Below are positions 1-64,000 of a DNA stretch of 64,000 nucleotides, piece after piece (within the stretch, counting starts at the first letter, position 1; every line of letters begins with the position of its first letter). The position numbers and the translations under genes are program-made. This DNA is from an endosymbiont of unidentified scaly snail isolate Monju (GTDB lineage: Bacteria; Pseudomonadota; Gammaproteobacteria; Chromatiales; Chromatiaceae): positions 1,984,001-2,048,000 of the forward strand of contig NZ_AP012978.1 of NCBI RefSeq assembly GCF_000801295.1, in the 5' to 3' direction. Below the pieces are notes generated by a model. It was not told where the DNA came from and did no database searches. It saw nothing but the letters and a program-made list of their open reading frames with translations.

Positions 1-937
1 CCTGCGCGAGCTGCTGGAAATAGGTGCTGGTGGTGCGTCCACACCCCGGACAGGCGATCACCGCCGGCATGAAGGCACGCAGCCCCATGGATTGCAGGAT
101 CTCCTGTGCCACCCGCACCTCCTCGGCACGGTCACCGCCCGGCTCGGGCGTGAGCGAGATGCGGATGGTATCGCCGATGCCTTCCTGCAACAATACCGCC
201 AGCGCGGCGGTGGAGGCAACGATGCCCTTGGAGCCCATGCCGGCCTCGGTGAGCCCCAGGTGCAGCGCATGATCGGTGCGCTCCGCGAGCAGGCGATAGA
301 CCGCAATCAGGTCCTGCACACCGCTCATCTTGCACGAGAGGACGATATGGTCACGCGACAGGCCGAGCGCTTCGGCCTTGTGTGCGCTCTCCAACGCCGA
401 GGCCACCATGATTTCGCGCATCACGGCATCGGCATCCAGCGGTTCAGCGCGCTGCGCGTTCTCGTCCATCATGCGCGCTACCAGTGCCTTGTCCAGCGAG
501 CCCCAGTTGACGCCGATGCGTACCGCACGGTCATAGCGGATGGCCGTCTCGATCATGGACGCGAACTGGGCATCCTTCTTCTCACCACTGCCCACGTTGC
601 CAGGATTGATACGGTACTTGGCCAGCGCCTCGGCGCAGGCCGGGTGTTCTGCCAGCAGGCGATGACCGTTGAAGTGGAAGTCCCCGATCAGCGGCACCTC
701 GACCCCGGCCGCGTCCAGTGCATCACGAATCCGCGGCACTGCCTCGGCTGCTTCCGCCGTGTTGACAGTGAGTCGAACCAGTTCGGAGCCGGCGCGTGCC
801 AGCGCCCTCACCTGTGCGACTGTGGCCTCGACATCCGCCGTGTCGGTGTTGGTCATCGATTGCACCACCACCGGCGCACCACCGCCCACCGCCACCTTGC
901 CGATGCGCACCTGTACTGTCCTGTGACGCGAAATCAT
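1..937 (-). CDS. ispG: 4-hydroxy-3-methylbut-2-enyl diphosphate synthase, 3' part outside window
   Basis: IspG (GcpE) carries out the [4Fe-4S]-dependent reductive step of the MEP isoprenoid pathway that makes HMBPP. The reading frame starts at ATG 937, preceded by GGGAG, and runs off the left edge after about 312 of the roughly 370-420 residues usual for bacteria. The N-terminal barrel shows [23 protein letters not shown] and GVNWGSLD. Two of the three cluster-ligand cysteines are present in ACPGCGRT close to the edge; the third would lie beyond it. No lesion is seen in the visible part. Its neighbour sqr is on the same strand but ends with its own terminator and has its own upstream region, so ispG is probably transcribed separately. 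Confidence 0.96.
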
Positions 938-1026
938 GCCGAGTGCTCCCGAACGGGCTGGAAAGGGCGAAAAGTGTAGCAGCGACCCGCCCGGGGCGTC
1001 ACCGTGCTCTCCGTTTGTGTTGGGTT

Positions 1027-1081
1027 GTTCGCGGCGAGGACGCCGCTCCTGCGCATAGGAGACCCGTCCCCGGGCCGAATG
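1027..1081 (+). repeat. Composite REP (two GTAG-type half-units), dispersed copy
   Basis: The element has a left arm GTTCGCGGCGAGGACGCCGC followed by CTCCT, a short spacer, then AGGAGACCCGTCCCCGGGCC. Each half can fold into its own hairpin, and the AGGAG ends face each other. The same composite recurs at 16673-16917 (tandem), 29725, 52324 and 57328, with half copies at 8797 and 46179. It lies between the start of ispG and the sqr terminator. Confidence 0.8.
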
Positions 1082-1094
1082 TTCGACAGGTCCA

Positions 1095-1129
1095 ATAAAA
1101 AACCCGGCGCCCTCGCGGGTCGCCGGGTT
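1095..1129 (-). terminator. Rho-independent terminator of sqr
   Basis: Read on the minus strand, the arm AACCCGGCG (from 1129) pairs with CGCCGGGTT (to 1101) across an 11-nt loop and is followed directly by a run of T. It starts about 20 bp downstream of the sqr stop codon. Confidence 0.88.
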
Positions 1130-1150
1130 GGATCATCGGGACGCGAACCG

Positions 1151-2431
1151 TCAGTTCTTGTCCTTCAGGCGGTTGATGCCCAGCAGGCTGAGGATGTACT
1201 TCTCGTAGATGGGCTCGGAACTGCCCTTCTTCATCTTGCGCAGGAAGTACTTCTCGAAGGCGATCTTGGCCAGGTGCACCCACTTGCCCTTCTTGAACCA
1301 GGCAACATTGCGCGGCGGGATCTGCGGCAGGGCCACGAAGGCCGCACCGGTATCACCCATGTCAGCCAGGCAGATGGCATTCCAGGTGCCCTTCTGGTCC
1401 GGCTCCTTGCCCTCCAGCTCGTTGGCGATGTTGCGCACGATGGCAGTGACCATGGACTCGATCATGTGGCCGGTCTTGGGGGCACCGGTCGGCACCGGCG
1501 TAGCCTCCACCGGCGGGATGGCGATGCAGACACCAGCCGAGTAGATGCTGGGGTACTTGGGGTTGCGCTGGAAATCGTCCACGAACACGAAGCCGCGCGG
1601 GTTGCACAGCTCGAGCACGTCAACCACGGCACCCACGCCCTTGAAGGCCGGCAGCATCATGGCGAAGTCGAACTCGATCTCGTGCTGTTTCTTGACCTCG
1701 GCGTCCTCGGAGAGCTCGTCGCAATAGAGCTTGCCCTCTTCCACCTTGGTGGTCTTGGCGTTGACGATCCAGTCGATGTGGTGACTGCGCATCTCGGACT
1801 CGAGCATGCCCTTGGAGTCGCCCACACCACCCAGGCCGAGGTGGCCGATGTAGGGCTCGGAGGTGACGAACCTGATCTTGTAGCGATCACGTACCTTGCG
1901 CTTGCGCAGGTCGGCATCGACGATGAAGGCGAACTCGTAGGCCGGGCCGAAGCAGGACGCGAACGGCATGGCGCCGATGACGATGGTGCCGCTGCCCTTC
2001 TCGAGCAGCTTCTTGTAATTCTCGTATGCCTTTTCGGCATGATCGACGGTACAGATGGAATCGGTGTGGGCGTCCGGACCAGAGCCCTCGACCTCCTCGA
2101 AGGCCAGGCGCGGGCCGGTACAGATCACCAGGTAGTCGTAATCGAGCGTCTCGCCCCCCTCGAGCTCGAGCTTCTTGTTCTCGGCATCGACCTTCTCACA
2201 GCGCTTGGCGACGAAGTTGATGCCCTTGCGCTCCAGACGCGGCTTGATGTCGAAGGTGATATCGCTGCGGTCACGCCAGCCAACGGCGATCCAGGGGTTG
2301 GACGGCACGAACTGGAAGTACTCCCGTTCGTTGACCACGGTGATCTGGTGTTCACGACCGAGCGCGTCCCTCAACTCATAGGCGGCCGGCATGCCGCCGG
2401 TACCCGCACCTAATACAACAATATGTGCCAT
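1151..2431 (-). CDS. sqr: Sulfide:quinone oxidoreductase
   Basis: A monotopic membrane flavoprotein that oxidises sulfide to sulfur/polysulfide and reduces quinone. The 426 residues start with MAHIVVLGAGTGGMPAAYEL, a Rossmann FAD-binding motif. The ATG at 2431 is chosen because GGAGGG lies 9-14 bases upstream and the family begins at this MAHI; an in-frame start at 2500 would add unrelated residues. Cys127 (SICTVDH), Cys160 (PFASCFGP) and Cys354 (NAICLADMGD) match the three redox cysteines known in A. ferrooxidans SQR. The block around residues 307-330 (PPVEATPVPTGAPKTGHMIE) and the amphipathic C-terminus (FEKYFLRKMKKG) are also typical. It ends at its own terminator and follows a DUF302 gene on the same strand. 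This is the strongest evidence for sulfide oxidation in the window. Confidence 0.96.
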   Translation of the reverse strand: MAHIVVLGAGTGGMPAAYELRDALGREHQITVVNEREYFQFVPSNPWIAVGWRDRSDITFDIKPRLERKGINFVAKRCEKVDAENKKLELEGGETLDYDYLVICTGPRLAFEEVEGSGPDAHTDSICTVDHAEKAYENYKKLLEKGSGTIVIGAMPFASCFGPAYEFAFIVDADLRKRKVRDRYKIRFVTSEPYIGHLGLGGVGDSKGMLESEMRSHHIDWIVNAKTTKVEEGKLYCDELSEDAEVKKQHEIEFDFAMMLPAFKGVGAVVDVLELCNPRGFVFVDDFQRNPKYPSIYSAGVCIAIPPVEATPVPTGAPKTGHMIESMVTAIVRNIANELEGKEPDQKGTWNAICLADMGDTGAAFVALPQIPPRNVAWFKKGKWVHLAKIAFEKYFLRKMKKGSSEPIYEKYILSLLGINRLKDKN

Positions 2432-2723
2432 TGATATTGACCCTCCAAAAATGCCAACAGGGTGGCCATGGCGCGGCAGGCACCATCGCGAAGCCACCAC
2501 AAAGTTCTACAGCGCTGATCCTCGGGCGATTACAAACGGCGTCTGGAGACGCTTCTTAAGCTTTCCGGCAACGTCCCTGCACCGGGGCTCGCCTGTTGTC
2601 GTTATGTACTTTGTGACCGGATCCAGCGATACCCGATCCCGGCCGATACTACCACAAAGCCCTTTCGTCGGGCACGGAAATTCTGACACATCTGACAGAA
2701 AAAGTGGCGCCGGCCGGCGTCAT

Positions 2724-3248
2724 TCACAGGTCGCCGTTCACTCCGGCATCGATGATGCTGTAGATGGTATCGCGCACCTGCTTCGCCAAGGGCTTGAGGT
2801 CATCGGGAAGGTCCACCGCATGCAACATCATGTCCATGTTCATGGTCACCAGCCAACCCTTTCCGTTCTCGTCCTCGAGCACCGCGATACGGCAGGGCAG
2901 GAAACCGGCGAAGATCAGATCGTGCTCGACCATACGCTTGGCGATCAGCGCGTCGCAGAAGGCCAGGATACGTATGTAACGGGACTCCTCGCCCATTGCC
3001 TTGACCTGCTCGGACAGGGGCAGGTCGGCCACCAGCTTGAAGTTGAGCTGGTTGGCGCGCAGCTTCATGGAGTCGATGGCGTCCTCGATGGTCACGTCCT
3101 CGGCCAGGGGAAAACGCTGGATACTGTTGGCGACCATTTGACGGGCGACCGTCTCGTCGAACGGCGGAGTGTCGATCCTCTGTTTCTCGGCCGCCTGAAC
3201 GTTCAGCATAACCAGCAGCAACAGGGATAATAGGGCAGCGATTCTCAT
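2724..3248 (-). CDS. Secreted DUF302-domain protein
   Basis: A 174-residue protein with a clear signal peptide (MRIAALLSLLLLVMLNVQAA) after GGAGAG; the upstream in-frame extension to 3368 lacks family character, so ATG 3248 is chosen. The mature part has the DUF302 pattern: an alpha/beta start, then RILAFCDALIAKRM, the conserved FLPCRIAVLED turn with a cysteine, and a C-terminal helix. DUF302 proteins are small periplasmic proteins of unknown biochemistry. It lies upstream of sqr with a 292-bp gap that could hold a separate sqr promoter. A role in sulfur metabolism would be inferred from the neighbour only. Confidence 0.75.
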   Translation of the reverse strand: MRIAALLSLLLLVMLNVQAAEKQRIDTPPFDETVARQMVANSIQRFPLAEDVTIEDAIDSMKLRANQLNFKLVADLPLSEQVKAMGEESRYIRILAFCDALIAKRMVEHDLIFAGFLPCRIAVLEDENGKGWLVTMNMDMMLHAVDLPDDLKPLAKQVRDTIYSIIDAGVNGDL

Positions 3249-3331
3249 GGCCTCTCCTTGTACTCGGCAGGGTAGATGCACGCAGTATGCCGCAGATTCA
3301 CACGACGGGTAACGCGGACAAACCCTGACCT

Positions 3332-5032
3332 TCAGCGGGATCCCCGGGTCAACCGCCGCCACAACCAACCCTGGGGCGCCGGCTGGCCAGTGCGCACGTA
3401 GTCCAGCGCGGCATCGTGCCCCAGGTTCCAGGCCAGGCGGGTAAAGGCGGATTCCTGGCCCACCAGCAGCAGGTGATCACCCGCCGCCAGGCGGAAATCG
3501 TCGCCCGGCACCAGGATACGCTCGCCGCGACGCTCCACCATCAGCGCCATGCAGCAGAGACTGCGCTCGCGCGTCCAGGGATCGCGCAGCACCTCGCCCA
3601 GGCACACCGGCTCACCCTCTTCCAGGCGGCGCAGCAGGGCATCGGCATGTCGGGCATCGACCTCCAGCTCGCGCACGAGGGGGACCTGATCACCCAGCAG
3701 GGCGATAAGCCGGGCGACCAGTTCGCAGGCCCAGTCGTTCTCGCGATGCGCCGCCAGAGAGAAGAAACGCGAGAGCATGGGCGTAGCCAACAGGACACGG
3801 ATGCGCTCGGCGATGATGGCGCTGGGCTGCATCACCATGTCCGCGCTCACCGCATGCACCAGGTCGCGGTTCTCCGACTGGTTCTGGCGCAGGATCACGA
3901 ACAGGTCGGGACGCAGCTCGCGCGCGGTCATGACGATGGACAGGTTGTTGGCGTCGTCGTCGGTGCCGGCGATCAGGCCCACCGCCTCGTCGATGCCGGC
4001 CTCGCGCAGGGTCCGGGCCTCGGTCCCGCGCCCCAACACATAACCCGGCGGGGGCTCGCCGGTGATGTCGGGCCGCGCCTCGACCACGGTGAACTCGATA
4101 CCCTCGCGCGCCAGCCGCGCCACCATGGCCTTGCCGAAACGGCCATAGCCACAGACCAGCCAGCGCCCCTCGGCCGGCGGATAGACCGGCTCTTCCAGCG
4201 CCGCACCACGTTCCCCTCCCACCCAACGCTGCAACAGGTAGAGACAGGGCATCTGCAGGGCCAGCACCAGGTACCGGGCGAAGGTCTCGAAGGGATCGAC
4301 GATCTCGTCGGTGCCGAAGGAGGCCATGTTGTCCTCGACGTCACGCGAATCGGCGCGGCAGATCACCTTGATGTTCGGATGCAACAACTTGCTGGTGATG
4401 GCGATCTTGAGGTTGATCAGGTTGTCGTCGGTGACCGCCACCACCCCGGCGCAGGCCGGGTGCGGCAGGCCGGCCTCCTGCAGGTGCAACGGATGGCGCG
4501 CGTCGGCGGCCAGCGCCGGGACATAGTCGCGCAGGTCCTGCAGCTGGATCATGGCGATGCGCTCCTCGTCGCAGTCGAGCACCACCACGTGCTGTCCCCG
4601 CTCGGTGAAGGCGCGCACCAGGGTCTGCCCGGTCTCGCCGTAGCCGCACACCAGGTAGAAGGGCTCGCGCATCTGGCGCACCTTGCGTGCAAACAGGCGC
4701 TCGGCCACCGCGCGCTGGAAGGTCTTGTCCTGCAACAGCGAGATGATGGTGCCGATGGCATATAGCCAGGCAATGACCGTGACGTAGATGGAGAAGGTCA
4801 CCCACAGGCGCTGGGCATCGGAAAAGGGATAGGGGATCTCGCCGAAGCCGATGGTGGTGGACATGAAACTGACGAAGTAGAAGGCATGGAAGATGTCCAT
4901 GTACCAGACGTTGCCGTCGGCATCCTGCCCCGGGATCAGCGTCATCCCCAACACCGTGATCGCGTACACCGCGACCAGCGTGAGCAGCGGCAGGCGCATG
5001 CGCCGCATGATGAGGAAGACGATGTTGTTCAT
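3332..5032 (-). CDS. Potassium channel protein with two TrkA-type NAD-binding domains
   Basis: A 566-residue inner-membrane ion channel subunit. Residues about 13-32 and 78-100 are membrane helices flanking a pore loop with a near-canonical K+ selectivity filter, STTIGFGE (about 58-65). Two cytoplasmic RCK/TrkA-N Rossmann domains follow, beginning YLVCGYGETGQ (about 127) and WLVCGYGRFGK (about 294), then a TrkA-C-like domain near the C-terminus (LVPGDDFRLAAGDHLLLVG). The architecture fits Kch/MthK-like gated channels; tandem RCK domains in one chain resemble BK-type gating rings. It starts 15 bp downstream of a small broken membrane-protein gene, probably as an operon. The ligand is not deducible. 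Confidence 0.85.
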   Translation of the reverse strand: MNNIVFLIMRRMRLPLLTLVAVYAITVLGMTLIPGQDADGNVWYMDIFHAFYFVSFMSTTIGFGEIPYPFSDAQRLWVTFSIYVTVIAWLYAIGTIISLLQDKTFQRAVAERLFARKVRQMREPFYLVCGYGETGQTLVRAFTERGQHVVVLDCDEERIAMIQLQDLRDYVPALAADARHPLHLQEAGLPHPACAGVVAVTDDNLINLKIAITSKLLHPNIKVICRADSRDVEDNMASFGTDEIVDPFETFARYLVLALQMPCLYLLQRWVGGERGAALEEPVYPPAEGRWLVCGYGRFGKAMVARLAREGIEFTVVEARPDITGEPPPGYVLGRGTEARTLREAGIDEAVGLIAGTDDDANNLSIVMTARELRPDLFVILRQNQSENRDLVHAVSADMVMQPSAIIAERIRVLLATPMLSRFFSLAAHRENDWACELVARLIALLGDQVPLVRELEVDARHADALLRRLEEGEPVCLGEVLRDPWTRERSLCCMALMVERRGERILVPGDDFRLAAGDHLLLVGQESAFTRLAWNLGHDAALDYVRTGQPAPQGWLWRRLTRGSR

Positions 5033-5047
5033 GGCCCCGGTCCGGCC

Positions 5048-5367
5048 TCAGCGGCGCAGCATCACCGTCTCGATGATGAGCAGGATCACCGAGACCACGT
5101 TGGCCAGCATGGCGCCGGCCGACAGCGAGACGATGCTGGCGGTGACCGTCTCGGTCAGCCCCCGCCGTTGACGTGTACCGCCATCACCCAGACCAGCACC
5201 GCGGCGAACAGCTGCATGATCGCCACCAGGCTGGTGGCCAGCAGCACCGCGAACAGCTCGTAAACATGATGATGTGCCGGATCGTCGATCCCACCCAGCA
5301 CGAAGCCGAAGTTGAGCGTCAACGACAGCACGATGAAGAAGCCGAAGATTACCTTTTCCGGATTCAT
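5048..5367 (-). pseudogene. Small membrane protein (DUF6394-like), frameshifted and apparently shortened
   Basis: From ATG 5367 (GGGGGACAG upstream) the frame encodes MNPEKVIFGFFIVLSLTLNF, a membrane helix, then HHHVYELFAVLLATSLVA and a second helix, stopping at 5155. The sequence continues sensibly in another frame (LTETVTASIVSLSAGAMLAN, then a third helix and RR at 5048). The switch falls at a run of five G (coding strand, 5159-5163), so one base appears to have been gained or lost. Compared with the DUF6394 family as I remember it, about 20 residues are also missing between YELFA and VLLATS (near 5243-5253). The gene sits just upstream of the K+ channel gene, a pairing I associate with this family. 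Broken, or damaged by sequencing error. Confidence 0.65.
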
Positions 5368-5479
5368 CTGTCCCCCGTCCCCATTTGGTATCTTCCACCG
5401 ATCCTAGCAAACCCCCGCGCGGGGGGCTCGTGCACATGCAGGATGCCAGACCGGACGCTTCCGACCAGACAGAGAGGCC

Positions 5480-6346
5480 ATGCCAAGCGACACACCATCA
5501 CGACCGCTACCCGCCATCGTCCTGGTGATCACCGCATGCGGCGTGCTCGCCGGCATGGATGCCCTGGGCAAGCACCTCCTGCAACACCTGCCGGCGGCGC
5601 AAGTAGTCTGGGCACGCTATACCTTCCACACCGTGCTGGTGAGCCTGCTCTTCGGACTGCGCCACCACCACGCGTTTCTGCGCCCGACCCATCCCTGGCT
5701 GCAATTGCTGCGCGGCCTCTGCCTGCTGGGCGTCACCCTCGGCATCTACCTGGCACTCCGCCGAGTACCGCTGGGTGACGCGACGGCCATTCTGTTTCTC
5801 GCCCCGGTACTGGTGACCCTGCTCGCCGGGCGCTGGCTGGGCGAGCCGATACGCACACTGCACTGGCTGGCCCTCGGCCTGGGCCTGGCCGGCGTGCTGG
5901 CGGTGATCCGCCCCGGTTTCCGCGCCTTCGACCCGGCACTGCTGTTGCCGCTGGGCTCGGCACTGCTGTTGGCGGTGTATTTCGTGCTCACCCGCTGGTT
6001 GCACGGGCGCGACCGCACCCTCACTACCCTGTTCCACACCACGGTGGCCGGCAGCCTGGTCCTGAGCTTAACCGCGCCCCTCTACTGGGTGCCACCGCAG
6101 CCCGGGGAATGGCCCCTGCTGGCGGCCATGGGCCTGCTTGGGGCGAGCGGCCACCTGATGCTGATCCGCGCCTTTCACCTGCACCAAGCCTCGGCCCTGT
6201 CGCCCTGGCTGAACGCACAGGTCCTGGCCGCCGCGCTGTATGGTCTGTGGCTGTTCGGCGAGCCACTGGGCCTGCCCTTCCTGCTCGTCGCCAGCCTGAT
6301 CGTGGCCGCCGGCCTGCTCTCGCACCGTGCCTCCCGCCCATCTTAG
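5480..6346 (+). CDS. EamA/DMT-superfamily membrane transporter
   Basis: A 288-residue polytopic protein with about ten hydrophobic helices arranged as two EamA halves (residues about 10-140 and 150-280). The first half contains WARYTFHTVLVSLLFGLR and LRRVPLGDATAILFLAPVLV, typical of the drug/metabolite transporter superfamily; the second contains GLLGASGHLMLIRAFHLHQA. The start ATG follows AGAGAGG. Substrate cannot be predicted; RhaT/RarD-like proteins in this group export amino acids or other metabolites. It stands alone between the minus-strand channel genes and acs. Terminates with TAG, showing that UAG is an ordinary stop here. Confidence 0.88.
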   Translation: MPSDTPSRPLPAIVLVITACGVLAGMDALGKHLLQHLPAAQVVWARYTFHTVLVSLLFGLRHHHAFLRPTHPWLQLLRGLCLLGVTLGIYLALRRVPLGDATAILFLAPVLVTLLAGRWLGEPIRTLHWLALGLGLAGVLAVIRPGFRAFDPALLLPLGSALLLAVYFVLTRWLHGRDRTLTTLFHTTVAGSLVLSLTAPLYWVPPQPGEWPLLAAMGLLGASGHLMLIRAFHLHQASALSPWLNAQVLAAALYGLWLFGEPLGLPFLLVASLIVAAGLLSHRASRPS

Positions 6347-6463
6347 ACGAAGGTCGAATGTCGCAGCCGCGCGCCTTGACCTACGATAGGCGGTTACACT
6401 GCAGGCGCGCCGATGCCCTATCATTCGGCGACGCATCCATAAAGAGGACGCGAGGAGGCATCC

Positions 6464-8407
<1,944 letters not shown>

Positions 8408-8412
8408 CCCTC

Positions 8413-8442
8413 CGTCGCCCGCCGGGCAATTCCGGCGGGCGA
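8413..8442. other. Strong GC hairpin between acs and the downstream small gene
   Basis: GTCGCCCGCCGG and CCGGCGGGCGAC form a 12-bp perfect stem with a 6-nt loop immediately after the acs stop. There is no T tract, so it is more likely an mRNA 3' stabiliser or a partial terminator than a full intrinsic terminator. Confidence 0.5.
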
Positions 8443-8453
8443 CCCCCGAGACC

Positions 8454-8690
8454 ATGGCAGAAGAGTTTCATCGCAAGGCACTCGCCCTCTTCGAACAAGG
8501 TAACTGGGACGCCGCGCACCGGCTGATCCAGTCGCACGGCGACCGTCTCTCCTGCCTGATCCACGCCTGGCTGCACCGCGAGGAAGGCGACCACGGCAAC
8601 GCCGTCTACTGGTACGCCCGCGCCGACGAACCCTTCCCCGACAACAGCCTGGAAGAAGAACTGGAACGCCTGCGCGGGCTGATCGGCTGA
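8454..8690 (+). CDS. Small TPR-like helical protein, function unknown
   Basis: A 78-residue acidic protein, MAEEFHRKALALFEQGNWDA followed by a second helical repeat containing LIHAWLHREEGDHGNAVYWYARAD. The alternating helices and the G-W/A-Y spacing resemble two tetratricopeptide-like hairpins, which usually bind proteins. It lies 46 bp after acs across a hairpin and may be co-transcribed at a lower level. I do not recognise a named family; the coding call rests on composition, codon use and the conserved-looking helical repeat. Confidence 0.65.
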   Translation: MAEEFHRKALALFEQGNWDAAHRLIQSHGDRLSCLIHAWLHREEGDHGNAVYWYARADEPFPDNSLEEELERLRGLIG

Positions 8691-8796
8691 GCGGCATTGC
8701 GGCCTCCACCCTGACAGGGTCATGGACCCGGCTAGAGTGGAATATCCGGGCCAGCTCGCTGTTTCACCGGCTACCCGGATAGACAGGCGCCGAACC

Positions 8797-8824
8797 TTCG
8801 CGGCGAGGACGCCGCTCCCACCTA
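8797..8824 (+). repeat. Half-unit REP
   Basis: One arm of the dispersed REP family, CTTCGCGGCGAGGACGCCGC followed by TCCCACC, without the facing second half. It lies between two converging genes. A short palindrome CCCTGACAGGG lies upstream at about 8710; the same 14-base context recurs near 57466. Confidence 0.6.
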
Positions 8825-8835
8825 TCCGCCAGCGC

Positions 8836-9549
8836 TCAGGTCGCCTGTGGCGCAGAGGCGGCTGCCTTGGACTCTTCTGTGGGTGCCGCCGCACCCGCCC
8901 CCTTTTCGGTCTTCGGCGGTACAGGCTTGGCGGGCCTGGTGTCGAGCGGCACGCTCTTCGCCGCTTCGGCCTTTTCCGGCCCGGCTGAGGAGGAGGACGG
9001 TTTCTGCGGACCCTTGCCCGGTTTTGCCGGTGCGGACGGCACTACGGACCCCGGTGGCGGGACGGGATAGGGACGCCAGCCCGGTGGCGGCACATAGCCC
9101 GGTCCAGGCGGCGGTGCCCAGCCCCAGGCGGGATACGGCGGATAGGGATAAGGATAACGCCCTCTGCCCCAGCGGTCGCCGAAGGAGGGAGTCCAGCGAT
9201 CACCGAAGTGGAAACGCTGCGGCCCGAAACTGAAACGACTGGTATTGTCGTCGCCCCAGTCCCCGAAGCTCCAGCTGCGATCCCAGCCCTTGCCCTTGTC
9301 TTCCCTGGCCTTGGGGCGCGGACGGGAGTCAAAACGCCAGGTGGAGGGCTCGTCGCGAGTCCCCCAATACCAGCGAGGGTTGTAATCCCGGTAACCCGGC
9401 GGTGGATACCCCCAGGGATAGTGCTCGGGATCGTAGTCGTAAAAGCCGTTGTCGGAGTCGAATCCGAAACCGAAACCGGCATAAACCAGTGATGGCAGTA
9501 CCGCCCCCATGACCATCAGCCACCGGACCTTGCGCAAGCGATCGTTCAT
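8836..9549 (-). CDS. Secreted Pro/Tyr/Gly/Trp-rich protein, possibly sulfur-globule-like
   Basis: A 237-residue protein with a signal peptide (MNDRLRKVRWLMVMGAVLPS, cleavage likely after LVYA). ATG 9549 is preceded by GGGAGG. The mature N-terminus is glycine- and aromatic-rich (GFGFGFDSDNGFYDYD), the middle is rich in Tyr, Trp and Pro (YPYPYPPYPAWGWAPPPGPG), and the C-terminus is a low-complexity Lys/Ala/Pro/Ser tail. No enzymatic domain is visible. Sulfur globule envelope proteins of purple sulfur bacteria share the signal peptide and Gly/aromatic/Pro-rich make-up, but are not otherwise alignable here, so that role is a guess supported by the presence of sqr. Alternatives are a cell-envelope structural protein or adhesin. 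Divergent from nifJ. Confidence 0.7.
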   Translation of the reverse strand: MNDRLRKVRWLMVMGAVLPSLVYAGFGFGFDSDNGFYDYDPEHYPWGYPPPGYRDYNPRWYWGTRDEPSTWRFDSRPRPKAREDKGKGWDRSWSFGDWGDDNTSRFSFGPQRFHFGDRWTPSFGDRWGRGRYPYPYPPYPAWGWAPPPGPGYVPPPGWRPYPVPPPGSVVPSAPAKPGKGPQKPSSSSAGPEKAEAAKSVPLDTRPAKPVPPKTEKGAGAAAPTEESKAAASAPQAT

Positions 9550-9647
9550 GGCACCTCCCGGTTCGTTGTTCACCGGCCCACATATAGGTGCGATGGTCCC
9601 GGAAATCAATTCTTCGCCCCGGGGACGCGGGTGGCCTCGATGCCTGG

Positions 9648-9661
9648 CTGACCTGGATCAA
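9648..9661. promoter_or_regulatory. FNR/ANR-like box, distal
   Basis: CTGACCTGGATCAA resembles the FNR/ANR consensus TTGAT-N4-ATCAA with a perfect right half and a weaker left half. It lies 99 bp upstream of the secreted-protein start and 172 bp upstream of nifJ, 32 bp from a better second copy. Confidence 0.4.
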
Positions 9662-9679
9662 CCCCCCGCCTTCACCGAA

Positions 9680-9693
9680 TTGACCTGCATCAA
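9680..9693. promoter_or_regulatory. FNR/ANR-like box, proximal
   Basis: TTGACCTGCATCAA matches TTGAT-N4-ATCAA at nine of ten defined positions. It lies 140 bp upstream of the nifJ ATG in the divergent intergenic region. Anaerobic FNR-type control of an oxygen-sensitive pyruvate oxidoreductase is biologically sensible, though the -10/-35 elements were not located. Confidence 0.5.
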
Positions 9694-9833
9694 CCCCGGG
9701 AGCGCCAGCGCTTGCGCGCAGACCGACAGCCTCCCAAGCTGAGGGCAGCGACATAAAGTGGCTCGAAGAGCAGATCGCGACCTCTCGTTCCAGGGCCATT
9801 GTCGAATCCCCAAACCATCGCAAGACGGACACC

Positions 9834-12800
9834 ATGCTGACCATCGACGGCAACGAGGCGGCGGCGCGCATCGCCTATCAGACCAACGAGGTGATCGCCA
9901 TCTACCCCATCACTCCGGCCTCGCCCATGGGCGAATGGGCCGACGAATGGGCCGCCACGGGACGGCGCAACCTGCTGGGCGTGGTGCCGCAGGTGATCGA
10001 GATGCAGAGCGAGGCCGGTGCGGCCGGCGCCACCCACGGCGCCCTGCAGGGTGGCGCCCTGGCCACCGGCTTCACCGCCTCCCAGGGCCTGCTGCTGATG
10101 ATCCCCAATATGTTCAAGATCGCCGGCGAACTCACGCCCACAATCCTGCACGTCGCCTCCCGTTCCATCGCCGCCCAGGCCTTGTCGATCTTCGGCGACC
10201 ATTCCGACGTGATGGCCGTGCGCAGCACAGGTTATGCCCTGCTCTGCTCGTCCAGCGTGCAGGAGGTGATGGACTTCGCCCTGATCGCACAGATGGCTAC
10301 CCTGCGCACACGCGTGCCCTTCGTGCACTTCTTCGACGGCTTCCGTACCTCGCACGAAGTGAACAAGATCGAAGACATCCCCGAGGCACTGATCCACCAC
10401 CTGCTCGACGAACAGGACGTCATCGCCCACCACCGCCGTGCCATGACCCCCGACCGCCCGGTGCTGCGCGGCACCTCGCAAAACCCTGATGTCTATTTCC
10501 AGGGTCGCGAAACGGTCAACCCCTTCTATGCCGCCACACCCGGTATCGTCGAGGACTGCATGCACGCCTTCGCCGAGGCCACTGGACGTCACTACGGGTT
10601 GTTCGAGTAGCACGGTCACCCTGAACCCGAACGTGTCCTGGTGCTGATGGGGTCGGGCCTGGGCGCAGCGACAGAGGCAGTGGATACCCTGGCAGCGCGC
10701 GGTGAGCCGGTCGGCCTGATCAAGGTCCGGCTGTTTCGCCCGTTCTCGCCAGAACACCTGCTGGCGGCGATCCCCGAGAGCGTGCGTGCCATCGCGGTGC
10801 TCGACCGCACCAAGGAGCCGGGCGCCGACGGCGAGCCCCTGTACAAGGATGTCTGCACCGCGCTGATGCAGGCCTTCGGCGACGGCCTGCGCGCCGATCT
10901 GCCGCGGGTGATCGGCGGGCGCTTCGGGCTGTCGTCCAAGGAGTTCACGCCGGGCATGGCCGCCGCCGTGCTCGAGGAACTGAAGAAGGCGCAACCGAAG
11001 AACCACTTCACCATCGGCATTCACGATGATGTGAGCCACAGCAGCCTGGCCTGGGACCCGAACTTCCGCTCCGACGCGGTGGCGCGCATGACCCAATGCG
11101 TGTTCTACGGCCTGGGGTCGGACGGGACTGTCTCGGCCAACAAGAATGTCATCAAGATCATCGGCGAGCAGACCGATCTGCACGTGCAGGGCTATTTCCA
11201 GTACGACTCCAAGAAGGCCGGGGCGGTGACCGTCTCGCACCTGCGCTTCGGCCCCGAGCCCATCCGTTCGACTTACCTGATCGAACCGGGACAGGCGCAG
11301 TTCGTGGCCTGCCACCAGCCCAATTTCCTCGAACGCTATCCCATGCTGGATAAAGCCGCACCGGGAGGCACCTTCCTGCTCAATACGCCCCACCCACCGG
11401 AACAGGTCTGGGACAACCTGCCGCGCGAGGTACAGCAGCAGATCATCGACAAGGACCTGCGGCTGTTCGCCATCGATGCCTACCGCATCGCCCGCGAGAC
11501 GGGCATGGGGCGGCGCATCAACACCATCATGCAGACCGCGTTCTTTGCCATCACCGGCATCCTGCAGATCGGCATTGCCATCCGCGAGATCAAGACCCTG
11601 GTGGAGAAGAGCTACGGGCGCAAGGGCCGGCGCCTGCTGGAACGCAACTTCGCCGCCATCGACCGTACCCTGCCCAAGTTGCACGAGATACCGGTGCCCG
11701 AGGCGCCATCCAGTCGGCACCGCATGCCGCCGGTGGTGCCCGCCGAGGCCCCTGACTTCGTGCGCCGCATCACCGCACCGCTGATCGCCGGGCGCGGCGA
11801 CGAGCTGCCGGTCAGCGCCATCCCCGCCGACGGCACCTGGCCGCTGGGCACCGCCGCCTGGGAGAAGCGCCGACTGGCGCTGGAGCTCCCGATCTGGGAC
11901 GAGACCCTGTGTACCCACTGCGGAAAGTGTCCGCTGGTCTGTCCGCACGCGGCGATCCGTTCCAAGCTGTTCCCGGAGGCGGCGACGGCCGAAGCACCCG
12001 AGACCTTCAAACATGTGCCGGTCAAGGGCGGGGGCAAGGAGCTCCCGGCCGGCATCCACATCAGCTACCAGGTGGCGCCTGACGACTGCACCGGCTGCGG
12101 CCTGTGCGTGGATATCTGCCCCATCCGCGACCGTAACGACCCGGAACGCAAGGCCCTCAACATGGCCCCTGTCGGCCCCCATCGCGAGGCCGAACGCGCC
12201 AACTGGGACTTCTTCCTGAAGCTGCCGGAGTTCGATCGCCGCCGACTCAAGGTCACCACCCTCAAGGGTGCAATGGTGATGCAGCCGCTGTTCGAATTCT
12301 CCGGCGCCTGCGTGGGCTGCGGCGAGACGCCCTACATCAAGCTCGCCACCCAGCTGTTCGGCGACCGCATGCTGATCGCCAACGCCACCGGCTGTTCCTC
12401 GATCTATGGCGGCAACCTGCCCACCACCCCCTATACCACCAACCCCGAAGGACGCGGTCCGACCTGGAACAACTCCCTGTTCGAGGACAACGCCGAGTTC
12501 GGCCTGGGCCTGCGCGTCGCGGTGGACAGCCGTGCCGCTCACGCCCGCGAGCTGCTGACCCGCCTGGCCAACCGGCTCGACGGCAAGCTGGTGGAAGCGC
12601 TGTTGCATGCCCGCCACCTGCTGGAGGTGGCCGACTACCTGGTACGCAAGAGCGTCTGGGCCATCGGCGGCGACGGCTGGGCCTATGACATCGGCTACGG
12701 CGGACTGGACCACGTGCTGGCCTCGGGCCGCGACATCAACCTGCTGGTGCTCGACACCGAGGTCTATTCCAATACCGGCGGTCAAACCTCCAAGGCCACG

Positions 12801-13332
12801 CCACTGGGCGCGGTGGCCAAGTTCTCGGCCGGCGGCAAGCCGGTGATGAAGAAGGACCTGGCACTGATGGCCATGAGCTACGGCAACGTCTATGTTGCCC
12901 AGGTGGCATTCGGCGCCAAGGACGTACAGACCCCTGCGCGCCTTCCTCGAGGCCGAGAGCTACCCCGGCCCCTCGCTGATCATCGCCTACTCGCCCTGTA
13001 TCGCCCACGGCGTGGACCTGTCGAACAACATCCGCCAGCAGAACCTGGCGGTGAATGCCGGTCACTGGCCCCTGTTCCGCTTCGACCCGCGCCGTATCGA
13101 ACGCGGCGAGAGTCCACTGCACGTGGACAGCAAGCCACCGAGCATCCCCTACGAGGAATTCACCAGCAGCGAGACCCGTTTCTCGGTATTGTCCCGCACC
13201 CATCCGGAAGCCGCACAACGCTTTCTCAAGCAGGCACAGCAACATGCGCAAGAAAAATTCCGGCTGTACGAGCAACTGGCGCACATCAAGCTGACCGGCG
13301 AAGCCGGACCGGAGGAGAGGAGACCGTCATGA
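9834..13332 (+). pseudogene. nifJ: Pyruvate:ferredoxin/flavodoxin oxidoreductase, interrupted by a stop and a frameshift
   Basis: This fused single-chain enzyme converts pyruvate and CoA to acetyl-CoA, CO2 and reduced ferredoxin/flavodoxin using thiamine diphosphate and [4Fe-4S] clusters. Domains are in order: pyruvate-binding N-terminus (YPITPASPMGEWADEWAA), transketolase-like II, gamma domain, a 2x[4Fe-4S] domain (CTHCGKCPLVCP and CTGCGLCVDICP), the ThDP domain (GDGWAYDIGYGG, YSNTGGQTSKATPLG) and the C-terminus. Lesions: in-frame TAG at 10608-10610 where Tyr is usual (LFE*HGHPEPERVLV); one extra C in the run 12931-12934, after which the frame continues as LRAFLEAESYPGPS to 13332; and probably about 25-30 residues missing near 12603-12612, between LVEALL and LLEVADYLV. 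The restored C-terminal frame overlaps the next gene by ATGA, so the original coupling is preserved. The gene does not imply nitrogen fixation. Confidence 0.85.
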
Positions 13333-14339
13333 ACCTGAAGACCCAATGGCTGGGGTTGCATCTCGACAACCCCTTCGTTCCCTCTGCCTCGCCGCTGAGT
13401 CGCAGCCTGGACATGGCCCGCGCGCTCGAGGATGCCGGCGCCAGCGCCCTGGTGATGTATTCGCTGTTCGAGGAGGCGATCACCGCCGAGGAAGAGACCA
13501 TGGTGCGTTTCCTGCACCACCAGGACCACGGTCATGCCGAAGCCGGTTCCTACCTGCCCGATCACATGGACTTTCCCGGCGAGCTGGACCGTTACCTGGA
13601 GCAGCTCGCCGCGCTCAAGGCCAGTCTGGACATCCCGATCGTCGCCAGTCTCAACGGGGTGACCGACGGCGGCTGGCTGGACATCGCGAAACTGTTGCAG
13701 GAGGGTGGCGCCGACGCCCTGGAACTCAACGTCTACTACATCGCCTCGGCGCCCTGGGAGGAATGCCATACCGTCGAACAGCGCTATATCGATCTGCTCA
13801 AGCACCTGCGCGAGGAGATCGACCTGCCGATCAACATGAAGCTCTCGCCCTTCTTCAGCTCCATCGGCCACATGGTCAAGCGCCTGGAGAACGCCGGAGC
13901 CCGAGGCGTCTCACTGTTCAACCGCTTCTACCAGCCCGACATCCATATCGACAACCTGCAGCTGCAACACAGCCTGCACCCGTCGAATTCGGCCGACGCC
14001 CTGTTGGCCATGCGCTGGATTGCCATGCTGCACCGCCGGGTAGGGGTGTCCCTGGGTGCCACGGGCGGCATCCATACGACCGAGGACGCCATCAAGCTGT
14101 TGCTCGCCGGCGCCGACGTGGTACACCTGTGCACCGCCCTGCTGCAAAAGGGCCCCGCCCACCTGGCCGAGATCATCACGGGTACACGGGAATGGATGGA
14201 GCAACAGGGCTTCGAATCCATCGACGAGTTCCGCGGCCGGGTCAGCCAGTATGCGGTCACCGACACCTCAGCCTTCGAGCGCACCAATTACATGCACATC
14301 CTCGACAGTTATACCTTCCGCCCCAGCGTCTGGAGCTGA
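13329..14339 (+). CDS. Dihydroorotate-dehydrogenase-like flavoprotein
   Basis: A 336-residue TIM-barrel protein of the DHOD/PyrD-like group that commonly follows nifJ. It begins MNLKTQWLGLHLDNPFVPSA, overlapping the nifJ stop as ATGA, so the two were translationally coupled. Visible are NPFVPSASPLS (FMN phosphate side), PIVASLNGV, ALELNVYY, PINMKLSPFF (barrel lysine) and GATGGIHTTEDAIKLLLAGA (FMN-binding GG motif), ending HILDSYTFRPS. True pyrimidine-pathway function is doubtful; members next to nifJ may act with the oxidoreductase, but the substrate is unknown. Intact despite damage to nifJ. Confidence 0.85.
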   Translation: MNLKTQWLGLHLDNPFVPSASPLSRSLDMARALEDAGASALVMYSLFEEAITAEEETMVRFLHHQDHGHAEAGSYLPDHMDFPGELDRYLEQLAALKASLDIPIVASLNGVTDGGWLDIAKLLQEGGADALELNVYYIASAPWEECHTVEQRYIDLLKHLREEIDLPINMKLSPFFSSIGHMVKRLENAGARGVSLFNRFYQPDIHIDNLQLQHSLHPSNSADALLAMRWIAMLHRRVGVSLGATGGIHTTEDAIKLLLAGADVVHLCTALLQKGPAHLAEIITGTREWMEQQGFESIDEFRGRVSQYAVTDTSAFERTNYMHILDSYTFRPSVWS

Positions 14340-14387
14340 AACATACGGCCTGGGAAAATACCGGAAACAACCACCCGCCTGTCCACC

Positions 14388-14912
14388 ATGAGTCAGCTGT
14401 ACCTGTATGCCGAACCTCCCCTGCACCTTGGCAAGGTGGAGGGACATCAGCCCATTACCCAGTCACTCATTGCCGCCTTCGAGCGCGAATTCGGCGGTCC
14501 GCACATGCGCCAGTCACACCTCGAGCTGGGGCGCCTGGAGAACACCTGGATCGCACGCGAGGCCATCCCAGAGATCGAGCCCTTGCTCACACTGGCCAAC
14601 CAGGCGGCCCAGGCCATCCTCGGCCGCGAAGACCTGCGTACCGCCTTCTGGTTCAATCGCATGCTGCCAGGCGACCGCACGGCGCGACACAACCACGAGG
14701 AGGGTGGCGAACTGCTCTCCGGTGTCTATTACCTGGAAACACCACCCGACTGTGGCGATCTACTGGTCTATCACCCGGGCGGGCCGACCCGCATCGCCCC
14801 GTGCGAGGGGCGCTTCGTGTTCTTCGCGCCCCGCCTGGCGCATGCCGTGGAGGAAAACCGCAGCGGCCGGCGGCGACTCTCGGTCGCCTTCAATTTCGGG
14901 CCGGCGGGATAG
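14388..14912 (+). CDS. 2OG-Fe(II) oxygenase-like protein
   Basis: A 174-residue protein whose C-terminal half has the double-stranded beta-helix signature: RHNHEEGGELLSGVYYLETP (about 97-116) with iron-ligand candidates His98/His100 and a Glu, then FAPRLAHAVEENRSGRRRLS (about 146-165) with a distal His and the Arg that would bind 2-oxoglutarate. This matches putative 2OG-Fe(II) oxygenases that resemble prolyl hydroxylases. The substrate is unknown. It lies 48 bp after the DHOD-like gene and its last 23 bp overlap the converging membrane-protein gene. Confidence 0.72.
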   Translation: MSQLYLYAEPPLHLGKVEGHQPITQSLIAAFEREFGGPHMRQSHLELGRLENTWIAREAIPEIEPLLTLANQAAQAILGREDLRTAFWFNRMLPGDRTARHNHEEGGELLSGVYYLETPPDCGDLLVYHPGGPTRIAPCEGRFVFFAPRLAHAVEENRSGRRRLSVAFNFGPAG

Positions 14913-15294
14913 TACTGGTCTCCAGTCGCTCGGTATCGGCCAGGCGCACCCGTACCCCGTCAGTGGTGATGAACTCGCGGTCGTCGATGTCGCCCCGGTA
15001 GGCCCGGTAGTGGGTCACGTGCCCGGTCCCGGCATCGACCACCCGCACATACAGCACGTCGTGCGCCTCGCGCCAGCTCTCGCGCCAGCTCGAATACAGC
15101 CAGAAAGCCGCCACCCCCAGCATCAACACCACCACCGCACTGGCCAGCCAGCCGATCGGCAACGCGCTCCGCGGGGCGCTCGGACCCACGGGGGGGCTTA
15201 CCCGCGGCAGTCGCGCCTGCGCACGCGCGCGCAGCACCAGCAAGGCACCGGCAATGACAATCACGGTCAGCAGAATCTTGCCCAGCAATCCCAC
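14890..15294 (-). CDS. Membrane protein with two helices, unknown function
   Basis: A likely 134-residue protein starting at GTG 15294 (GAGGG 7-11 bases upstream), which places a membrane helix LLGKILLTVIVIAGALLVLR at the N-terminus; a longer ATG start at 15381 would add an unlikely cysteine-rich leader. A second helix (LASAVVVLMLGVAAFWLYSS) follows a proline-rich linker. The C-terminal part is hydrophilic (VLYVRVVDAGTGHVTHYRAY, then DREFITTDGVRVRLAD) and resembles small conserved proteins reported as hypothetical in sulfur bacteria, but I cannot name a family. It converges on and overlaps the oxygenase-like gene by 23 bp. Confidence 0.62.
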   Translation of the reverse strand: MGLLGKILLTVIVIAGALLVLRARAQARLPRVSPPVGPSAPRSALPIGWLASAVVVLMLGVAAFWLYSSWRESWREAHDVLYVRVVDAGTGHVTHYRAYRGDIDDREFITTDGVRVRLADTERLETSTIPPARN

Positions 15295-15410
15295 GTCGCA
15301 GCCCTCGAAAATGGAAAAGGCACAGCATAGCCGATCCACCGACAGGAGGCCCCTTCCGTTCAGCGCGCTGTAATGACACACCCGACCTCTTCTGGTGGTA
15401 TCGTGGTGCC

Positions 15411-16067
15411 ATGAAGAAATGCCTCATCCACTACCTGCTGCCGCTGCTGCTCGCCCTGCTGAGCACGGGATGTAGTGCGCCCGACGAACCGACCATCTCG
15501 CTGTACCTGGCGATCCAGCGCAGCGACATCGAACAGCTCGAGCGCCACTTGCACTGGGGCACGCCGGCGGACCAGCCGTTGCCCAATGGCCGATATCCGC
15601 TGCACGAGGTCGCCGCGCACGGACGGGTGGTGATGCTCAAGATGCTGCTCAAGCACGGCGTTCGCATCGACTCGCGGGACCCCGACGGCCAGACGCCGCT
15701 GGATGTCGCCATCCTCAACGGCCGCACCCAGGCCGCGCAGGTCCTGATCCGCGCCGGCGCCACCTTCGATCCATCGCAATTGCTGCTGGAGGCGGCGCGG
15801 CGCAAGGTCAGCGACCGCGATGTGGTTCGCCTTCTCAAGCGCCACGGCGCTGACATGGAGGTACGGGACGAACAGGGCAACACCCCGCTACTGATCGCGG
15901 CAGCCAACGGCAACCATCGCCTGGTGCACTATCTGATCGAGTTCGGTGCCGACACCAATGCGCGCAATGCTGCCGGCGAAACGGCGCTGATCATCGCCCG
16001 ACGCCTGAAACGACCGGAGCTCGAAGAGTTCCTGCTCGCCAATGGCGCCATCGACTCGAAGCCCTGA
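15411..16067 (+). CDS. Ankyrin-repeat lipoprotein
   Basis: A 218-residue protein with a lipoprotein signal peptide (MKKCLIHYLLPLLLALLSTG, lipobox LSTGC at 18-22), so it is probably anchored to the outer membrane facing the periplasm. About four ankyrin repeats follow: RYPLHEVAAHGRVVMLKMLL, DGQTPLDVAILNGRTQAAQV, a degenerate one around 120-150, and GNTPLLIAAANGNHRLVHYL, then GETALIIARRLKRPELEEFL. Ankyrin repeats bind proteins; no catalytic domain is present. It is monocistronic, with about 300 bp of non-coding DNA downstream. Confidence 0.85.
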   Translation: MKKCLIHYLLPLLLALLSTGCSAPDEPTISLYLAIQRSDIEQLERHLHWGTPADQPLPNGRYPLHEVAAHGRVVMLKMLLKHGVRIDSRDPDGQTPLDVAILNGRTQAAQVLIRAGATFDPSQLLLEAARRKVSDRDVVRLLKRHGADMEVRDEQGNTPLLIAAANGNHRLVHYLIEFGADTNARNAAGETALIIARRLKRPELEEFLLANGAIDSKP

Positions 16068-16375
16068 GCCCAACCCGCTAGCCCGGATGTCTCACCGGCA
16101 TACCGAGAGCCGGCGGAATTCGCAGCCGCTGTGGCGCCGGTTTGGAGCGAAAGGGATGGCTGCCGCTATCGCTTGAGTGAAAACCAAGCCACAGCGAGCG
16201 AGAAACCGCCGGAATCGGGATAGAACAACGCAGGCTACAAGCTGTAACCGACGATTGGCGTCCCTTTTTGCCATTCTTACTCGATCATTCAGCCTATTGG
16301 GCTTCGAGCGTTGTTCGGCCGGTGAAATATTCGGGCTAGAATACCGCCATCATTACAGCAATCACGGAAACCGAC
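16068..16375. other. Intergenic stretch of about 308 bp with no convincing gene
   Basis: It contains a short inverted element near 16081-16122 (CCCGGATG ... CCGGCGGAATTC) like a decayed repeat, and a more AT-rich part from about 16250. TAGAAT at 16336-16341 is a possible -10 box for the next gene, but no well-spaced -35 is evident. An open frame on the minus strand (16092-16274) lacks a ribosome-binding site and protein-like character. Confidence 0.45.
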
Positions 16376-16666
16376 ATGGCCAGTACGCCGGACGAACTCA
16401 CCATCAACTACAGCGAGGGCGGCATCGACCTCGTCAAGGAACTGGACAAGCGCGTACTCTCCAAGGGCGCCTGGACCACCATCCTTTTTCGCTACCAGGA
16501 ATGGGACAACGCCAAGCAGGCCTACGGAAAGGACAAATACTCCATCCGCCGTTACCAGAAACGCAACGGTGAATACCAGCAGAAGTCCAAGTTCAACATC
16601 TCCAGCCCCGACCAGGCGCGGCAACTGATCGAGGCCCTGCAGGAATGGGTGGAGGACGCTGGTTGA
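16376..16666 (+). CDS. Small conserved protein with PC4-like strand pattern, function unknown
   Basis: A 96-residue basic/acidic protein, MASTPDELTINYSEGGIDLV, then KELDKRVLSKGAWTTILFRY and YSIRRYQKRNGEYQQKSKFN, ending in a helix (QARQLIEALQEWVEDAG). The arrangement of a W-T-I-L-F-R-Y strand, a basic R-R-Y-Q-K-R strand and a terminal amphipathic helix is reminiscent of the ssDNA-binding PC4/YdbC fold, but I cannot assert homology. The codon pattern is good and the gene sits directly before a tandem REP array. Confidence 0.65.
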   Translation: MASTPDELTINYSEGGIDLVKELDKRVLSKGAWTTILFRYQEWDNAKQAYGKDKYSIRRYQKRNGEYQQKSKFNISSPDQARQLIEALQEWVEDAG

Positions 16667-16672
16667 ATCGGT

Positions 16673-16917
16673 GTTCGCGACGGGGACGTCGCTCCTACCC
16701 GTAGGAGGTCCATCCCCGGGCCGAACTGGTTCGCGACGGGGACGTCGCTCCTACCCGTAGGAGGTCCATCCCCGGGCCGAACTGGTTCGCGGCGGGGACG
16801 CCGCTCCTACCCGTAGGAGGTCCATCCCCGGGCCGAACTGGTTCGCGGCGGGGACGCCGCCCCTACCGTAGGAGGCCCGTCCTCGGGCCGAATGTTTGCG
16901 GTGGGGACGCCGCTTGT
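16673..16917 (+). repeat. Tandem array of a 56-bp composite REP unit, four copies plus a partial fifth
   Basis: Units begin at 16673, 16729, 16785 and 16841; the first three have an exact 56-bp period, the fourth is 53 bp, and a decayed partial unit starts at 16894. Each has a left palindromic half (GTTCGCGACGGGGACGTCGC), CTCCTACCCGTAGGAG at the centre, and a right half ending CCCCGGGCCGAACTG. The first two share GACGTCGC while the third and fourth have GGCGGGGACGCCGC, with compensatory changes that keep the stem. The array fills the space between converging genes and ends about 3 bp from the sbcB stop. There are no spacers, so it is not a CRISPR. Confidence 0.92.
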
Positions 16918-16919
16918 GT

Positions 16920-18362
16920 TCAATCCAGGCCGACCAGACCTGGCCATTCGAGCAACTCATCGACCACGCGGCGGCGGTCTTCGGCCAGCGAGGTGTCGAC
17001 CGCCAGGCGCGCCAGTTCACGGCGGTACTGTTCGAGGGTGATACTGGAGGGACCCTCGGGGTCGCGCACCCGCGCCCGACGCCATTCGTCCCAGCGCGCG
17101 CGCTCCTCGCGGTTCAGGGTCTCGGGCCAGTTGCGCGCACGGTAGCGGAACAGCAGCTCCTGATAGCGCGGATCATCGAAGCGCAGATCGAGACGACCCA
17201 GTTCCTCGGGCGGGGTCGCGCGCACCCGTTCGCAGCGACGCCGATCGGCCTCGCTGGGGAAACCGCCATACAGATCGAGATCAGGGTCGCGCGGCGGATA
17301 TTCCCGTTCGGCGAACACCTCGGCGAGCTTTTGCTGCACGGTCTCACGATGAGCGAGCAACTGGTCGCGGTGACGCTGTTCGGCGGCGGCATCCATCTGC
17401 CAGCGCTCGCGTGCGGCATCGGTCAGCGTGTTCATGGGCACCACCACCGGCGCCTTGTTGATGTGGACCTCTTTCAGCGCGATGCGCTCGACGCCCTCGG
17501 GCAAATCCTCGGCACGGGTGTAGAGACGCTCGCGCAGCGCCTCGGCGTCGAGCTCCAGCAACGGCGCGGGATCGACCCGCAGGTCATAAACGATGACGCT
17601 GTTGCGGTTGCGCGGGTGCCAGGCCAGCGGCAGCACCGCGGCGATACAGCCCAGGCGCGCAGGATACCGCGACGAGACGTGCAGCACCGGGCGGCCGGCG
17701 GCCGGTTCGAGCATGCCGGCGAGCGTCTGCTTGTCGCGGTGGTTGAAGACATAATCGAACAGGCGCGGCTGACGCTCGCGCACCAGGCGCGCCAGGGCGA
17801 TGGTGGCGCGCACATCGGCAAGCGCATCGTGCGCGCCCGTGTGGGCGATGTCGTTGGCCTCGGTGAGCTTCTCCAGGCGAAAGGTGGTCACCCCGGGTTC
17901 CTTCTCGGGCCATTCGATGCCCTCGGGACGCAGCGCATGGGTGAGACGCACCACGTCGATCAGGTCCCAGCGCGAATTGCCGTTCTTCCATTCGCGCTCG
18001 TAGGGATCGAAGAAATTGCGGTACAGGCCGTAGCGGGTGACCTCGTCGTCGAAGCGGATGGTGTTGTAGCCCAGCGAGCAGGTGCCCGGCTGCATCATCT
18101 CGGCATGGATGAAGCGGAAGAAATCGGCCTCGGGCGCGCCTTCGGCCAACGCGCGCCGCGGCGAGATGCCGGTGACCATGCAGGCGCCGGGCTGCGGCAG
18201 CATGTCGTCGGCCGGTCGCGCGTAGATCACCAGCGGCTCGCCGATGGGGTTGAAATCGAGATCGGTGCGCAGACCGGCGAACTGGGCCGCGCGGTCACGC
18301 GCGGGATCGGCGCCCCAGGTCTCGTAGTCGTGCCAGTAGAAGCTGGTGGTCTGGCGGCTCAT
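16920..18362 (-). CDS. sbcB: Exodeoxyribonuclease I
   Basis: A 3'-5' single-strand DNA exonuclease of the DEDDh group, used in recombination and mismatch repair. The 480 residues match the family (E. coli 475). The start ATG 18362 follows GGGGGAGG; the open frame extends upstream but with nonsense content. Motifs: FYWHDYETWGADPARDR (ExoI metal-binding Asp/Glu), LGYNTIRFDDEVTRYGLYRN, WDLIDVVRLTHALRPEGIEW, and HTGAHDALADVRATIALARL with the catalytic His/Asp pair, then the SH3-like and C-terminal helical regions. Its stop codon abuts the 56-bp repeat array. Probably monocistronic. Confidence 0.95.
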   Translation of the reverse strand: MSRQTTSFYWHDYETWGADPARDRAAQFAGLRTDLDFNPIGEPLVIYARPADDMLPQPGACMVTGISPRRALAEGAPEADFFRFIHAEMMQPGTCSLGYNTIRFDDEVTRYGLYRNFFDPYEREWKNGNSRWDLIDVVRLTHALRPEGIEWPEKEPGVTTFRLEKLTEANDIAHTGAHDALADVRATIALARLVRERQPRLFDYVFNHRDKQTLAGMLEPAAGRPVLHVSSRYPARLGCIAAVLPLAWHPRNRNSVIVYDLRVDPAPLLELDAEALRERLYTRAEDLPEGVERIALKEVHINKAPVVVPMNTLTDAARERWQMDAAAEQRHRDQLLAHRETVQQKLAEVFAEREYPPRDPDLDLYGGFPSEADRRRCERVRATPPEELGRLDLRFDDPRYQELLFRYRARNWPETLNREERARWDEWRRARVRDPEGPSSITLEQYRRELARLAVDTSLAEDRRRVVDELLEWPGLVGLD

Positions 18363-18399
18363 GCGCAGCCTCCCCCGTGCAGACGCCATCCGGCAGACA

Positions 18400-18430
18400 C
18401 GCGAAAGGCCACCCGGCATGCCGGATGGCC
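18400..18430 (-). terminator. Hairpin terminator after rplS
   Basis: On the minus strand GGCCATCCGG pairs with CCGGGTGGCC (one G-U) across a CATG loop, followed by TTTCGCG. The T tract is short, so efficiency is uncertain. It closes the rpsP-rimM-trmD-rplS operon 45 bp after rplS and overlaps the leader region of sbcB. Confidence 0.65.
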
Positions 18431-18474
18431 CTGTCGCTGCACGACGCGACCGTCTTGCCGGACGGTCTGCGACA

Positions 18475-18828
18475 TCACTTGGTGGAGATCTTCTCCTTGA
18501 TGCGCGCCGCCTTGCCGGTGCGACCGCGCAGGTAGTACAGCTTGGCGCGACGCACGTCGCCACGACGCTTGACCTCGATGGAGGCGATCTGCGGGCTGTA
18601 GGTCTGGAACACCCGCTCCACGCCCTCGCCGTGGGAGATCTTGCGCACGGTGAACGAGGAGTTCAGGCCGCGGTTGCGCTTGGCGATGCAGACGCCTTCG
18701 AAGGCCTGCAGGCGCTCGCGGTTGCCTTCCTTCACCTTGACCTGCACGACCAGGGTGTCGCCCGGACCGAAGGCCGGGATCTCCTTGTTCATCTGTTCTG
18801 CTTCGAGTTCCTGGATGATGTTGCTCAT
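18475..18828 (-). CDS. rplS: 50S ribosomal protein L19
   Basis: A 117-residue ribosomal protein at the 30S-50S interface. The sequence has the family's start ([20 protein letters not shown]), [40 protein letters not shown] and the basic tail [20 protein letters not shown]. It is the last gene of the rpsP-rimM-trmD-rplS operon, 51 bp after trmD, the order known from E. coli. Intact. Confidence 0.98.
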
Positions 18829-18879
18829 CGCCCTTGCTCCTGACCCAGTTGGGATTGGGTGCCTCGCGGCACGTTCGTT

Positions 18880-19626
18880 TCAGTCGGTCGGCCCGCCCTC
18901 GCAGACGCGCCGGAATTCGTCGAGCAGTGCCTGCTCCTCGTCATCGAGCGGCCGGCCTTCCAGCAGCTCGGGGCGCCGCAGCCAGGTTCGGCCCAGCGCC
19001 TGCTGCAACCGCCAGCGGCGGATGCGCTCGTGGTCACCGGAGAGCAGCACCTCCGGCACCCGCCGGCCGAGGATCTCCTCGGGCCGCGTATAGTGCGGGC
19101 AGTCCAGCAAGCCCTCGGAGAACGAGTCCTGCTGCGCCGAATCCGCATGTCCCAGCGCCCCCGGCAGCAGACGGATGACCGCATCGATCATCACCATCGC
19201 CGGCAGCTCGCCACCGGACAGGACATAGTCGCCGATCGACCATTCCTCGTCCACGCAGGCCTCGACGATGCGCTCGTCGATGCCCTCGTAGCGGCCAGCG
19301 AGCAGGATCAGCCCCGGACGCTGCGCCAGCGCGCGTGCCGCCGGCTGGTCGAAGCGCCGCCCCTGCGGGCTGAGGTACAGCACCGGGCTGTCCGGTGCCT
19401 GTGCCCGCGCCGCCTCGATGGCGGCCAGCAGTGGCTCGACCTTCATCACCATGCCCGGCCCGCCGCCATAGGGACGGTCGTCCACGGTGCGGTGGACATC
19501 GTGCGTGTAGTTACGCGGGTTCCACAGCACCAGTTCGGCCAGGCCCTGTTCCAGGGCGCGCCCAGGGATGCCCGCGCGCAGCGCCTCGAACATTTCAGGG
19601 AACAGGGTGACGACATCGAAGCGCAT
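18880..19626 (-). CDS. trmD: tRNA (guanine-37-N1)-methyltransferase
   Basis: The SPOUT-fold enzyme that methylates G37 of tRNAs reading CNN/UNN-type codons, preventing +1 frameshifting. The 248 residues begin [20 protein letters not shown]. Seen are [10 protein letters not shown], the knot loop [31 protein letters not shown] (AdoMet site), [20 protein letters not shown] and the C-terminal [21 protein letters not shown]. It is 13 bp downstream of rimM, so translation is probably coupled. Intact. Confidence 0.98.
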
Positions 19627-19639
19627 CGCTGTTCCCTTC

Positions 19640-20188
19640 TCAGAAATCCGGATCCCAGTCCACCCGCATGCGGCCGGCCTCGAGATCCACCTCGCGCACT
19701 ACCTGTTCCCAGAGGAAGGGGATCAGGCGTTCGCGTTCACCCCGGACCACCATCACGTCGTTGGCACCGGTCTCGAACAGGTGATCCACCCGCCCCAGAT
19801 CGACCCCGTCCAGGGTCTCGACCCGCAGTCCTTGCAGATCGGTCCAGTAGTAGTCGCCGGGCGCCTCCAGCTCGGGCAGCTGATCGCGAGTAATGGCGAT
19901 CTGTGCGCCGACCAGGGCTTCGGCCGCGTCGCGGTCGTTGCAGCCCTTGAGCTTGAGCACCACGGCCTTGCCCTGGCGCCGCCCGGAAGCCAGCTTCCAG
20001 CGTTGCCAGCCATCGCCCCGATCCAGGTACAGGTGACCATAGCGGGCGATGTTCTCGCGGGGCGCGGTGTCGGAATGGACCTTGATCCACCCCTGCAACC
20101 CGTACGCCCCGGTAACGCGACCGAGGGTGACGAGTGGTTTCCCGTCACCCCCGACGATCTTCCTGCCGTGTTCGTCCGATGCGTTCAC
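19640..20188 (-). CDS. rimM: Ribosome maturation factor RimM
   Basis: Assists 30S head assembly by binding S19. The 182-residue protein has an N-terminal RimM barrel ([20 protein letters not shown]), the Asp/Ala-rich link [20 protein letters not shown], and the PRC-like C-terminal barrel ([40 protein letters not shown]). The start taken is GTG 20188 with a weak upstream GGTGGG; the initial 15 residues are variable, so the true start could lie slightly downstream. It lies between rpsP and trmD as expected. Confidence 0.95.
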
Positions 20189-20220
20189 GATCGGCGCGAA
20201 CCCACCGACATCGCGGCGTA

Positions 20221-20481
20221 TCAGGCGGCAGCCTGGGTGTCCTTGCGATAGGACTCGACCAGCTTGCGCGCGCGGTCGGTGAGCTGGGCGCCAACGGACA
20301 CCCAGTAGTCCACGCGTTCCAGGTCGATGCGCAGGGCCTCTTCACCCTCGACCGCGATCGGGTTGAAGAAACCCAGGCGCTCGATGTAGCGGCCACCGCG
20401 GGCACGACGCGAATCGGCGGCCACGATGTGGTAGAAAGGACGCTTCTTGGCGCCGGTTCTGGCAAGACGAATCGAAACCAT
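20221..20481 (-). CDS. rpsP: 30S ribosomal protein S16
   Basis: An 86-residue small-subunit protein: [40 protein letters not shown], and a C-terminal [16 protein letters not shown]. First gene of the operon; the promoter should be in the 121 bp shared with the divergent DUF2452 gene. Intact. Confidence 0.98.
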
Positions 20482-20602
20482 GTCTGTTATCTGCCTGTAG
20501 GTTCGTTACCATTTCCGGGCCACCACCGGACACAAGCCAGATGGCCCCCGAAGGAAACCGGGCATTTTACGCATATTTGCGGTTTTGTGAAGTACCGATT
20601 AC

Positions 20603-21045
20603 ATGAACGACGACCGAGAGCAGCATCCCGATCCCATTCACCGCGGCGAGGCGCGCAGCAGCCCCTACCCGGTGAGCCGACTGGCCCCGGCCTTCGGCCT
20701 GGTGGACCTGGCTGCCGAGCTGGAGCGCGCCGACCAGGCCATCGCCGGCCAGACCAATGCCCAGCTGGAACTGATCGCCGAGCAGATTCGCCACTTGCAG
20801 GCCCAGGCGCGGCAGATCCTGGAGAAGGCGCACCAGGATCTGGAACTGCACAAGGCCCGCTGCACCTTCGCCAAGCGCCCCGGCCAGATCTACCATCTGT
20901 ATCGCACGGCCTCGGGTGAATTGCAGTTCTCGCTGCTCTCGCCGGCCGACTGGGGCGGCCGGCCGCCACACGACTATCAGGGCGCCTGGCGGTGGAGCCC
21001 GACCAGCGCTGGACGCGCATGGACAGTCCCGCTCAGGCGGACTGA
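20603..21045 (+). pseudogene. DUF2452-family protein with a one-base frameshift near the C-terminus
   Basis: The frame from ATG 20603 encodes a conserved cytoplasmic protein of unknown function: SSPYPVSRLAPAFGLVDLAA, a coiled coil (QLELIAEQIRHLQAQARQIL), then HKARCTFAKRPGQIYHLYR, ELQFSLLSPADWGGRPPHDY and QGAWR. After QGAWR, at about 20990, the expected continuation (VEPDQRWTRM) is found only one base out of frame, reaching a stop at 21043-21045; the uncorrected frame runs on nonsensically to 21088. One G seems to be missing from GCGGTGG. The lesion alters only the last 18 or so residues, so some function could survive. Confidence 0.8.
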
Positions 21046-21263
21046 TCGCGTTCGAAGCGACGACGGATCAGCACCGCCTGGTCGCTGATCTGATCGGAAA
21101 CCACCTCCAGCTCCGCGCGCACGGCCTCGGCAATGGCCGCCTCGATGTCTCGCTCCAGCTGCTTGCGGTGCTCACCGACCAGACGGGCACGCAGGGCCGG
21201 CTCGAGTCGGTCGAAAAACACCGCCACCACCGCGGCCGCCCGTTCAGCATGCCGTTTACCCAT
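21033..21263 (-). CDS. Small charged helical protein, unknown function
   Basis: A 76-residue predicted all-helical protein: MGKRHAERAAAVVAVFFDRL, then ALRARLVGEHRKQLERDIEA and a C-terminal LEVVSDQISDQAVLIRRRFE. The start ATG 21263 follows GGGAACGAC. High Arg/Glu/Ala content and absence of a signal peptide suggest a cytoplasmic protein. No family recognised. It converges with the DUF2452 gene and overlaps its restored 3' end by 13 bp. Confidence 0.55.
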   Translation of the reverse strand: MGKRHAERAAAVVAVFFDRLEPALRARLVGEHRKQLERDIEAAIAEAVRAELEVVSDQISDQAVLIRRRFERDQSA

Positions 21264-21345
21264 GTCGTTCCCGAGTCGTCCCGCTTGCCCGCCCAGTATG
21301 CCGCTGCATCGACCGGACGACCTTGACGGGCATCAACGCCAGGAT

Positions 21346-22077
21346 TCAGCGTTCGAAAGCCAGGTGCAGCTCGATGCGCCGATTGCGCCGATAGGCAGCA
21401 CGGTTCCTGCGCTCGTCCAGCGGGCGGGTAGCGGCCAGCGCCACCCCTTCCAGGCGTCTCTCCGGCAGGCCGTTATGCACCAGATAACGTACCACCTCGG
21501 TGGCACGCGCGGCAGACAGCTCCCAGTTGGTGGGAAATTCCCGGTTACTGCGCAACGGGCGCCGGTCGGTATGCCCCTCCACGCGCAGGCGCCAGGGCAG
21601 TGCCGCCGGCAACTCACCGGCCAGCTCGCGCAGGGCACGGGCCAGGGGTTGCAGGCGCGATTCGCCCTCGGCGCCGAGCTGGGCACGCGAGAACACGAAC
21701 ACCAGGTCGGCCGGCACGACGACGCGATCGCCGCGGATCTCGTATACCGGCGAGAGGGGCAGGCGCTCGCCCAGGGCGGCAAAGAAACGCCGTCGCAGGC
21801 GTTCCTGCTCATCCGGATCCTTACCCTGCCGGGCCGCCAACTGCTTCTCGAGACGGTCGATCTCCTCGGACTGGCGACGATTGCGCGCCTCGGCCTCGGC
21901 CAGTGCCTTCTCGAGCTGGCGGACACGTTCGCTCACCTGAGAGACGAATTCGCGCAGCCGGGCAAGCTGATCGCGCTCCTGCTCCAGCGCCGCATCGGCG
22001 GCCCGCGCCGAGGCCCACCACAAGCCCACCAGGATGAGCGAAACAGCTACCGCCAGGGAGCGCATCAGTCGTTCCAT
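21346..22077 (-). CDS. OmpA/MotB-like envelope protein
   Basis: A 243-residue protein with an N-terminal membrane helix or uncleaved signal (MRSLAVAVSLILVGLWWASA), a coiled coil (residues about 30-85, ending DEQERLRRRF) and a C-terminal OmpA-like peptidoglycan-binding domain: LPWRLRVEGHTDRRPLRSNR, NWELSAARATEVVRYLVHNG and the final RNRAAYRRNRRIELHLAFER. The layout matches MotB-like proteins without the MotB plug and proton-channel Asp. Start ATG 22077 follows GAGGGGG. It begins 10 bp after ffh and is probably in its operon. Likely tethers an inner-membrane complex to the cell wall. Confidence 0.85.
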   Translation of the reverse strand: MERLMRSLAVAVSLILVGLWWASARAADAALEQERDQLARLREFVSQVSERVRQLEKALAEAEARNRRQSEEIDRLEKQLAARQGKDPDEQERLRRRFFAALGERLPLSPVYEIRGDRVVVPADLVFVFSRAQLGAEGESRLQPLARALRELAGELPAALPWRLRVEGHTDRRPLRSNREFPTNWELSAARATEVVRYLVHNGLPERRLEGVALAATRPLDERRNRAAYRRNRRIELHLAFER

Positions 22078-22087
22078 TTCCGCCCCC

Positions 22088-23461
22088 TCAGAACGGCAGC
22101 CCCCCGCCCGGCGGCATGCCGGGGAAGCGCCCCTTCATGCCGCGCATCATCTTTTCCAGCCCACCCCCCTTCATCTTCTTCATCATCTTCTGCATCTGGG
22201 TGAACTGCTTGAGCAGCTTGTTCACGTCCTGCACCTGCACACCGGCGCCGCGCGCAATGCGCTTCTTGCGTGAACCCTTGATGACACCAGGGAACTCGCG
22301 CTCTTGCGGGGTCATGGAGTTGACGATGGCAATCATGCGCCGGGTCTCGCGATCGCCCATCTGCGCCTTCACCGCATCGGGCACCTTGTTCATGCCAGGC
22401 AGCTTGTCCATCAGGCTGGAGATGCCGCCCATGGCCTGCATCTGTTCCATCTGTTCCTTGAAATCGGTCAGCGTGAAGCCCTGTCCCTTCTGCAGCTTGC
22501 GCGCCAGCTTCTCGGCCTTCTTCTGGTCGATCTTCTGCGTGACTTCCTCGACCAGCGAGAGCACGTCGCCCATGCCGAGAATACGGGAAGCCACCCGGTC
22601 GGGATGGAAAGGTTCGAGCGCGTCGGTCTTCTCGCCCACCCCGAGGAACTTGATCGGCTTGCCTGTGATCTGTCGGATCGACAGCGCCGCACCGCCGCGT
22701 GCGTCACCATCGGTCTTGGTGAGAATGACGCCGGTCAGCGGCAGCGCCTGGTCGAAGGCGCGCGCGGTAGTGGCCGCGTCCTGACCCGTCATGGCATCGA
22801 CCACGAACAGGGTCTCGACGGGGTTCACCGCAGCATGCAGCTCACGGATCTCGTCCATCATCTGCTCGTCGACGTGCAGGCGACCGGCGGTATCGACCAG
22901 CAGCACGTCGAAGAAGCCCTTGCGTGCCGCATCGATCGCGGCCCGGGCAATGGCGACAGGCTTCTGCATGGCATTCGACGGGAAAAACTCCACGCCCACA
23001 TCGGCGGCCAGGGTCTTGAGCTGCTCGATCGCCGCCGGGCGGTACACGTCGCAACTGACCACCATGACCTTCTTCTTCTCGCGCTCCTTGAGCATACACC
23101 CCAGCTTGGCCACGCTGGTGGTCTTGCCCGAACCCTGCAGGCCCGCGACCATTACCACCGCCGGCGGCTGCACGGCCAGGTTGAGCCCCTCATTGGCCTC
23201 GCCCATGACCGAGACCAGTTCGTCGTGCACGATCTTGACCAGCGCCTGGCCAGGCGTGAGGCTCTTCGTCACCTCCTCGCCCAGGGCCTTCTCGCGCACC
23301 TGGTCGACAAAGGTCTTGACCACCGGCAGGGCGACATCGGCCTCGAGCAGGGCCATGCGCACCTCGCGCAGGGTGTCCTTGATATTGGTCTCGGTGATGC
23401 GGCCCTGGCCGCGCACTTTCTGCAACACTTCGCCGAGACGGTCGGAGAGGTTCTTGAACAT
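22088..23461 (-). CDS. ffh: Signal recognition particle GTPase Ffh (SRP54)
   Basis: Binds signal peptides of nascent membrane proteins with 4.5S RNA and targets them to FtsY. The 457 residues start MFKNLSDRLGEVLQKVRGQG (N domain); G domain motifs are GLQGSGKTTSVAKLG, DTAGRLHVDEQMMDEIREL and TKTDGDARGGAALSI; the M domain is methionine-rich (QKMMKKMKGGGLEKMMRGMK). The start ATG 23461 is taken because the family begins here; the frame extends to 23497 with no support. Divergent from ypjD (120 bp between starts), the usual gammaproteobacterial pairing. Confidence 0.97.
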   Translation of the reverse strand: MFKNLSDRLGEVLQKVRGQGRITETNIKDTLREVRMALLEADVALPVVKTFVDQVREKALGEEVTKSLTPGQALVKIVHDELVSVMGEANEGLNLAVQPPAVVMVAGLQGSGKTTSVAKLGCMLKEREKKKVMVVSCDVYRPAAIEQLKTLAADVGVEFFPSNAMQKPVAIARAAIDAARKGFFDVLLVDTAGRLHVDEQMMDEIRELHAAVNPVETLFVVDAMTGQDAATTARAFDQALPLTGVILTKTDGDARGGAALSIRQITGKPIKFLGVGEKTDALEPFHPDRVASRILGMGDVLSLVEEVTQKIDQKKAEKLARKLQKGQGFTLTDFKEQMEQMQAMGGISSLMDKLPGMNKVPDAVKAQMGDRETRRMIAIVNSMTPQEREFPGVIKGSRKKRIARGAGVQVQDVNKLLKQFTQMQKMMKKMKGGGLEKMMRGMKGRFPGMPPGGGLPF

Positions 23462-23580
23462 GGGTGCCTGTCTGTCGGATAGGGAAACCAGTCCCAATTA
23501 TAAGGACTCGCCCCCCGGCCTGCGCGAAAAACCGGCCCACGGATGCAGCCCTGCCGCCGCTATGCGATTATCATGTCACC

Positions 23581-24411
23581 ATGAACATCACCCTGCTGAC
23601 CTATCCGGCCGCCGCCCTGTACCTGCTGACCGCCGTGCTGACCGCCGTGCTGACCGCCGTGCTGATCGCCGCGCGCCTGTTCGGCGGGCGCGACGCCCGT
23701 GATCGGCGCCCGCTGGTGCTGGGACTGGGGTTCATGGCACTGGCCCTGCACGGCGCCGTGCTCTACAGCGAGCTGGTGACCGAGGCCGGCATCAACCTCG
23801 GCTTCTTCAATGCCGCCTCGCTCACCGCCTGGATGATCGCCGCCCTGCTGCTGGTCTCGGCGCTGGGCAAACCAGTGGAGATGCTGGGACTCGCAGTATT
23901 CCCCCTGGCCGCGCTCACCATGCTGCTGGACCTGCACAATCCGGGACATCATCTCCTGGACAACAAGGCCGACTGGACCCTGGGGGTACACGTCACCGTC
24001 AGCATCCTCGCCTACGCCATGCTCACCCTGGCCACCATCCAGGCCCTGCTGCTGGCAGTCCAGGACAATCACCTGCGTTCGCATCATCCCGGCGGTTTCA
24101 TCCGTGCCCTGCCGCCCCTGCAGACCATGGAGGCCCTGCTGTTCGAGATGATCGGCCTGGGCTTCGTGCTGCTCAGCCTGTCGTTGCTCAGCGGCTTCTT
24201 CTACCTGGAAGACATGTTCGCCCAGCACGTGGCACACAAGACCCTGCTGTCACTGATCGCCTGGATGGTGTTCGGCGCATTGCTGTGGGGCCGTTATCGC
24301 TTCGGCTGGCGCGGCACCACCGCCATCCGCTGGACGCTGACCGGCTTCGTGGTGCTGATGCTGGCCTACTTCGGCAGCAAGGCCGTGCTCGAACTGGTGC
24401 TGCACCGATGA
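23581..24411 (+). CDS. ypjD: Inner-membrane CcsA-like protein YpjD
   Basis: A 276-residue protein with eight or so membrane helices and the cytochrome-c assembly (CcsA/CcmC) core. ATG 23581 is preferred over the longer frame because the first helix begins immediately. Visible are WTLGVHVTVSILAYAMLTLA, the His-containing GVHV and AQHVAHKTLLSLIAW (haem-ligand-type histidines), and LSLLSGFFYLEDMF. YpjD is conserved beside ffh; a cytochrome-c biogenesis role is inferred from the domain only. Residues LTAV repeat three times because of a 12-bp tandem repeat near the start. Confidence 0.9.
   Translation: MNITLLTYPAAALYLLTAVLTAVLTAVLIAARLFGGRDARDRRPLVLGLGFMALALHGAVLYSELVTEAGINLGFFNAASLTAWMIAALLLVSALGKPVEMLGLAVFPLAALTMLLDLHNPGHHLLDNKADWTLGVHVTVSILAYAMLTLATIQALLLAVQDNHLRSHHPGGFIRALPPLQTMEALLFEMIGLGFVLLSLSLLSGFFYLEDMFAQHVAHKTLLSLIAWMVFGALLWGRYRFGWRGTTAIRWTLTGFVVLMLAYFGSKAVLELVLHR
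23625..23672 (+). repeat. 12-bp tandem repeat inside ypjD
   Basis: GCTGACCGCCGT occurs three times in a row and a fourth copy differs at two positions. It encodes LTAV repeated within the first membrane helix. The unit is a multiple of three, so copy-number change would lengthen or shorten the helix without a frameshift. Confidence 0.8.
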
Positions 24412-24752
24412 ACGCGGAAGATGACACTCCCGCCTGCCCCCTGCCCAAGCCGCCCGACTTCGCTAGCGTCGAGCGACTGAGCCTGCACCCCGATCCCGCA
24501 CCCGCCGACTACCGCGAGGCGATGCGGCTGGCCGATGCCGAGGCGCGCGCCCGTTTCGGCGAGGACTGGATGCTGTTGTCCTGGTACGACCGTGACCGCG
24601 ATTTCGAATCACCGCAGCACGCCAGTGAATGCCACGCGGACAGCGCGATACCCGGCTACGTGGACTACGGCCTGAACCACGGGGCACGTCTGATGGTGGA
24701 TATCGGCGACGGGCGCTTCGTGTTCTTCTACCGGCCCGTGGAACTGGACTGA
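24408..24752 (+). CDS. Small conserved protein (AF1514/DUF5619-like)
   Basis: A 114-residue protein starting MNAEDDTPACPLPKPPDFAS, its ATG overlapping the ypjD stop as ATGA, so it is translationally coupled. The conserved-looking core is AMRLADAEARARFGEDWMLL, SWYDRDRDFESPQHASECH and NHGARLMVDIGDGRFVFFYR. This resembles small proteins classed as AF1514/DUF5619, of unknown biochemistry; the assignment is from memory. No signal peptide or membrane helix. It converges with fliT. Confidence 0.7.
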   Translation: MNAEDDTPACPLPKPPDFASVERLSLHPDPAPADYREAMRLADAEARARFGEDWMLLSWYDRDRDFESPQHASECHADSAIPGYVDYGLNHGARLMVDIGDGRFVFFYRPVELD

Positions 24753-24759
24753 GTGCGGA

Positions 24760-25068
24760 TCAGGCGCTTGCCCGGTAGGCACGAGTGCCACGGCGCCCCT
24801 TGTGCAGCTGACCGAGTTCCTCGCCCACCTCGTCGCGGATGCGCATCGAGGCCTCGAGCAGGACCTTGTCCAGGTCCAGGATCTCGCGCACCCGCTCGGC
24901 CAGTGACTCGGTCAGCGGCTCGCGGGTGGCGAACGCCTGTTCCAGCAGGCTGCGACGCCGGGCCTCCAGTTCGACCACCGCCTGCCACTCCTGGCAGGCA
25001 GCCAGCTCCAGCATGCGATGGGTGTACCGCAGCGCCTCTTCGAGCAAGGCTTCCCGATCGTTCATCAT
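24760..25068 (-). CDS. fliT: Flagellar export chaperone FliT-like protein
   Basis: A 102-residue all-helical protein (MMNDREALLEEALRYTHRML, ELAACQEWQAVVELEARRRS, LLEQAF, then a C-terminal helical part with ILDLDKVLLEASMRIRDEV) with FliT's length and the pattern of a helix containing EW and a following E..R..LL. Its start ATG overlaps the fliS stop (ATGATG/TGA). FliT is the chaperone for FliD and a brake on FlhDC in enterics; identity here rests mainly on synteny with fliD-fliS, since FliT sequences diverge rapidly. Confidence 0.82.
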   Translation of the reverse strand: MMNDREALLEEALRYTHRMLELAACQEWQAVVELEARRRSLLEQAFATREPLTESLAERVREILDLDKVLLEASMRIRDEVGEELGQLHKGRRGTRAYRASA

Positions 25069-25490
25069 CCATTGGCCTCCACGGCCGGCCGGCCCAGGCG
25101 GATGTGCTCGGGCATGGCGTCCCAGGCACCCTTGATCTCCAGCATCAGGCCGATTACCTCGTCCATGATGGCAACATCGTTGGCCACGTTGGCATCCACC
25201 AGGCGTTGCAACATATAGCTGTAGAGATCGTCGAGATTGGCCGCGATCTCGCCACCACGCTCGGGATCGAGGCTGGCGCGCAGCCCGTTGATGATACTGG
25301 TCGCCCAGGTGATCTGGGCGCTCTTGCCTTCCAGGTCGTTGCGCTGAATGCAACCCTTGGCAGTGGCCATCTTGTCCAGCGCACCCTCCATGAGCATCTG
25401 CACCAGGCGATGCGGACTGGCGTACTCACCCTCGGACTGTGCTGCCACCTTGCCGTACTGGGAGAGCGCGCGCTTTTTGCCATAGGTCAT
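25065..25490 (-). CDS. fliS: Flagellar export chaperone FliS
   Basis: A 141-residue cytoplasmic helical protein that binds flagellin and prevents early polymerisation. Seen are YGKVAAQSEGEYASPHRLVQ, MLMEGALDKMATAKGCIQRN (the L-x-x-G-A family hallmark) and WATSIINGLRASLDPERGGE with IAANLDDLYSYMLQRLVDAN. ATG 25490 is preferred over the TTG at 25508. It is 115 bp downstream of fliD and overlaps fliT. Confidence 0.93.
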   Translation of the reverse strand: MTYGKKRALSQYGKVAAQSEGEYASPHRLVQMLMEGALDKMATAKGCIQRNDLEGKSAQITWATSIINGLRASLDPERGGEIAANLDDLYSYMLQRLVDANVANDVAIMDEVIGLMLEIKGAWDAMPEHIRLGRPAVEANG

Positions 25491-25605
25491 CTTCGAGAGG
25501 CTCCGCAAGAGGTTGTTATTGCTGCTCTTGAGATCGGCAAATCAGAGGGAAACTTTAAGCCTTGAAGGCATGAATCCAGAGGAAAGAGAGGCACGCGAAG
25601 CGCGA

Positions 25606-26955
25606 TCAACGCGTGGGAGGATTCAGACGCGCAGCAAGGAAATCGCCGGTGGAACGCAGGCTGCCTACCAAGGCATCCAGCGAGGCAAGCTGGGAGCGCA
25701 GGGCCTTCTCGCGCAATTGCAATCGCCATTCGTAGTTGGACTGGCGGGCCTGCAAGGTATCGATCTGATCGTTGAGCGAACCGACCCGCAATTTAAGCAA
25801 TCCGTTGCCGGCATCGAGCAACCCGGTGGCCACCGCGTCGAAACGTACCGCATAGCCATTGGTGGTATCGGTAAAGATGGCAGCCACGTTGTCGAAATCG
25901 GCGTCCAATGCAGCTTGAAAGACTGTCTCGTCAAGTTCCAGCTCGCCGGTCTTGGCATTGGTGCGGATGCCCAGCTCGGTGAGCGAGGCATTGCCGCCGT
26001 TCAATCCGGTCACCGGGGTATTCACCACTGAACGGAACTGGCTGAGGATGCGGCGCAGACCGCTGTCGTTGCCCAGGGCGCCGGCCTTCAGTTCCTCCAC
26101 CTTCTTGACCACTGCGTTGTAGGCATCCACGAAGCTTTTGGCTGAGGACAGGATCGTGGCGGTATCACGTCCGACATCGAGCGTGGCCGAACCCGTACCC
26201 TTCAATTCGAACGTCAGCCCATCGACCACGCCAGTGACCTTGTTGCTGGCACTGATGACTGCGTAACCGTCCACGGTAAAGGCCGCGTCGAGCTGGGTCA
26301 GGTCGGTCAGCGTCGCCCCGCTGGCGTCCTGGTTGAGCGTCGAAAAACCGAAGGTGCTCGCACTCAGGCTGCCGCCGTAGCTCAGCTGCACCCGCTTGGC
26401 GTAACCGGAGTCGTTGGCGCTGAGCACCAGGTGCTGGTTGCCGCCGCCTACGTTGATCAGGGTGGCGGTGACGCCCGGGTTGTCAGCGGCGTTGTTGATG
26501 GCATCACGAATATCGGCCAGCGTGCTGGCGGTGGACAGATCGATGGTGCTGCTCGCACCGTCGACCGTCAGGGTCAGGCTGTCACCCACGTTGCCGCCAA
26601 AGGTGGCGGTATCTGCAAAGGCTGCCGAACCGAGCTTGTGGTGCTGGGCGATGCGCTGCACCACGATCTCGTAGCTACCCGTCGCGGCATTCACATCGGC
26701 CGTGGCGGCCATGACGGTATCGTCGCTCGAGTTCGCAGTGAACACCTTGAACTTGTCAGCGGAACCCAGTGCCTGCATCGCGTCCTGGAACGACGAAATG
26801 CTGCTCTTCAGGGCACCGTAGGCACTGATCTGCGCCTGGACCTGCGATTCCTTGCGTTGCAGCGCGTAGAGCGGCTGGCGCTCGATGGACATCAACTGGC
26901 TGACAATGTTCTCGATATCCAGCCCGGAACCGACACCCGCCGCTGTAATTGGCAT
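25606..26955 (-). CDS. fliD: Flagellar filament cap protein FliD (HAP2)
   Basis: The cap at the filament tip that guides flagellin polymerisation. The 449 residues start with the conserved MPITAAGVGSGLDIENIVSQ, LMSIERQPLYALQRKESQVQ (FliD N-terminal helix bundle), a Thr/Ser/Asn/Gly-rich variable middle, and the C-terminal coiled coil ending QLREKALRSQLASLDALVGS. No lesion seen. Order flaG-fliD-fliS-fliT is standard, but upstream only a flaG stump remains and no flagellin gene is in the window. Confidence 0.95.
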   Translation of the reverse strand: MPITAAGVGSGLDIENIVSQLMSIERQPLYALQRKESQVQAQISAYGALKSSISSFQDAMQALGSADKFKVFTANSSDDTVMAATADVNAATGSYEIVVQRIAQHHKLGSAAFADTATFGGNVGDSLTLTVDGASSTIDLSTASTLADIRDAINNAADNPGVTATLINVGGGNQHLVLSANDSGYAKRVQLSYGGSLSASTFGFSTLNQDASGATLTDLTQLDAAFTVDGYAVISASNKVTGVVDGLTFELKGTGSATLDVGRDTATILSSAKSFVDAYNAVVKKVEELKAGALGNDSGLRRILSQFRSVVNTPVTGLNGGNASLTELGIRTNAKTGELELDETVFQAALDADFDNVAAIFTDTTNGYAVRFDAVATGLLDAGNGLLKLRVGSLNDQIDTLQARQSNYEWRLQLREKALRSQLASLDALVGSLRSTGDFLAARLNPPTR

Positions 26956-26970
26956 CTCAAGCCTCCGTGT

Positions 26971-27081
26971 TCAGACCGCACCCTGGAACAATAGCCCGGA
27001 CGCCTCTTCCAGGCGCCGCCGCAGACGCATGATCTCCTCGGACGGGATCTGCCGAACGATTTCGTGAGTCTCGCTGTTCAT
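26971..27081 (-). pseudogene. flaG: flaG 3' remnant (C-terminal 36 codons)
   Basis: The frame from ATG 27081 encodes MNSETHEIVRQIPSEEIMRL and ends RRRLEEASGLLFQGAV, matching the C-terminal signature of FlaG (E-x-x-E-I-V/I-R-Q-I-P-x-E-E plus GLLF). FlaG is normally about 110-130 residues, but the opposite-strand GGDEF/EAL gene begins at 27099, leaving no room for the N-terminal part. It lies 15 bp upstream of fliD, its usual place. Either a stump left by a rearrangement whose breakpoint is near 27082-27099, or a short expressed peptide; the former is more likely. Confidence 0.72.
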
Positions 27082-27098
27082 ACCGTCACCGGATTCCC

Positions 27099-29105
27099 AT
27101 GAGAATGTTGCGTTCCTTCAAGGTGCGGATCGTTGTCACCATCCTGCTGCTGGAACTGGTGATGCTGTCACTGGTGCTGGGGTTCACCCAGACCAGCGCC
27201 TTCGAACGCACCCGCGAGCAGATCGCCGCCCAGGACGACATCATTCTCGACCTGCTCGGTGAGGCCGGTCTCACCGCCCTGCCGACCAGGGAATTCTCGG
27301 AACTCGCTCCCCTGTTCCGCCAAGCGGCAACCAATCCACACATCCAGCAGATCCTGCTGCTCGACGACCGCCAGCAGGTGATTGCCGCCTCCGATCCCCA
27401 GCTGATCGGGCAACATCTGGAAGAACGTCCCACGCCGCCCGACACCTACCTGCGGGCACGCGAGATCCGCAGCGGCCCGCACTCACTGGGCAAGATCCTG
27501 GTGACCTTCTCCAACCGCGAACTCGAAGCAGCCTATGCCAGCACCCTGTCGCTGGGGATTGGCATTGCCTTGATAGGCACGACCACCGTGGCGATCGCCG
27601 GGCTGCTGCTGGGCCTGTTCCTCACCCGTCGCCTGCAACGCATCATCGACCAGACCCGGCGCTTTGCCAGCGGCGACCTGCAAGCTCGGGTCCACATCGA
27701 CGGCGACGACGAACTGGCCGAGCTGGGCAATGCCTTCAACCAGATGGCGACCCAGATCAGTGGCAGCCTGCGGCACATCCAGCACCTCGCCTATCACGAT
27801 TCGCTCACCGGCCTGGCCAACCGCATGGTGTTTCACCAGCGCCTGCGCAAGGCAGTGAACTCTGCGCTGCGTTCAGACCACCAGCACGTGCTCATGTATC
27901 TGGACCTGGACCAGTTCAAGATCATCAACGATACCTGTGGGCACGACGCCGGTGATACCCTGCTGATCGAGATCACTCGGGTCATCGCCTCACAATTGCG
28001 CGCACGCGACACCATCGCCCGCCTCGGCGGCGACGAGTTCGGCATCCTGCTGGAGAACTGCAATACCGATCAGGCCCGCGCGGTGGCAGAAAAGATCCTG
28101 CACGCGGTGCGCGAATACCGTTTCGACTGGAACGGGCATGGCTTTCGCATCGGGGTGAGCATCGGCGTGGTGCCCATCGGGCACCACACGCCCGACATGG
28201 AAAAGATCCTCAGCCTGGCTGACATGGCCTGTTACGCAGCCAAGGACAAGGGCCGCAACACCATCCACCTGGTGAGTGAACAGGACAACGAAATGTCGCG
28301 TCGCTCGCGGCAGATGCAGTGGATGGCGCGCCTGCAGGAAGGCATGGAACGCCACCTCTTTGTCGTCCACTGCCAGTGGATCGCCAACACCAACGACACC
28401 CAGCGTCGTCCGTTCGCGGAGTTCCTGTTGCGGCTGGTCGGCAGCAATGAGGAGCTCATACTGCCGGACGACTTCATCCCCGCGGCCGAGAGTTTCCACC
28501 TGATGCCCGCACTCGACCGGCATACCATCGAACTGGTATTCAAGGCCCTGGCCGAACTGGCACCGGAGCATCGCCCACAGATGGCCTTCATCAACCTCTC
28601 TGGCCAGTCACTGGCCGACGAACGGCTTTCGCGCTTCATCGAGGACCGGCTGTTGGCCTGGCAGCTGCCGCCGAGCGCCTTCTGTTTCGAGATTACCGAG
28701 ACGGTGGCAGTGGCCAACCTGGAACAGGCCGACGGCTTCATCGCCCGCATCCAGGCACTGGGCGCCAGCGTGGCGCTGGACGACTTCGGCAGCGGCATGA
28801 GCAGCTTCGTCTACCTGAAGCACCTGCGCGCGGACTTCGTGAAGATCGACGGCGGCTTCGTGCACAACATCGTCGCCAGCGAGCTGGACCGGCACATCGT
28901 CGCCGCCATCGACCGGGTGGCGCACCATGCCGGCTTCCGCACCATCGCCGAATCGGTGGAAGACCGGGCCACGCTGGAGATCCTGCGCGAACTGGGTGTG
29001 GACTATGTGCAAGGCCACGCCATCGACCGTCCCCGCCCGGTGGAGCAGACCCTGGGGCCCAGGCCCCCCCATCTCAGTCCGCAGCCGGCGTCTCCACCAG
29101 CCTGA
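27099..29105 (+). CDS. Membrane-bound GGDEF/EAL c-di-GMP protein
   Basis: A 668-residue protein: N-terminal helix ([20 protein letters not shown]), periplasmic sensor (about 35-145), second helix (about 150-172), HAMP domain, GGDEF domain with [13 protein letters not shown] (about 305), and a C-terminal EAL domain. The diguanylate cyclase motif is intact. The EAL motif itself reads EFL ([10 protein letters not shown]), keeping Glu and Leu, while other EAL-domain residues remain: [38 protein letters not shown] and the Glu of TIAESVED. Phosphodiesterase activity is uncertain. It starts 17 bp from the flaG stump and its 3' end overlaps the Nudix gene. Confidence 0.92.
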
Positions 29106-29667
29106 CCCGGTAACCGTGCGGACTTTCGGGATCGCGCAGGATATCGGCCATACGCATGGGATAGCTGCCCGCCTTTCGATCACGGAAATACTGTTCCAGC
29201 GCCAGGCGCACCGTGGCAAAGGCAAGCTGCCCCCAGGGCACCTCGGCCTCGGTGAACAATGCCACTTCCTCGCTCTCCTCGCCGGGCGAAAAGGCCTCGT
29301 CCAGCAGGCGTGCACGAAACAGCAGGTAGACCTGGTCGATGTGCGGCAGATTGACCGTGTAATACAGGTCCTCGATGGCGACCCGCGCATTGGCCTCTTC
29401 CAGCGTCTCGCGCATTGCGCCTTCCCAGGTGGTCTCGCCGTTCTCCATGAAGCCCGCCGGTACCGTCCACAGGCCCCGACGCGGCTCGATGGCACGCCGA
29501 CAGAGCAACACCCGATCCCCGTGATGCACGATGCATCCGGCCACGATCTTGGGATTGTGATAGTGGATGGTGCCGCAGGCGTCGCAAATATGCCGTTCGC
29601 GGTTGTCGCCGGCGGGGATCCCCAGCCGCACCGGGTGACCGCAGTGACTGCAGAATCTCATCTTCAT
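29074..29667 (-). CDS. Nudix hydrolase with N-terminal zinc ribbon
   Basis: A 197-residue protein starting MKMRFCSHCGHPVRLGIPAG. The zinc ribbon is CSHCG plus CDACG (about 5-35), followed by a Nudix domain whose box reads GFMENGETTWEGAMRETLEE plus ANA, fitting GX5EX7REUXEE with Asn at the usual final Gly position. The zinc ribbon suggests an NADH pyrophosphatase (NudC)-like or ADP-sugar/NAD-hydrolysing role, but the NudC-specific SQPWPFP motif is absent, so the substrate is open. It converges with the GGDEF/EAL gene with a 32-bp overlap. Confidence 0.88.
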   Translation of the reverse strand: MKMRFCSHCGHPVRLGIPAGDNRERHICDACGTIHYHNPKIVAGCIVHHGDRVLLCRRAIEPRRGLWTVPAGFMENGETTWEGAMRETLEEANARVAIEDLYYTVNLPHIDQVYLLFRARLLDEAFSPGEESEEVALFTEAEVPWGQLAFATVRLALEQYFRDRKAGSYPMRMADILRDPESPHGYRVRLVETPAAD

Positions 29668-29724
29668 CACGCCATCATAACCCCGATTTCGTTCGCAGCG
29701 GGGCCGCTGCTGCCTGATCAGATT

Positions 29725-29775
29725 GTTCGCGGCGAGGACGCCGCTCCTGCACGGGGATAGGTGCCTGTCCTCGAC
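29725..29775 (+). repeat. Composite REP with diverged right half
   Basis: The left half is intact (GTTCGCGGCGAGGACGCCGC, CTCCTGCACG); the right half has decayed to GATAGGTGCCTGTCCTCGAC. It lies between the divergent Nudix and ppx genes in a 251-bp intergenic region that otherwise shows no gene. Confidence 0.65.
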
Positions 29776-29918
29776 AATGCGGCAGATACCCCGTCTCCGA
29801 GCCGACCCTCTGGCCAATCAATCCAGGTTGTGCAAACAGACACCCGAAAGCGGTAGCATTGCCGGGGACCCCCGTGGCGGTCGGCCCGGCGGTCCTCCCT
29901 TCAGCAGGACAACCCGAC

Positions 29919-31421
29919 ATGACTGACCCCAGCAGCGCCTCGCCACAGACCTACGCCGCCATCGATCTGGGCTCCAACAGCTTTCACATGGTGGTCGGAC
30001 GACAGGACGGCGACCGCCTGGTGCTGGTGGATCGCCTGCGCGACCCGGTACGCCTCGGCGAGGGCCTGCTGCCCGACAAGACCCTGGACAACCGCGTGGC
30101 CAGGCGTGCCCTGGCCTGCCTGGAACGCTTTGGCCAGCGCCTGCGTGACCTGCCGCCCGAAGCGGTACGCGCGGTCGGTACCAACACCATGCGCCAGATC
30201 GCCGACGACGGCGCCTTCCTGCGCGCCGCTGAACTGGCGCTGGGACACCCCATCGAGATCATTTCCGGCGACGAGGAGGCGCGCCTGATCTACCTGGGCG
30301 TGGCGCATGGACTGGCCGCAGGCGACGAACGCCGCCTGGTGATCGACATCGGCGGCGGCAGCACTGAACTGATCCTCGGCCGCGGCATGGAGCCCGGCTG
30401 CCGCGACAGCCTGTACATGGGCTGCGTGAGCATGAGCCGGCTGATGTTCAGCGACGGCCGGATCACCGAGGACGCCATGAACTCCGCCCTGCTGCGCGCC
30501 GCACTGGAGATCCGCCCGGTGCGCCACTTCTACCAGGCCGGCAACTGGGAACGCGCGGTGGGCAGCTCGGGGACCATCCGTTCCATTCGTGCGGTAGTCA
30601 AGGCCAACGGCTGGAGCAGCGAAGGCATCACCGCCGAGAGCCTGCGCAAGCTGCGCAAGAAGCTGCTCAAGGCCGGGCACATCGACAAGGTCCAGCTCGA
30701 CGGTCTGTCCGAGGACCGGCGGCCGGTGTTCGCTGGCGGCGTAGCCGTGCTCTCCGCCCTGTTCGAACGGCTCGGCATCGACCGCCTGCGGGTATCCGAC
30801 ATGGCCCTGCGCGAGGGCCTGCTCTACGAGATGATCGGCTATGTCCGGCACCAGGACATCTGCCAGCGCACCGTGGACTCCCTGGCCACCCGTTTCGGCA
30901 TCGACCGTGCACAGGCGCAGCGCGTGCAGGCCACTGCTCGTTCGCTGCTCGATCAGGTCGCGCGCCAATGGGGGCTGGACATCAACGACTGCGGGCGCAT
31001 GCTCGCCTGGGCCTGCCAGCTGCACGAAATCGGCCTGAGCATCTCGCACGCCGGCTTCCACAAGCACGGCGCCTACATCCTGGCCAATGCCGACCTGCCG
31101 GGTTTCTCGCGCCAACAGCAGGCGGTGCTCGCCGCACTGGTGCGCAATCACCGCCGCAAGTTCAGCGAGTCGGCCTTCCGCAACCTGCCCGAACACCTGA
31201 TCGAGCCGACCCGCCGTCTGTGCGTGCTGCTGCGCCTGGCGGTACTCCTGCATCGGGGACGCTCGCCCGACAGCAAACCCCTGCTCTCCCTGGAGGTTTC
31301 CGGCCACAAGCTCCGCGTCGACCTTCCCGAGGGCTGGCTGGATCGCCACCCGCTGACCCATGCCGAACTGGAGCGCGAGGCCGACTACCTCGCCCGGGCG
31401 GAGTTCAAGCTCCAGTTCTGA
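29919..31421 (+). CDS. ppx: Exopolyphosphatase (Ppx/GppA)
   Basis: Hydrolyses terminal phosphate from polyphosphate, or pppGpp to ppGpp. The 500-residue protein has the ASKHA nucleotide-binding fold: YAAIDLGSNSFHMVVGRQDG (phosphate 1), AVGTNTMRQ, IISGDEEARLIYLGVAHGL, VIDIGGGSTELILGRG (phosphate 2) and VGSSGTIRSIR, followed by a C-terminal HD-like helical domain (LAWACQLHEIGLSISHAGFHKHGAYI). ATG 29919 fits the family; the upstream extension has no support. Its stop overlaps the next gene by one base. Confidence 0.95.
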   Translation: MTDPSSASPQTYAAIDLGSNSFHMVVGRQDGDRLVLVDRLRDPVRLGEGLLPDKTLDNRVARRALACLERFGQRLRDLPPEAVRAVGTNTMRQIADDGAFLRAAELALGHPIEIISGDEEARLIYLGVAHGLAAGDERRLVIDIGGGSTELILGRGMEPGCRDSLYMGCVSMSRLMFSDGRITEDAMNSALLRAALEIRPVRHFYQAGNWERAVGSSGTIRSIRAVVKANGWSSEGITAESLRKLRKKLLKAGHIDKVQLDGLSEDRRPVFAGGVAVLSALFERLGIDRLRVSDMALREGLLYEMIGYVRHQDICQRTVDSLATRFGIDRAQAQRVQATARSLLDQVARQWGLDINDCGRMLAWACQLHEIGLSISHAGFHKHGAYILANADLPGFSRQQQAVLAALVRNHRRKFSESAFRNLPEHLIEPTRRLCVLLRLAVLLHRGRSPDSKPLLSLEVSGHKLRVDLPEGWLDRHPLTHAELEREADYLARAEFKLQF

Positions 31422-32329
31422 TGCGCCGCTACGCCCTGCGCCAGCTCAATCCTTTCGACGGCGTGCTGCAGGTGGTCGAGAGCGGGCAGGCCCGGGCCTT
31501 TACCGCCAACGGCGTGCTCTGGCGCATGCAGGTGCAGGCCGAGCGTCCCGAGCATACCTGGCGCAGCGACGACCATCGGCCGGTCCGCCAGTATTTCAGC
31601 TGGGGCCTGTGGTCGGCCGAACGCGGCATGCAGCGGGTCACCGCCAACCCCATCCTCGACATCGGCGCCATGCAACAGGCAGCCGACGACCTGGCTGCCG
31701 CCCTGCCCGAACAGCTCGAAGCCCTGCCTTTTGCGCTGGTCGACCGCTTCGAGTACTGGGCCTGCGACCATCGCGGCCGACCGGTGGCCCTGATCGCCAG
31801 CACGGCCGACGCCGACTTCGCCAGCGGCAGCCCGGCGCCGGCCTGGTGTGCCACGACCCATGCCGAGCACGGCTTCGTGAGCCCTGCCCTGCTCGCCGCC
31901 GGCGAACCCACCCACGACGGCTTCAGCCCGCGCGCCCATGCCCAGCGGCTGGAGAGCGCGGTGCGCCACCAGGCCCAGGACCGCTGCTGGATCGAGCGCC
32001 TGGACGACGGCAGCGGACGCCGTCTGCGCGACGGTGCCGGACTATCCGCCGACGCCCTTCCCCTGTTGGGCCTGCGCACCGACTGGAACGATCCCTTGCT
32101 GGGCCGCCTGGCCGCCGATTACCACGAATGGCTAGCCCCCCTGCTGCTCACCCTGCCCGACCTCGACCGCGACACCCGGGCACGGCTCGAACGTGCCGCC
32201 ATAAAACGGCCGACGCTCGTGGCCGACCTGTTCCGACTCTATCCCGAGATCGTCGACGTCGACATCATCACCCGCGCCCGCGTCGAAGCACGGCTGCGGC
32301 GGGCACACGCGTCGTCCACGGCGGACTGA
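31421..32329 (+). CDS. Conserved protein of unknown function linked to ppx
   Basis: A 302-residue cytoplasmic protein (MRRYALRQLNPFDGVLQVVE) whose start overlaps the ppx stop (TGATG), implying coupled translation. Features: aromatic/acidic segment YFSWGLWSAERGMQRVTANP, LVDRFEYWACDHRGRPVALI, a Trp-Cys site (PAWCATTHAEHGFVSPALLA) and a C-terminal helical part after WNDPLLGRLAADYHEWLAPL. No signal peptide, membrane helix or known motif. I do not recognise the family; the strict coupling suggests a role in polyphosphate or nucleotide metabolism, which is inference only. Confidence 0.75.
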   Translation: MRRYALRQLNPFDGVLQVVESGQARAFTANGVLWRMQVQAERPEHTWRSDDHRPVRQYFSWGLWSAERGMQRVTANPILDIGAMQQAADDLAAALPEQLEALPFALVDRFEYWACDHRGRPVALIASTADADFASGSPAPAWCATTHAEHGFVSPALLAAGEPTHDGFSPRAHAQRLESAVRHQAQDRCWIERLDDGSGRRLRDGAGLSADALPLLGLRTDWNDPLLGRLAADYHEWLAPLLLTLPDLDRDTRARLERAAIKRPTLVADLFRLYPEIVDVDIITRARVEARLRRAHASSTAD

Positions 32330-32364
32330 TACAATTGCGGCATCCCTGCTGTTCGGACCCGCGC

Positions 32365-33438
32365 ATGAACCAGCCCGTCCATTGCCATGACCAACCCGAG
32401 CGCATCGGCGTACTGCTGGTCAACCTGGGGACCCCGGACAGCCCGGACCGGCAGGCGGTGCGACGCTACCTGAAAGAGTTCCTGTGGGACCCGCGGGTGG
32501 TCGAGGCCCCGCACCTGCCCTGGTGGCTGGCGCTCAACCTGGTGATCCTCAACACCCGCTCGGGCCGCTCGGCCGAGGCCTACCGCAAGATCTGGAGCGA
32601 AGAAGGCTCGCCGCTGCTGGTCATCTCGCGCCGCCAGCAACAGGCCCTGCGCGAACGGCTCGCACGAGATCACGGCGACGGCCTGGTAGTGGAACTGGCG
32701 ATGCGCTACGGCCAGCCATCGATCGGAGAAGGTCTGGCGAAGCTGCGCGAACAGGGAGCGCGCCGCGTGCTGGTCTTCCCGCTGTATCCACAGTACTCGG
32801 CCACCACCACGGCCTCGGTGTTCGACGCAGTGACCGAGGAACTGCGCGGCTGGCGCTGGCTACCGGAACTGCGTTTCGTCAACCACTATCACGACGAGCC
32901 GGCCTACATCAGCGCACTGGTCGAGAGCGTGCGTGAACACCGCGCGCGGCACGGCACGGCCGAACGGCTGCTGCTGTCCTTCCACGGCATCCCGCAGGAA
33001 TACTTCGAGCAGGGCGACCCCTATTTCTGCGAATGCCAGAAGACCGCCCGCCTGCTTGCCGAAGCACTGGAGCTGGGCGACAACGCCTGGACGCTCAGCT
33101 TCCAGTCGCGGCTGGGACCCAAACAATGGCTGCAACCCTACACCGATCAGACCCTGCACAAGCTGGCCGGAGAAGGGGTGAAATCGGTGCAGGTACTCTG
33201 CCCCGGCTTTTCCGCCGACTGCCTGGAGACCCTGGAAGAGATCGCCATGGAAAACCGCGAGATCTTCCTGGAAGCCGGCGGGGAACGCTACGAATACATC
33301 CCCTGTCTGAATGATCGGCCAGCGCACATCGAGGCGCTGGCTGCCGTCATCGGACGCCACCTCGCCGGCTGGGGCATTGACAACGAATCCAACGAAGACC
33401 GGGTGCGCCGAGCCCGCGACATGGGAGCCCCCTGCTGA
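32365..33438 (+). CDS. hemH: Ferrochelatase
   Basis: Inserts Fe2+ into protoporphyrin IX, the last step of haem synthesis, at the membrane surface. The 357 residues include GVLLVNLGTPDSPDRQAVRR, YLKEFLWDPRVVE, RVLVFPLYPQYSATTTASVF, the catalytic-histidine segment LLLSFHGIPQEYFEQGDPY, WTLSFQSRLGPKQWLQPYT and CPGFSADCLETLEEIAMEN. Start ATG 32365 is the only one giving the family N-terminus. Its stop overlaps the next start (TGATG). Haem supply would serve the c-type peroxidase nearby and respiratory cytochromes. Confidence 0.96.
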   Translation: MNQPVHCHDQPERIGVLLVNLGTPDSPDRQAVRRYLKEFLWDPRVVEAPHLPWWLALNLVILNTRSGRSAEAYRKIWSEEGSPLLVISRRQQQALRERLARDHGDGLVVELAMRYGQPSIGEGLAKLREQGARRVLVFPLYPQYSATTTASVFDAVTEELRGWRWLPELRFVNHYHDEPAYISALVESVREHRARHGTAERLLLSFHGIPQEYFEQGDPYFCECQKTARLLAEALELGDNAWTLSFQSRLGPKQWLQPYTDQTLHKLAGEGVKSVQVLCPGFSADCLETLEEIAMENREIFLEAGGERYEYIPCLNDRPAHIEALAAVIGRHLAGWGIDNESNEDRVRRARDMGAPC

Positions 33439-33881
33439 TGCGCAAGTCCATCGCCAGTCACCTTCTGGTTGCCCTGCAATTCACCGCCATCGGCATCGGT
33501 CTGGTACCCTGGGACGGCAGTCCGCAGGGAGCACCGGCCTGGCTGCTGCTGTCCGCGCTCGGTGGCCTGATCGGAATCTACGCCCTGGCGCACAACCGCC
33601 TGGGCAACTTCGCCATCTACCCCGAACCGCTGGAGCAGGCGCGCCTGATCACCAGCGGACCTTATCGCTGGGTACGTCACCCTATGTACCTGGCGCTACT
33701 GCTGTTCATGGCGGGCATCGCTGCCTGGAACGGCACGTGGTACAACCTGGCTTCGCTGCCCGTCCTGTTGGTCGACGTCCTCGGCAAGATGCAGCGCGAG
33801 GAGCGCTACCTGCGCGAAAAGTTCACCGACTACGCCGACTACTGTCGCCATTGCAAGCGACTGATCCCCCTCATCTACTGA
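33438..33881 (+). CDS. Isoprenylcysteine methyltransferase-like membrane protein
   Basis: A 147-residue protein with three to four membrane helices and the ICMT/PEMT signature near the centre: LITSGPYRWVRHPMYLALLL (about 70-90), then MQREERYLREKFTDYADYCR, the AdoMet/aromatic C-terminal motif ending RLIPLIY. These enzymes methylate a carboxyl or amine acceptor in the membrane; the substrate is unknown. It overlaps hemH by one base and abuts the DUF971 gene, so all three are probably one operon. Confidence 0.85.
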   Translation: MRKSIASHLLVALQFTAIGIGLVPWDGSPQGAPAWLLLSALGGLIGIYALAHNRLGNFAIYPEPLEQARLITSGPYRWVRHPMYLALLLFMAGIAAWNGTWYNLASLPVLLVDVLGKMQREERYLREKFTDYADYCRHCKRLIPLIY

Positions 33882-34268
33882 ATGACCATGACCCAGATCC
33901 GCCCCACCGACATCATCCTGCACCAGCAATCACACGAACTGGAGATCCGCTTCAATGACGGCCAGACCTATCACTACCCGGCCGAATTCCTGCGCGTGTA
34001 CTCACCCTCGGCCGAGGTGCGCGGCCACTGGGGACAACGGGCAAAACTCGAGGTGGACAAGCAGGACGTGAACATCACCGAGCTGATCCCGGTGGGCCAA
34101 TACGGGGTCAAGATCGTGTTCGACGACGGTCACGACTCGGGAATATACGACTGGGACTATCTCTACGATCTGGGCCACAAGCAGGCGCTGTACTGGACCA
34201 AATACCTCGAAAAACTGCACGAGGCCGGGCACCAGCGCCGCCCACCGGCACATCGAGAAGGCAGCTGA
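33882..34268 (+). CDS. DUF971-domain protein
   Basis: A 128-residue protein: TDIILHQQSHELEIRFNDGQ, TYHYPAEFLRVYSPSAEVRG and VKIVFDDGHDSGIYDWDYLY, the DUF971 (gamma-butyrobetaine-hydroxylase N-terminal-like) beta fold. In eukaryotes the domain binds zinc in carnitine synthesis; stand-alone bacterial copies have no assigned reaction and here the zinc-ligand cysteines are absent. It starts directly after the methyltransferase stop. Confidence 0.85.
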   Translation: MTMTQIRPTDIILHQQSHELEIRFNDGQTYHYPAEFLRVYSPSAEVRGHWGQRAKLEVDKQDVNITELIPVGQYGVKIVFDDGHDSGIYDWDYLYDLGHKQALYWTKYLEKLHEAGHQRRPPAHREGS

Positions 34269-34327
34269 GGGAACTGAACCGGAACCTTGTTCCTCCCCGT
34301 GCGGGAAGCAGGCGGCAGCAAACATCA

Positions 34328-34381
34328 GGACAGGCACCTGTCCCCTGCCGACTTTCCCCCGCAAGCAGGGGGCAGGAAAGG
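34328..34381. terminator. Palindrome-rich convergent intergenic region, possible bidirectional terminator
   Basis: GGACAGGCACCTGTCC is a perfect 7-bp stem with a 2-nt loop, followed by CCCCCGCAAGCAGGGGG with a 5-bp stem flanked by CTTT and AAAG. The region separates converging transcripts (DUF971 gene and coiled-coil gene). T tracts are short, so termination is a weak inference. Confidence 0.4.
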
Positions 34382-34386
34382 TAAAC

Positions 34387-35046
34387 TCAGACTGATCCTC
34401 GCGCCAGCGGACTATTGACGTACATGGCCTCATACTCGGCCTTCAACGCCTCGTAGGCCTCGTTGGCCTGCAAGGCGGCCACCTCCTTTTGCCGGGCCTG
34501 GGCGCGCAGCCGCGAGATCTCGCGCTTCTGCTGCTCCTGCACCTGCAGCAGCGACTGGATCTGCTCCTGCAGATGATGCACCCGCTCACGGGCCAGCTCG
34601 TTTTCCTTTTCCAGCACCTCGATGTTGTGCAGGTGCATCCGATTCTGCTGCTCCATCTCGTGTAGCCGACGCGCGCTCTTCTCCAGGGCATCCTTCTGCA
34701 TGTCGATGATCTGCTGCAGCTCGGCACGCTCGGCCAGGTCATCGTCTATCGCCAACAACTGGCGCATCAGGCGCTGATTGGTCTGTTCCAGGACCCGGTA
34801 CTGCAGCTTGAGCTCCTCGTAATCCTCGGCGATCCGTTTCAGTTCGACCAACCGTTTCGCCTGCCGCGCCAGCTGCTCGCGGGCATGCTCCAGCTCGTCC
34901 AGCACCGACTGCGAGATCTGCGTCGCAATCTTGCCAGGGTCACGGGTGCCATGACGCACCACGTCCACTGCCCGACTCAATACCTTTTCATGCACACGCA
35001 ACAGGCGCTCGCGCTCGCGATGAATTCGTTCCAGATCGGCAGGCAT
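34387..35046 (-). CDS. Long coiled-coil protein, unknown function
   Basis: A 219-residue cytoplasmic protein that is almost entirely coiled coil: MPADLERIHRERERLLRVHE, QISQSVLDELEHAREQLARQ, KLQYRVLEQTNQRLMRQLLA, MEQQNRMHLHNIEVLEKENE and VQEQQKREISRLRAQARQKE. No signal peptide, globular domain or nucleotide-binding motif. ATG 35046 is chosen over an upstream in-frame ATG at 35082. Proteins of this type act as scaffolds. No family recognised. Confidence 0.7.
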   Translation of the reverse strand: MPADLERIHRERERLLRVHEKVLSRAVDVVRHGTRDPGKIATQISQSVLDELEHAREQLARQAKRLVELKRIAEDYEELKLQYRVLEQTNQRLMRQLLAIDDDLAERAELQQIIDMQKDALEKSARRLHEMEQQNRMHLHNIEVLEKENELARERVHHLQEQIQSLLQVQEQQKREISRLRAQARQKEVAALQANEAYEALKAEYEAMYVNSPLARGSV

Positions 35047-35213
35047 GACATTACCCCAAAACAGCTCGTGCCCCGGTGGCACGGAAAAACCTGACGGGAT
35101 TATCGGCCCTCCACCGGGATTCTTGAGAAAGAAAAACAGGACTCGGAGCCGTCCCTAAAGTTCGCGGGACGCCTGCCGACTCCGCACATGCATTCTGGCC
35201 AATTTACCGACAC

Positions 35214-36248
35214 ATGAATCACCTCCCGCGCAAAGACCATCACGAGTCAGGGAAGCGGCCTGGCGGGACCTTTATCCTGGCAGCGGCCCTTTGGGTCTTG
35301 CTGCCCCTTCTTGCCACGGTCTCTCTATCCGGCGAACCGAAGAACGTCGCCAAGAGATACCGGAACGAACCCATACGCCCCATTCCTGCGATCGTCGACG
35401 TCGACCGCCGCAAGGCGGCACTGGGCCGCAGACTGTTTCACGATCCACGCCTGTCCCACGACAACACCGTCTCCTGCGCCCGTTGCCATCCCCTTAAACG
35501 GGGCGGGACCGACGGGCTGCCCAGGTCCGTCGGCATAAAGGGCACACTCGGCGATATCAACACCCCGACCGTGCTCAACAGCAGCCTCAACATTGCGCAA
35601 TTCTGGGACGGTCGCGCCGCCACGCTGGAGGAGCAGATCGATGGACCGGTACACAATCCCAAGGAGATGGGCAGCAACTGGAAAGAAATCGTCTCCAAGT
35701 TGTCCCGGGACAAGGAATATCACAGGCTCTTCGAAGAACTCTATGACACTGGCATCAATGCAGCGAATATCAAGGACGCCATCGCAACCTTCGAACGCAC
35801 CCTGCTCACACCGGACTCGAGGTTCGACCGGTTCCTGCACGGCGACGAGCAGGCGATCACCGACGATGAGAAAAAGGGATACCTGCTGTTCAAGTCGTAC
35901 GGCTGCGCCTCCTGTCACCAGGGCATGGCTGTCGGCGGGAACATGTACGAGAAGATGGGCATCGTGCAGGGCTATTTCGCCGAGCGGGGGAACATCACGC
36001 GCGCGGACTACGGACGTTTCAACGTCACGGGCCTGAAAGAACATCGTTTCGAGTTCAAGGTCCCCGGCCTGAGAAACGTCGAGCTCACCGCACCCTATTT
36101 CCACGACGGTGCGGTCCCGACGCTGGAGGAGGCCGTGTCCAAGATGGCCTATTACCAGCTCGGCCGTGAGATTCCTCCGCGCGACCGTGACCTCATCGTC
36201 AAGTTCCTGAAAACCCTGACCGGAAGACTTCCGGAGACAAGTCCATGA
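35214..36248 (+). CDS. Di-haem cytochrome c peroxidase (CcpA/MauG family)
   Basis: A 344-residue exported c-type cytochrome that reduces H2O2 using cytochrome c. The N-terminus carries a membrane-spanning signal ([20 protein letters not shown]). Two haem motifs are present: CARCH (about residue 88) and CASCH (about 232), with a third conserved region [20 protein letters not shown] and the C-terminal [22 protein letters not shown], typical of the family. Base composition and codon choice (AAG, AGA, ATC, GGA) are visibly less GC-rich than flanking genes. Its stop overlaps the kinase start as ATGA. A peroxidase coupled to a sensor kinase suggests a redox-sensing module. Confidence 0.93.
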
Positions 36249-39200
36249 TGCCCGAGAGCAGGGAATGGCGACTCACGAGGAGCCAATGGACGGTCGGCCT
36301 GGCACTCGTCCTGCTCATTCCCTTTCTCTACATCATGAGCCACGGGGTCGATCCTGCCGAACACGCGCGAATACTCCACGACCTGAACGAGATAAAGAAC
36401 CGGCACGCCTTGCTGGAACAGACGCTCATGGAGACCCGGGCGGGAATCATCCCGACATACGACGACCTCACCGAAGCCGGGCGCAACCTGCTCGCTGCGG
36501 AACAGACATTCAAGCAGCGCCTGCCTCCCGAGCTGACCGGGACGATCGCCCCCCACCTGTCCCGCTACGAGCGCCTGATGGAAGAAAAGCGCCTGCTCGT
36601 GGAACAATTCAAATCACACCATGCCGTACTCAGGAACTCGCTGAACTACCTGCCGATCGCTGTCGACGACTTCCTCTCCCGTTTCTACCCCGTGCCTGGG
36701 AAGGAGGTCCTGAAGGCCGACCTGGAAAAGCTGGTACACGTCATTCTCCAGTTCAATCTGACCGCCGATCTCAACGCAAGGATCACGGCCCGAAAGATCC
36801 TCTGGAGCCTGCCCGCCCCCTCGAACGCCTTTCCCGAGAAGGAGAGAAAGGCCTTCAACATGCTCCTGACCCACGCGCACATCGCGATCCTTTACAAGGA
36901 CCACGTCGACAACATCATAAAAGCCATTCAGACCATACCCTCCGCCGACGCAATCAGGGAAATAACCGATGCCTACTTGACGAAATACGACCACCTGGAG
37001 AAAACGTCCTCTCGCTACAAGAGCGCCCTCCTGGTGATATCCAGCATGCTGGTCGCATGGGTACTGGTCTCCATGATCCGTCTCACCGTGACATCACGCA
37101 AGCTCTCGGAGACCGTCACCCAGTTGAATTTCCAGAAGTTCGCCCTGGACCAGCACGCCATCGTGAGCATCACCGATGTCAAGGGCAACATCACCTATGC
37201 GAATGACAATTTCTGCAAGATAAGCAAGTACAGCCTCGAGGAACTGATCGGGAAAAACCACCGGATAATCAAGTCCAATGAACACCCCAGATCGATGTTC
37301 AGGAAAATGTGGCGCACCATCGCCAGAGGAAAGGTCTGGCACGGTGAAATAAAGAACAAGGCAAAGGACGGGAGCCATTACTGGGTCGCCTCCACGATCG
37401 TCCCCTTCCTGGACGAGAACGGAAAACCCTTCCAGTATGTCTCCATCCGCACCGACATCACCCGGCGCAAGCAGATGGAGGAGGAGATCTCCAAGGCCCA
37501 TCAGTTCCTCCAGGCGGTCACGGATGCCATGGGCGAAGGGCTGTACGTCCTGGGCAGGAATGGCAAGTGCATCTTCCTGAACTCCGAGGCGGAGAGACTG
37601 CTGGGATGGTCCAAGGACGAACTGTACGGGAAGAACGTGCACGACATCATTCATTACCAGGATGCCAACGGACAACACATTCCCGCGCACGAGTGTCCCG
37701 CCTTCCTGAGCATCCAGCAGGGCAAGACCTTCCGCTCCGACACCGAGGTCTTCACCCGCAAGGACGGCACCATCTTCCCCATTGCCATCGTGGTCGTCCC
37801 CTTGCGAGAGAAGGGTCAGGTCACCGGCTCGGTCGCCGTATTCCAGGACATCACCGAACGCATCCAGAACGAACAGCGACTCAAGTCGGCCATTCAGCAG
37901 GCAAAGGAGGCAAACCGCGCAAAATCCCATTTCCTGGCAAACATGAGCCACGAGATCCGAACCCCGATGAATGCCATCATCGGCATGTCCCATCTCGCCC
38001 TCCAGACCGATCTCGACAACCAGCAGCGCAACTATCTGGAAAAGATCCATCGATCAGCGGAATCCCTGTTGAACATCATCAACGACATCCTGGACTTCTC
38101 GAAGATAGAGGCCGGAAAGCTCGAGATGGAGGAGGTCGAGTTCCATCTGAACGACATATTCAACAACCTCACCTCTGTCCTGGAACTGCGCGCCGCGGAA
38201 AAGGGACTGGAATTGCTCTTCGACATCGCCCCGGACGTCCCCCGCGCGCTCGTTGGCGATCCCGGCCGGCTCGGACAGGTACTTCTCAATCTGTGTGGCA
38301 ATGCCATCAAGTTCACGGAACGAGGCGAGATCATCGTGTCCGTCCGCCTGGACCGGAAGGACGAGGACACACTGCGTCTCCACTTTGCCGTCAAGGACAC
38401 AGGTATCGGCATCACCCGGGAACAACAAGGCCGCCTCTTTCAATCCTTCAACCAGGCAGACACCTCCACCACCCGGAAGTACGGAGGTACCGGACTTGGC
38501 CTGGCGATCAGCAAACGCCTGGTGGAGCTGATGGGCGGCGACATATGGGTGGAGAGCACGCCCGGCCAGGGCAGCACCTTCCATTTCACCGTCGTGCTGC
38601 GTGAATGTACGGAGGACGCATCGGCCTCTCTGTCGGCGCTGGCCACCGACAAGCTGCAAGGACTGAAAGTCATCGTGGTAGACGACAACGCCAGTGCCCG
38701 GACGATCCTGTCGTCCCTGCTCCAGGCACACGGGATCGAGGCCGACGTCGCGTCTGGCGCCGCGGAGGCCGGCGACCGACTGGCCAGCACCGGAGAGGGC
38801 GAAGATCCGCCTTACGAGGTGATGCTACTGGACTGGCAGCTGGCGGATATCGACGGGGTGGAATTCTATGCACAACAACAGAAGCGCCTGGGCCAGCGGA
38901 TGCCCGCCGTCGTGATGATGACCGCACACGGCGCCGACCGCCTCAGGCGGGCCCTTCACAAGCACGGCCTGGAACCCAGCGACATCCTGGTGAAACCGAT
39001 CATGCCCTCGGCACTCCTCGATGCGATATCCAGGGCCGTGGGGCATAGCATCATCCGGCAGGACAACGACTCGGTGAACGAACGCGATTACCGGAGGGCG
39101 CTCGGCCGATTGCGGGGCAGCCGCATTCTCCTGGTGGAGGACAACGAATTCAACAAGGATCTGGCGCTGGAACTCCTCACGAACGCGGGCATTCATGTCG

Positions 39201-40165
39201 ATCTGGCCGAAAACGGTGAAGAAGCGATCGAGATGGTGGAAAGAAACCGCTACGACGCCGTACTCATGGACTGCCAGATGCCTGTCATGGACGGCTACGA
39301 GGCCGCCCGCCGGATCCGCGAGAACCCGCGCCTGAACCATCTTCCCATCATCGCCATGACGGCGAACGTCATGAAATCGGACATTGCCGAGGCCCTGGCC
39401 GCCGGCATGAACGACCACATCGGCAAACCGATCAACATCCGGGACATGTTCACCAAGATCGCCAGATGGATCGAGCCGACGCGCCGGGAAGAGGGATTCG
39501 ACATGTCCGGTCATGCCCCCGATCCCTCCCCGGAACCCCTTGCCGAAGAACTGGCGCACATCGATACGGCCGCCGGTCTCGAACGGGTGGCCCACAACAC
39601 GGACACCTACCTGCGCGTGCTGGAGAAATTCGCCGACAACTAGGCCGACGCCATTGCCATCGCATCAAAGGCCCTGGAAGACGGCGACCCGGAGACGGCC
39701 CTGCGCACCCTGCACACCTTGAAGGGTTCCGCAGGCACCATCGGGGCCACCAGGCTCTATGGACTGGCCGCGGACGCCGAGAAAAGGCTGCGCGAGGCCA
39801 CTTCCCCGGAGGGATTGCCAGAGAAGGAAGCATTATTCGAGGAGATGACCGGCGTTCTCGAAGACATTCGCGGCTTGCTGGCAGCTGTGCGGGGTGCGCA
39901 ATCAGGTGAATCCCCGGCGCCTTTGGAGGCCCCCGGGGAGCTGCTCGAGAAGTTGCGGGAGCAGCTGGAAAGCTTCGATACCGAGGCCCAGAAAACAGTG
40001 AAGACACTGACGTCTTCCTTCCACGACGACAACACCGCTCCACTGCTGGATGAACTTTCCAGGGCCGTTGGCCGATACGATTTCGAAAAGGCATTGGAAC
40101 TGCTCGAGCGGTTGAACGACACGCTACCAGCCCAACGGCCGGAAACGAGCACCGAGGCTGTCTGA
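36245..40165 (+). pseudogene. Hybrid sensor histidine kinase with in-frame UAG before the Hpt domain
   Basis: Starting at ATG 36245, the frame runs to TAG 39641-39643 (1132 residues) and then continues in the same frame to 40165. Order: membrane helix (about 17-36), an all-helical periplasmic domain (about 40-255) of the DAHL type, second helix (about 262-282), two PAS domains ([40 protein letters not shown]), HisKA ([18 protein letters not shown]), HATPase ([18 protein letters not shown]), REC1 ([11 protein letters not shown]) and REC2 ([26 protein letters not shown]). After the UAG comes an Hpt domain with HTLKGSAGTIGA. UAG sits where Gln (CAG) is plausible (FADN*ADAIAIA). If real, the product loses its phosphotransfer domain. 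Overlaps the peroxidase stop; AT-richer codons. Confidence 0.85.
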
Positions 40166-40168
40166 GAG

Positions 40169-40543
40169 ATAAAGGACACCGCCACGAAACCCACGATCCT
40201 CGTGGTGGACGACACCACCGAGAACATCGACGTACTGCAAGGTGTCCTGGGATCCCGCTACAGCGTGCGCGCGGCGACCAGCGGACAGCTGGCCCTCAAG
40301 ATCGTCAACAAGATAAAGCCGGACCTCATTCTCCTCGATGTCATGATGCCCGGCATGGACGGCTACGAAGTCTGCCGCATTCTCAAGTCCAACCCGGAAA
40401 CGGCCAGGATACCCGTCATCTTCGTCACCGCCATGTCGGAAATCGAGGAAGAGGAAAAAGGGTTCGAGGCCGGGGCGGTCGACTACATCACCAAGCCCAT
40501 ACACCCGGCCTTCGCCTCTTCGATCATCTTCGGGTGTGCGTAG
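40169..40543 (+). pseudogene. Response regulator receiver domain, truncated by a junction and without a clear start
   Basis: In the same frame as the kinase, after its TGA at 40163, a receiver domain begins KPTILVVDDTTENIDVLQGV and continues LALKIVNKIKPDLILLDVMM PGMDGYEV and EAGAVDYITKPI, with the phospho-acceptor Asp, the acidic DD pair and the Lys. No ATG lies before it; the codon at the expected start is ATA (40169), and the first usable start, GTG 40202, would cut off the first strand. The domain stops at KPI (about 40501), where sequence switches to the end of an oppositely oriented gene. An output domain is therefore missing. Formerly the partner of the kinase. Confidence 0.75.
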
Positions 40544-40911
40544 ATCACGGCCTGTGGCCAGGCCTCGACGATGGCCTGATTGCCCAGCCAGTGATCGCCG
40601 TGCACATGGGTGTTGAACACCGCCAGAACGGGTTTGTCGGTGGTGGCGCGGATCTTGCCGACCAGCATGCGACCGGCCTGCAGGGTACCGCCCGGATCGA
40701 CCACCACCACGCCCTGCTCGGTGACCAGGAACGAGGGGTTGTTCATGAAGCCCTGGTTGTCGGCATTGGGCAGTTCACGCGGACCGTGCACCACGTACAC
40801 CCCGGGCGCGACCCGGTCGAGCGGATATTGCTTGCGCAACGGCGGGCCTTCGACACCGGCCAGTACATTGCCCGCAAGGGCGAGGATCAGGATCAGGGCG
40901 ATACGGTGCAT
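40483..40911 (-). pseudogene. Metallo-beta-lactamase-fold hydrolase (SoxH-like), truncated
   Basis: From ATG 40911 the frame encodes a signal peptide (MHRIALILILALAGNVLAGV) and a metallo-beta-lactamase start: LDRVAPGVYVVHGPRELPNA, FMNNPSFLVTEQGVVVVDPG and the zinc motif NTHVHGDHWLGNQAIVEAWP. Homology ends at MIEEAKAG (about 40504); the last residues (CMGLVM) are the reverse strand of the response regulator. The rest of the barrel and later zinc ligands are missing. The family (quinoprotein-relay/SoxH-like) is common near sulfur-oxidation or methanol-type pathways. Almost certainly non-functional. Confidence 0.8.
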
Positions 40912-40999
40912 GGCGGTCTCCAAAGAAGCGAGGGCTTGGCAGTTGCGTGGTACGAAACTGCCTGACGTCAGCAGCCCCGCTTTATTCCCGAGCAGCAAC

Positions 41000-42220
<1,221 letters not shown>

Positions 42221-42296
42221 GTCTTGCCCCTGCGTGAGAAAGTCGGAATAGGAGAGAAACGCGGCATTATACTGGAAGCGCACACTGGAGAGCCGC

Positions 42297-43200
42297 ATGA
42301 AGTCCTTCAAGCGCCTGTTGTCCGTCCTCCTGATCACCGCCCTGCTCGGCACCTGGCTGTGGTGGAGCACCCGGCCGCAACCGGTACGGGTCGCCACGGC
42401 CGTCGTCGAGCGCAGCCTGGTCGAGCGCACCGTGGCCAACACCCGCGCCGGCGGCGGGTGGGCAGATCGTACGCCTGCCAGTGCGCGAGGGGCAACGGGT
42501 CAAGCAGGGGCAGCTGTTGCTCGAACTGTGGAACGACGACCTGCACGCCCGGCTCGACCTGGCACGACGCGAAACCGAGGCACAGCTGAGCAAGACCCGC
42601 CTCACGGCGCCCTTCGACGGCGTGGTGGCGCAGATCAACGGTGAGCTGGCGGAATACGTCACCCCCTCGCCGATCGGCATCGCCACCTCGCCGGCCATCG
42701 ACCTGCTCGACGATCGCTGCTTCTACGTCAGTGCCCCCATCGACGAGGTGGACGTGGGCAAGGTGCGCCCGGGCCAACCAGCGCGCATCACCCTGGACGC
42801 CTTCGGCGAGCGCCGCTTCGCGGGCCAGGTACGCCGTATCGCCGACTATGTGCTCGACCGCGAGAAACAGGCACGCACCGTGGAGGTGGAGATCGCCTTC
42901 ACCGACGTGCATGACCTGCCCAGGCTGCTGGCCGGTTACTCGGCCGACGTGGAGATCCTGTTCGAAACCCGCCGTGACGTGCTGCGCATTCCCAGCGAGG
43001 CCCTGGTCGAGAACCGTTACGTGTTCGTGCTGCGCGATGACGGCATCCTCGAACGCCGCGAGGTGACCGCGGGGGTGGGCAACTGGGACTACACCGAGAT
43101 CCGCGACGGTCTGCGCGAGGGCGAACGGGTGGTCACCTCGCTGGACCGCGAGGGCCTGGCCGACGGTGCGCCGGCGCGGCTGGAGAGCGAGCCGCGGTGA
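42297..43200 (+). pseudogene. MacA-like membrane-fusion protein with deletions and a frame change
   Basis: The N-terminal frame ([20 protein letters not shown], then [20 protein letters not shown]) runs into nonsense after about 42450. The gene continues in another frame as [20 protein letters not shown] (lipoyl-like half), TRLTAPFDGVVAQINGELAE, DVGKVRPGQPARITLDAFGE and IRDGLREGERVVTSLDREGL, to 43200. Compared with the HlyD/MacA family, two parts seem missing: about 15 codons plus a base change of frame near 42447-42457, and most of the coiled-coil hairpin at RRETEAQLSKTRL (about 42575). The remaining protein could not reach an outer-membrane partner. Overlaps the ATPase start. Confidence 0.78.
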
Positions 43201-43776
43201 GGATCGAACTACGCCAGGTGGACCGCCACTTCCGGGTCGGCGACGAAACGGTGCACGCCCTGGCCGGCATCGACCTGAACATCCCCGCCGGTGACTACCT
43301 GTCGGTGATGGGGCCATCCGGCTCGGGCAAGTCCACCCTGCTCAATGTGCTCGGCCTGCTCGACCGGCCGAGCAGCGGCAGCTACTGCTTCGAGGGCACC
43401 GAGACTACTACCCTGCCCGAGGAGGCGCGGGCACGCATCCGCCGCGAGCGCATCGGCTTCGTGTTCCAGGCCTTCCACCTGATCGGCCGGCTCAGCGCTG
43501 CCGAGAACATTGCCCTGCCCCTGGTGCTGGCGGGCGTGCCGCCGGAGGAGCGCCGGCCGCGCGGTGGTGATGCGCCCGGCCCTGCTGCTGGCCGACGAGC
43601 CCACCGGCAACCTCGATCAGCGCGCCGGCGCCGAGGTCATCGCCCTGCTGGAACGTCTCAATGCTGAGGGCATCACCCTGGTGGTGGTGACCCACGATGC
43701 GGCCATCGGCGAACGCGCGCGCCGCCGCGTGCGCATGCTCGACGGCCGTATCCACAGTGACCATGCGCACGTCTGA
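43197..43776 (+). pseudogene. MacB/LolD-type ABC ATPase missing the signature segment
   Basis: The start (MRIELRQVDRHFRVGDETVH), Walker A (GPSGSGKSTLLNVLGLLDRP) and Q-loop (IGFVFQAFHLIGRLS) are in one frame. At about 43551-43562 the frame changes and the sequence resumes AVVMRPALLLADEPTGNLDQ (Walker B and D-loop) and VVVTHDAAIGERARRRVRML, ending at 43776. The helical segment with the LSGGQ signature, usually some 35-40 codons between LAGVPPEERR and the A-R of Walker B, is not in either frame. Without it ATP hydrolysis should fail. Partner permeases follow. Confidence 0.8.
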
Positions 43777-44968
43777 CCAGTTGCGCTTCGCCCTCGATGC
43801 CCTGCGCGGCGCGCGCACGCGCAGCCTGCTCATACTGCTGGCGATGAGCATCGGCGTGGCGTCGGTGATCCTGCTCACCGCCCTCGGCGAGGGCGCGCGA
43901 CGCTACGTGATCGGCCAGTTCGAGCAGCTCGGCACCGACCTGCTGGTGATGCTGCCGGGACGCAACGAGACCACCGGCGGCCCGCCGCCGCTGTCCGGCG
44001 AGACCCCGCGCGACCTCACCCTGGAAGACGCACTGGCCCTGCGCCGCCACCGCAGCATCCTGCGCATCGCCCCCATCAGTCTGGGCACCGCGCCGGTCTC
44101 CTGGCGCAACCGCGAACGCGAGGTGACCATCATCGGCAGCACGCGCGACTTCTTCCCGGTGCGCCGCATCCGCGTGGCACGGGGACGGCCGCTGCCGGCC
44201 ATCCCGCCGGAACGCCAGCTCAACGTGGTGGTGCTGGGCGCCCGCCTGGCGACCGCGCTGTTCGACCGGCAACGCGCCCTGGGCGAGTGGGTGCGCATCG
44301 GAGACCGCCGCTTCCGGGTGATCGGCGTGCTCGAGCCGGCCGGCGAGTCGCTGGGACTGGACCTGGGCGACATGGCGCTGGTGCCGGTGGCCTCGGCCAT
44401 GCAGCTGTTCGACACCGCCTCACTGTTCCGCATCCTCATCCAGGCACGTGGCAAGGGCGCCATGGCACAGGCGCGTCGCGATGCCTTGTCCACCCTGCGC
44501 AACCACCACGACGGCGAGGAAGACGTGACCCTGATCAGCCAGGACGCGGTGCTGGGCACTTTCGACCGCATCCTCGGCGCCCTGACCTGGACGGTGGGCG
44601 GCATCGCCGGCATCAGCCTGGCCGTGGCCGGCATCCTGATCATGAACGTGATGCTGGTCGCTGTCTCCCAGCGGGTGCCCGAGATCGGCCTGCTCAAGGC
44701 CCTGGGCAGCCCGGGCAGGCTGGTGATGCGCCTGTTCCTGATCGAGGCGTTGCTGCTGGCCGCGCTCGGCGCACTCGGCGGTCTGCTGATCTCCGGAGTC
44801 GGGCTGCTGCTGATGCGCCACCTGTTCCCCGACTTTCCCCTGCAACCGCCACTATGGGCACCGCTGGCGGCAGTGGCGGTGGCCCTGGGCTGTGGCCTGC
44901 TGTTCGGGGTGCTGCCGGCACGTCGTGCCGCCCGCCTCGATCCGGTGCAGGCGCTGGCGGGGCGCTGA
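43763..44968 (+). CDS. ABC transporter permease, FtsX/MacB type (first)
   Basis: A 401-residue permease with the FtsX/MacB topology: an N-terminal helix (SLLILLAMSIGVASVILLTA), a large periplasmic MacB-PCD domain (GTDLLVMLPGRNETTGGPPP to about residue 260) and three C-terminal helices (GGIAGISLAVAGILIMNVML; RLFLIEALLLAALGALGGLL; LWAPLAAVAVALGCGLLFGV), ending with the RRAARLDPVQALAGR family tail. It overlaps the ATPase gene by 14 bp. Substrate unknown; such systems export lipoproteins, peptides or antibiotics. Confidence 0.88.
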   Translation: MRTSDQLRFALDALRGARTRSLLILLAMSIGVASVILLTALGEGARRYVIGQFEQLGTDLLVMLPGRNETTGGPPPLSGETPRDLTLEDALALRRHRSILRIAPISLGTAPVSWRNREREVTIIGSTRDFFPVRRIRVARGRPLPAIPPERQLNVVVLGARLATALFDRQRALGEWVRIGDRRFRVIGVLEPAGESLGLDLGDMALVPVASAMQLFDTASLFRILIQARGKGAMAQARRDALSTLRNHHDGEEDVTLISQDAVLGTFDRILGALTWTVGGIAGISLAVAGILIMNVMLVAVSQRVPEIGLLKALGSPGRLVMRLFLIEALLLAALGALGGLLISGVGLLLMRHLFPDFPLQPPLWAPLAAVAVALGCGLLFGVLPARRAARLDPVQALAGR

Positions 44969-44969
44969 G

Positions 44970-46169
44970 ATGCGAACCACCGATCTGCTGCGGCTGACCG
45001 GCGGTGCCATCCGCGCACAGCGCCTGCGCAGCCTGCTCACCGGCCTGGGCATCGCGGTGGGCATCGCCTCGGTGGTACTGCTGACCGCCATCGGCGAGGG
45101 CATCCAGCGCTTCGTGCTCGCGGAATTCACCCAGTTCGGCACCCATCTGCTGGCGGTCACTCCGGGCAAGACCCAGACCTTCGGCCTGTCGGCGGCGGTG
45201 ATCGGCAGCACCCGCCCGCTCAGCCTGGAAGACGCCCGCGCCATCGAACGCCTGCCGGAGGTACGCGCCGTAGTGCCACTGGTGCAGGGCAATGCCGCGG
45301 TGGAATGGCAGGGGCGCAGCCGCCGCGTCTGGGTGTTCGGCACCGGGCCGGACGTGCCCGAGGTCTGGCGCATCCGCCCGACCATCGGCCGCTTCCTGCC
45401 GCGCGACGAGCCCCGCCATGCCCGGGCCTTCGCGGTGCTGGGCAGCAAACTGCGGCGCGAACTGTTCGGCAACCACTCCCCACTGGGCGAGCGGGTACGT
45501 ATCGGCGGCGAGACCTACCGCGTGATCGGCGGCATGCAGCCCAAGGGGCAGATGCTGGGCTTCGACCTGGACGACAGCGTCTACATTCCGGTCGGCCGCG
45601 CCCTGGCCCTGTTCGACCGCGAAGGCCTGATGGAGATCGACGTGCTCTACCGCGCCGAGGAACCCGTCACCAAGGTGGTCGAACGCATCCACCAGTTGCT
45701 GCTGCAACGCCACGGGCACGAGGACTTCACCCTCACCACCCAGGACCAGATGCTCGAAGTGCTCGGCTCGGTGCTCGACGTGCTGACCCTGGCGGTGGCG
45801 GCGCTGGGCGCGATCTCGCTCGCGGTGGGTGGTATCGGCGTGCTCACCATCATGACCATCTCGGTCAACGAACGGGTCGCCGAGATCGGCCTGTTGCGCG
45901 CACTGGGCGCCAGTCAGGGACAGGTACTGGGCCTGTTTCTGGGCGAGGCCCTGGTGCTCGGCATGCTCGGCGGTCTGAGCGGCGTCGGCCTGGGGCTGGG
46001 TGGCGCGCTCGCCATCGGCTGGCTGATCCCCGCCCTGCCGGTGCACATCAGCTGGCCCTATGTCGGGCTGTCGCTGGGTGTCGCTCTCGGCATCGGCCTG
46101 CTCGCCGGGGTCCTGCCCGCGCTGCGCGCCGCCCGTCTCGATCCTGTCGAGGCCCTGCGCGGAGAATGA
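44970..46169 (+). CDS. ABC transporter permease, FtsX/MacB type (second)
   Basis: A 399-residue paralogue of the preceding permease, starting MRTTDLLRLTGGAIRAQRLR one base after its stop region. It has the same plan: first helix (LTGLGIAVGIASVVLLTAIG), MacB-PCD domain with RVWVFGTGPDVPEVWRIRPT, three terminal helices (LAVAALGAISLAVGGIGVLT; LFLGEALVLGMLGGLSGVGL; SWPYVGLSLGVALGIGLLAG) and ALRAARLDPVEALRGE. Two permeases with one ATPase and one adaptor would make a heteromeric MacAB-like exporter. Both permeases look intact though adaptor and ATPase do not. Confidence 0.88.
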   Translation: MRTTDLLRLTGGAIRAQRLRSLLTGLGIAVGIASVVLLTAIGEGIQRFVLAEFTQFGTHLLAVTPGKTQTFGLSAAVIGSTRPLSLEDARAIERLPEVRAVVPLVQGNAAVEWQGRSRRVWVFGTGPDVPEVWRIRPTIGRFLPRDEPRHARAFAVLGSKLRRELFGNHSPLGERVRIGGETYRVIGGMQPKGQMLGFDLDDSVYIPVGRALALFDREGLMEIDVLYRAEEPVTKVVERIHQLLLQRHGHEDFTLTTQDQMLEVLGSVLDVLTLAVAALGAISLAVGGIGVLTIMTISVNERVAEIGLLRALGASQGQVLGLFLGEALVLGMLGGLSGVGLGLGGALAIGWLIPALPVHISWPYVGLSLGVALGIGLLAGVLPALRAARLDPVEALRGE

Positions 46170-46178
46170 TCCGCCACG

Positions 46179-46206
46179 ATTCGGCCCGGGGACGGGCCTC
46201 CTACCC
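46179..46206 (-). repeat. Half-unit REP
   Basis: ATTCGGCCCGGGGACGGGCC followed by TCCTACCC is the right half of the REP family read on the opposite strand; the facing half has decayed to GCAGGCGTCATTGCCGCACC. It lies just after the second permease. Confidence 0.6.
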
Positions 46207-46252
46207 GCAGGCGTCATTGCCGCACCGCGCCACTTCTGGAATAGTCAGGGAC

Positions 46253-47794
46253 ATGCAAGGAAATGCACAGCCACCACTGATCGCCGGTCTGCTTGCGGGC
46301 CTGCCCGGCGCGCGCCTGATCGAGACGCACATCTCCTGGGTGATCCTTCACGACAGGTACGCCTGGAAACTGAAGAAGCCGCTGGACCTGGGCTTTCTCG
46401 ACTTCTCCCGGCTCGACCAGCGCCGCCTCTTCTGCGAGGAAGAAATCCGCCTGAACCGTCGCCTGGCCCCGGACATCTATCTCGGGGTGGTGCCGATAAC
46501 CGGCACGCCCGAGTCCCCGCGCTTCGGTGGCGAAGGGCCGATACTGGAGTGGGCGGTACAGATGCGCGCCTTCGATGCCGACGCCACCCTGGACCGCGCG
46601 CACGAGATCGCCCCGGCGCAGATCGACGCCATCGCCGATTGCCTGGCGCATTTTCACCGGGACATCCCGAAGGCGCCGCCGGAGAGCGACTACGGCACGC
46701 CCGCCGCGGTGCGCGCACCGGTCGAGGGCAATTTCGCGGCCCTGCGCCGGCTCGATCCACCGCCCAGTTCGCGCGCCCTGCTCGACGTGCTGGAGCCCCG
46801 GCTGCAGCGCCTGGGGGAACGCCTGGAACCCCATTTCAGCGCACGCCGCGAGGCCGGCCACATCCGCGAATGCCATGGCGACCTGCACCTGGGCAACATC
46901 GCCTGGATGAACGAGGCCCCGCTGATCTTCGACGCCATCGAGTTCGATCCGGGGCTGCGCTTTATCGACCCGGTCAACGAACTGGCCTTCCTCGCCATGG
47001 ACCTGCACCACCGCGGCCAAAGCGCACTGGCCTGGCGCCTGCTCGACCGCTGGCTGACCCACACCGGCGATCATGCCGGTCTGGCCGCCTGGTCCTACTA
47101 CCTGGCCTACCGCGCCATGGTGCGCGCCAAGATCGCGGCCATCCGCGCACGCCAGGCGGACGACGACTTCACGCCCACACGCGACCTGCTGGCGCTGGCC
47201 GACGCCCTCTCGCGTCCCGGCCGCCCGGCACTGGTACTCATGCACGGCGTCTCCGGCAGCGGCAAGACCCACCTCTCACAGGCCCTGCTCGAAGACCTGG
47301 GCACAGTGCGCCTGCGCTCGGACGTGGAACGCAAGCGCCTGTTCGGGCTGGGAGCGCAGGACGACAGCCGCCGCAACGGCACCGACATCTACACCCCCGA
47401 GGCCAGCCGCCGCACCCTGGCGACCCTGCTGCAGAAGACCGAGGCCCTGCTCGATGCCGGGCTGCGCGTGATCGTGGACGCGACCTTTCTCGCGCGAAGC
47501 TGGCGCGAGCCCTTCGAGCAGCTGGCCGAGGCACGCGGCCTGCCCTGGTGCATCGTCTCTCCACAGGTGCCCGAAACGCTACTGCGCGAGCGCGTGAGCG
47601 CGCGCCACCATCAGGGGGAAGACGCCTCCGAGGCCGACCTGGCGGTGCTGACCTCACAACTGGCAAACCAGCAGCCCCTCGCACCCGACGAACTCCCCCG
47701 CACCCTGCAGCCCACACCGGAGACCTCGCTGCCGGAACTGATCGAACAGGTACGGCAAAGGCTGCGCCCTCGCAAACGGAGCACCGCCGACTGA
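46253..47794 (+). CDS. Aminoglycoside-phosphotransferase/AAA fused protein
   Basis: A 513-residue two-domain protein. The N-terminal part is an APH-like kinase: YAWKLKKPLDLGFLDFSRLD, then the catalytic loop RECHGDLHLGNIAWMNEAPL with HGDLHLGN and IFDAIEFDPGLRFID. The C-terminal part (from about 330) is a P-loop kinase: LVLMHGVSGSGKTHLSQALL, LRSDVERKRLFGLGAQ, and VIVDATFLARSWREPFEQLA. Such proteins are widespread and their substrate is unknown; an antibiotic-resistance role should not be assumed. It precedes the reductase gene by 15 bp. Confidence 0.9.
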   Translation: MQGNAQPPLIAGLLAGLPGARLIETHISWVILHDRYAWKLKKPLDLGFLDFSRLDQRRLFCEEEIRLNRRLAPDIYLGVVPITGTPESPRFGGEGPILEWAVQMRAFDADATLDRAHEIAPAQIDAIADCLAHFHRDIPKAPPESDYGTPAAVRAPVEGNFAALRRLDPPPSSRALLDVLEPRLQRLGERLEPHFSARREAGHIRECHGDLHLGNIAWMNEAPLIFDAIEFDPGLRFIDPVNELAFLAMDLHHRGQSALAWRLLDRWLTHTGDHAGLAAWSYYLAYRAMVRAKIAAIRARQADDDFTPTRDLLALADALSRPGRPALVLMHGVSGSGKTHLSQALLEDLGTVRLRSDVERKRLFGLGAQDDSRRNGTDIYTPEASRRTLATLLQKTEALLDAGLRVIVDATFLARSWREPFEQLAEARGLPWCIVSPQVPETLLRERVSARHHQGEDASEADLAVLTSQLANQQPLAPDELPRTLQPTPETSLPELIEQVRQRLRPRKRSTAD

Positions 47795-47809
47795 GCCATA
47801 CTTGGCGGC

Positions 47810-49507
47810 ATGGATGCACTGGCACAAGCCGTGTGGACGGCCAAGTACCGACAACCCGGCGAACGCGTGCTGGCGGACAGCCGGCGGCGGGTGGCGCACG
47901 CCCTGGCAGCGGTGGAAGGCGACGCGGCGAGCTGGGCTGCCCGCTTCGAGGCCCTGCTGCACGACGGCCGTTTCCTGCCCGGCGGGCGCATCCTCGCCGG
48001 GGCGGGCACAGCGCGCCATGTCACCCTGTTCAATTGCTTTGTCATGGGACGCATCGAGGACGCCATGGACGGCATCTTCCAGGCCCTCAAGGAAGGCGCC
48101 CTGACCATGCAGCAGGGTGGCGGCGTGGGCTACGACTTCTCCACCCTGCGACCGGCCGGCACGCGTACACGCAGCGCTGCCGGCATCGCCACCGGACCGC
48201 TGTCCTTCATGCGCGTGTGGGATGCGATGTGCGGCACCGTGCTCTCGCAAGGCGCTCGGCGCGGCGCCATGATGGCCTGCCTGCGCTGTGACCATCCCGA
48301 TATCGAGGCCTTCATCGAGGCCAAGCACCAACCCGGGGCGCTGTCCTGTTTCAACCTGTCGGTGCTGGTGAGCGAAGATTTCCTGCGCGCCGTGGACGCG
48401 GACGCAGACTGGCCACTGGTGTTCCCCGCCGAGGCCATCGAAGACGACGGCAAGTGCATCCAGCGCGCCTGGAGCGGCGACCTCTCGCCCCGGCCCTGCC
48501 GTGTGCTGCGCACTGTTCGTGCACGCGCCCTGTGGGAAAAAATGATGCGCAACGCCTGGGAGACCGCCGAACCCGGGGTGCTGTTCATCGACCGCATCAA
48601 CCGCCTGAACAACCTGGGCTGGCGCGAACGCATCAGTGCCACCAATCCCTGCGGCGAGGTGCCACTGCCACCCTGGGGGGCCTGCAACCTCGGCTCCTTC
48701 GACCTGACCCGATTCGTGCGCCGACCCTTCACACCCGAGGCGCACCTCGACCTGGAAGCGCTGGCAGCGGCGGTGCCCACCGCGGTGCGCCTGCTCGATG
48801 ACGTGATCGACGCCTCGCGCTACCCGCTCGAGGCCCAGCGCGAGGAAGCAAAGGCCGCGCGTGCCCAGGCGGCTGCGGCGCTGCGGACCCTCCGCGACGC
48901 GGCCTATACCGCCTCGGTGGAACTGGCACGCGAGAAGGGGGCCTTCCCACGCTGCGACAACGAGCGCCTGGCCGAACGCCCCTTCGTCCGCACCCTTCCT
49001 GCAACGCTGCAAGGGGCGATCACCCGTCACGGTCTGCGCAACAGCCACCTGCTGGCAATCGCCCCGGCCGGCAGCATCAGCCTGCTGGCGGGCAACGTCT
49101 CCAGCGGGCTTGAGCCGGTGTTCGCCGCGCGCATGCGCCGCGAGGTGCGGCTGAACGCCGGGCAGGTCGAGACCTTCGAGATCGAGGACGCGGCAGTGCG
49201 CGCCTGGCACGACGCTGGCAACGAAGGCCTGCCACCGGCCTTCGTTGCCGCCGCCGATATCGGCCCGCTGGATCACCTGCGCATGCAGGCGGCCTTGCAA
49301 CCGCTGGTGGACCAGTCCATCGCCAAGACCATCAACGCAGCGCCCGACACGCCCTTTGCAGACTTCGCCGCCCTCTACCGCGAGGCCGATCGTCTGCAAC
49401 TGAAAGGCTGCACCGTGTTCCGGCCCAATCTCCTGCGTGGCAGCGTGCTGTCGCCGATCGGCAACGAAGACGATCTGCCGCAGCAGTGCGAATGGTGCGT
49501 GGGCTGA
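47810..49507 (+). CDS. nrdJ: Adenosylcobalamin-dependent (class II) ribonucleotide reductase, apparently lacking an internal block
   Basis: Makes deoxyribonucleotides without oxygen. The 565 residues have the family sequence: DGRFLPGGRILAGAGTARHV, QGGGVGYDFSTLRPAGTRTR, SQGARRGAMMACLRCDHPDI, the active-site ATNPCGEVPLPPWGACNLGS (cysteine and glutamate), AITRHGLRNSHLLAIAPAGS and the C-terminal redox CEWC. At RYPLEAQREEAKAARAQAAA (about 48840-48862), the barrel block containing R-R-I-G-L-G and G-L-A-D, normally about 27 residues, is not found. The frame is kept, so a protein is made but the barrel would be defective. Short-form class II reductases are near 590 residues, so the gap agrees with the shortfall. 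Confidence 0.82.
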   Translation: MDALAQAVWTAKYRQPGERVLADSRRRVAHALAAVEGDAASWAARFEALLHDGRFLPGGRILAGAGTARHVTLFNCFVMGRIEDAMDGIFQALKEGALTMQQGGGVGYDFSTLRPAGTRTRSAAGIATGPLSFMRVWDAMCGTVLSQGARRGAMMACLRCDHPDIEAFIEAKHQPGALSCFNLSVLVSEDFLRAVDADADWPLVFPAEAIEDDGKCIQRAWSGDLSPRPCRVLRTVRARALWEKMMRNAWETAEPGVLFIDRINRLNNLGWRERISATNPCGEVPLPPWGACNLGSFDLTRFVRRPFTPEAHLDLEALAAAVPTAVRLLDDVIDASRYPLEAQREEAKAARAQAAAALRTLRDAAYTASVELAREKGAFPRCDNERLAERPFVRTLPATLQGAITRHGLRNSHLLAIAPAGSISLLAGNVSSGLEPVFAARMRREVRLNAGQVETFEIEDAAVRAWHDAGNEGLPPAFVAAADIGPLDHLRMQAALQPLVDQSIAKTINAAPDTPFADFAALYREADRLQLKGCTVFRPNLLRGSVLSPIGNEDDLPQQCEWCVG

Positions 49508-49531
49508 GTAATCAGAGGCTCCTGAAGCCCC

Positions 49532-51343
49532 TCAGCCGCGATTGGCGCGTTTGCGCTCGTGCTCCTTGAGCAGCTTCTTGCGCAGGCGGATGGCACTCGG
49601 GGTGACCTCCACCAGTTCGTCATCCTCGATGAATTCCAGCGCCATCTCCAGGGTGAACGGGATGGGCGGGGTGAGCGTGATGGCGTCGTCCTTGCCGGCG
49701 GCGCGGACATTGGTCAGCTGCTTGCCCTTGAGCGGATTGACCACCAGGTCGTTCTCCCGCGAATGGATGCCGATGATCTGACCCTCGTAGACCTCGTCGC
49801 CCGGAGAGGCGAACAGGCGCCCGCGCTCCTGCAGATTGAACAGGGCATAGCCCAGCGCCTTGCCCTGGCCGTTGGAGATCAGCACCCCGTTCTTGCGCTT
49901 GGCAATGCCGCCGGACTGCGCCGGACCGTAATGATCGAACACGTGGTAGATCAGGCCGGTACCCGAGGTCATGGTCATGAAGTCGGTCTGGAAGCCGATC
50001 AGGCCGCGCGAAGGCACGATGTAGTCCAGACGCACCCGGCCCTTGCCGTCGGGGACCATGTCGCGCAACTCTCCCTTGCGCTCGCCCAGCGCCTCCATCA
50101 CCGCCCCCTGGTGTTGCTCCTCGACGTCCAAGGTGACCTGCTCGTAGGGCTCGCAGACCTCGCCGTCGATCTCGCGGAAGATCACCTCGGGACGCGAGAC
50201 GGCCAGCTCGAACCCCTCGCGGCGCATGGTCTCGATCAGCACCGACAGGTGCAGCTCGCCGCGCCCGGAGACCTTGAACTTCTCCGGGTCGGTGCCCTCC
50301 TCGACGCGCAACGCCACGTTGTGGATCAACTCGCGCTCGAGCCGCTCCTTGAGCTGGCGCGAGGTCAGGTACTTGCCTTCACGCCCGGCGAAGGGCGAGC
50401 TGTTGACCTGGAAGGTCATGGACACCGTCGGCTCGTCCACGCTCAACGGCGGCAGCGCCTCGACGTGTTCCGGGTCGCACAGGGTGTCGGAGACATTCGG
50501 TGCCTCGATGCCGGTGATGGCGATGATGTCCCCGGCACTGGCCTCGGCCACCTCGTTCCGCTCCAACCCCAGGTAGCCGTAGACCAGCCCGATCTTGGCC
50601 TTGTACGTGGAACCATCGGGCTTGACCACCGTGACCACCTGGTTGGGCCGCACCGTGCCGTGACGGATACGGCCGACCGCGATCGCCCCCACGTAACTGC
50701 TGTAATCGAGGTTGGAAACCTGCATCTGGAACGGGGCATCCGGGTCCACCTGCGGCGCCGGGCAGTGCTCGACGATGGCCTCGAACAGCGGCGTCATGTC
50801 ACCCTCGCGCACGCTGTCGTCCAGCGAGGCGTATCCGTTGATCGCCGAAGCATAGACGATGGGGAAATCCAGTTGTTCGTCCGAGGCGCCCAGGTTGTCG
50901 AACAGCTCGAACACCTGGTCGATCACCCAGTCCGGGCGTGCGCCGGGCTTGTCGATCTTGTTCACCACCACGATGGGCCGCAGCCCGTGCTGAAAGGCCT
51001 TCTGGGTGACGAAGCGGGTCTGCGGCATGGGGCCTTCCTGCGCGTCCACCAGCAACAGCACCGAATCGACCATCGACAGCACCCGCTCCACCTCGCCGCC
51101 GAAATCGGCGTGTCCCGGCGTGTCGACGATGTTGATTCGGTAATCGTTCCAGTCGATCGCGGTGTTCTTGGAGAGGATGGTGATCCCCCGCTCCCGCTCC
51201 TGGTCGTTGGAATCCATCACCCGCTCCACCTCACCGAAACGCTCGCCGAGCGTGCCGGACTGCTTGAGCAGCTCATCCACCAGGGTGGTCTTGCCATGGT
51301 CGACGTGGGCGATGATGGCGATGTTGCGCAGATTCTGGATCAC
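49532..51343 (-). CDS. typA: Ribosome-associated GTPase TypA/BipA
   Basis: A translation-factor GTPase used in 50S assembly, cold and stress. Motifs: [20 protein letters not shown] (P-loop), [40 protein letters not shown] (NKID), and the C-terminal domain [23 protein letters not shown] 51343 is chosen because 603 residues equal the usual TypA length; the longer frame to 51406 adds an odd proline-rich leader. No strong SD precedes the GTG. Stop at 49532 converges with the reductase gene. Confidence 0.96.
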
Positions 51344-51448
51344 GGGGAATACCGGGGGCAGGGGAAAGGGGGCGCGATTATAGCGGGCGACGGGAACAGG
51401 AACCATTGCGACTTACGGGGGAGTTGCGCGGACGTGCGCAGAAAATAA

Positions 51449-51570
51449 AACCACCAAGGGCACAAAGCACACCAAGACTGGACTGCTGATGCAGGACCAC
51501 GACCGGCACGATGGCGTGCCGACTGACAGTCGGCTCCTTGCCCTTTGTGCGCTTCGCGTACTTTGTGGTT
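51449..51570. repeat. Inverted dispersed repeat with inner palindromes
   Basis: The left arm AACCACCAAGGGCACAAAGC (51449) and the right arm, ending GCGTACTTTGTGGTT (51570), are imperfect reverse complements and resemble the AACCACAAAG-GCACAAAG-type repeats seen in many bacterial genomes. Between them lie CGGCACGATGGCGTGCCG and CCGACTGACAGTCGG, two compact hairpins. It fills the intergenic space between typA and the Sel1 gene. No ORF inside. Confidence 0.6.
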
Positions 51571-51606
51571 GGCAGCGTCCCTTGCGATGCCTCCCGCCCA
51601 GTGCCC

Positions 51607-52101
51607 TCAGTCCTCGAATCTTGCCAGATAGTCCGCCGCATCGACCTGCCCCGAGCGGGCTGCGCGCCGAAGCCAGCGCAGCGCTGCGGTGCGGTCGACC
51701 GGGCCGCCGAGCCCTTCGGCGAGCATGACACCGTAGAGAAACTGGGCGTCGGCCATGTCCTGTTCAGCAGCCCGTCGCATCCACCGACGGGCCTCGGCAG
51801 GGTCGGTGGTGCCATCGCAGCCGGTGACCAGGCAGTGGGCCAGGTTGAACTGGGCCTTGGCCAACCCCTGTTCGGCGGCGCGGCGATACCAGATCACGGC
51901 CTGCCGCGGGTCGCGTGGCATGCCGGCCAGGCCATGGTCGTAGGCGGCGCCCAGGTTGAGCTGTGCCCAGGGAGCACCGGCCTCGGCAGCGGAACGCAGT
52001 TCCTCGGCGGTGGGCAGGCCAGCCGCCTGCGCGCCGGTGATCAAGCCGGCGCCGAAGACCAGAATCGCGATCCATGTCAAGGTCGGATGCTTGACGCTCA
52101 T
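51607..52101 (-). CDS. Sel1-repeat periplasmic protein
   Basis: A 164-residue protein with a signal peptide (MSVKHPTLTWIAILVFGAGL, likely cleavage after AQA) and three or four Sel1-like repeats: GAPWAQLNLGAAYDHGLAGM, DPRQAVIWYRRAAEQGLAKA, AEARRWMRRAAEQDMADAQF and TAALRWLRRAARSGQVDAAD. ATG 52101 follows a GGGGGT; the longer frame to 52188 has no signal-peptide character. Sel1 proteins are solenoids for protein-protein contacts. Confidence 0.85.
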   Translation of the reverse strand: MSVKHPTLTWIAILVFGAGLITGAQAAGLPTAEELRSAAEAGAPWAQLNLGAAYDHGLAGMPRDPRQAVIWYRRAAEQGLAKAQFNLAHCLVTGCDGTTDPAEARRWMRRAAEQDMADAQFLYGVMLAEGLGGPVDRTAALRWLRRAARSGQVDAADYLARFED

Positions 52102-52442
52102 ACCCCCAAACCTGTGGATAACTCTGTGGAGGAATCTACGGGGACTTGTTGAACAACACAAGCAGGATCGAGCAAGACCGACACGCAAAAGAAAAAATTC
52201 CTTTTAACACCGTGTTTTATTGGTCTTTCAGGAGGCGAGACTTGCACAATTGGGGCTAACCGGCGCTGACGGGTGCCTCGATGTGTTGTGTATAAGTGGG
52301 AACGGCGTCCTTGCTGTGAAAGGTCCGGCCCGGGGACGGGCCTCCTGCAGCAGGCGCGGTGTCCCCGCCGCGAACCTTCAGGGACAGGATGGGCAGGCTG
52401 CGCCTTGCCCATCCTGCGATGCCGGAGTGTCGCGTCGGGAGA
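52102..52442. other. Intergenic 341 bp containing one composite REP
   Basis: The first 130 bp are relatively AT-rich and must contain the Sel1 gene's promoter; no clear -35/-10 pair was found. The remainder holds the composite REP at 52324-52376. No coding region is supported. Confidence 0.5.
52324..52376 (-). repeat. Composite REP, minus orientation
   Basis: TCCGGCCCGGGGACGGGCCT followed by CCTGCAGCAGGCGCGGTGTC and CCCGCCGCGAACC is the reverse orientation of the two-half element, with a slightly altered centre (CTGCAGCAG). Confidence 0.72.
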
Positions 52443-54518
52443 CTACACCCGGAACGAGCCGACCAGGCCGTGCAGGCGTGCAGCGATGTCGTGCAGGGCG
52501 CCGATGCCTTCGTCGAGCTCGGCCGCTCCGTCGCTGGTGCGCTGGGCTACACCGCTGATGGTGACCACGTTTTCGCGGATGCGCTCGACCGATTCCACCT
52601 GTTGGCCAGCAGCCCCCGCGATGCGGTTGATGAGCTGGTCGATCTGTTCGACCTGCTCGTTGATCTGGCGCAGCGCCTCGCTCGTGGCACGTGCCTGGCC
52701 CACCGTCTCCTGGGCATGCCCGGTACTGGCGCGCATCACCTCGGCGGCATTGCGTGCCGCCTCTTGCAGGCGCTCGATCATCGACTGGATGTCCTGAGTG
52801 GACTCCTGGGTACGGCTGGCCAGGGTACGCACCTCGTCGGCCACCACCGCGAAACCGCGTCCCTGTTCACCCGCGCGTGCCGCCTCGATGGCGGCATTCA
52901 ACGCCAGCAGGTTGGTCTGTTCGGCAATGCCGCGGATCACGTCCAGCACCCCGCCGATGCTCTCGCTGTCCTGCTCCAGACCCTTCATCACCCCGGCGGC
53001 CCGTTCCACGTCGGCGGCCAGGCGATCCATTGCGGCCTGGGTGGCCTGCAAGGTGGCATCACTCTCGCCGGCGGCGGCCCGTGCCGCGCACGAGGCCTGC
53101 TTGCCCTGATCGACCATCTCCAGCACGTTGCGCGCGGCATCCGACAGCTCGGTGGTGGAGGCGGCCACGCCGTCGGTCTGGCGCTGCTGTTCCACCGTGC
53201 CCTCACGCGCCGCCTCGCTCACCCGGGCCATGTGCCGGGCCGCCTCGGAGAGTTGATCGACTGCCTCGGCCACCGCCATCACGGTGCCGCGGATCTTGCC
53301 CAGAAAACGGTTGAAGGCATCGGCCAGGCGCGCCATCTCGTCATGGCCGCGCAGGTCCAGCTCACGCGTGAGATCCCCCTCGCCTTCGGCGATGTCCTGC
53401 ATGGCAGCGACCGCACGTTCCAGCTTGCTGCGAATCGAGCGGGTCAGCAACCAGCCCAGGGCACCGGCGAGCAACACACCGAAGACCGAGATCACCAGCA
53501 TCATGTCGCGCGCCGAGCCCACATCGGTGGCCAGACGCTCGCTCTCCGAACGGGTACGTTCGACCAGGGTATCGAGCAGATCCTGCAGGCGGGCGGACAA
53601 CCTGGCCGCCAGCGGCCCCAGCTCGGTACGCACCAGGTGCACGTCCCGATAGGCCTGATCGCCGGAATGCAGGGCCAGCACCTCGTCGAGCGCACTCACA
53701 TAGGCTTCGCGTGCTGCCAGCAGGCGTTCGAAGGCGTCAGCCTGCTCGAAGGTGAGCAGATCCTCGGCGGCCCGCAGCTTGTCGAGCGCGGTCTGGTTCT
53801 GCTCGAGATACATCTTCAGGTTTTCCAGGAAGGCCGGAGTACGGTTGGCCAGATAGCCACGCAAGGCGTTGAGCACCCCCAGGCGTCCCTGGATGTCGGC
53901 CGCCGGGACGTCGCGCGCCGCTGGCACCCACTGGCCGGGCGACTGTTCGACGAAGGACGGACGCCAGTTCGCCAGCTCTTCGGCCAGTTCGCTGTCCACT
54001 TCCTGCTCCAAGGCCAGCATCTCGGACAGGGTCTGCAAGATAATCATGTTCTGCGGATTGAGACGCTCGCTGGCCATCGCCAGTGCCGGCATGTTGGCCG
54101 CGTCCGAGGCGGACAGTGCCACGATCCGGGGCTCGAAGGCCTGGAAGCGGCGAATGAGGTCGGCAATCTCCTGCTGCTGCTCAGGTTCGCTGCTGCCAAC
54201 CGCCTGCAAGGCCGTCTCCAGCGCCGCGAGACGCGCGTCGAGTGCCTGGTTGGCCTGGCGATAACGCTCGAGATAGGTCGGCTCGCGGACTTTCAGATAC
54301 AGGCCCAGGGCGGCATTGGCCTGATACACCTGGCGCACCAGGTCCTGGGCAGCCGTTGCAGCCGGCTGGATATGGTTGACCACCTCATTCACCCGCCGCT
54401 CGGTAGCCTGCAATCCATTGAGCCCAACCAGCGACACACCGACCACCAGGGCCAGCATGAACCCGAAGGCAATGTGCAAGCTGTGGCTTATCGACAGCCG
54501 GAAAAACAACCTGTCCAT
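52443..54518 (-). CDS. Methyl-accepting chemotaxis protein
   Basis: A 691-residue inner-membrane receptor. Domains: first helix ([20 protein letters not shown]), a large periplasmic helical sensor (about 40-340), second helix ([20 protein letters not shown]), HAMP ([20 protein letters not shown]), then the signalling domain with the hairpin [20 protein letters not shown] and [19 protein letters not shown]. No C-terminal CheR-docking pentapeptide (ends LVGSFRV). The ligand is unknown. With the flagellar genes it indicates motility. Monocistronic. Confidence 0.93.
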
Positions 54519-54599
54519 ACCTCACTCCTGCCCACCCCTGGATATCGGGCGGGACGACCGATGACTGTAGCGAGGTTAACGGCAGGAAGGACGGCGGCT

Positions 54600-55049
54600 T
54601 TAGGAGTTGCCAGCGGGGCGGCAAGACGTGCCTTTCGAACCGGTGAGATCCCAGGAGAAAGTGCAGTCGAGTTCGGAGAGTACGGCAATCATGCCGCCCT
54701 CGCCGCCTTCGAGGATGATCGACAGCGGTGAGCGCCGACCAAAGCGACGGTGGGCCTGCTTGATCCAGCGGCCGGACATGCGCGGATTGCGCGGATAGGT
54801 CGTACGCAGGGCATCGGCGATGCGCAACAGATAGCTGGCGCGGCGCAGCACGTCCGCATCGTCGGGCAGCACGTCCTTGCCGTCGCGGTATTTCTGGAAG
54901 GCTCGCGCGCGCACATTCGAGGGCAGCAGCAGCAAGGCCTGCATCTGCTGGATGTTCAGTTCCCAGGCGTCCATCAGGCGCATTACCGCCTGGGTGATCT
55001 GCACCAGGGCCTCGCGCTTGTCCTCTGCGGCTTGCTTGTCTTCACTCAT
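54600..55049 (-). CDS. MbcA/ParS/Xre antitoxin-like (DUF2384-type) protein without an adjacent toxin
   Basis: A 149-residue protein: a helical N-terminus (ALVQITQAVMRLMDAWELNI, QQMQALLLLPSNVRARAFQK) resembling a helix-turn-helix region, then RWIKQAHRRFGRRSPLSIIL, EGGEGGMIAVLSELDCTFSW D, the DUF2384/ParS-MbcA C-terminal toxin-binding pattern (R-x-S-P-L-x-x-x-L-x-G). Members neutralise RES-domain toxins; no RES gene is beside this one, so it may be an orphan regulator. The palindrome AATAGTTGACTATT upstream may be its operator. Confidence 0.68.
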   Translation of the reverse strand: MSEDKQAAEDKREALVQITQAVMRLMDAWELNIQQMQALLLLPSNVRARAFQKYRDGKDVLPDDADVLRRASYLLRIADALRTTYPRNPRMSGRWIKQAHRRFGRRSPLSIILEGGEGGMIAVLSELDCTFSWDLTGSKGTSCRPAGNS

Positions 55050-55104
55050 CTTTGCTGTCCTCGTGCCGGCGGCCGACCGGACACTATTGCTGATCGTAGG
55101 TCTG

Positions 55105-55118
55105 AATAGTTGACTATT
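55105..55118. promoter_or_regulatory. Perfect palindrome, candidate operator
   Basis: AATAGT-TG-ACTATT is a perfect 6-bp inverted repeat with a 2-nt centre, located 56 bp upstream of the ParS/MbcA-like gene start and about 100 bp upstream of divergent purC. It is AT-rich in a GC-rich region, as expected for a regulator-binding site. Confidence 0.45.
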
Positions 55119-55123
55119 TTACT

Positions 55124-55143
55124 TGGATTCATGGAAAAATCCA
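55124..55143. promoter_or_regulatory. Second inverted repeat in the purC upstream region
   Basis: TGGATT and AATCCA are separated by eight bases (CATGGAAA). It lies 6 bp from the previous palindrome. It could be another binding site or a transcribed hairpin; no function can be assigned. Confidence 0.3.
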
Positions 55144-55219
55144 TCGGAATCGCTCACAGCTCACCCGGCTGCCGCCCGGTCCCCTATAATCAGCGCCTGT
55201 CCGATCCGCGGGGAACACC

Positions 55220-56104
55220 ATGAACGCCCTTTTCGAAACCGACCTGCCCGAGCTGGAACTGCTGCACCGCGGCAAGGTGCGCGACATCTACGCCATCGAC
55301 GAGCAGCGCATGCTGATCGTCACCACCGACCGCCTGTCGGCCTTCGACGTGGTGCTGCCCCAGCCCATCCCCGGCAAGGGCGAGGTACTGACCCGGGTGG
55401 CGAAATTCTGGTTCCGGCGCATGCAGCCGCTGATCCCCAACCACCTGCTGGATGACGATCTGAGCGAGGTGCTCCCCGAAGCGGCCACCCGCGAGCGTCT
55501 GGGCGACCGCACCATGATCGTGCGCAGGCTGCGCCCGCTGCCGGTCGAGGCCATCGTGCGCGGCTATCTGATCGGCTCGGGCTGGAAGGACTACCAGGCG
55601 ACAGGAAAGGTCTGTGGCATCGAACTGCCACCCGGCCTGCAACTGGCCGACCGCCTGCCCGAGGCCATCTACACCCCGTCCACCAAGGCGGCAGTGGGCG
55701 AGCACGACGAGAACATCGACTTCGCCGCCACGGTGGATCTGCTGGGGCGCGAACTGGCCGAGCAGGTGCGCGAGACCAGCCTGCGCATCTACAACGAGGC
55801 GGCGGCCTATGCCCGCGAACGCGGCATCATCATCGCAGACACCAAGTTCGAATTCGGCCTGGACGAGGACGGCCACCTGCACCTGATTGACGAGGTACTG
55901 ACTCCCGATTCCTCACGCTTCTGGCCCGCCGACCAGTACCGTCCGGGCATCAGTCCGCCCAGCTTCGACAAACAGTTCGTGCGCGACTACCTCGAGACGC
56001 TCGACTGGGACAAGACCCCGCCCGGCCCCGAACTGCCTGCCCAAATCATCGACAAGACCGCCGAGAAATACCACGAGGCCGAGCGCCTGCTCACCGGCGC
56101 CTGA
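55220..56104 (+). CDS. purC: SAICAR synthase
   Basis: Phosphoribosylaminoimidazole-succinocarboxamide synthase, an ATP-dependent step of purine synthesis. The 294 residues include [80 protein letters not shown] and [20 protein letters not shown]. The longer form with the inserted linker (as in yeast) fits this length. ATG 55220 is the family start. Intact. Confidence 0.97.
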
Positions 56105-56107
56105 GTC

Positions 56108-56344
56108 ATGGCCCGGACGCCGCGCATCACGCTCTACAGTACCCGCCGCTGTCCGCACTGCCGGCAACTCAAGGCCTGGCTGCAACAGCGCGGGCTGCGC
56201 TTCCAGGAATTTGACATCGAGACCAATCGCCGCGCCTTCAAGGCGTTCCAGCGCCTGGGCGCGCGTGGCGTGCCGGTGCTGCTGGTCGGCGAACAGCGTA
56301 TCGACGGCTTCGACCGCCAGCGCCTGCAACGGCTGCTCGGATGA
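56108..56344 (+). CDS. Glutaredoxin-like protein
   Basis: A 78-residue glutaredoxin fold: ITLYSTRRCPHCRQLKAWLQ with the redox CPHC (about 15-18), then GARGVPVLLVGEQRIDGFDR with the cis-proline (VPV) and the GFD motif. The CPHC active site differs from the usual CPYC. It starts 3 bp after purC and overlaps the kinase by ATGA, so the three genes form one operon. Role: thiol-disulfide exchange; partner unknown. Confidence 0.88.
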   Translation: MARTPRITLYSTRRCPHCRQLKAWLQQRGLRFQEFDIETNRRAFKAFQRLGARGVPVLLVGEQRIDGFDRQRLQRLLG

Positions 56345-57315
56345 GCCATCCCTACGACCGCCTCTCGCCCGATCGGGTGCTCGACGCCATCGAAAGCGCA
56401 GGCTTTCTGCCCAGCGGGCACGTACCGGCGCTGGGCAGCTACGAGAACCGCGTCTACCAGGTCGGCATCGAGGACAGCCCGCCAGTGATCGCCAAGTTTT
56501 ACCGCCCCGAACGCTGGGACGAGGCGACCATCCTGGAAGAACACGCCTTCAGCAGCGAACTGGCCGCCGCCGAGATCCCGGTGGTCGCCCCGCTGGCGCG
56601 GGCGGGCCACACTCTGTTCGAACACGCCGGCTTCCGCTTCGCGCTGTTCCCGCGCCAGGGCGGCCGCGCACCCGAGCCAGGCGACCTCGACCAGCTCGAG
56701 TGGATCGGTCGCTTCCTCGGCCGCATCCACCAGGCTGGCAGCGCCCGGCCCTTCCGGCATCGCCCGGCACTCGAAGTACACCGCTACGGTCATGCCGCGC
56801 GCGCGGCGGTGCTCGAAAGCCCCCTGCTGCCGAACGCCTTCCGCGAGCGCTACGCCGGGCTGAGTCAGGCACTGCTGGACACGATAGACGAGGCCTTCCG
56901 GGAGATCGAACCGGCGGCATTGCGCCTGCACGGCGACTGCCATCACGGCAACATCCTGTGGACCGACAGCGGCCCGCATTTCGTGGACCTGGACGACTGT
57001 TGCCAGGGCCCGGCCATGCAGGACCTGTGGATGCTGCTGCATGGCGACCGCCACGAGATGACAGGACAACTCGATGCTCTGCTCGAAGGCTACCGCGTGT
57101 TCCGCGACTTCGACCTGCGCGAACTGGCCCTGATCGAGCCCCTGCGCAGCCTGCGCCTGATCCACTACACTGGCTGGCTGTGCCGCCGCTGGGACGATCC
57201 CGCCTTCCCCCGCGCCTTCCCGTGGCTGGCCGAGGCCAACTGGTGGGAGGGCCATCTCAACGACCTGGAACAGCAGGGCCTGCGCATGGCCGAACCGCCA
57301 TTGCAGCTGTACTGA
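56341..57315 (+). CDS. srkA: Stress response kinase A (YihE/RdoA/SrkA)
   Basis: A Ser/Thr protein kinase of the APH/YihE fold that protects against programmed death under stress in E. coli. The 324 residues show LSPDRVLDAIESAGFLPSGH, YENRVYQVGIEDSPPVIAKF, catalytic loop LRLHGDCHHGNILWTDSGPH and Mg2+ site FVDLDDCCQGPAMQDLWMLL, ending with the Trp-rich FPWLAEANWWEGHLNDLEQQ. Coupled to glutaredoxin by ATGA overlap. In enterics it pairs with dsbA; a thiol-redox partner here is the glutaredoxin gene. Confidence 0.94.
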   Translation: MSHPYDRLSPDRVLDAIESAGFLPSGHVPALGSYENRVYQVGIEDSPPVIAKFYRPERWDEATILEEHAFSSELAAAEIPVVAPLARAGHTLFEHAGFRFALFPRQGGRAPEPGDLDQLEWIGRFLGRIHQAGSARPFRHRPALEVHRYGHAARAAVLESPLLPNAFRERYAGLSQALLDTIDEAFREIEPAALRLHGDCHHGNILWTDSGPHFVDLDDCCQGPAMQDLWMLLHGDRHEMTGQLDALLEGYRVFRDFDLRELALIEPLRSLRLIHYTGWLCRRWDDPAFPRAFPWLAEANWWEGHLNDLEQQGLRMAEPPLQLY

Positions 57316-57327
57316 TCTCCACGGTTA

Positions 57328-57381
57328 TTCGGCCCGAGGACGGGCCTCCTACGGATAGGAGCAGCATCCTCGCCGCGAATG
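57328..57381 (-). repeat. Composite REP, minus orientation
   Basis: TTCGGCCCGAGGACGGGCCT, CCTACGGATAGGAG and CAGCATCCTCGCCGCGAAT form the two-half element in reverse orientation. The middle matches the array units at 16673 except for small changes. It separates the converging srkA and fba transcripts. Confidence 0.78.
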
Positions 57382-57529
57382 GTGGTTTCTGGCCCGGGAG
57401 GGGAAAGTCGATAGCTTGGAATGATGGGACACCCAAATCCAGTCAGGTGTTGGCAGATCTGGGCTAACCCTGACAGGGTCTGGGGCCCTGAGGGTATCTG
57501 CGGGTGGGCCGTCCACGGGCGGGGGAGCA

Positions 57530-57560
57530 GGAAAAAGAAAGGGGCGCCGAGGCGCCCCTT
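57530..57560 (-). terminator. Rho-independent terminator of fba
   Basis: On the minus strand the perfect 8-bp stem GGGGCGCC/GGCGCCCC (loop TC, 57541-57558) is followed by TTTCTTTTTC. It lies 22-24 bp beyond the fba stop codon and ends the tkt-gap-pgk-pyk-fba cluster. Confidence 0.9.
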
Positions 57561-57581
57561 TCGTTGCCGGGAAGATCGAAC

Positions 57582-58646
57582 TCAGTTGATCTTCGGGTCC
57601 AGCTCGCCGCTCTGGTAGCGCTTGACCATGTCCTCCAGCGAGATCGGCTTGATCTTGGAGGCATTGCCGGCGGTACCAAAGGCCTCGTAGCGGGCCTTGC
57701 AGATGTCCTTCATGGCGGCGGTGGCCGCAGCCATGAACTTCCGCGGGTCGAAGTTGGAGGGGTTCTCCTTGAGGTGCTTGCGGATGGCACCGGTGGAGGC
57801 CATGCGCAGGTCGGTGTCGATGTTCACCTTGCGCACGCCGTGCTTGATGCCTTCCGCGATCTCCTCGACCGGCACGCCATAGGTCTCGCCCATGTCGCCA
57901 CCGTATTCGTTGATGATCTTCAGCCATTCCTGCGGCACCGAGGAAGAACCGTGCATCACCAGGTGGGTGTCGGGGATGCGCGCGTGGATTTCCTTGATGC
58001 GGTCGATGGCGAGGATGTCGCCCGTCGGCGGACGGGTGAACTTGTAGGCGCCGTGCGAGGTGCCGATGGCGATGGCCAGGGCGTCCACGCCGGTCTTCTT
58101 GACGAAGTCGGCGGCCTCTTCGGGATCGGTCAGCAGCTGGCTGTGGTCCAGCTTGCCTTCGGCGCCGATGCCGTCTTCCTCACCGGCCATGCCGGTCTCC
58201 AGCGAACCCAGGCAGCCCAGCTCACCTTCCACCGACACACCGCCGGCGTGCGCCATGTCGACCACGGTACGGGTGACATCGACGTTGTACTCGTAGGTGG
58301 TCGGGGTCTTGCCGTCCTCGCCCAGGGAGCCGTCCATCATCACCGAGGAGAAGCCCAGCTGAATGGAACGCAGGCAGACCGCGGGAGAGGTGCCGTGGTC
58401 CTGGTGCACGCACACCGGGATGTCCGGCCACTCTTCGATGGCGGCCTGCATGAGGTGACGCAGGAAGGGGGCGCCGGCGTAGCTGCGGGCACCGGCCGAG
58501 GCCTGCACGATCACCGGGGAATCGGTCTCGGCCGCTGCTTCCATGATGGCGCGCATCTGCTCGAGGTTGTTGACGTTGAACGCCGGAATGCCATAGCCGT
58601 GCTCGGCGGCATGGTCCAGCAGCTGACGAAGGGAAATCAGTGCCAT
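57582..58646 (-). CDS. fba: Fructose-bisphosphate aldolase class II
   Basis: Zn2+-dependent aldolase; in the Calvin cycle it also makes sedoheptulose bisphosphate. The 354 residues show [20 protein letters not shown], zinc-ligand [20 protein letters not shown], the second His in [12 protein letters not shown] and the third in [15 protein letters not shown], plus [19 protein letters not shown]. Last gene of the cluster before the terminator. Intact. Confidence 0.97.
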
Positions 58647-58693
58647 CTGTTAGCTCCTCTCTCTTGATTCACGTTTGTAAGTCGTTGTCCGCA

Positions 58694-60139
58694 TCACTTG
58701 GTGATGATGTGTTCGCCCACGCGGATGATCTTCATCACGTTGGTACCGCCGGCCACGCCGTTGAGGTCGCCCTTGGTAATGATGACCAGATCGTCGTCGC
58801 GTACCGCGCCCCGGCGTTGCAGCTCCTCGATGACCTCGGTGTTGGCCTGCTGCGAGTCGATCCCGGCGGCCAGTTCGAAGCTTACCGGGTAGACGCCGCG
58901 GAATATCGTGACTCGGCGTCGGGTTGAAACCCGGTTGGTCAGCGCGTAGATCGGGATACCCGAAGAGATACGCGACATCCACTTGGGCGTGGAACCCGAT
59001 TCGGTCAGGCAGGCAATGGCCGCCACGCCCAGGTGGTTTGCGGTGTACATGGTGGCCATGGCGATGGCCTCGTCGATACGTCCGAACACCGAGTGCAGGC
59101 GGTGATCGGACTTGCGCGCCTTGGACTGCTTTTCGGCCTCCTTGCACACCCGGTCCATGGCCTCGACGGCCTTCACCGGGTACTTGCCGGCGGCGGTCTC
59201 GGCCGAGAGCATGACCGCATCGGTGCCGTCGAGTACGGCGTTGGCCACGTCGAACACCTCGGCACGGGTCGGGATGGGATTCTGGATCATGGATTCCATC
59301 ATCTGCGTGGCGGTGATGACCACGCAGTTCATGGACCGGGCCTTGTGGATGAGTTCCTTCTGCACCGCGGGCAGCTCGGCGTCGCCGATCTCTACCCCCA
59401 GGTCGCCTCGCGCCACCATGATGACATCGGAGGCGTCGATGATCTCGTCGATGTTGTTCAGGGCCTCTGCGCGCTCGATCTTGGCCACCACGCCGCCGTG
59501 CCCTCCGGCGTCACGCAGCAGATTGCGCGCGACCTGCACATCGTCGGCCGAGCGCACGAAGGAGATCGCGATGTAATCGGCCTCGATGCGCGCCGCGAAG
59601 AGGATGTCTTTCTTGTCCTTTTCGGTGAGCGCAGGCGCGGACAGGCCACCGCCCTGCTTGTTGATGCCCTTGTTGTTCGAAAGGGTGCCGCCGATCACCA
59701 CCTTGCAGCGGATCTCGGTGCCGACCACTTCCTCGACCCAGAGCACGATCATGCCGTCGTTGAGCAGCAGGGTATCGCCGCGCGTGCATTCCTCGTGCAG
59801 GGGGGGATAGGTGACGCCGACCCGCTCCTGGTTGCCGGCGTTCTCGTCCCAGGCGGTGTCCAGGATGAAGCGCTCTCCCGGCTGGAGCTGGATCTTGCCA
59901 TCGGTGAAACGGCCGATGCGGATCTTGGGCCCTTGCAGGTCCACCAGCACGCCGACCTGGCGACCGCTGGCGCGCGCCCGGTTGCGTACCAGCTCGGAAC
60001 GTCGCTCGTGTTCCTCGTAGCTGCCGTGCGACATGTTCAGCCGCACCACGTCCACACCGGCGGCAATCAGCTCGTCCAGCACCTTGGGGTCGTCGGTCGC
60101 CGGCCCCATCGTGGCCACAATCTTGGTTCTTCTCTGCAT
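58694..60139 (-). CDS. pyk: Pyruvate kinase
   Basis: Makes pyruvate and ATP from PEP. The 481 residues show TKIVATMGPATDDPKVLDEL, VVRLNMSHGSYEEHERRSEL, VAKIERAEALNNIDEIIDAS, MVARGDLGVEIGDAELPAVQ, ITATQMMESMIQNPIPTRAE and DAVMLSAETAAGKYPVKAVE. Lies 47 bp upstream of fba. Its product pyruvate is the substrate of the damaged NifJ. Intact. Confidence 0.97.
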   Translation of the reverse strand: MQRRTKIVATMGPATDDPKVLDELIAAGVDVVRLNMSHGSYEEHERRSELVRNRARASGRQVGVLVDLQGPKIRIGRFTDGKIQLQPGERFILDTAWDENAGNQERVGVTYPPLHEECTRGDTLLLNDGMIVLWVEEVVGTEIRCKVVIGGTLSNNKGINKQGGGLSAPALTEKDKKDILFAARIEADYIAISFVRSADDVQVARNLLRDAGGHGGVVAKIERAEALNNIDEIIDASDVIMVARGDLGVEIGDAELPAVQKELIHKARSMNCVVITATQMMESMIQNPIPTRAEVFDVANAVLDGTDAVMLSAETAAGKYPVKAVEAMDRVCKEAEKQSKARKSDHRLHSVFGRIDEAIAMATMYTANHLGVAAIACLTESGSTPKWMSRISSGIPIYALTNRVSTRRRVTIFRGVYPVSFELAAGIDSQQANTEVIEELQRRGAVRDDDLVIITKGDLNGVAGGTNVMKIIRVGEHIITK

Positions 60140-60210
60140 GCTCTCTCAGTCTGTCGGTAGCGTCCTGGCGATGCCCTGACCGGAATGCCCGGCGGCGTCT
60201 CGATACGGCC

Positions 60211-60232
60211 GGGGCAGCCCGCAGGCTGCCCC
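60211..60232. other. Hairpin between pgk and pyk
   Basis: GGGGCAGCC-CGCA-GGCTGCCCC is a 9-bp perfect stem with a 4-nt loop, 8 bp after the pgk stop. No T tract follows in the direction of transcription, so it may be an mRNA processing or stability element that sets the ratio between pgk and pyk. Confidence 0.5.
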
Positions 60233-60239
60233 TGTGCGA

Positions 60240-61430
60240 TCACTTGCCGAGCTTCTGCGCGGCCTCTTCCAGCATGGCCACGGCCGGCAAGGTCTTGCCT
60301 TCCAGGTATTCCAGGAAGGCCCCGCCGGCAGTCGAAATATACGAGATCTTGTCGTAGATCCCGTACTTCTGAATGGCGGCAATGGTGTCACCGCCGCCGG
60401 CCAGGCTGAAGCCCTTGGCCTCGGCGATCGCCAGCGAGATGGCCTTGGTGCCCTCGCCGAACTGGTCGAACTCGAACACGCCCACCGGACCGTTCCACAC
60501 GATGGTGCCGGCCTCGGCGATGATCTCGGCCAGGACCTTGGCCGAGTCGGGACCGATGTCGAAGATCATGTCGTCGTCCTCGACCTGATCCACCGGCTTG
60601 AGGGTGGCCTCGGCGTCTTCGGAGAATTCCTTGCCGCACACCACATCGGTGGGGATCGGGATGTTGGCGCCACGCACCTTCATCTTCTCCATCAGCGCCT
60701 TGGCGGTGTCCACCAGGTCGGCCTCGCACAACGACTTGCCCACGTTGTAGCCGGCTGCCTTGATGAAGGTGTTGGCGATGCCGCCGCCGACCACCAGCTG
60801 GTCGACCTTCTCGGACAGGGCCTCGAGCACCGTCAGCTTGGTGGAGACCTTGGAACCGCCGACGATGGCCACCATGGGACGCGCCGGCTCGGCCAGGGCC
60901 TTGGCCAGGGCATCGAGCTCCTCGGCCAGCAGCAGCCCGGCGCAGGCCACCGGCGCGAACTTGCCAACGCCGTGGGTGGAGGCCTGGGCGCGGTGCGCGG
61001 TACCGAAGGCGTCCATCACGAAGATGTCACAGAGGGCGGCGTACTTGCGGGCCAGCACTTCGTCGTCCTTCTTCTCGCCGACGTTGAAGCGCACGTTCTC
61101 GAGCAGGACCAGCTCGCCCTCGCCGACCTCGAAGCCGCCGCCGAGGTAGTCCTTGATCAGCGGCACCTCGCGGCCGAGCTTCTCGCCCAGGTCGGCGGCA
61201 ATGGGTGCCAGGGAGTTGTCCTCGTCCCACTTGCCCTCCTCGGGACGGCCGCGGTGCGACATGACCATGACGCGGGCGCCGGCGTCCATGCAGTGCTTGA
61301 TGGTGGGCAGGGACGCCGCGATGCGCGCGTCGGAGGTCACCTTGCCATCCTTGACAGGCACGTTGAGGTCGGCGCGGATGAGCACGCGCTTGCCGGCGAG
61401 ATCGAGATCGGTCAGCTTGATGAAAGCCAT
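60240..61430 (-). CDS. pgk: Phosphoglycerate kinase
   Basis: Interconverts 3-phosphoglycerate and 1,3-bisphosphoglycerate with ATP; in autotrophs runs toward the Calvin cycle. The 396 residues show [80 protein letters not shown] and [19 protein letters not shown] with [19 protein letters not shown]. Intact. Confidence 0.97.
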
Positions 61431-61574
61431 GTTGAACTCCCTGATATGTTTGAGATGTCTGTAGCGGAACCCCGAAGCCGGCGCCCTTCCCCTGGAGCGG
61501 GGCAGCAGCCGGCGCGGCGGTTCCCGAAAAACCTTCGGGACAGGTCACCCTGTCCGGAAGACTCTCCGGAAACG

Positions 61575-61603
61575 GCCGGCCGCCGGGTTGCCCCGGCGGC
61601 CGG
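61575..61603. other. Large GC hairpin between gap and pgk
   Basis: CCGGCCGCCGGGTTGCCCCGGCGGCCGG-type inverted repeat forms a 12-bp stem just after the gap stop codon. The rest of the 185-bp gap contains smaller hairpins. No T tract follows on the minus strand. Probably an mRNA stabiliser rather than a terminator. Confidence 0.5.
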
Positions 61604-61615
61604 ACCTTCACGGCA

Positions 61616-62635
<1,020 letters not shown>

Positions 62636-62679
62636 TCAACTTGGGATTTCGATTTCTGGTTGAAAACCGGGGCAGCCGG

Positions 62680-64000
62680 TCAGCCGCAGACTTCGTCGAT
62701 GGCCTTGAGAACGTTCTCCACGGTGAAGCCGAACTCCTTGAACAGCTCACCGGCCGGCGCGGACTCGCCGAAGGTGCCGATGCCCAGGATGCGACCGTTG
62801 CAGCCGGCGTACTTCCACCAGCCGTCGGTCGCAGCGGCCTCGACCACCACGCGGTTCTGTACCGAGGAGGGCAGCACCGACTCGCGGTAGTCGGCATCCT
62901 GCTGGTCGAACACATTGGTCGAGGGCATGGACACCACGCGGACCTTCTTGTCGGAGGCCTCGGCGGCCTTGATCGCCAGATCCACCTCGGAACCGGTGGC
63001 GATCACGATGCAGTCCGGGGTGCCGTCGCAGTCGCGCAGCACATAGCCACCGCGCGCGATGTTGGCGATCTGCTCGGGGGTGCGCTGCTGGAAAGGCAGA
63101 CCCTGGCGCGAGAACACCAGGCTGGTCGGGCCGTCCTTGTATTCGATGGCGGCACGCCAGGCGACAGCACTCTCGACCGTGTCGCAGGGACGCCAGGTGT
63201 TCATGCGTGGCACCATGCGCAGGGTCGGGATCTGCTCCACCGGCTGGTGAGTGGGACCGTCCTCGCCCAGGCCGATCGAATCGTGGGTGAACACGAAGAT
63301 GGAGCGGATTTTCATCAGCGCGGCCATGCGAATGGCGTTGCGCGCGTATTCCGAGAACATCAGGAAGGTGGCGCCGAAGGGGATCCAGCCGCCGTGCAGG
63401 GCGATGCCGTTCATGATGGCCGACATGCCGAATTCGCGCACGCCATAGTTGACGTAGTTGGCATGCGGATTGTCCTTGCGCATCGGGCGATGGCCAGACC
63501 ACTCGGTGAGGTTGGAGCAGCCCAGGTCGGCCGAACCGCCGAACAGCTCCGGCAGGGCCGCGGCATAGGCTTCGATGGAGGCCAGCGAAGCCTGGCGGGT
63601 GGCCTTGTTTTCCTGCTTCTCGTTGCACTCGGCGACGAAAGCATCGGCCTTCTGTTCCCAGTCGGCGGGCAGTTCGCCGGCCATGCGGCGCTTGAACTCG
63701 GCGGCCAGCTCGGGATAGGCGGCCTCGTAGGCCTTGAACTTCTCTTCCCAGGCGGACTGCGCAGCCTTGCCCTTCTCGCGCGCATCCCAACCCTTGTAGA
63801 TCTCCTCGGGGATCTCGAAGGGACCGTATTTCCAGCCCAGGGCTTCCTTGGTCAGCGCCACCTCGTCCTCGCCCAGCGGCGCGCCGTGACAGGCGTGCGA
63901 ACCGGCCTTGTTGGGCGAGCCGTAGCCGATGGTGGTCTTGCAGCAGATCATCGAGGGCTTGTCGGTCACCGCCTTGGCCTCCTCGATGGCCCTGTTGACC
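62680..64000 (-). CDS. tkt: Transketolase, 5' part outside window
   Basis: ThDP enzyme transferring two-carbon units in the Calvin and pentose-phosphate pathways. The visible C-terminal 440 residues include [40 protein letters not shown], the conserved [22 protein letters not shown] and [20 protein letters not shown]. The frame runs open to the right edge; the N-terminal ThDP diphosphate-binding half is not in the window. First visible gene of the tkt-gap-pgk-pyk-fba cluster. Intact so far as seen. Confidence 0.96.

Follow-up and report, generated by a model that had tools for sequence, protein, structure and literature searches.

The closest described counterparts of the repeat array studied here are the BIME-2 elements of E. 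coli and the REPs of the GTAG-1 type and of the Pseudomonas REPIN/RAYT systems, for which we draw on parts of six papers (PMC2817692, PMC3116915, PMC3733652, PMC8266576, PMC8450116 and PMC9381778). BIME-2 elements are described as BIME-1-like REP units in tandem; they flank the E. coli rayt gene (yafM), and gyrase binding is known for them. The GTAG-1 REPs (PMC3733652) and the Pseudomonas REPIN/RAYT repeats carry a GTRG head, a short GC-rich stem and a 3-base tail, and they form dimers and tandem clusters with a dedicated RAYT (REP-associated tyrosine transposase); 16 ordered REPIN clusters are reported for P. fluorescens SBW25. The TnpA-REP proteins of E. coli and Stenotrophomonas, which are HUH enzymes, are described as cutting single-stranded REP next to the hairpin, at CT sites, and as needing the GTAG head for this.

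An alternating REP array at the sbcB 3' end

The window, which is the whole stretch of 64,000 nucleotides that was analysed, contains at 16673-16919 nine 25-bp GTAG-type REPs whose orientation alternates as A-B-A-B-A-B-A-B-A, and all nine were scored consecutively across 16674-16919. Each full unit consists of a minus-strand A-type REP (GTAGGAGCGRCGTCCCCGYCGCGAA) followed by a plus-strand B-type REP (GTAGGAGGYCCRTCCYCGGGCCGAA), and TRF reported a tandem repeat at 16673-16914 with period 56, 4.4 copies and 93% matches (Table 1). The head-to-tail array of composite REP units that the earlier note had described was therefore recovered, and so was its 56-bp period over three intervals, while the last interval, leading to the decayed partial fifth unit (start at 16894), is 53 bp.

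Table 1 Features of the REP array and its neighbours (positions in the window).
Feature	Position	Strand or component REPs	Remarks
Neighbour gene, 96 aa	16376-16666	+	Convergent; start codon inferred
Unit 1	16673-16728	A REP 16674-16698 (-), B REP 16701-16725 (+)	Spacers CC and CTGG
Unit 2	16729-16784	A REP 16730-16754 (-), B REP 16757-16781 (+)	Same sequence as unit 1
Unit 3	16785-16840	A REP 16786-16810 (-), B REP 16813-16837 (+)	Differs from unit 2 at one A-stem pair only, A-T to G-C
Unit 4	16841-16893	A REP 16842-16866 (-; 1 mismatch), B REP 16868-16892 (+)	B stem GGCCCG/CGGGCC, the genome-common form
Unit 5	16895-16919	-	Decayed A-type REP alone, 6 mismatches; abuts the sbcB stop codon
sbcB (exonuclease I)	16920-18362	-	Convergent neighbour; stop codon 16920-16922; PF08411, PF00929

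The array resembles BIME-2 in having tandem, head-to-tail units with alternating REP orientation and in the presence of arrays beside the RAYT gene of the same genome (see below), while its stem sequences and its unit length of 56 bp are different from those of E. coli. The likeness to the GTAG-1 and REPIN/RAYT repeats extends to head, stem, tail, dimers, tandem clusters and dedicated RAYT, the differences being that two stem types, A and B, alternate here and that the units of the ordered SBW25 clusters are longer. From the described features of GTAG-1 we would read the array REPs as belonging to it. Facing GTAG heads are mostly separated by 1-7 nt, and tails mostly by 2-3 nt.

The array lies between two convergent stop codons, of which one ends the 96-aa neighbour gene, which had no match in Pfam or NCBIfam, and the other belongs to sbcB, whose naming in the earlier note agrees with the Pfam match to PF08411 (E 1.1e-99).

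REPs and RAYT in the genome and its relatives

When up to 3 mismatches were allowed, 202 A and 201 B matches were found in the genome, and since the reversed patterns used as control gave 0 in the 2.6 Mb searched, chance is excluded. The array members thus combine a short imperfect palindrome and a GTAG-like head with many copies, as REPs of the GTAG superfamily do. Clustering with gaps of up to 130 bp, in which 199 of the 202 A positions were used, gave 115 A-clusters, 64 with one A, 32 with two and 19 with three or more; the biggest, at 752898, has seven A copies with a strict 56-bp period. In the examined stretches seven clusters match or exceed the nine-REP array (9, 9, 9, 9, 11, 13 and 15 REPs), and five or more REPs are present in 28 of 64 clusters, a proportion that refers to stretches chosen for several REPs and is not a genome-wide rate. 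The earlier note held that REP pairs normally occur singly, which is contradicted by the 19 A-clusters with at least three A REPs and by published tandem arrays, among them the BIME-2 of E. coli and those of Pseudomonas fluorescens SBW25. Collectively, the observed array is real and the claim that it is unusual is wrong: this genome holds many such runs, and the array is an ordinary example of a known bacterial repeat.

The window holds further REPs of this family, either A or A+B and single or paired, at 1028-1079, 8797-8821, 29726-29750, 52350-52374 and 57355-57379, and at 23624-23671 TRF reported 4 copies of a 12-bp tandem repeat (TGCTGACCGCCG). A locus outside the window (L014, G000:1578195-1578630) has eight B-type REPs that all point the same way and recur every 55 bp (30-nt gaps), followed by one A REP, and is thus head-to-tail without alternation. 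In the 200-kb bin G000:C1:1400000-1600000, which lies past a dif-like site at 1275637, the A REPs are distributed 37 to 4 in favour of the plus strand. A bias of REP orientation with the replication strand gave p 0.009 by copies and p 0.078 by clusters; since the latter is not significant, no replichore bias is claimed.

An IS110-type element of about 1.2 kb (PF01548 and PF02371, two overlapping frames) was observed in the head of A-type REPs at L002, L010, L012, L154 and L165 (G000 near 753314, 1544364, 709538, 844971 and 2468423, respectively). All five copies agree exactly over the last 401 nt, and the copy in L010 has AG at both junctions, as reported for ISPpu9. A candidate terminal REP of a special kind, with an ATACAAG head, proved in the five places examined to be the right end of this element; it does not belong to the array.

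The genome has a single Y1_Tnp match, a RAYT of 148 aa (734756-735199). Its score against NF047646 is 140.4 bits (cut-off 80), and its best solved relative is the E. coli TnpA-REP 4er8. A and B REPs of the array family are present on both sides of the RAYT gene. By analogy with the E. coli and Stenotrophomonas enzymes, the host RAYT is the probable agent moving the REPs of the array family.

Among the congeners, G003 has 32 A and 33 B copies, G007 has 10 A and 9 B, and the five others have 0-2; a RAYT above 50% identity was present only in G002. There, two tandem RAYT genes, 52% identical to the RAYT described above (L171, G002:C9:18000-22000), are surrounded by arrays of 108-bp period made of a different REP pair. 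The tens of REP copies in G003 and G007, where no close RAYT was found, would fit decay after RAYT loss. Within the genus, REP counts would fit RAYT presence. Against a tight link stands the Sedimenticola sp. MAG G028, which has 198 A-type hits, some of them right after sbcB, and in which the RAYT search gave only distant RAYT-like matches of 26% and 32% identity. Incompleteness of the MAG may explain this; as it stands, G028 combines an abundance of A-type REPs with a search that gave no close RAYT.

At the 3' end of sbcB, neither an A or B REP (at most 6 mismatches) nor a tandem array was detected in any of 20 relatives, where the sequence downstream at one locus (L050) was limited to 51 nt and offsets were set by hand for L050 and L051. 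By eye, G007 has a single decayed REP with a shorter loop at the site of unit 5 beside sbcB, and G003 has an apparent B-head fragment at the sbcB 3' end. The earlier note had stated that the same array with the same copy number in all relatives would speak for an ordinary fixed element; this was not what the relatives showed, and the array is an ordinary element nonetheless.

Probable growth of the array in place

In our view the feature is very probably a BIME-2-type array that was seeded by REP mobility and amplified locally. REP units would have spread round the genome by means of the host RAYT, an HUH enzyme, and an A-B unit adjoining an older REP at the 3' end of sbcB would then have multiplied by tandem duplication, through slippage or unequal recombination during replication. 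That the array grew on an older REP, in this order, is probable because G007 has a single decayed REP at the site of unit 5. The constant 56-bp period and the spacers common to units 1-3 (CC and CTGG) are proposed to result from such duplication in place, and this is presumably the route that the array took.

The evidence comes from comparing units within and between arrays in the 64 clusters mentioned above, from stretches chosen for several REPs. Identical outside spacers have a frequency of 0.51 within arrays and 0.078 between them, identical inside spacers 0.515 and 0.08, and A+B identity is 0.914 within and 0.871 between, with 0 of 1000 label shuffles reaching the observed value in each of the three comparisons. 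Spacer sharing is thus about six times commoner within than between arrays, which we take as an indication of growth in place. Furthermore, the long arrays each have a period of their own (56, 59, 53-54 and 69). Among the examined REPs, the B variant GGTCCA is present only in units 1-3 of the array beside sbcB and the spacer CTGG is confined to the same array, where it appears three times, and being unique to it they mark a local duplication.

A construction of the array unit by unit, by repeated RAYT-directed insertion beside existing REPs and without any duplication, would agree with the clustering of REPs and with published models in which BIMEs are made by RAYT. It is improbable, since among the examined REPs CTGG and GGTCCA are confined to this one array, with three occurrences each, and since spacers are generally common to members of the same array. 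One observation counts against seeding and local amplification as well, namely the exactly paired difference between units 2 and 3, which is not predicted by plain duplication with random mutation.

Stem structure and possible function

The earlier note took the variation between units to be compensatory in the stem and to imply selection on RNA or DNA structure. There is one exactly paired A-stem change between units 2 and 3 (GCGACG/CGTCGC versus GCGGCG/CGCCGC), which is explained by a genome-wide dimorphism of this pair; dimorphic REPs are already known (Table 1 of one of the papers cited above). The B REP of units 1-3, on the other hand, sets GGTCCA against CGGGCC, with a T.G wobble and an A.C mismatch, so that its stem is weakened without compensation. 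Across 154 A copies, pair 10-19 of the A stem is G-C in 116 and A-T in 22, with 14 one-sided intermediates, giving 138 Watson-Crick pairs where 105 were expected and the shuffle maximum was 118. None of the other A-stem pairs clearly exceeded the shuffles (1 of 6 positive), and at the six B-stem pairs there was no clear covariation, the highest value (pair 9-20, 135) only equalling its own shuffle maximum. Array-wide compensatory selection was therefore rejected, as only A pair 10-19 clearly exceeds the shuffles, and what is left of the selection on structure is weak support from one of six A-stem pairs and no clear B-stem pair of six. Most simply, the hairpin matters for the REP family as the transposase needs it; of a selection of its own the array shows no sign.

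On folding, which the earlier note had suggested as a check, the array RNA beats the shuffles (z -3.14), whole single units do so only modestly (z about -1.5 to -1.9), and the A stem alone reaches -7.5 to -8.8 kcal/mol (z about -2.8). It is conceivable that the array is kept by selection, either as a bidirectional 3'-end barrier whose RNA hairpins protect or terminate the convergent transcripts or as a gyrase-binding BIME, and its place between convergent stop codons, the folding of its RNA, a terminator-like site at 16898-16913 and the gyrase binding described for E. coli BIME-2 speak in this direction. We consider this unlikely, as all 20 relatives lack the array at this site, the B stems of units 1-3 are weakened, single units fold only modestly well, and the single terminator-like site is close to the shuffle mean of 0.5 (sd 0.8), with a tail that is not a clean T run. 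For an intrinsic terminator (GC hairpin and T run) this one weak site is the only candidate, and an RNA family was rejected with only sub-threshold microRNA matches from Rfam. The array is presumably without an array-specific function; as a side effect it may influence gyrase binding or the 3' ends of the two convergent transcripts.

The change between units 2 and 3, at one stem pair that is dimorphic throughout the genome, also makes a hairpin-templated correction of the stems possible. ExoI, whose gene adjoins the array, limits such quasi-palindrome mutations. That palindrome-templated repair or conversion keeps the REP stems perfect without selection on function is, in our judgement, very unlikely.

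A specific tie of the array to ExoI, which degrades single strands from 3' ends, is barely credible: the last REP abuts the sbcB stop and one other locus (L068) has A, B and A REPs just after sbcB, but of 80 named sbcB loci, 74 of them with 300 nt or more downstream, L068 is the only one where A or B REPs lie within 600 nt, and its genome, G028, holds so many A copies that chance suffices. The link, which the earlier note itself had thought probably a coincidence, found no support, with the array at the sbcB 3' end in 0 of 20 relatives, and the best reading is that the array lies beside sbcB by chance.

The array itself would be of little importance beyond its possible use as a variable-number marker. 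The genome adds a clear REP-RAYT population, of about 400 REPs in 2.6 Mb, for a gammaproteobacterial genus that has Sedimenticola and Chromatiaceae MAGs among its relatives; in the literature searched we found no earlier description of one in this genus or the related MAGs. With near relatives that carry a sixth or fewer of the copies, it offers a usable case for the growth and decay of REP populations.
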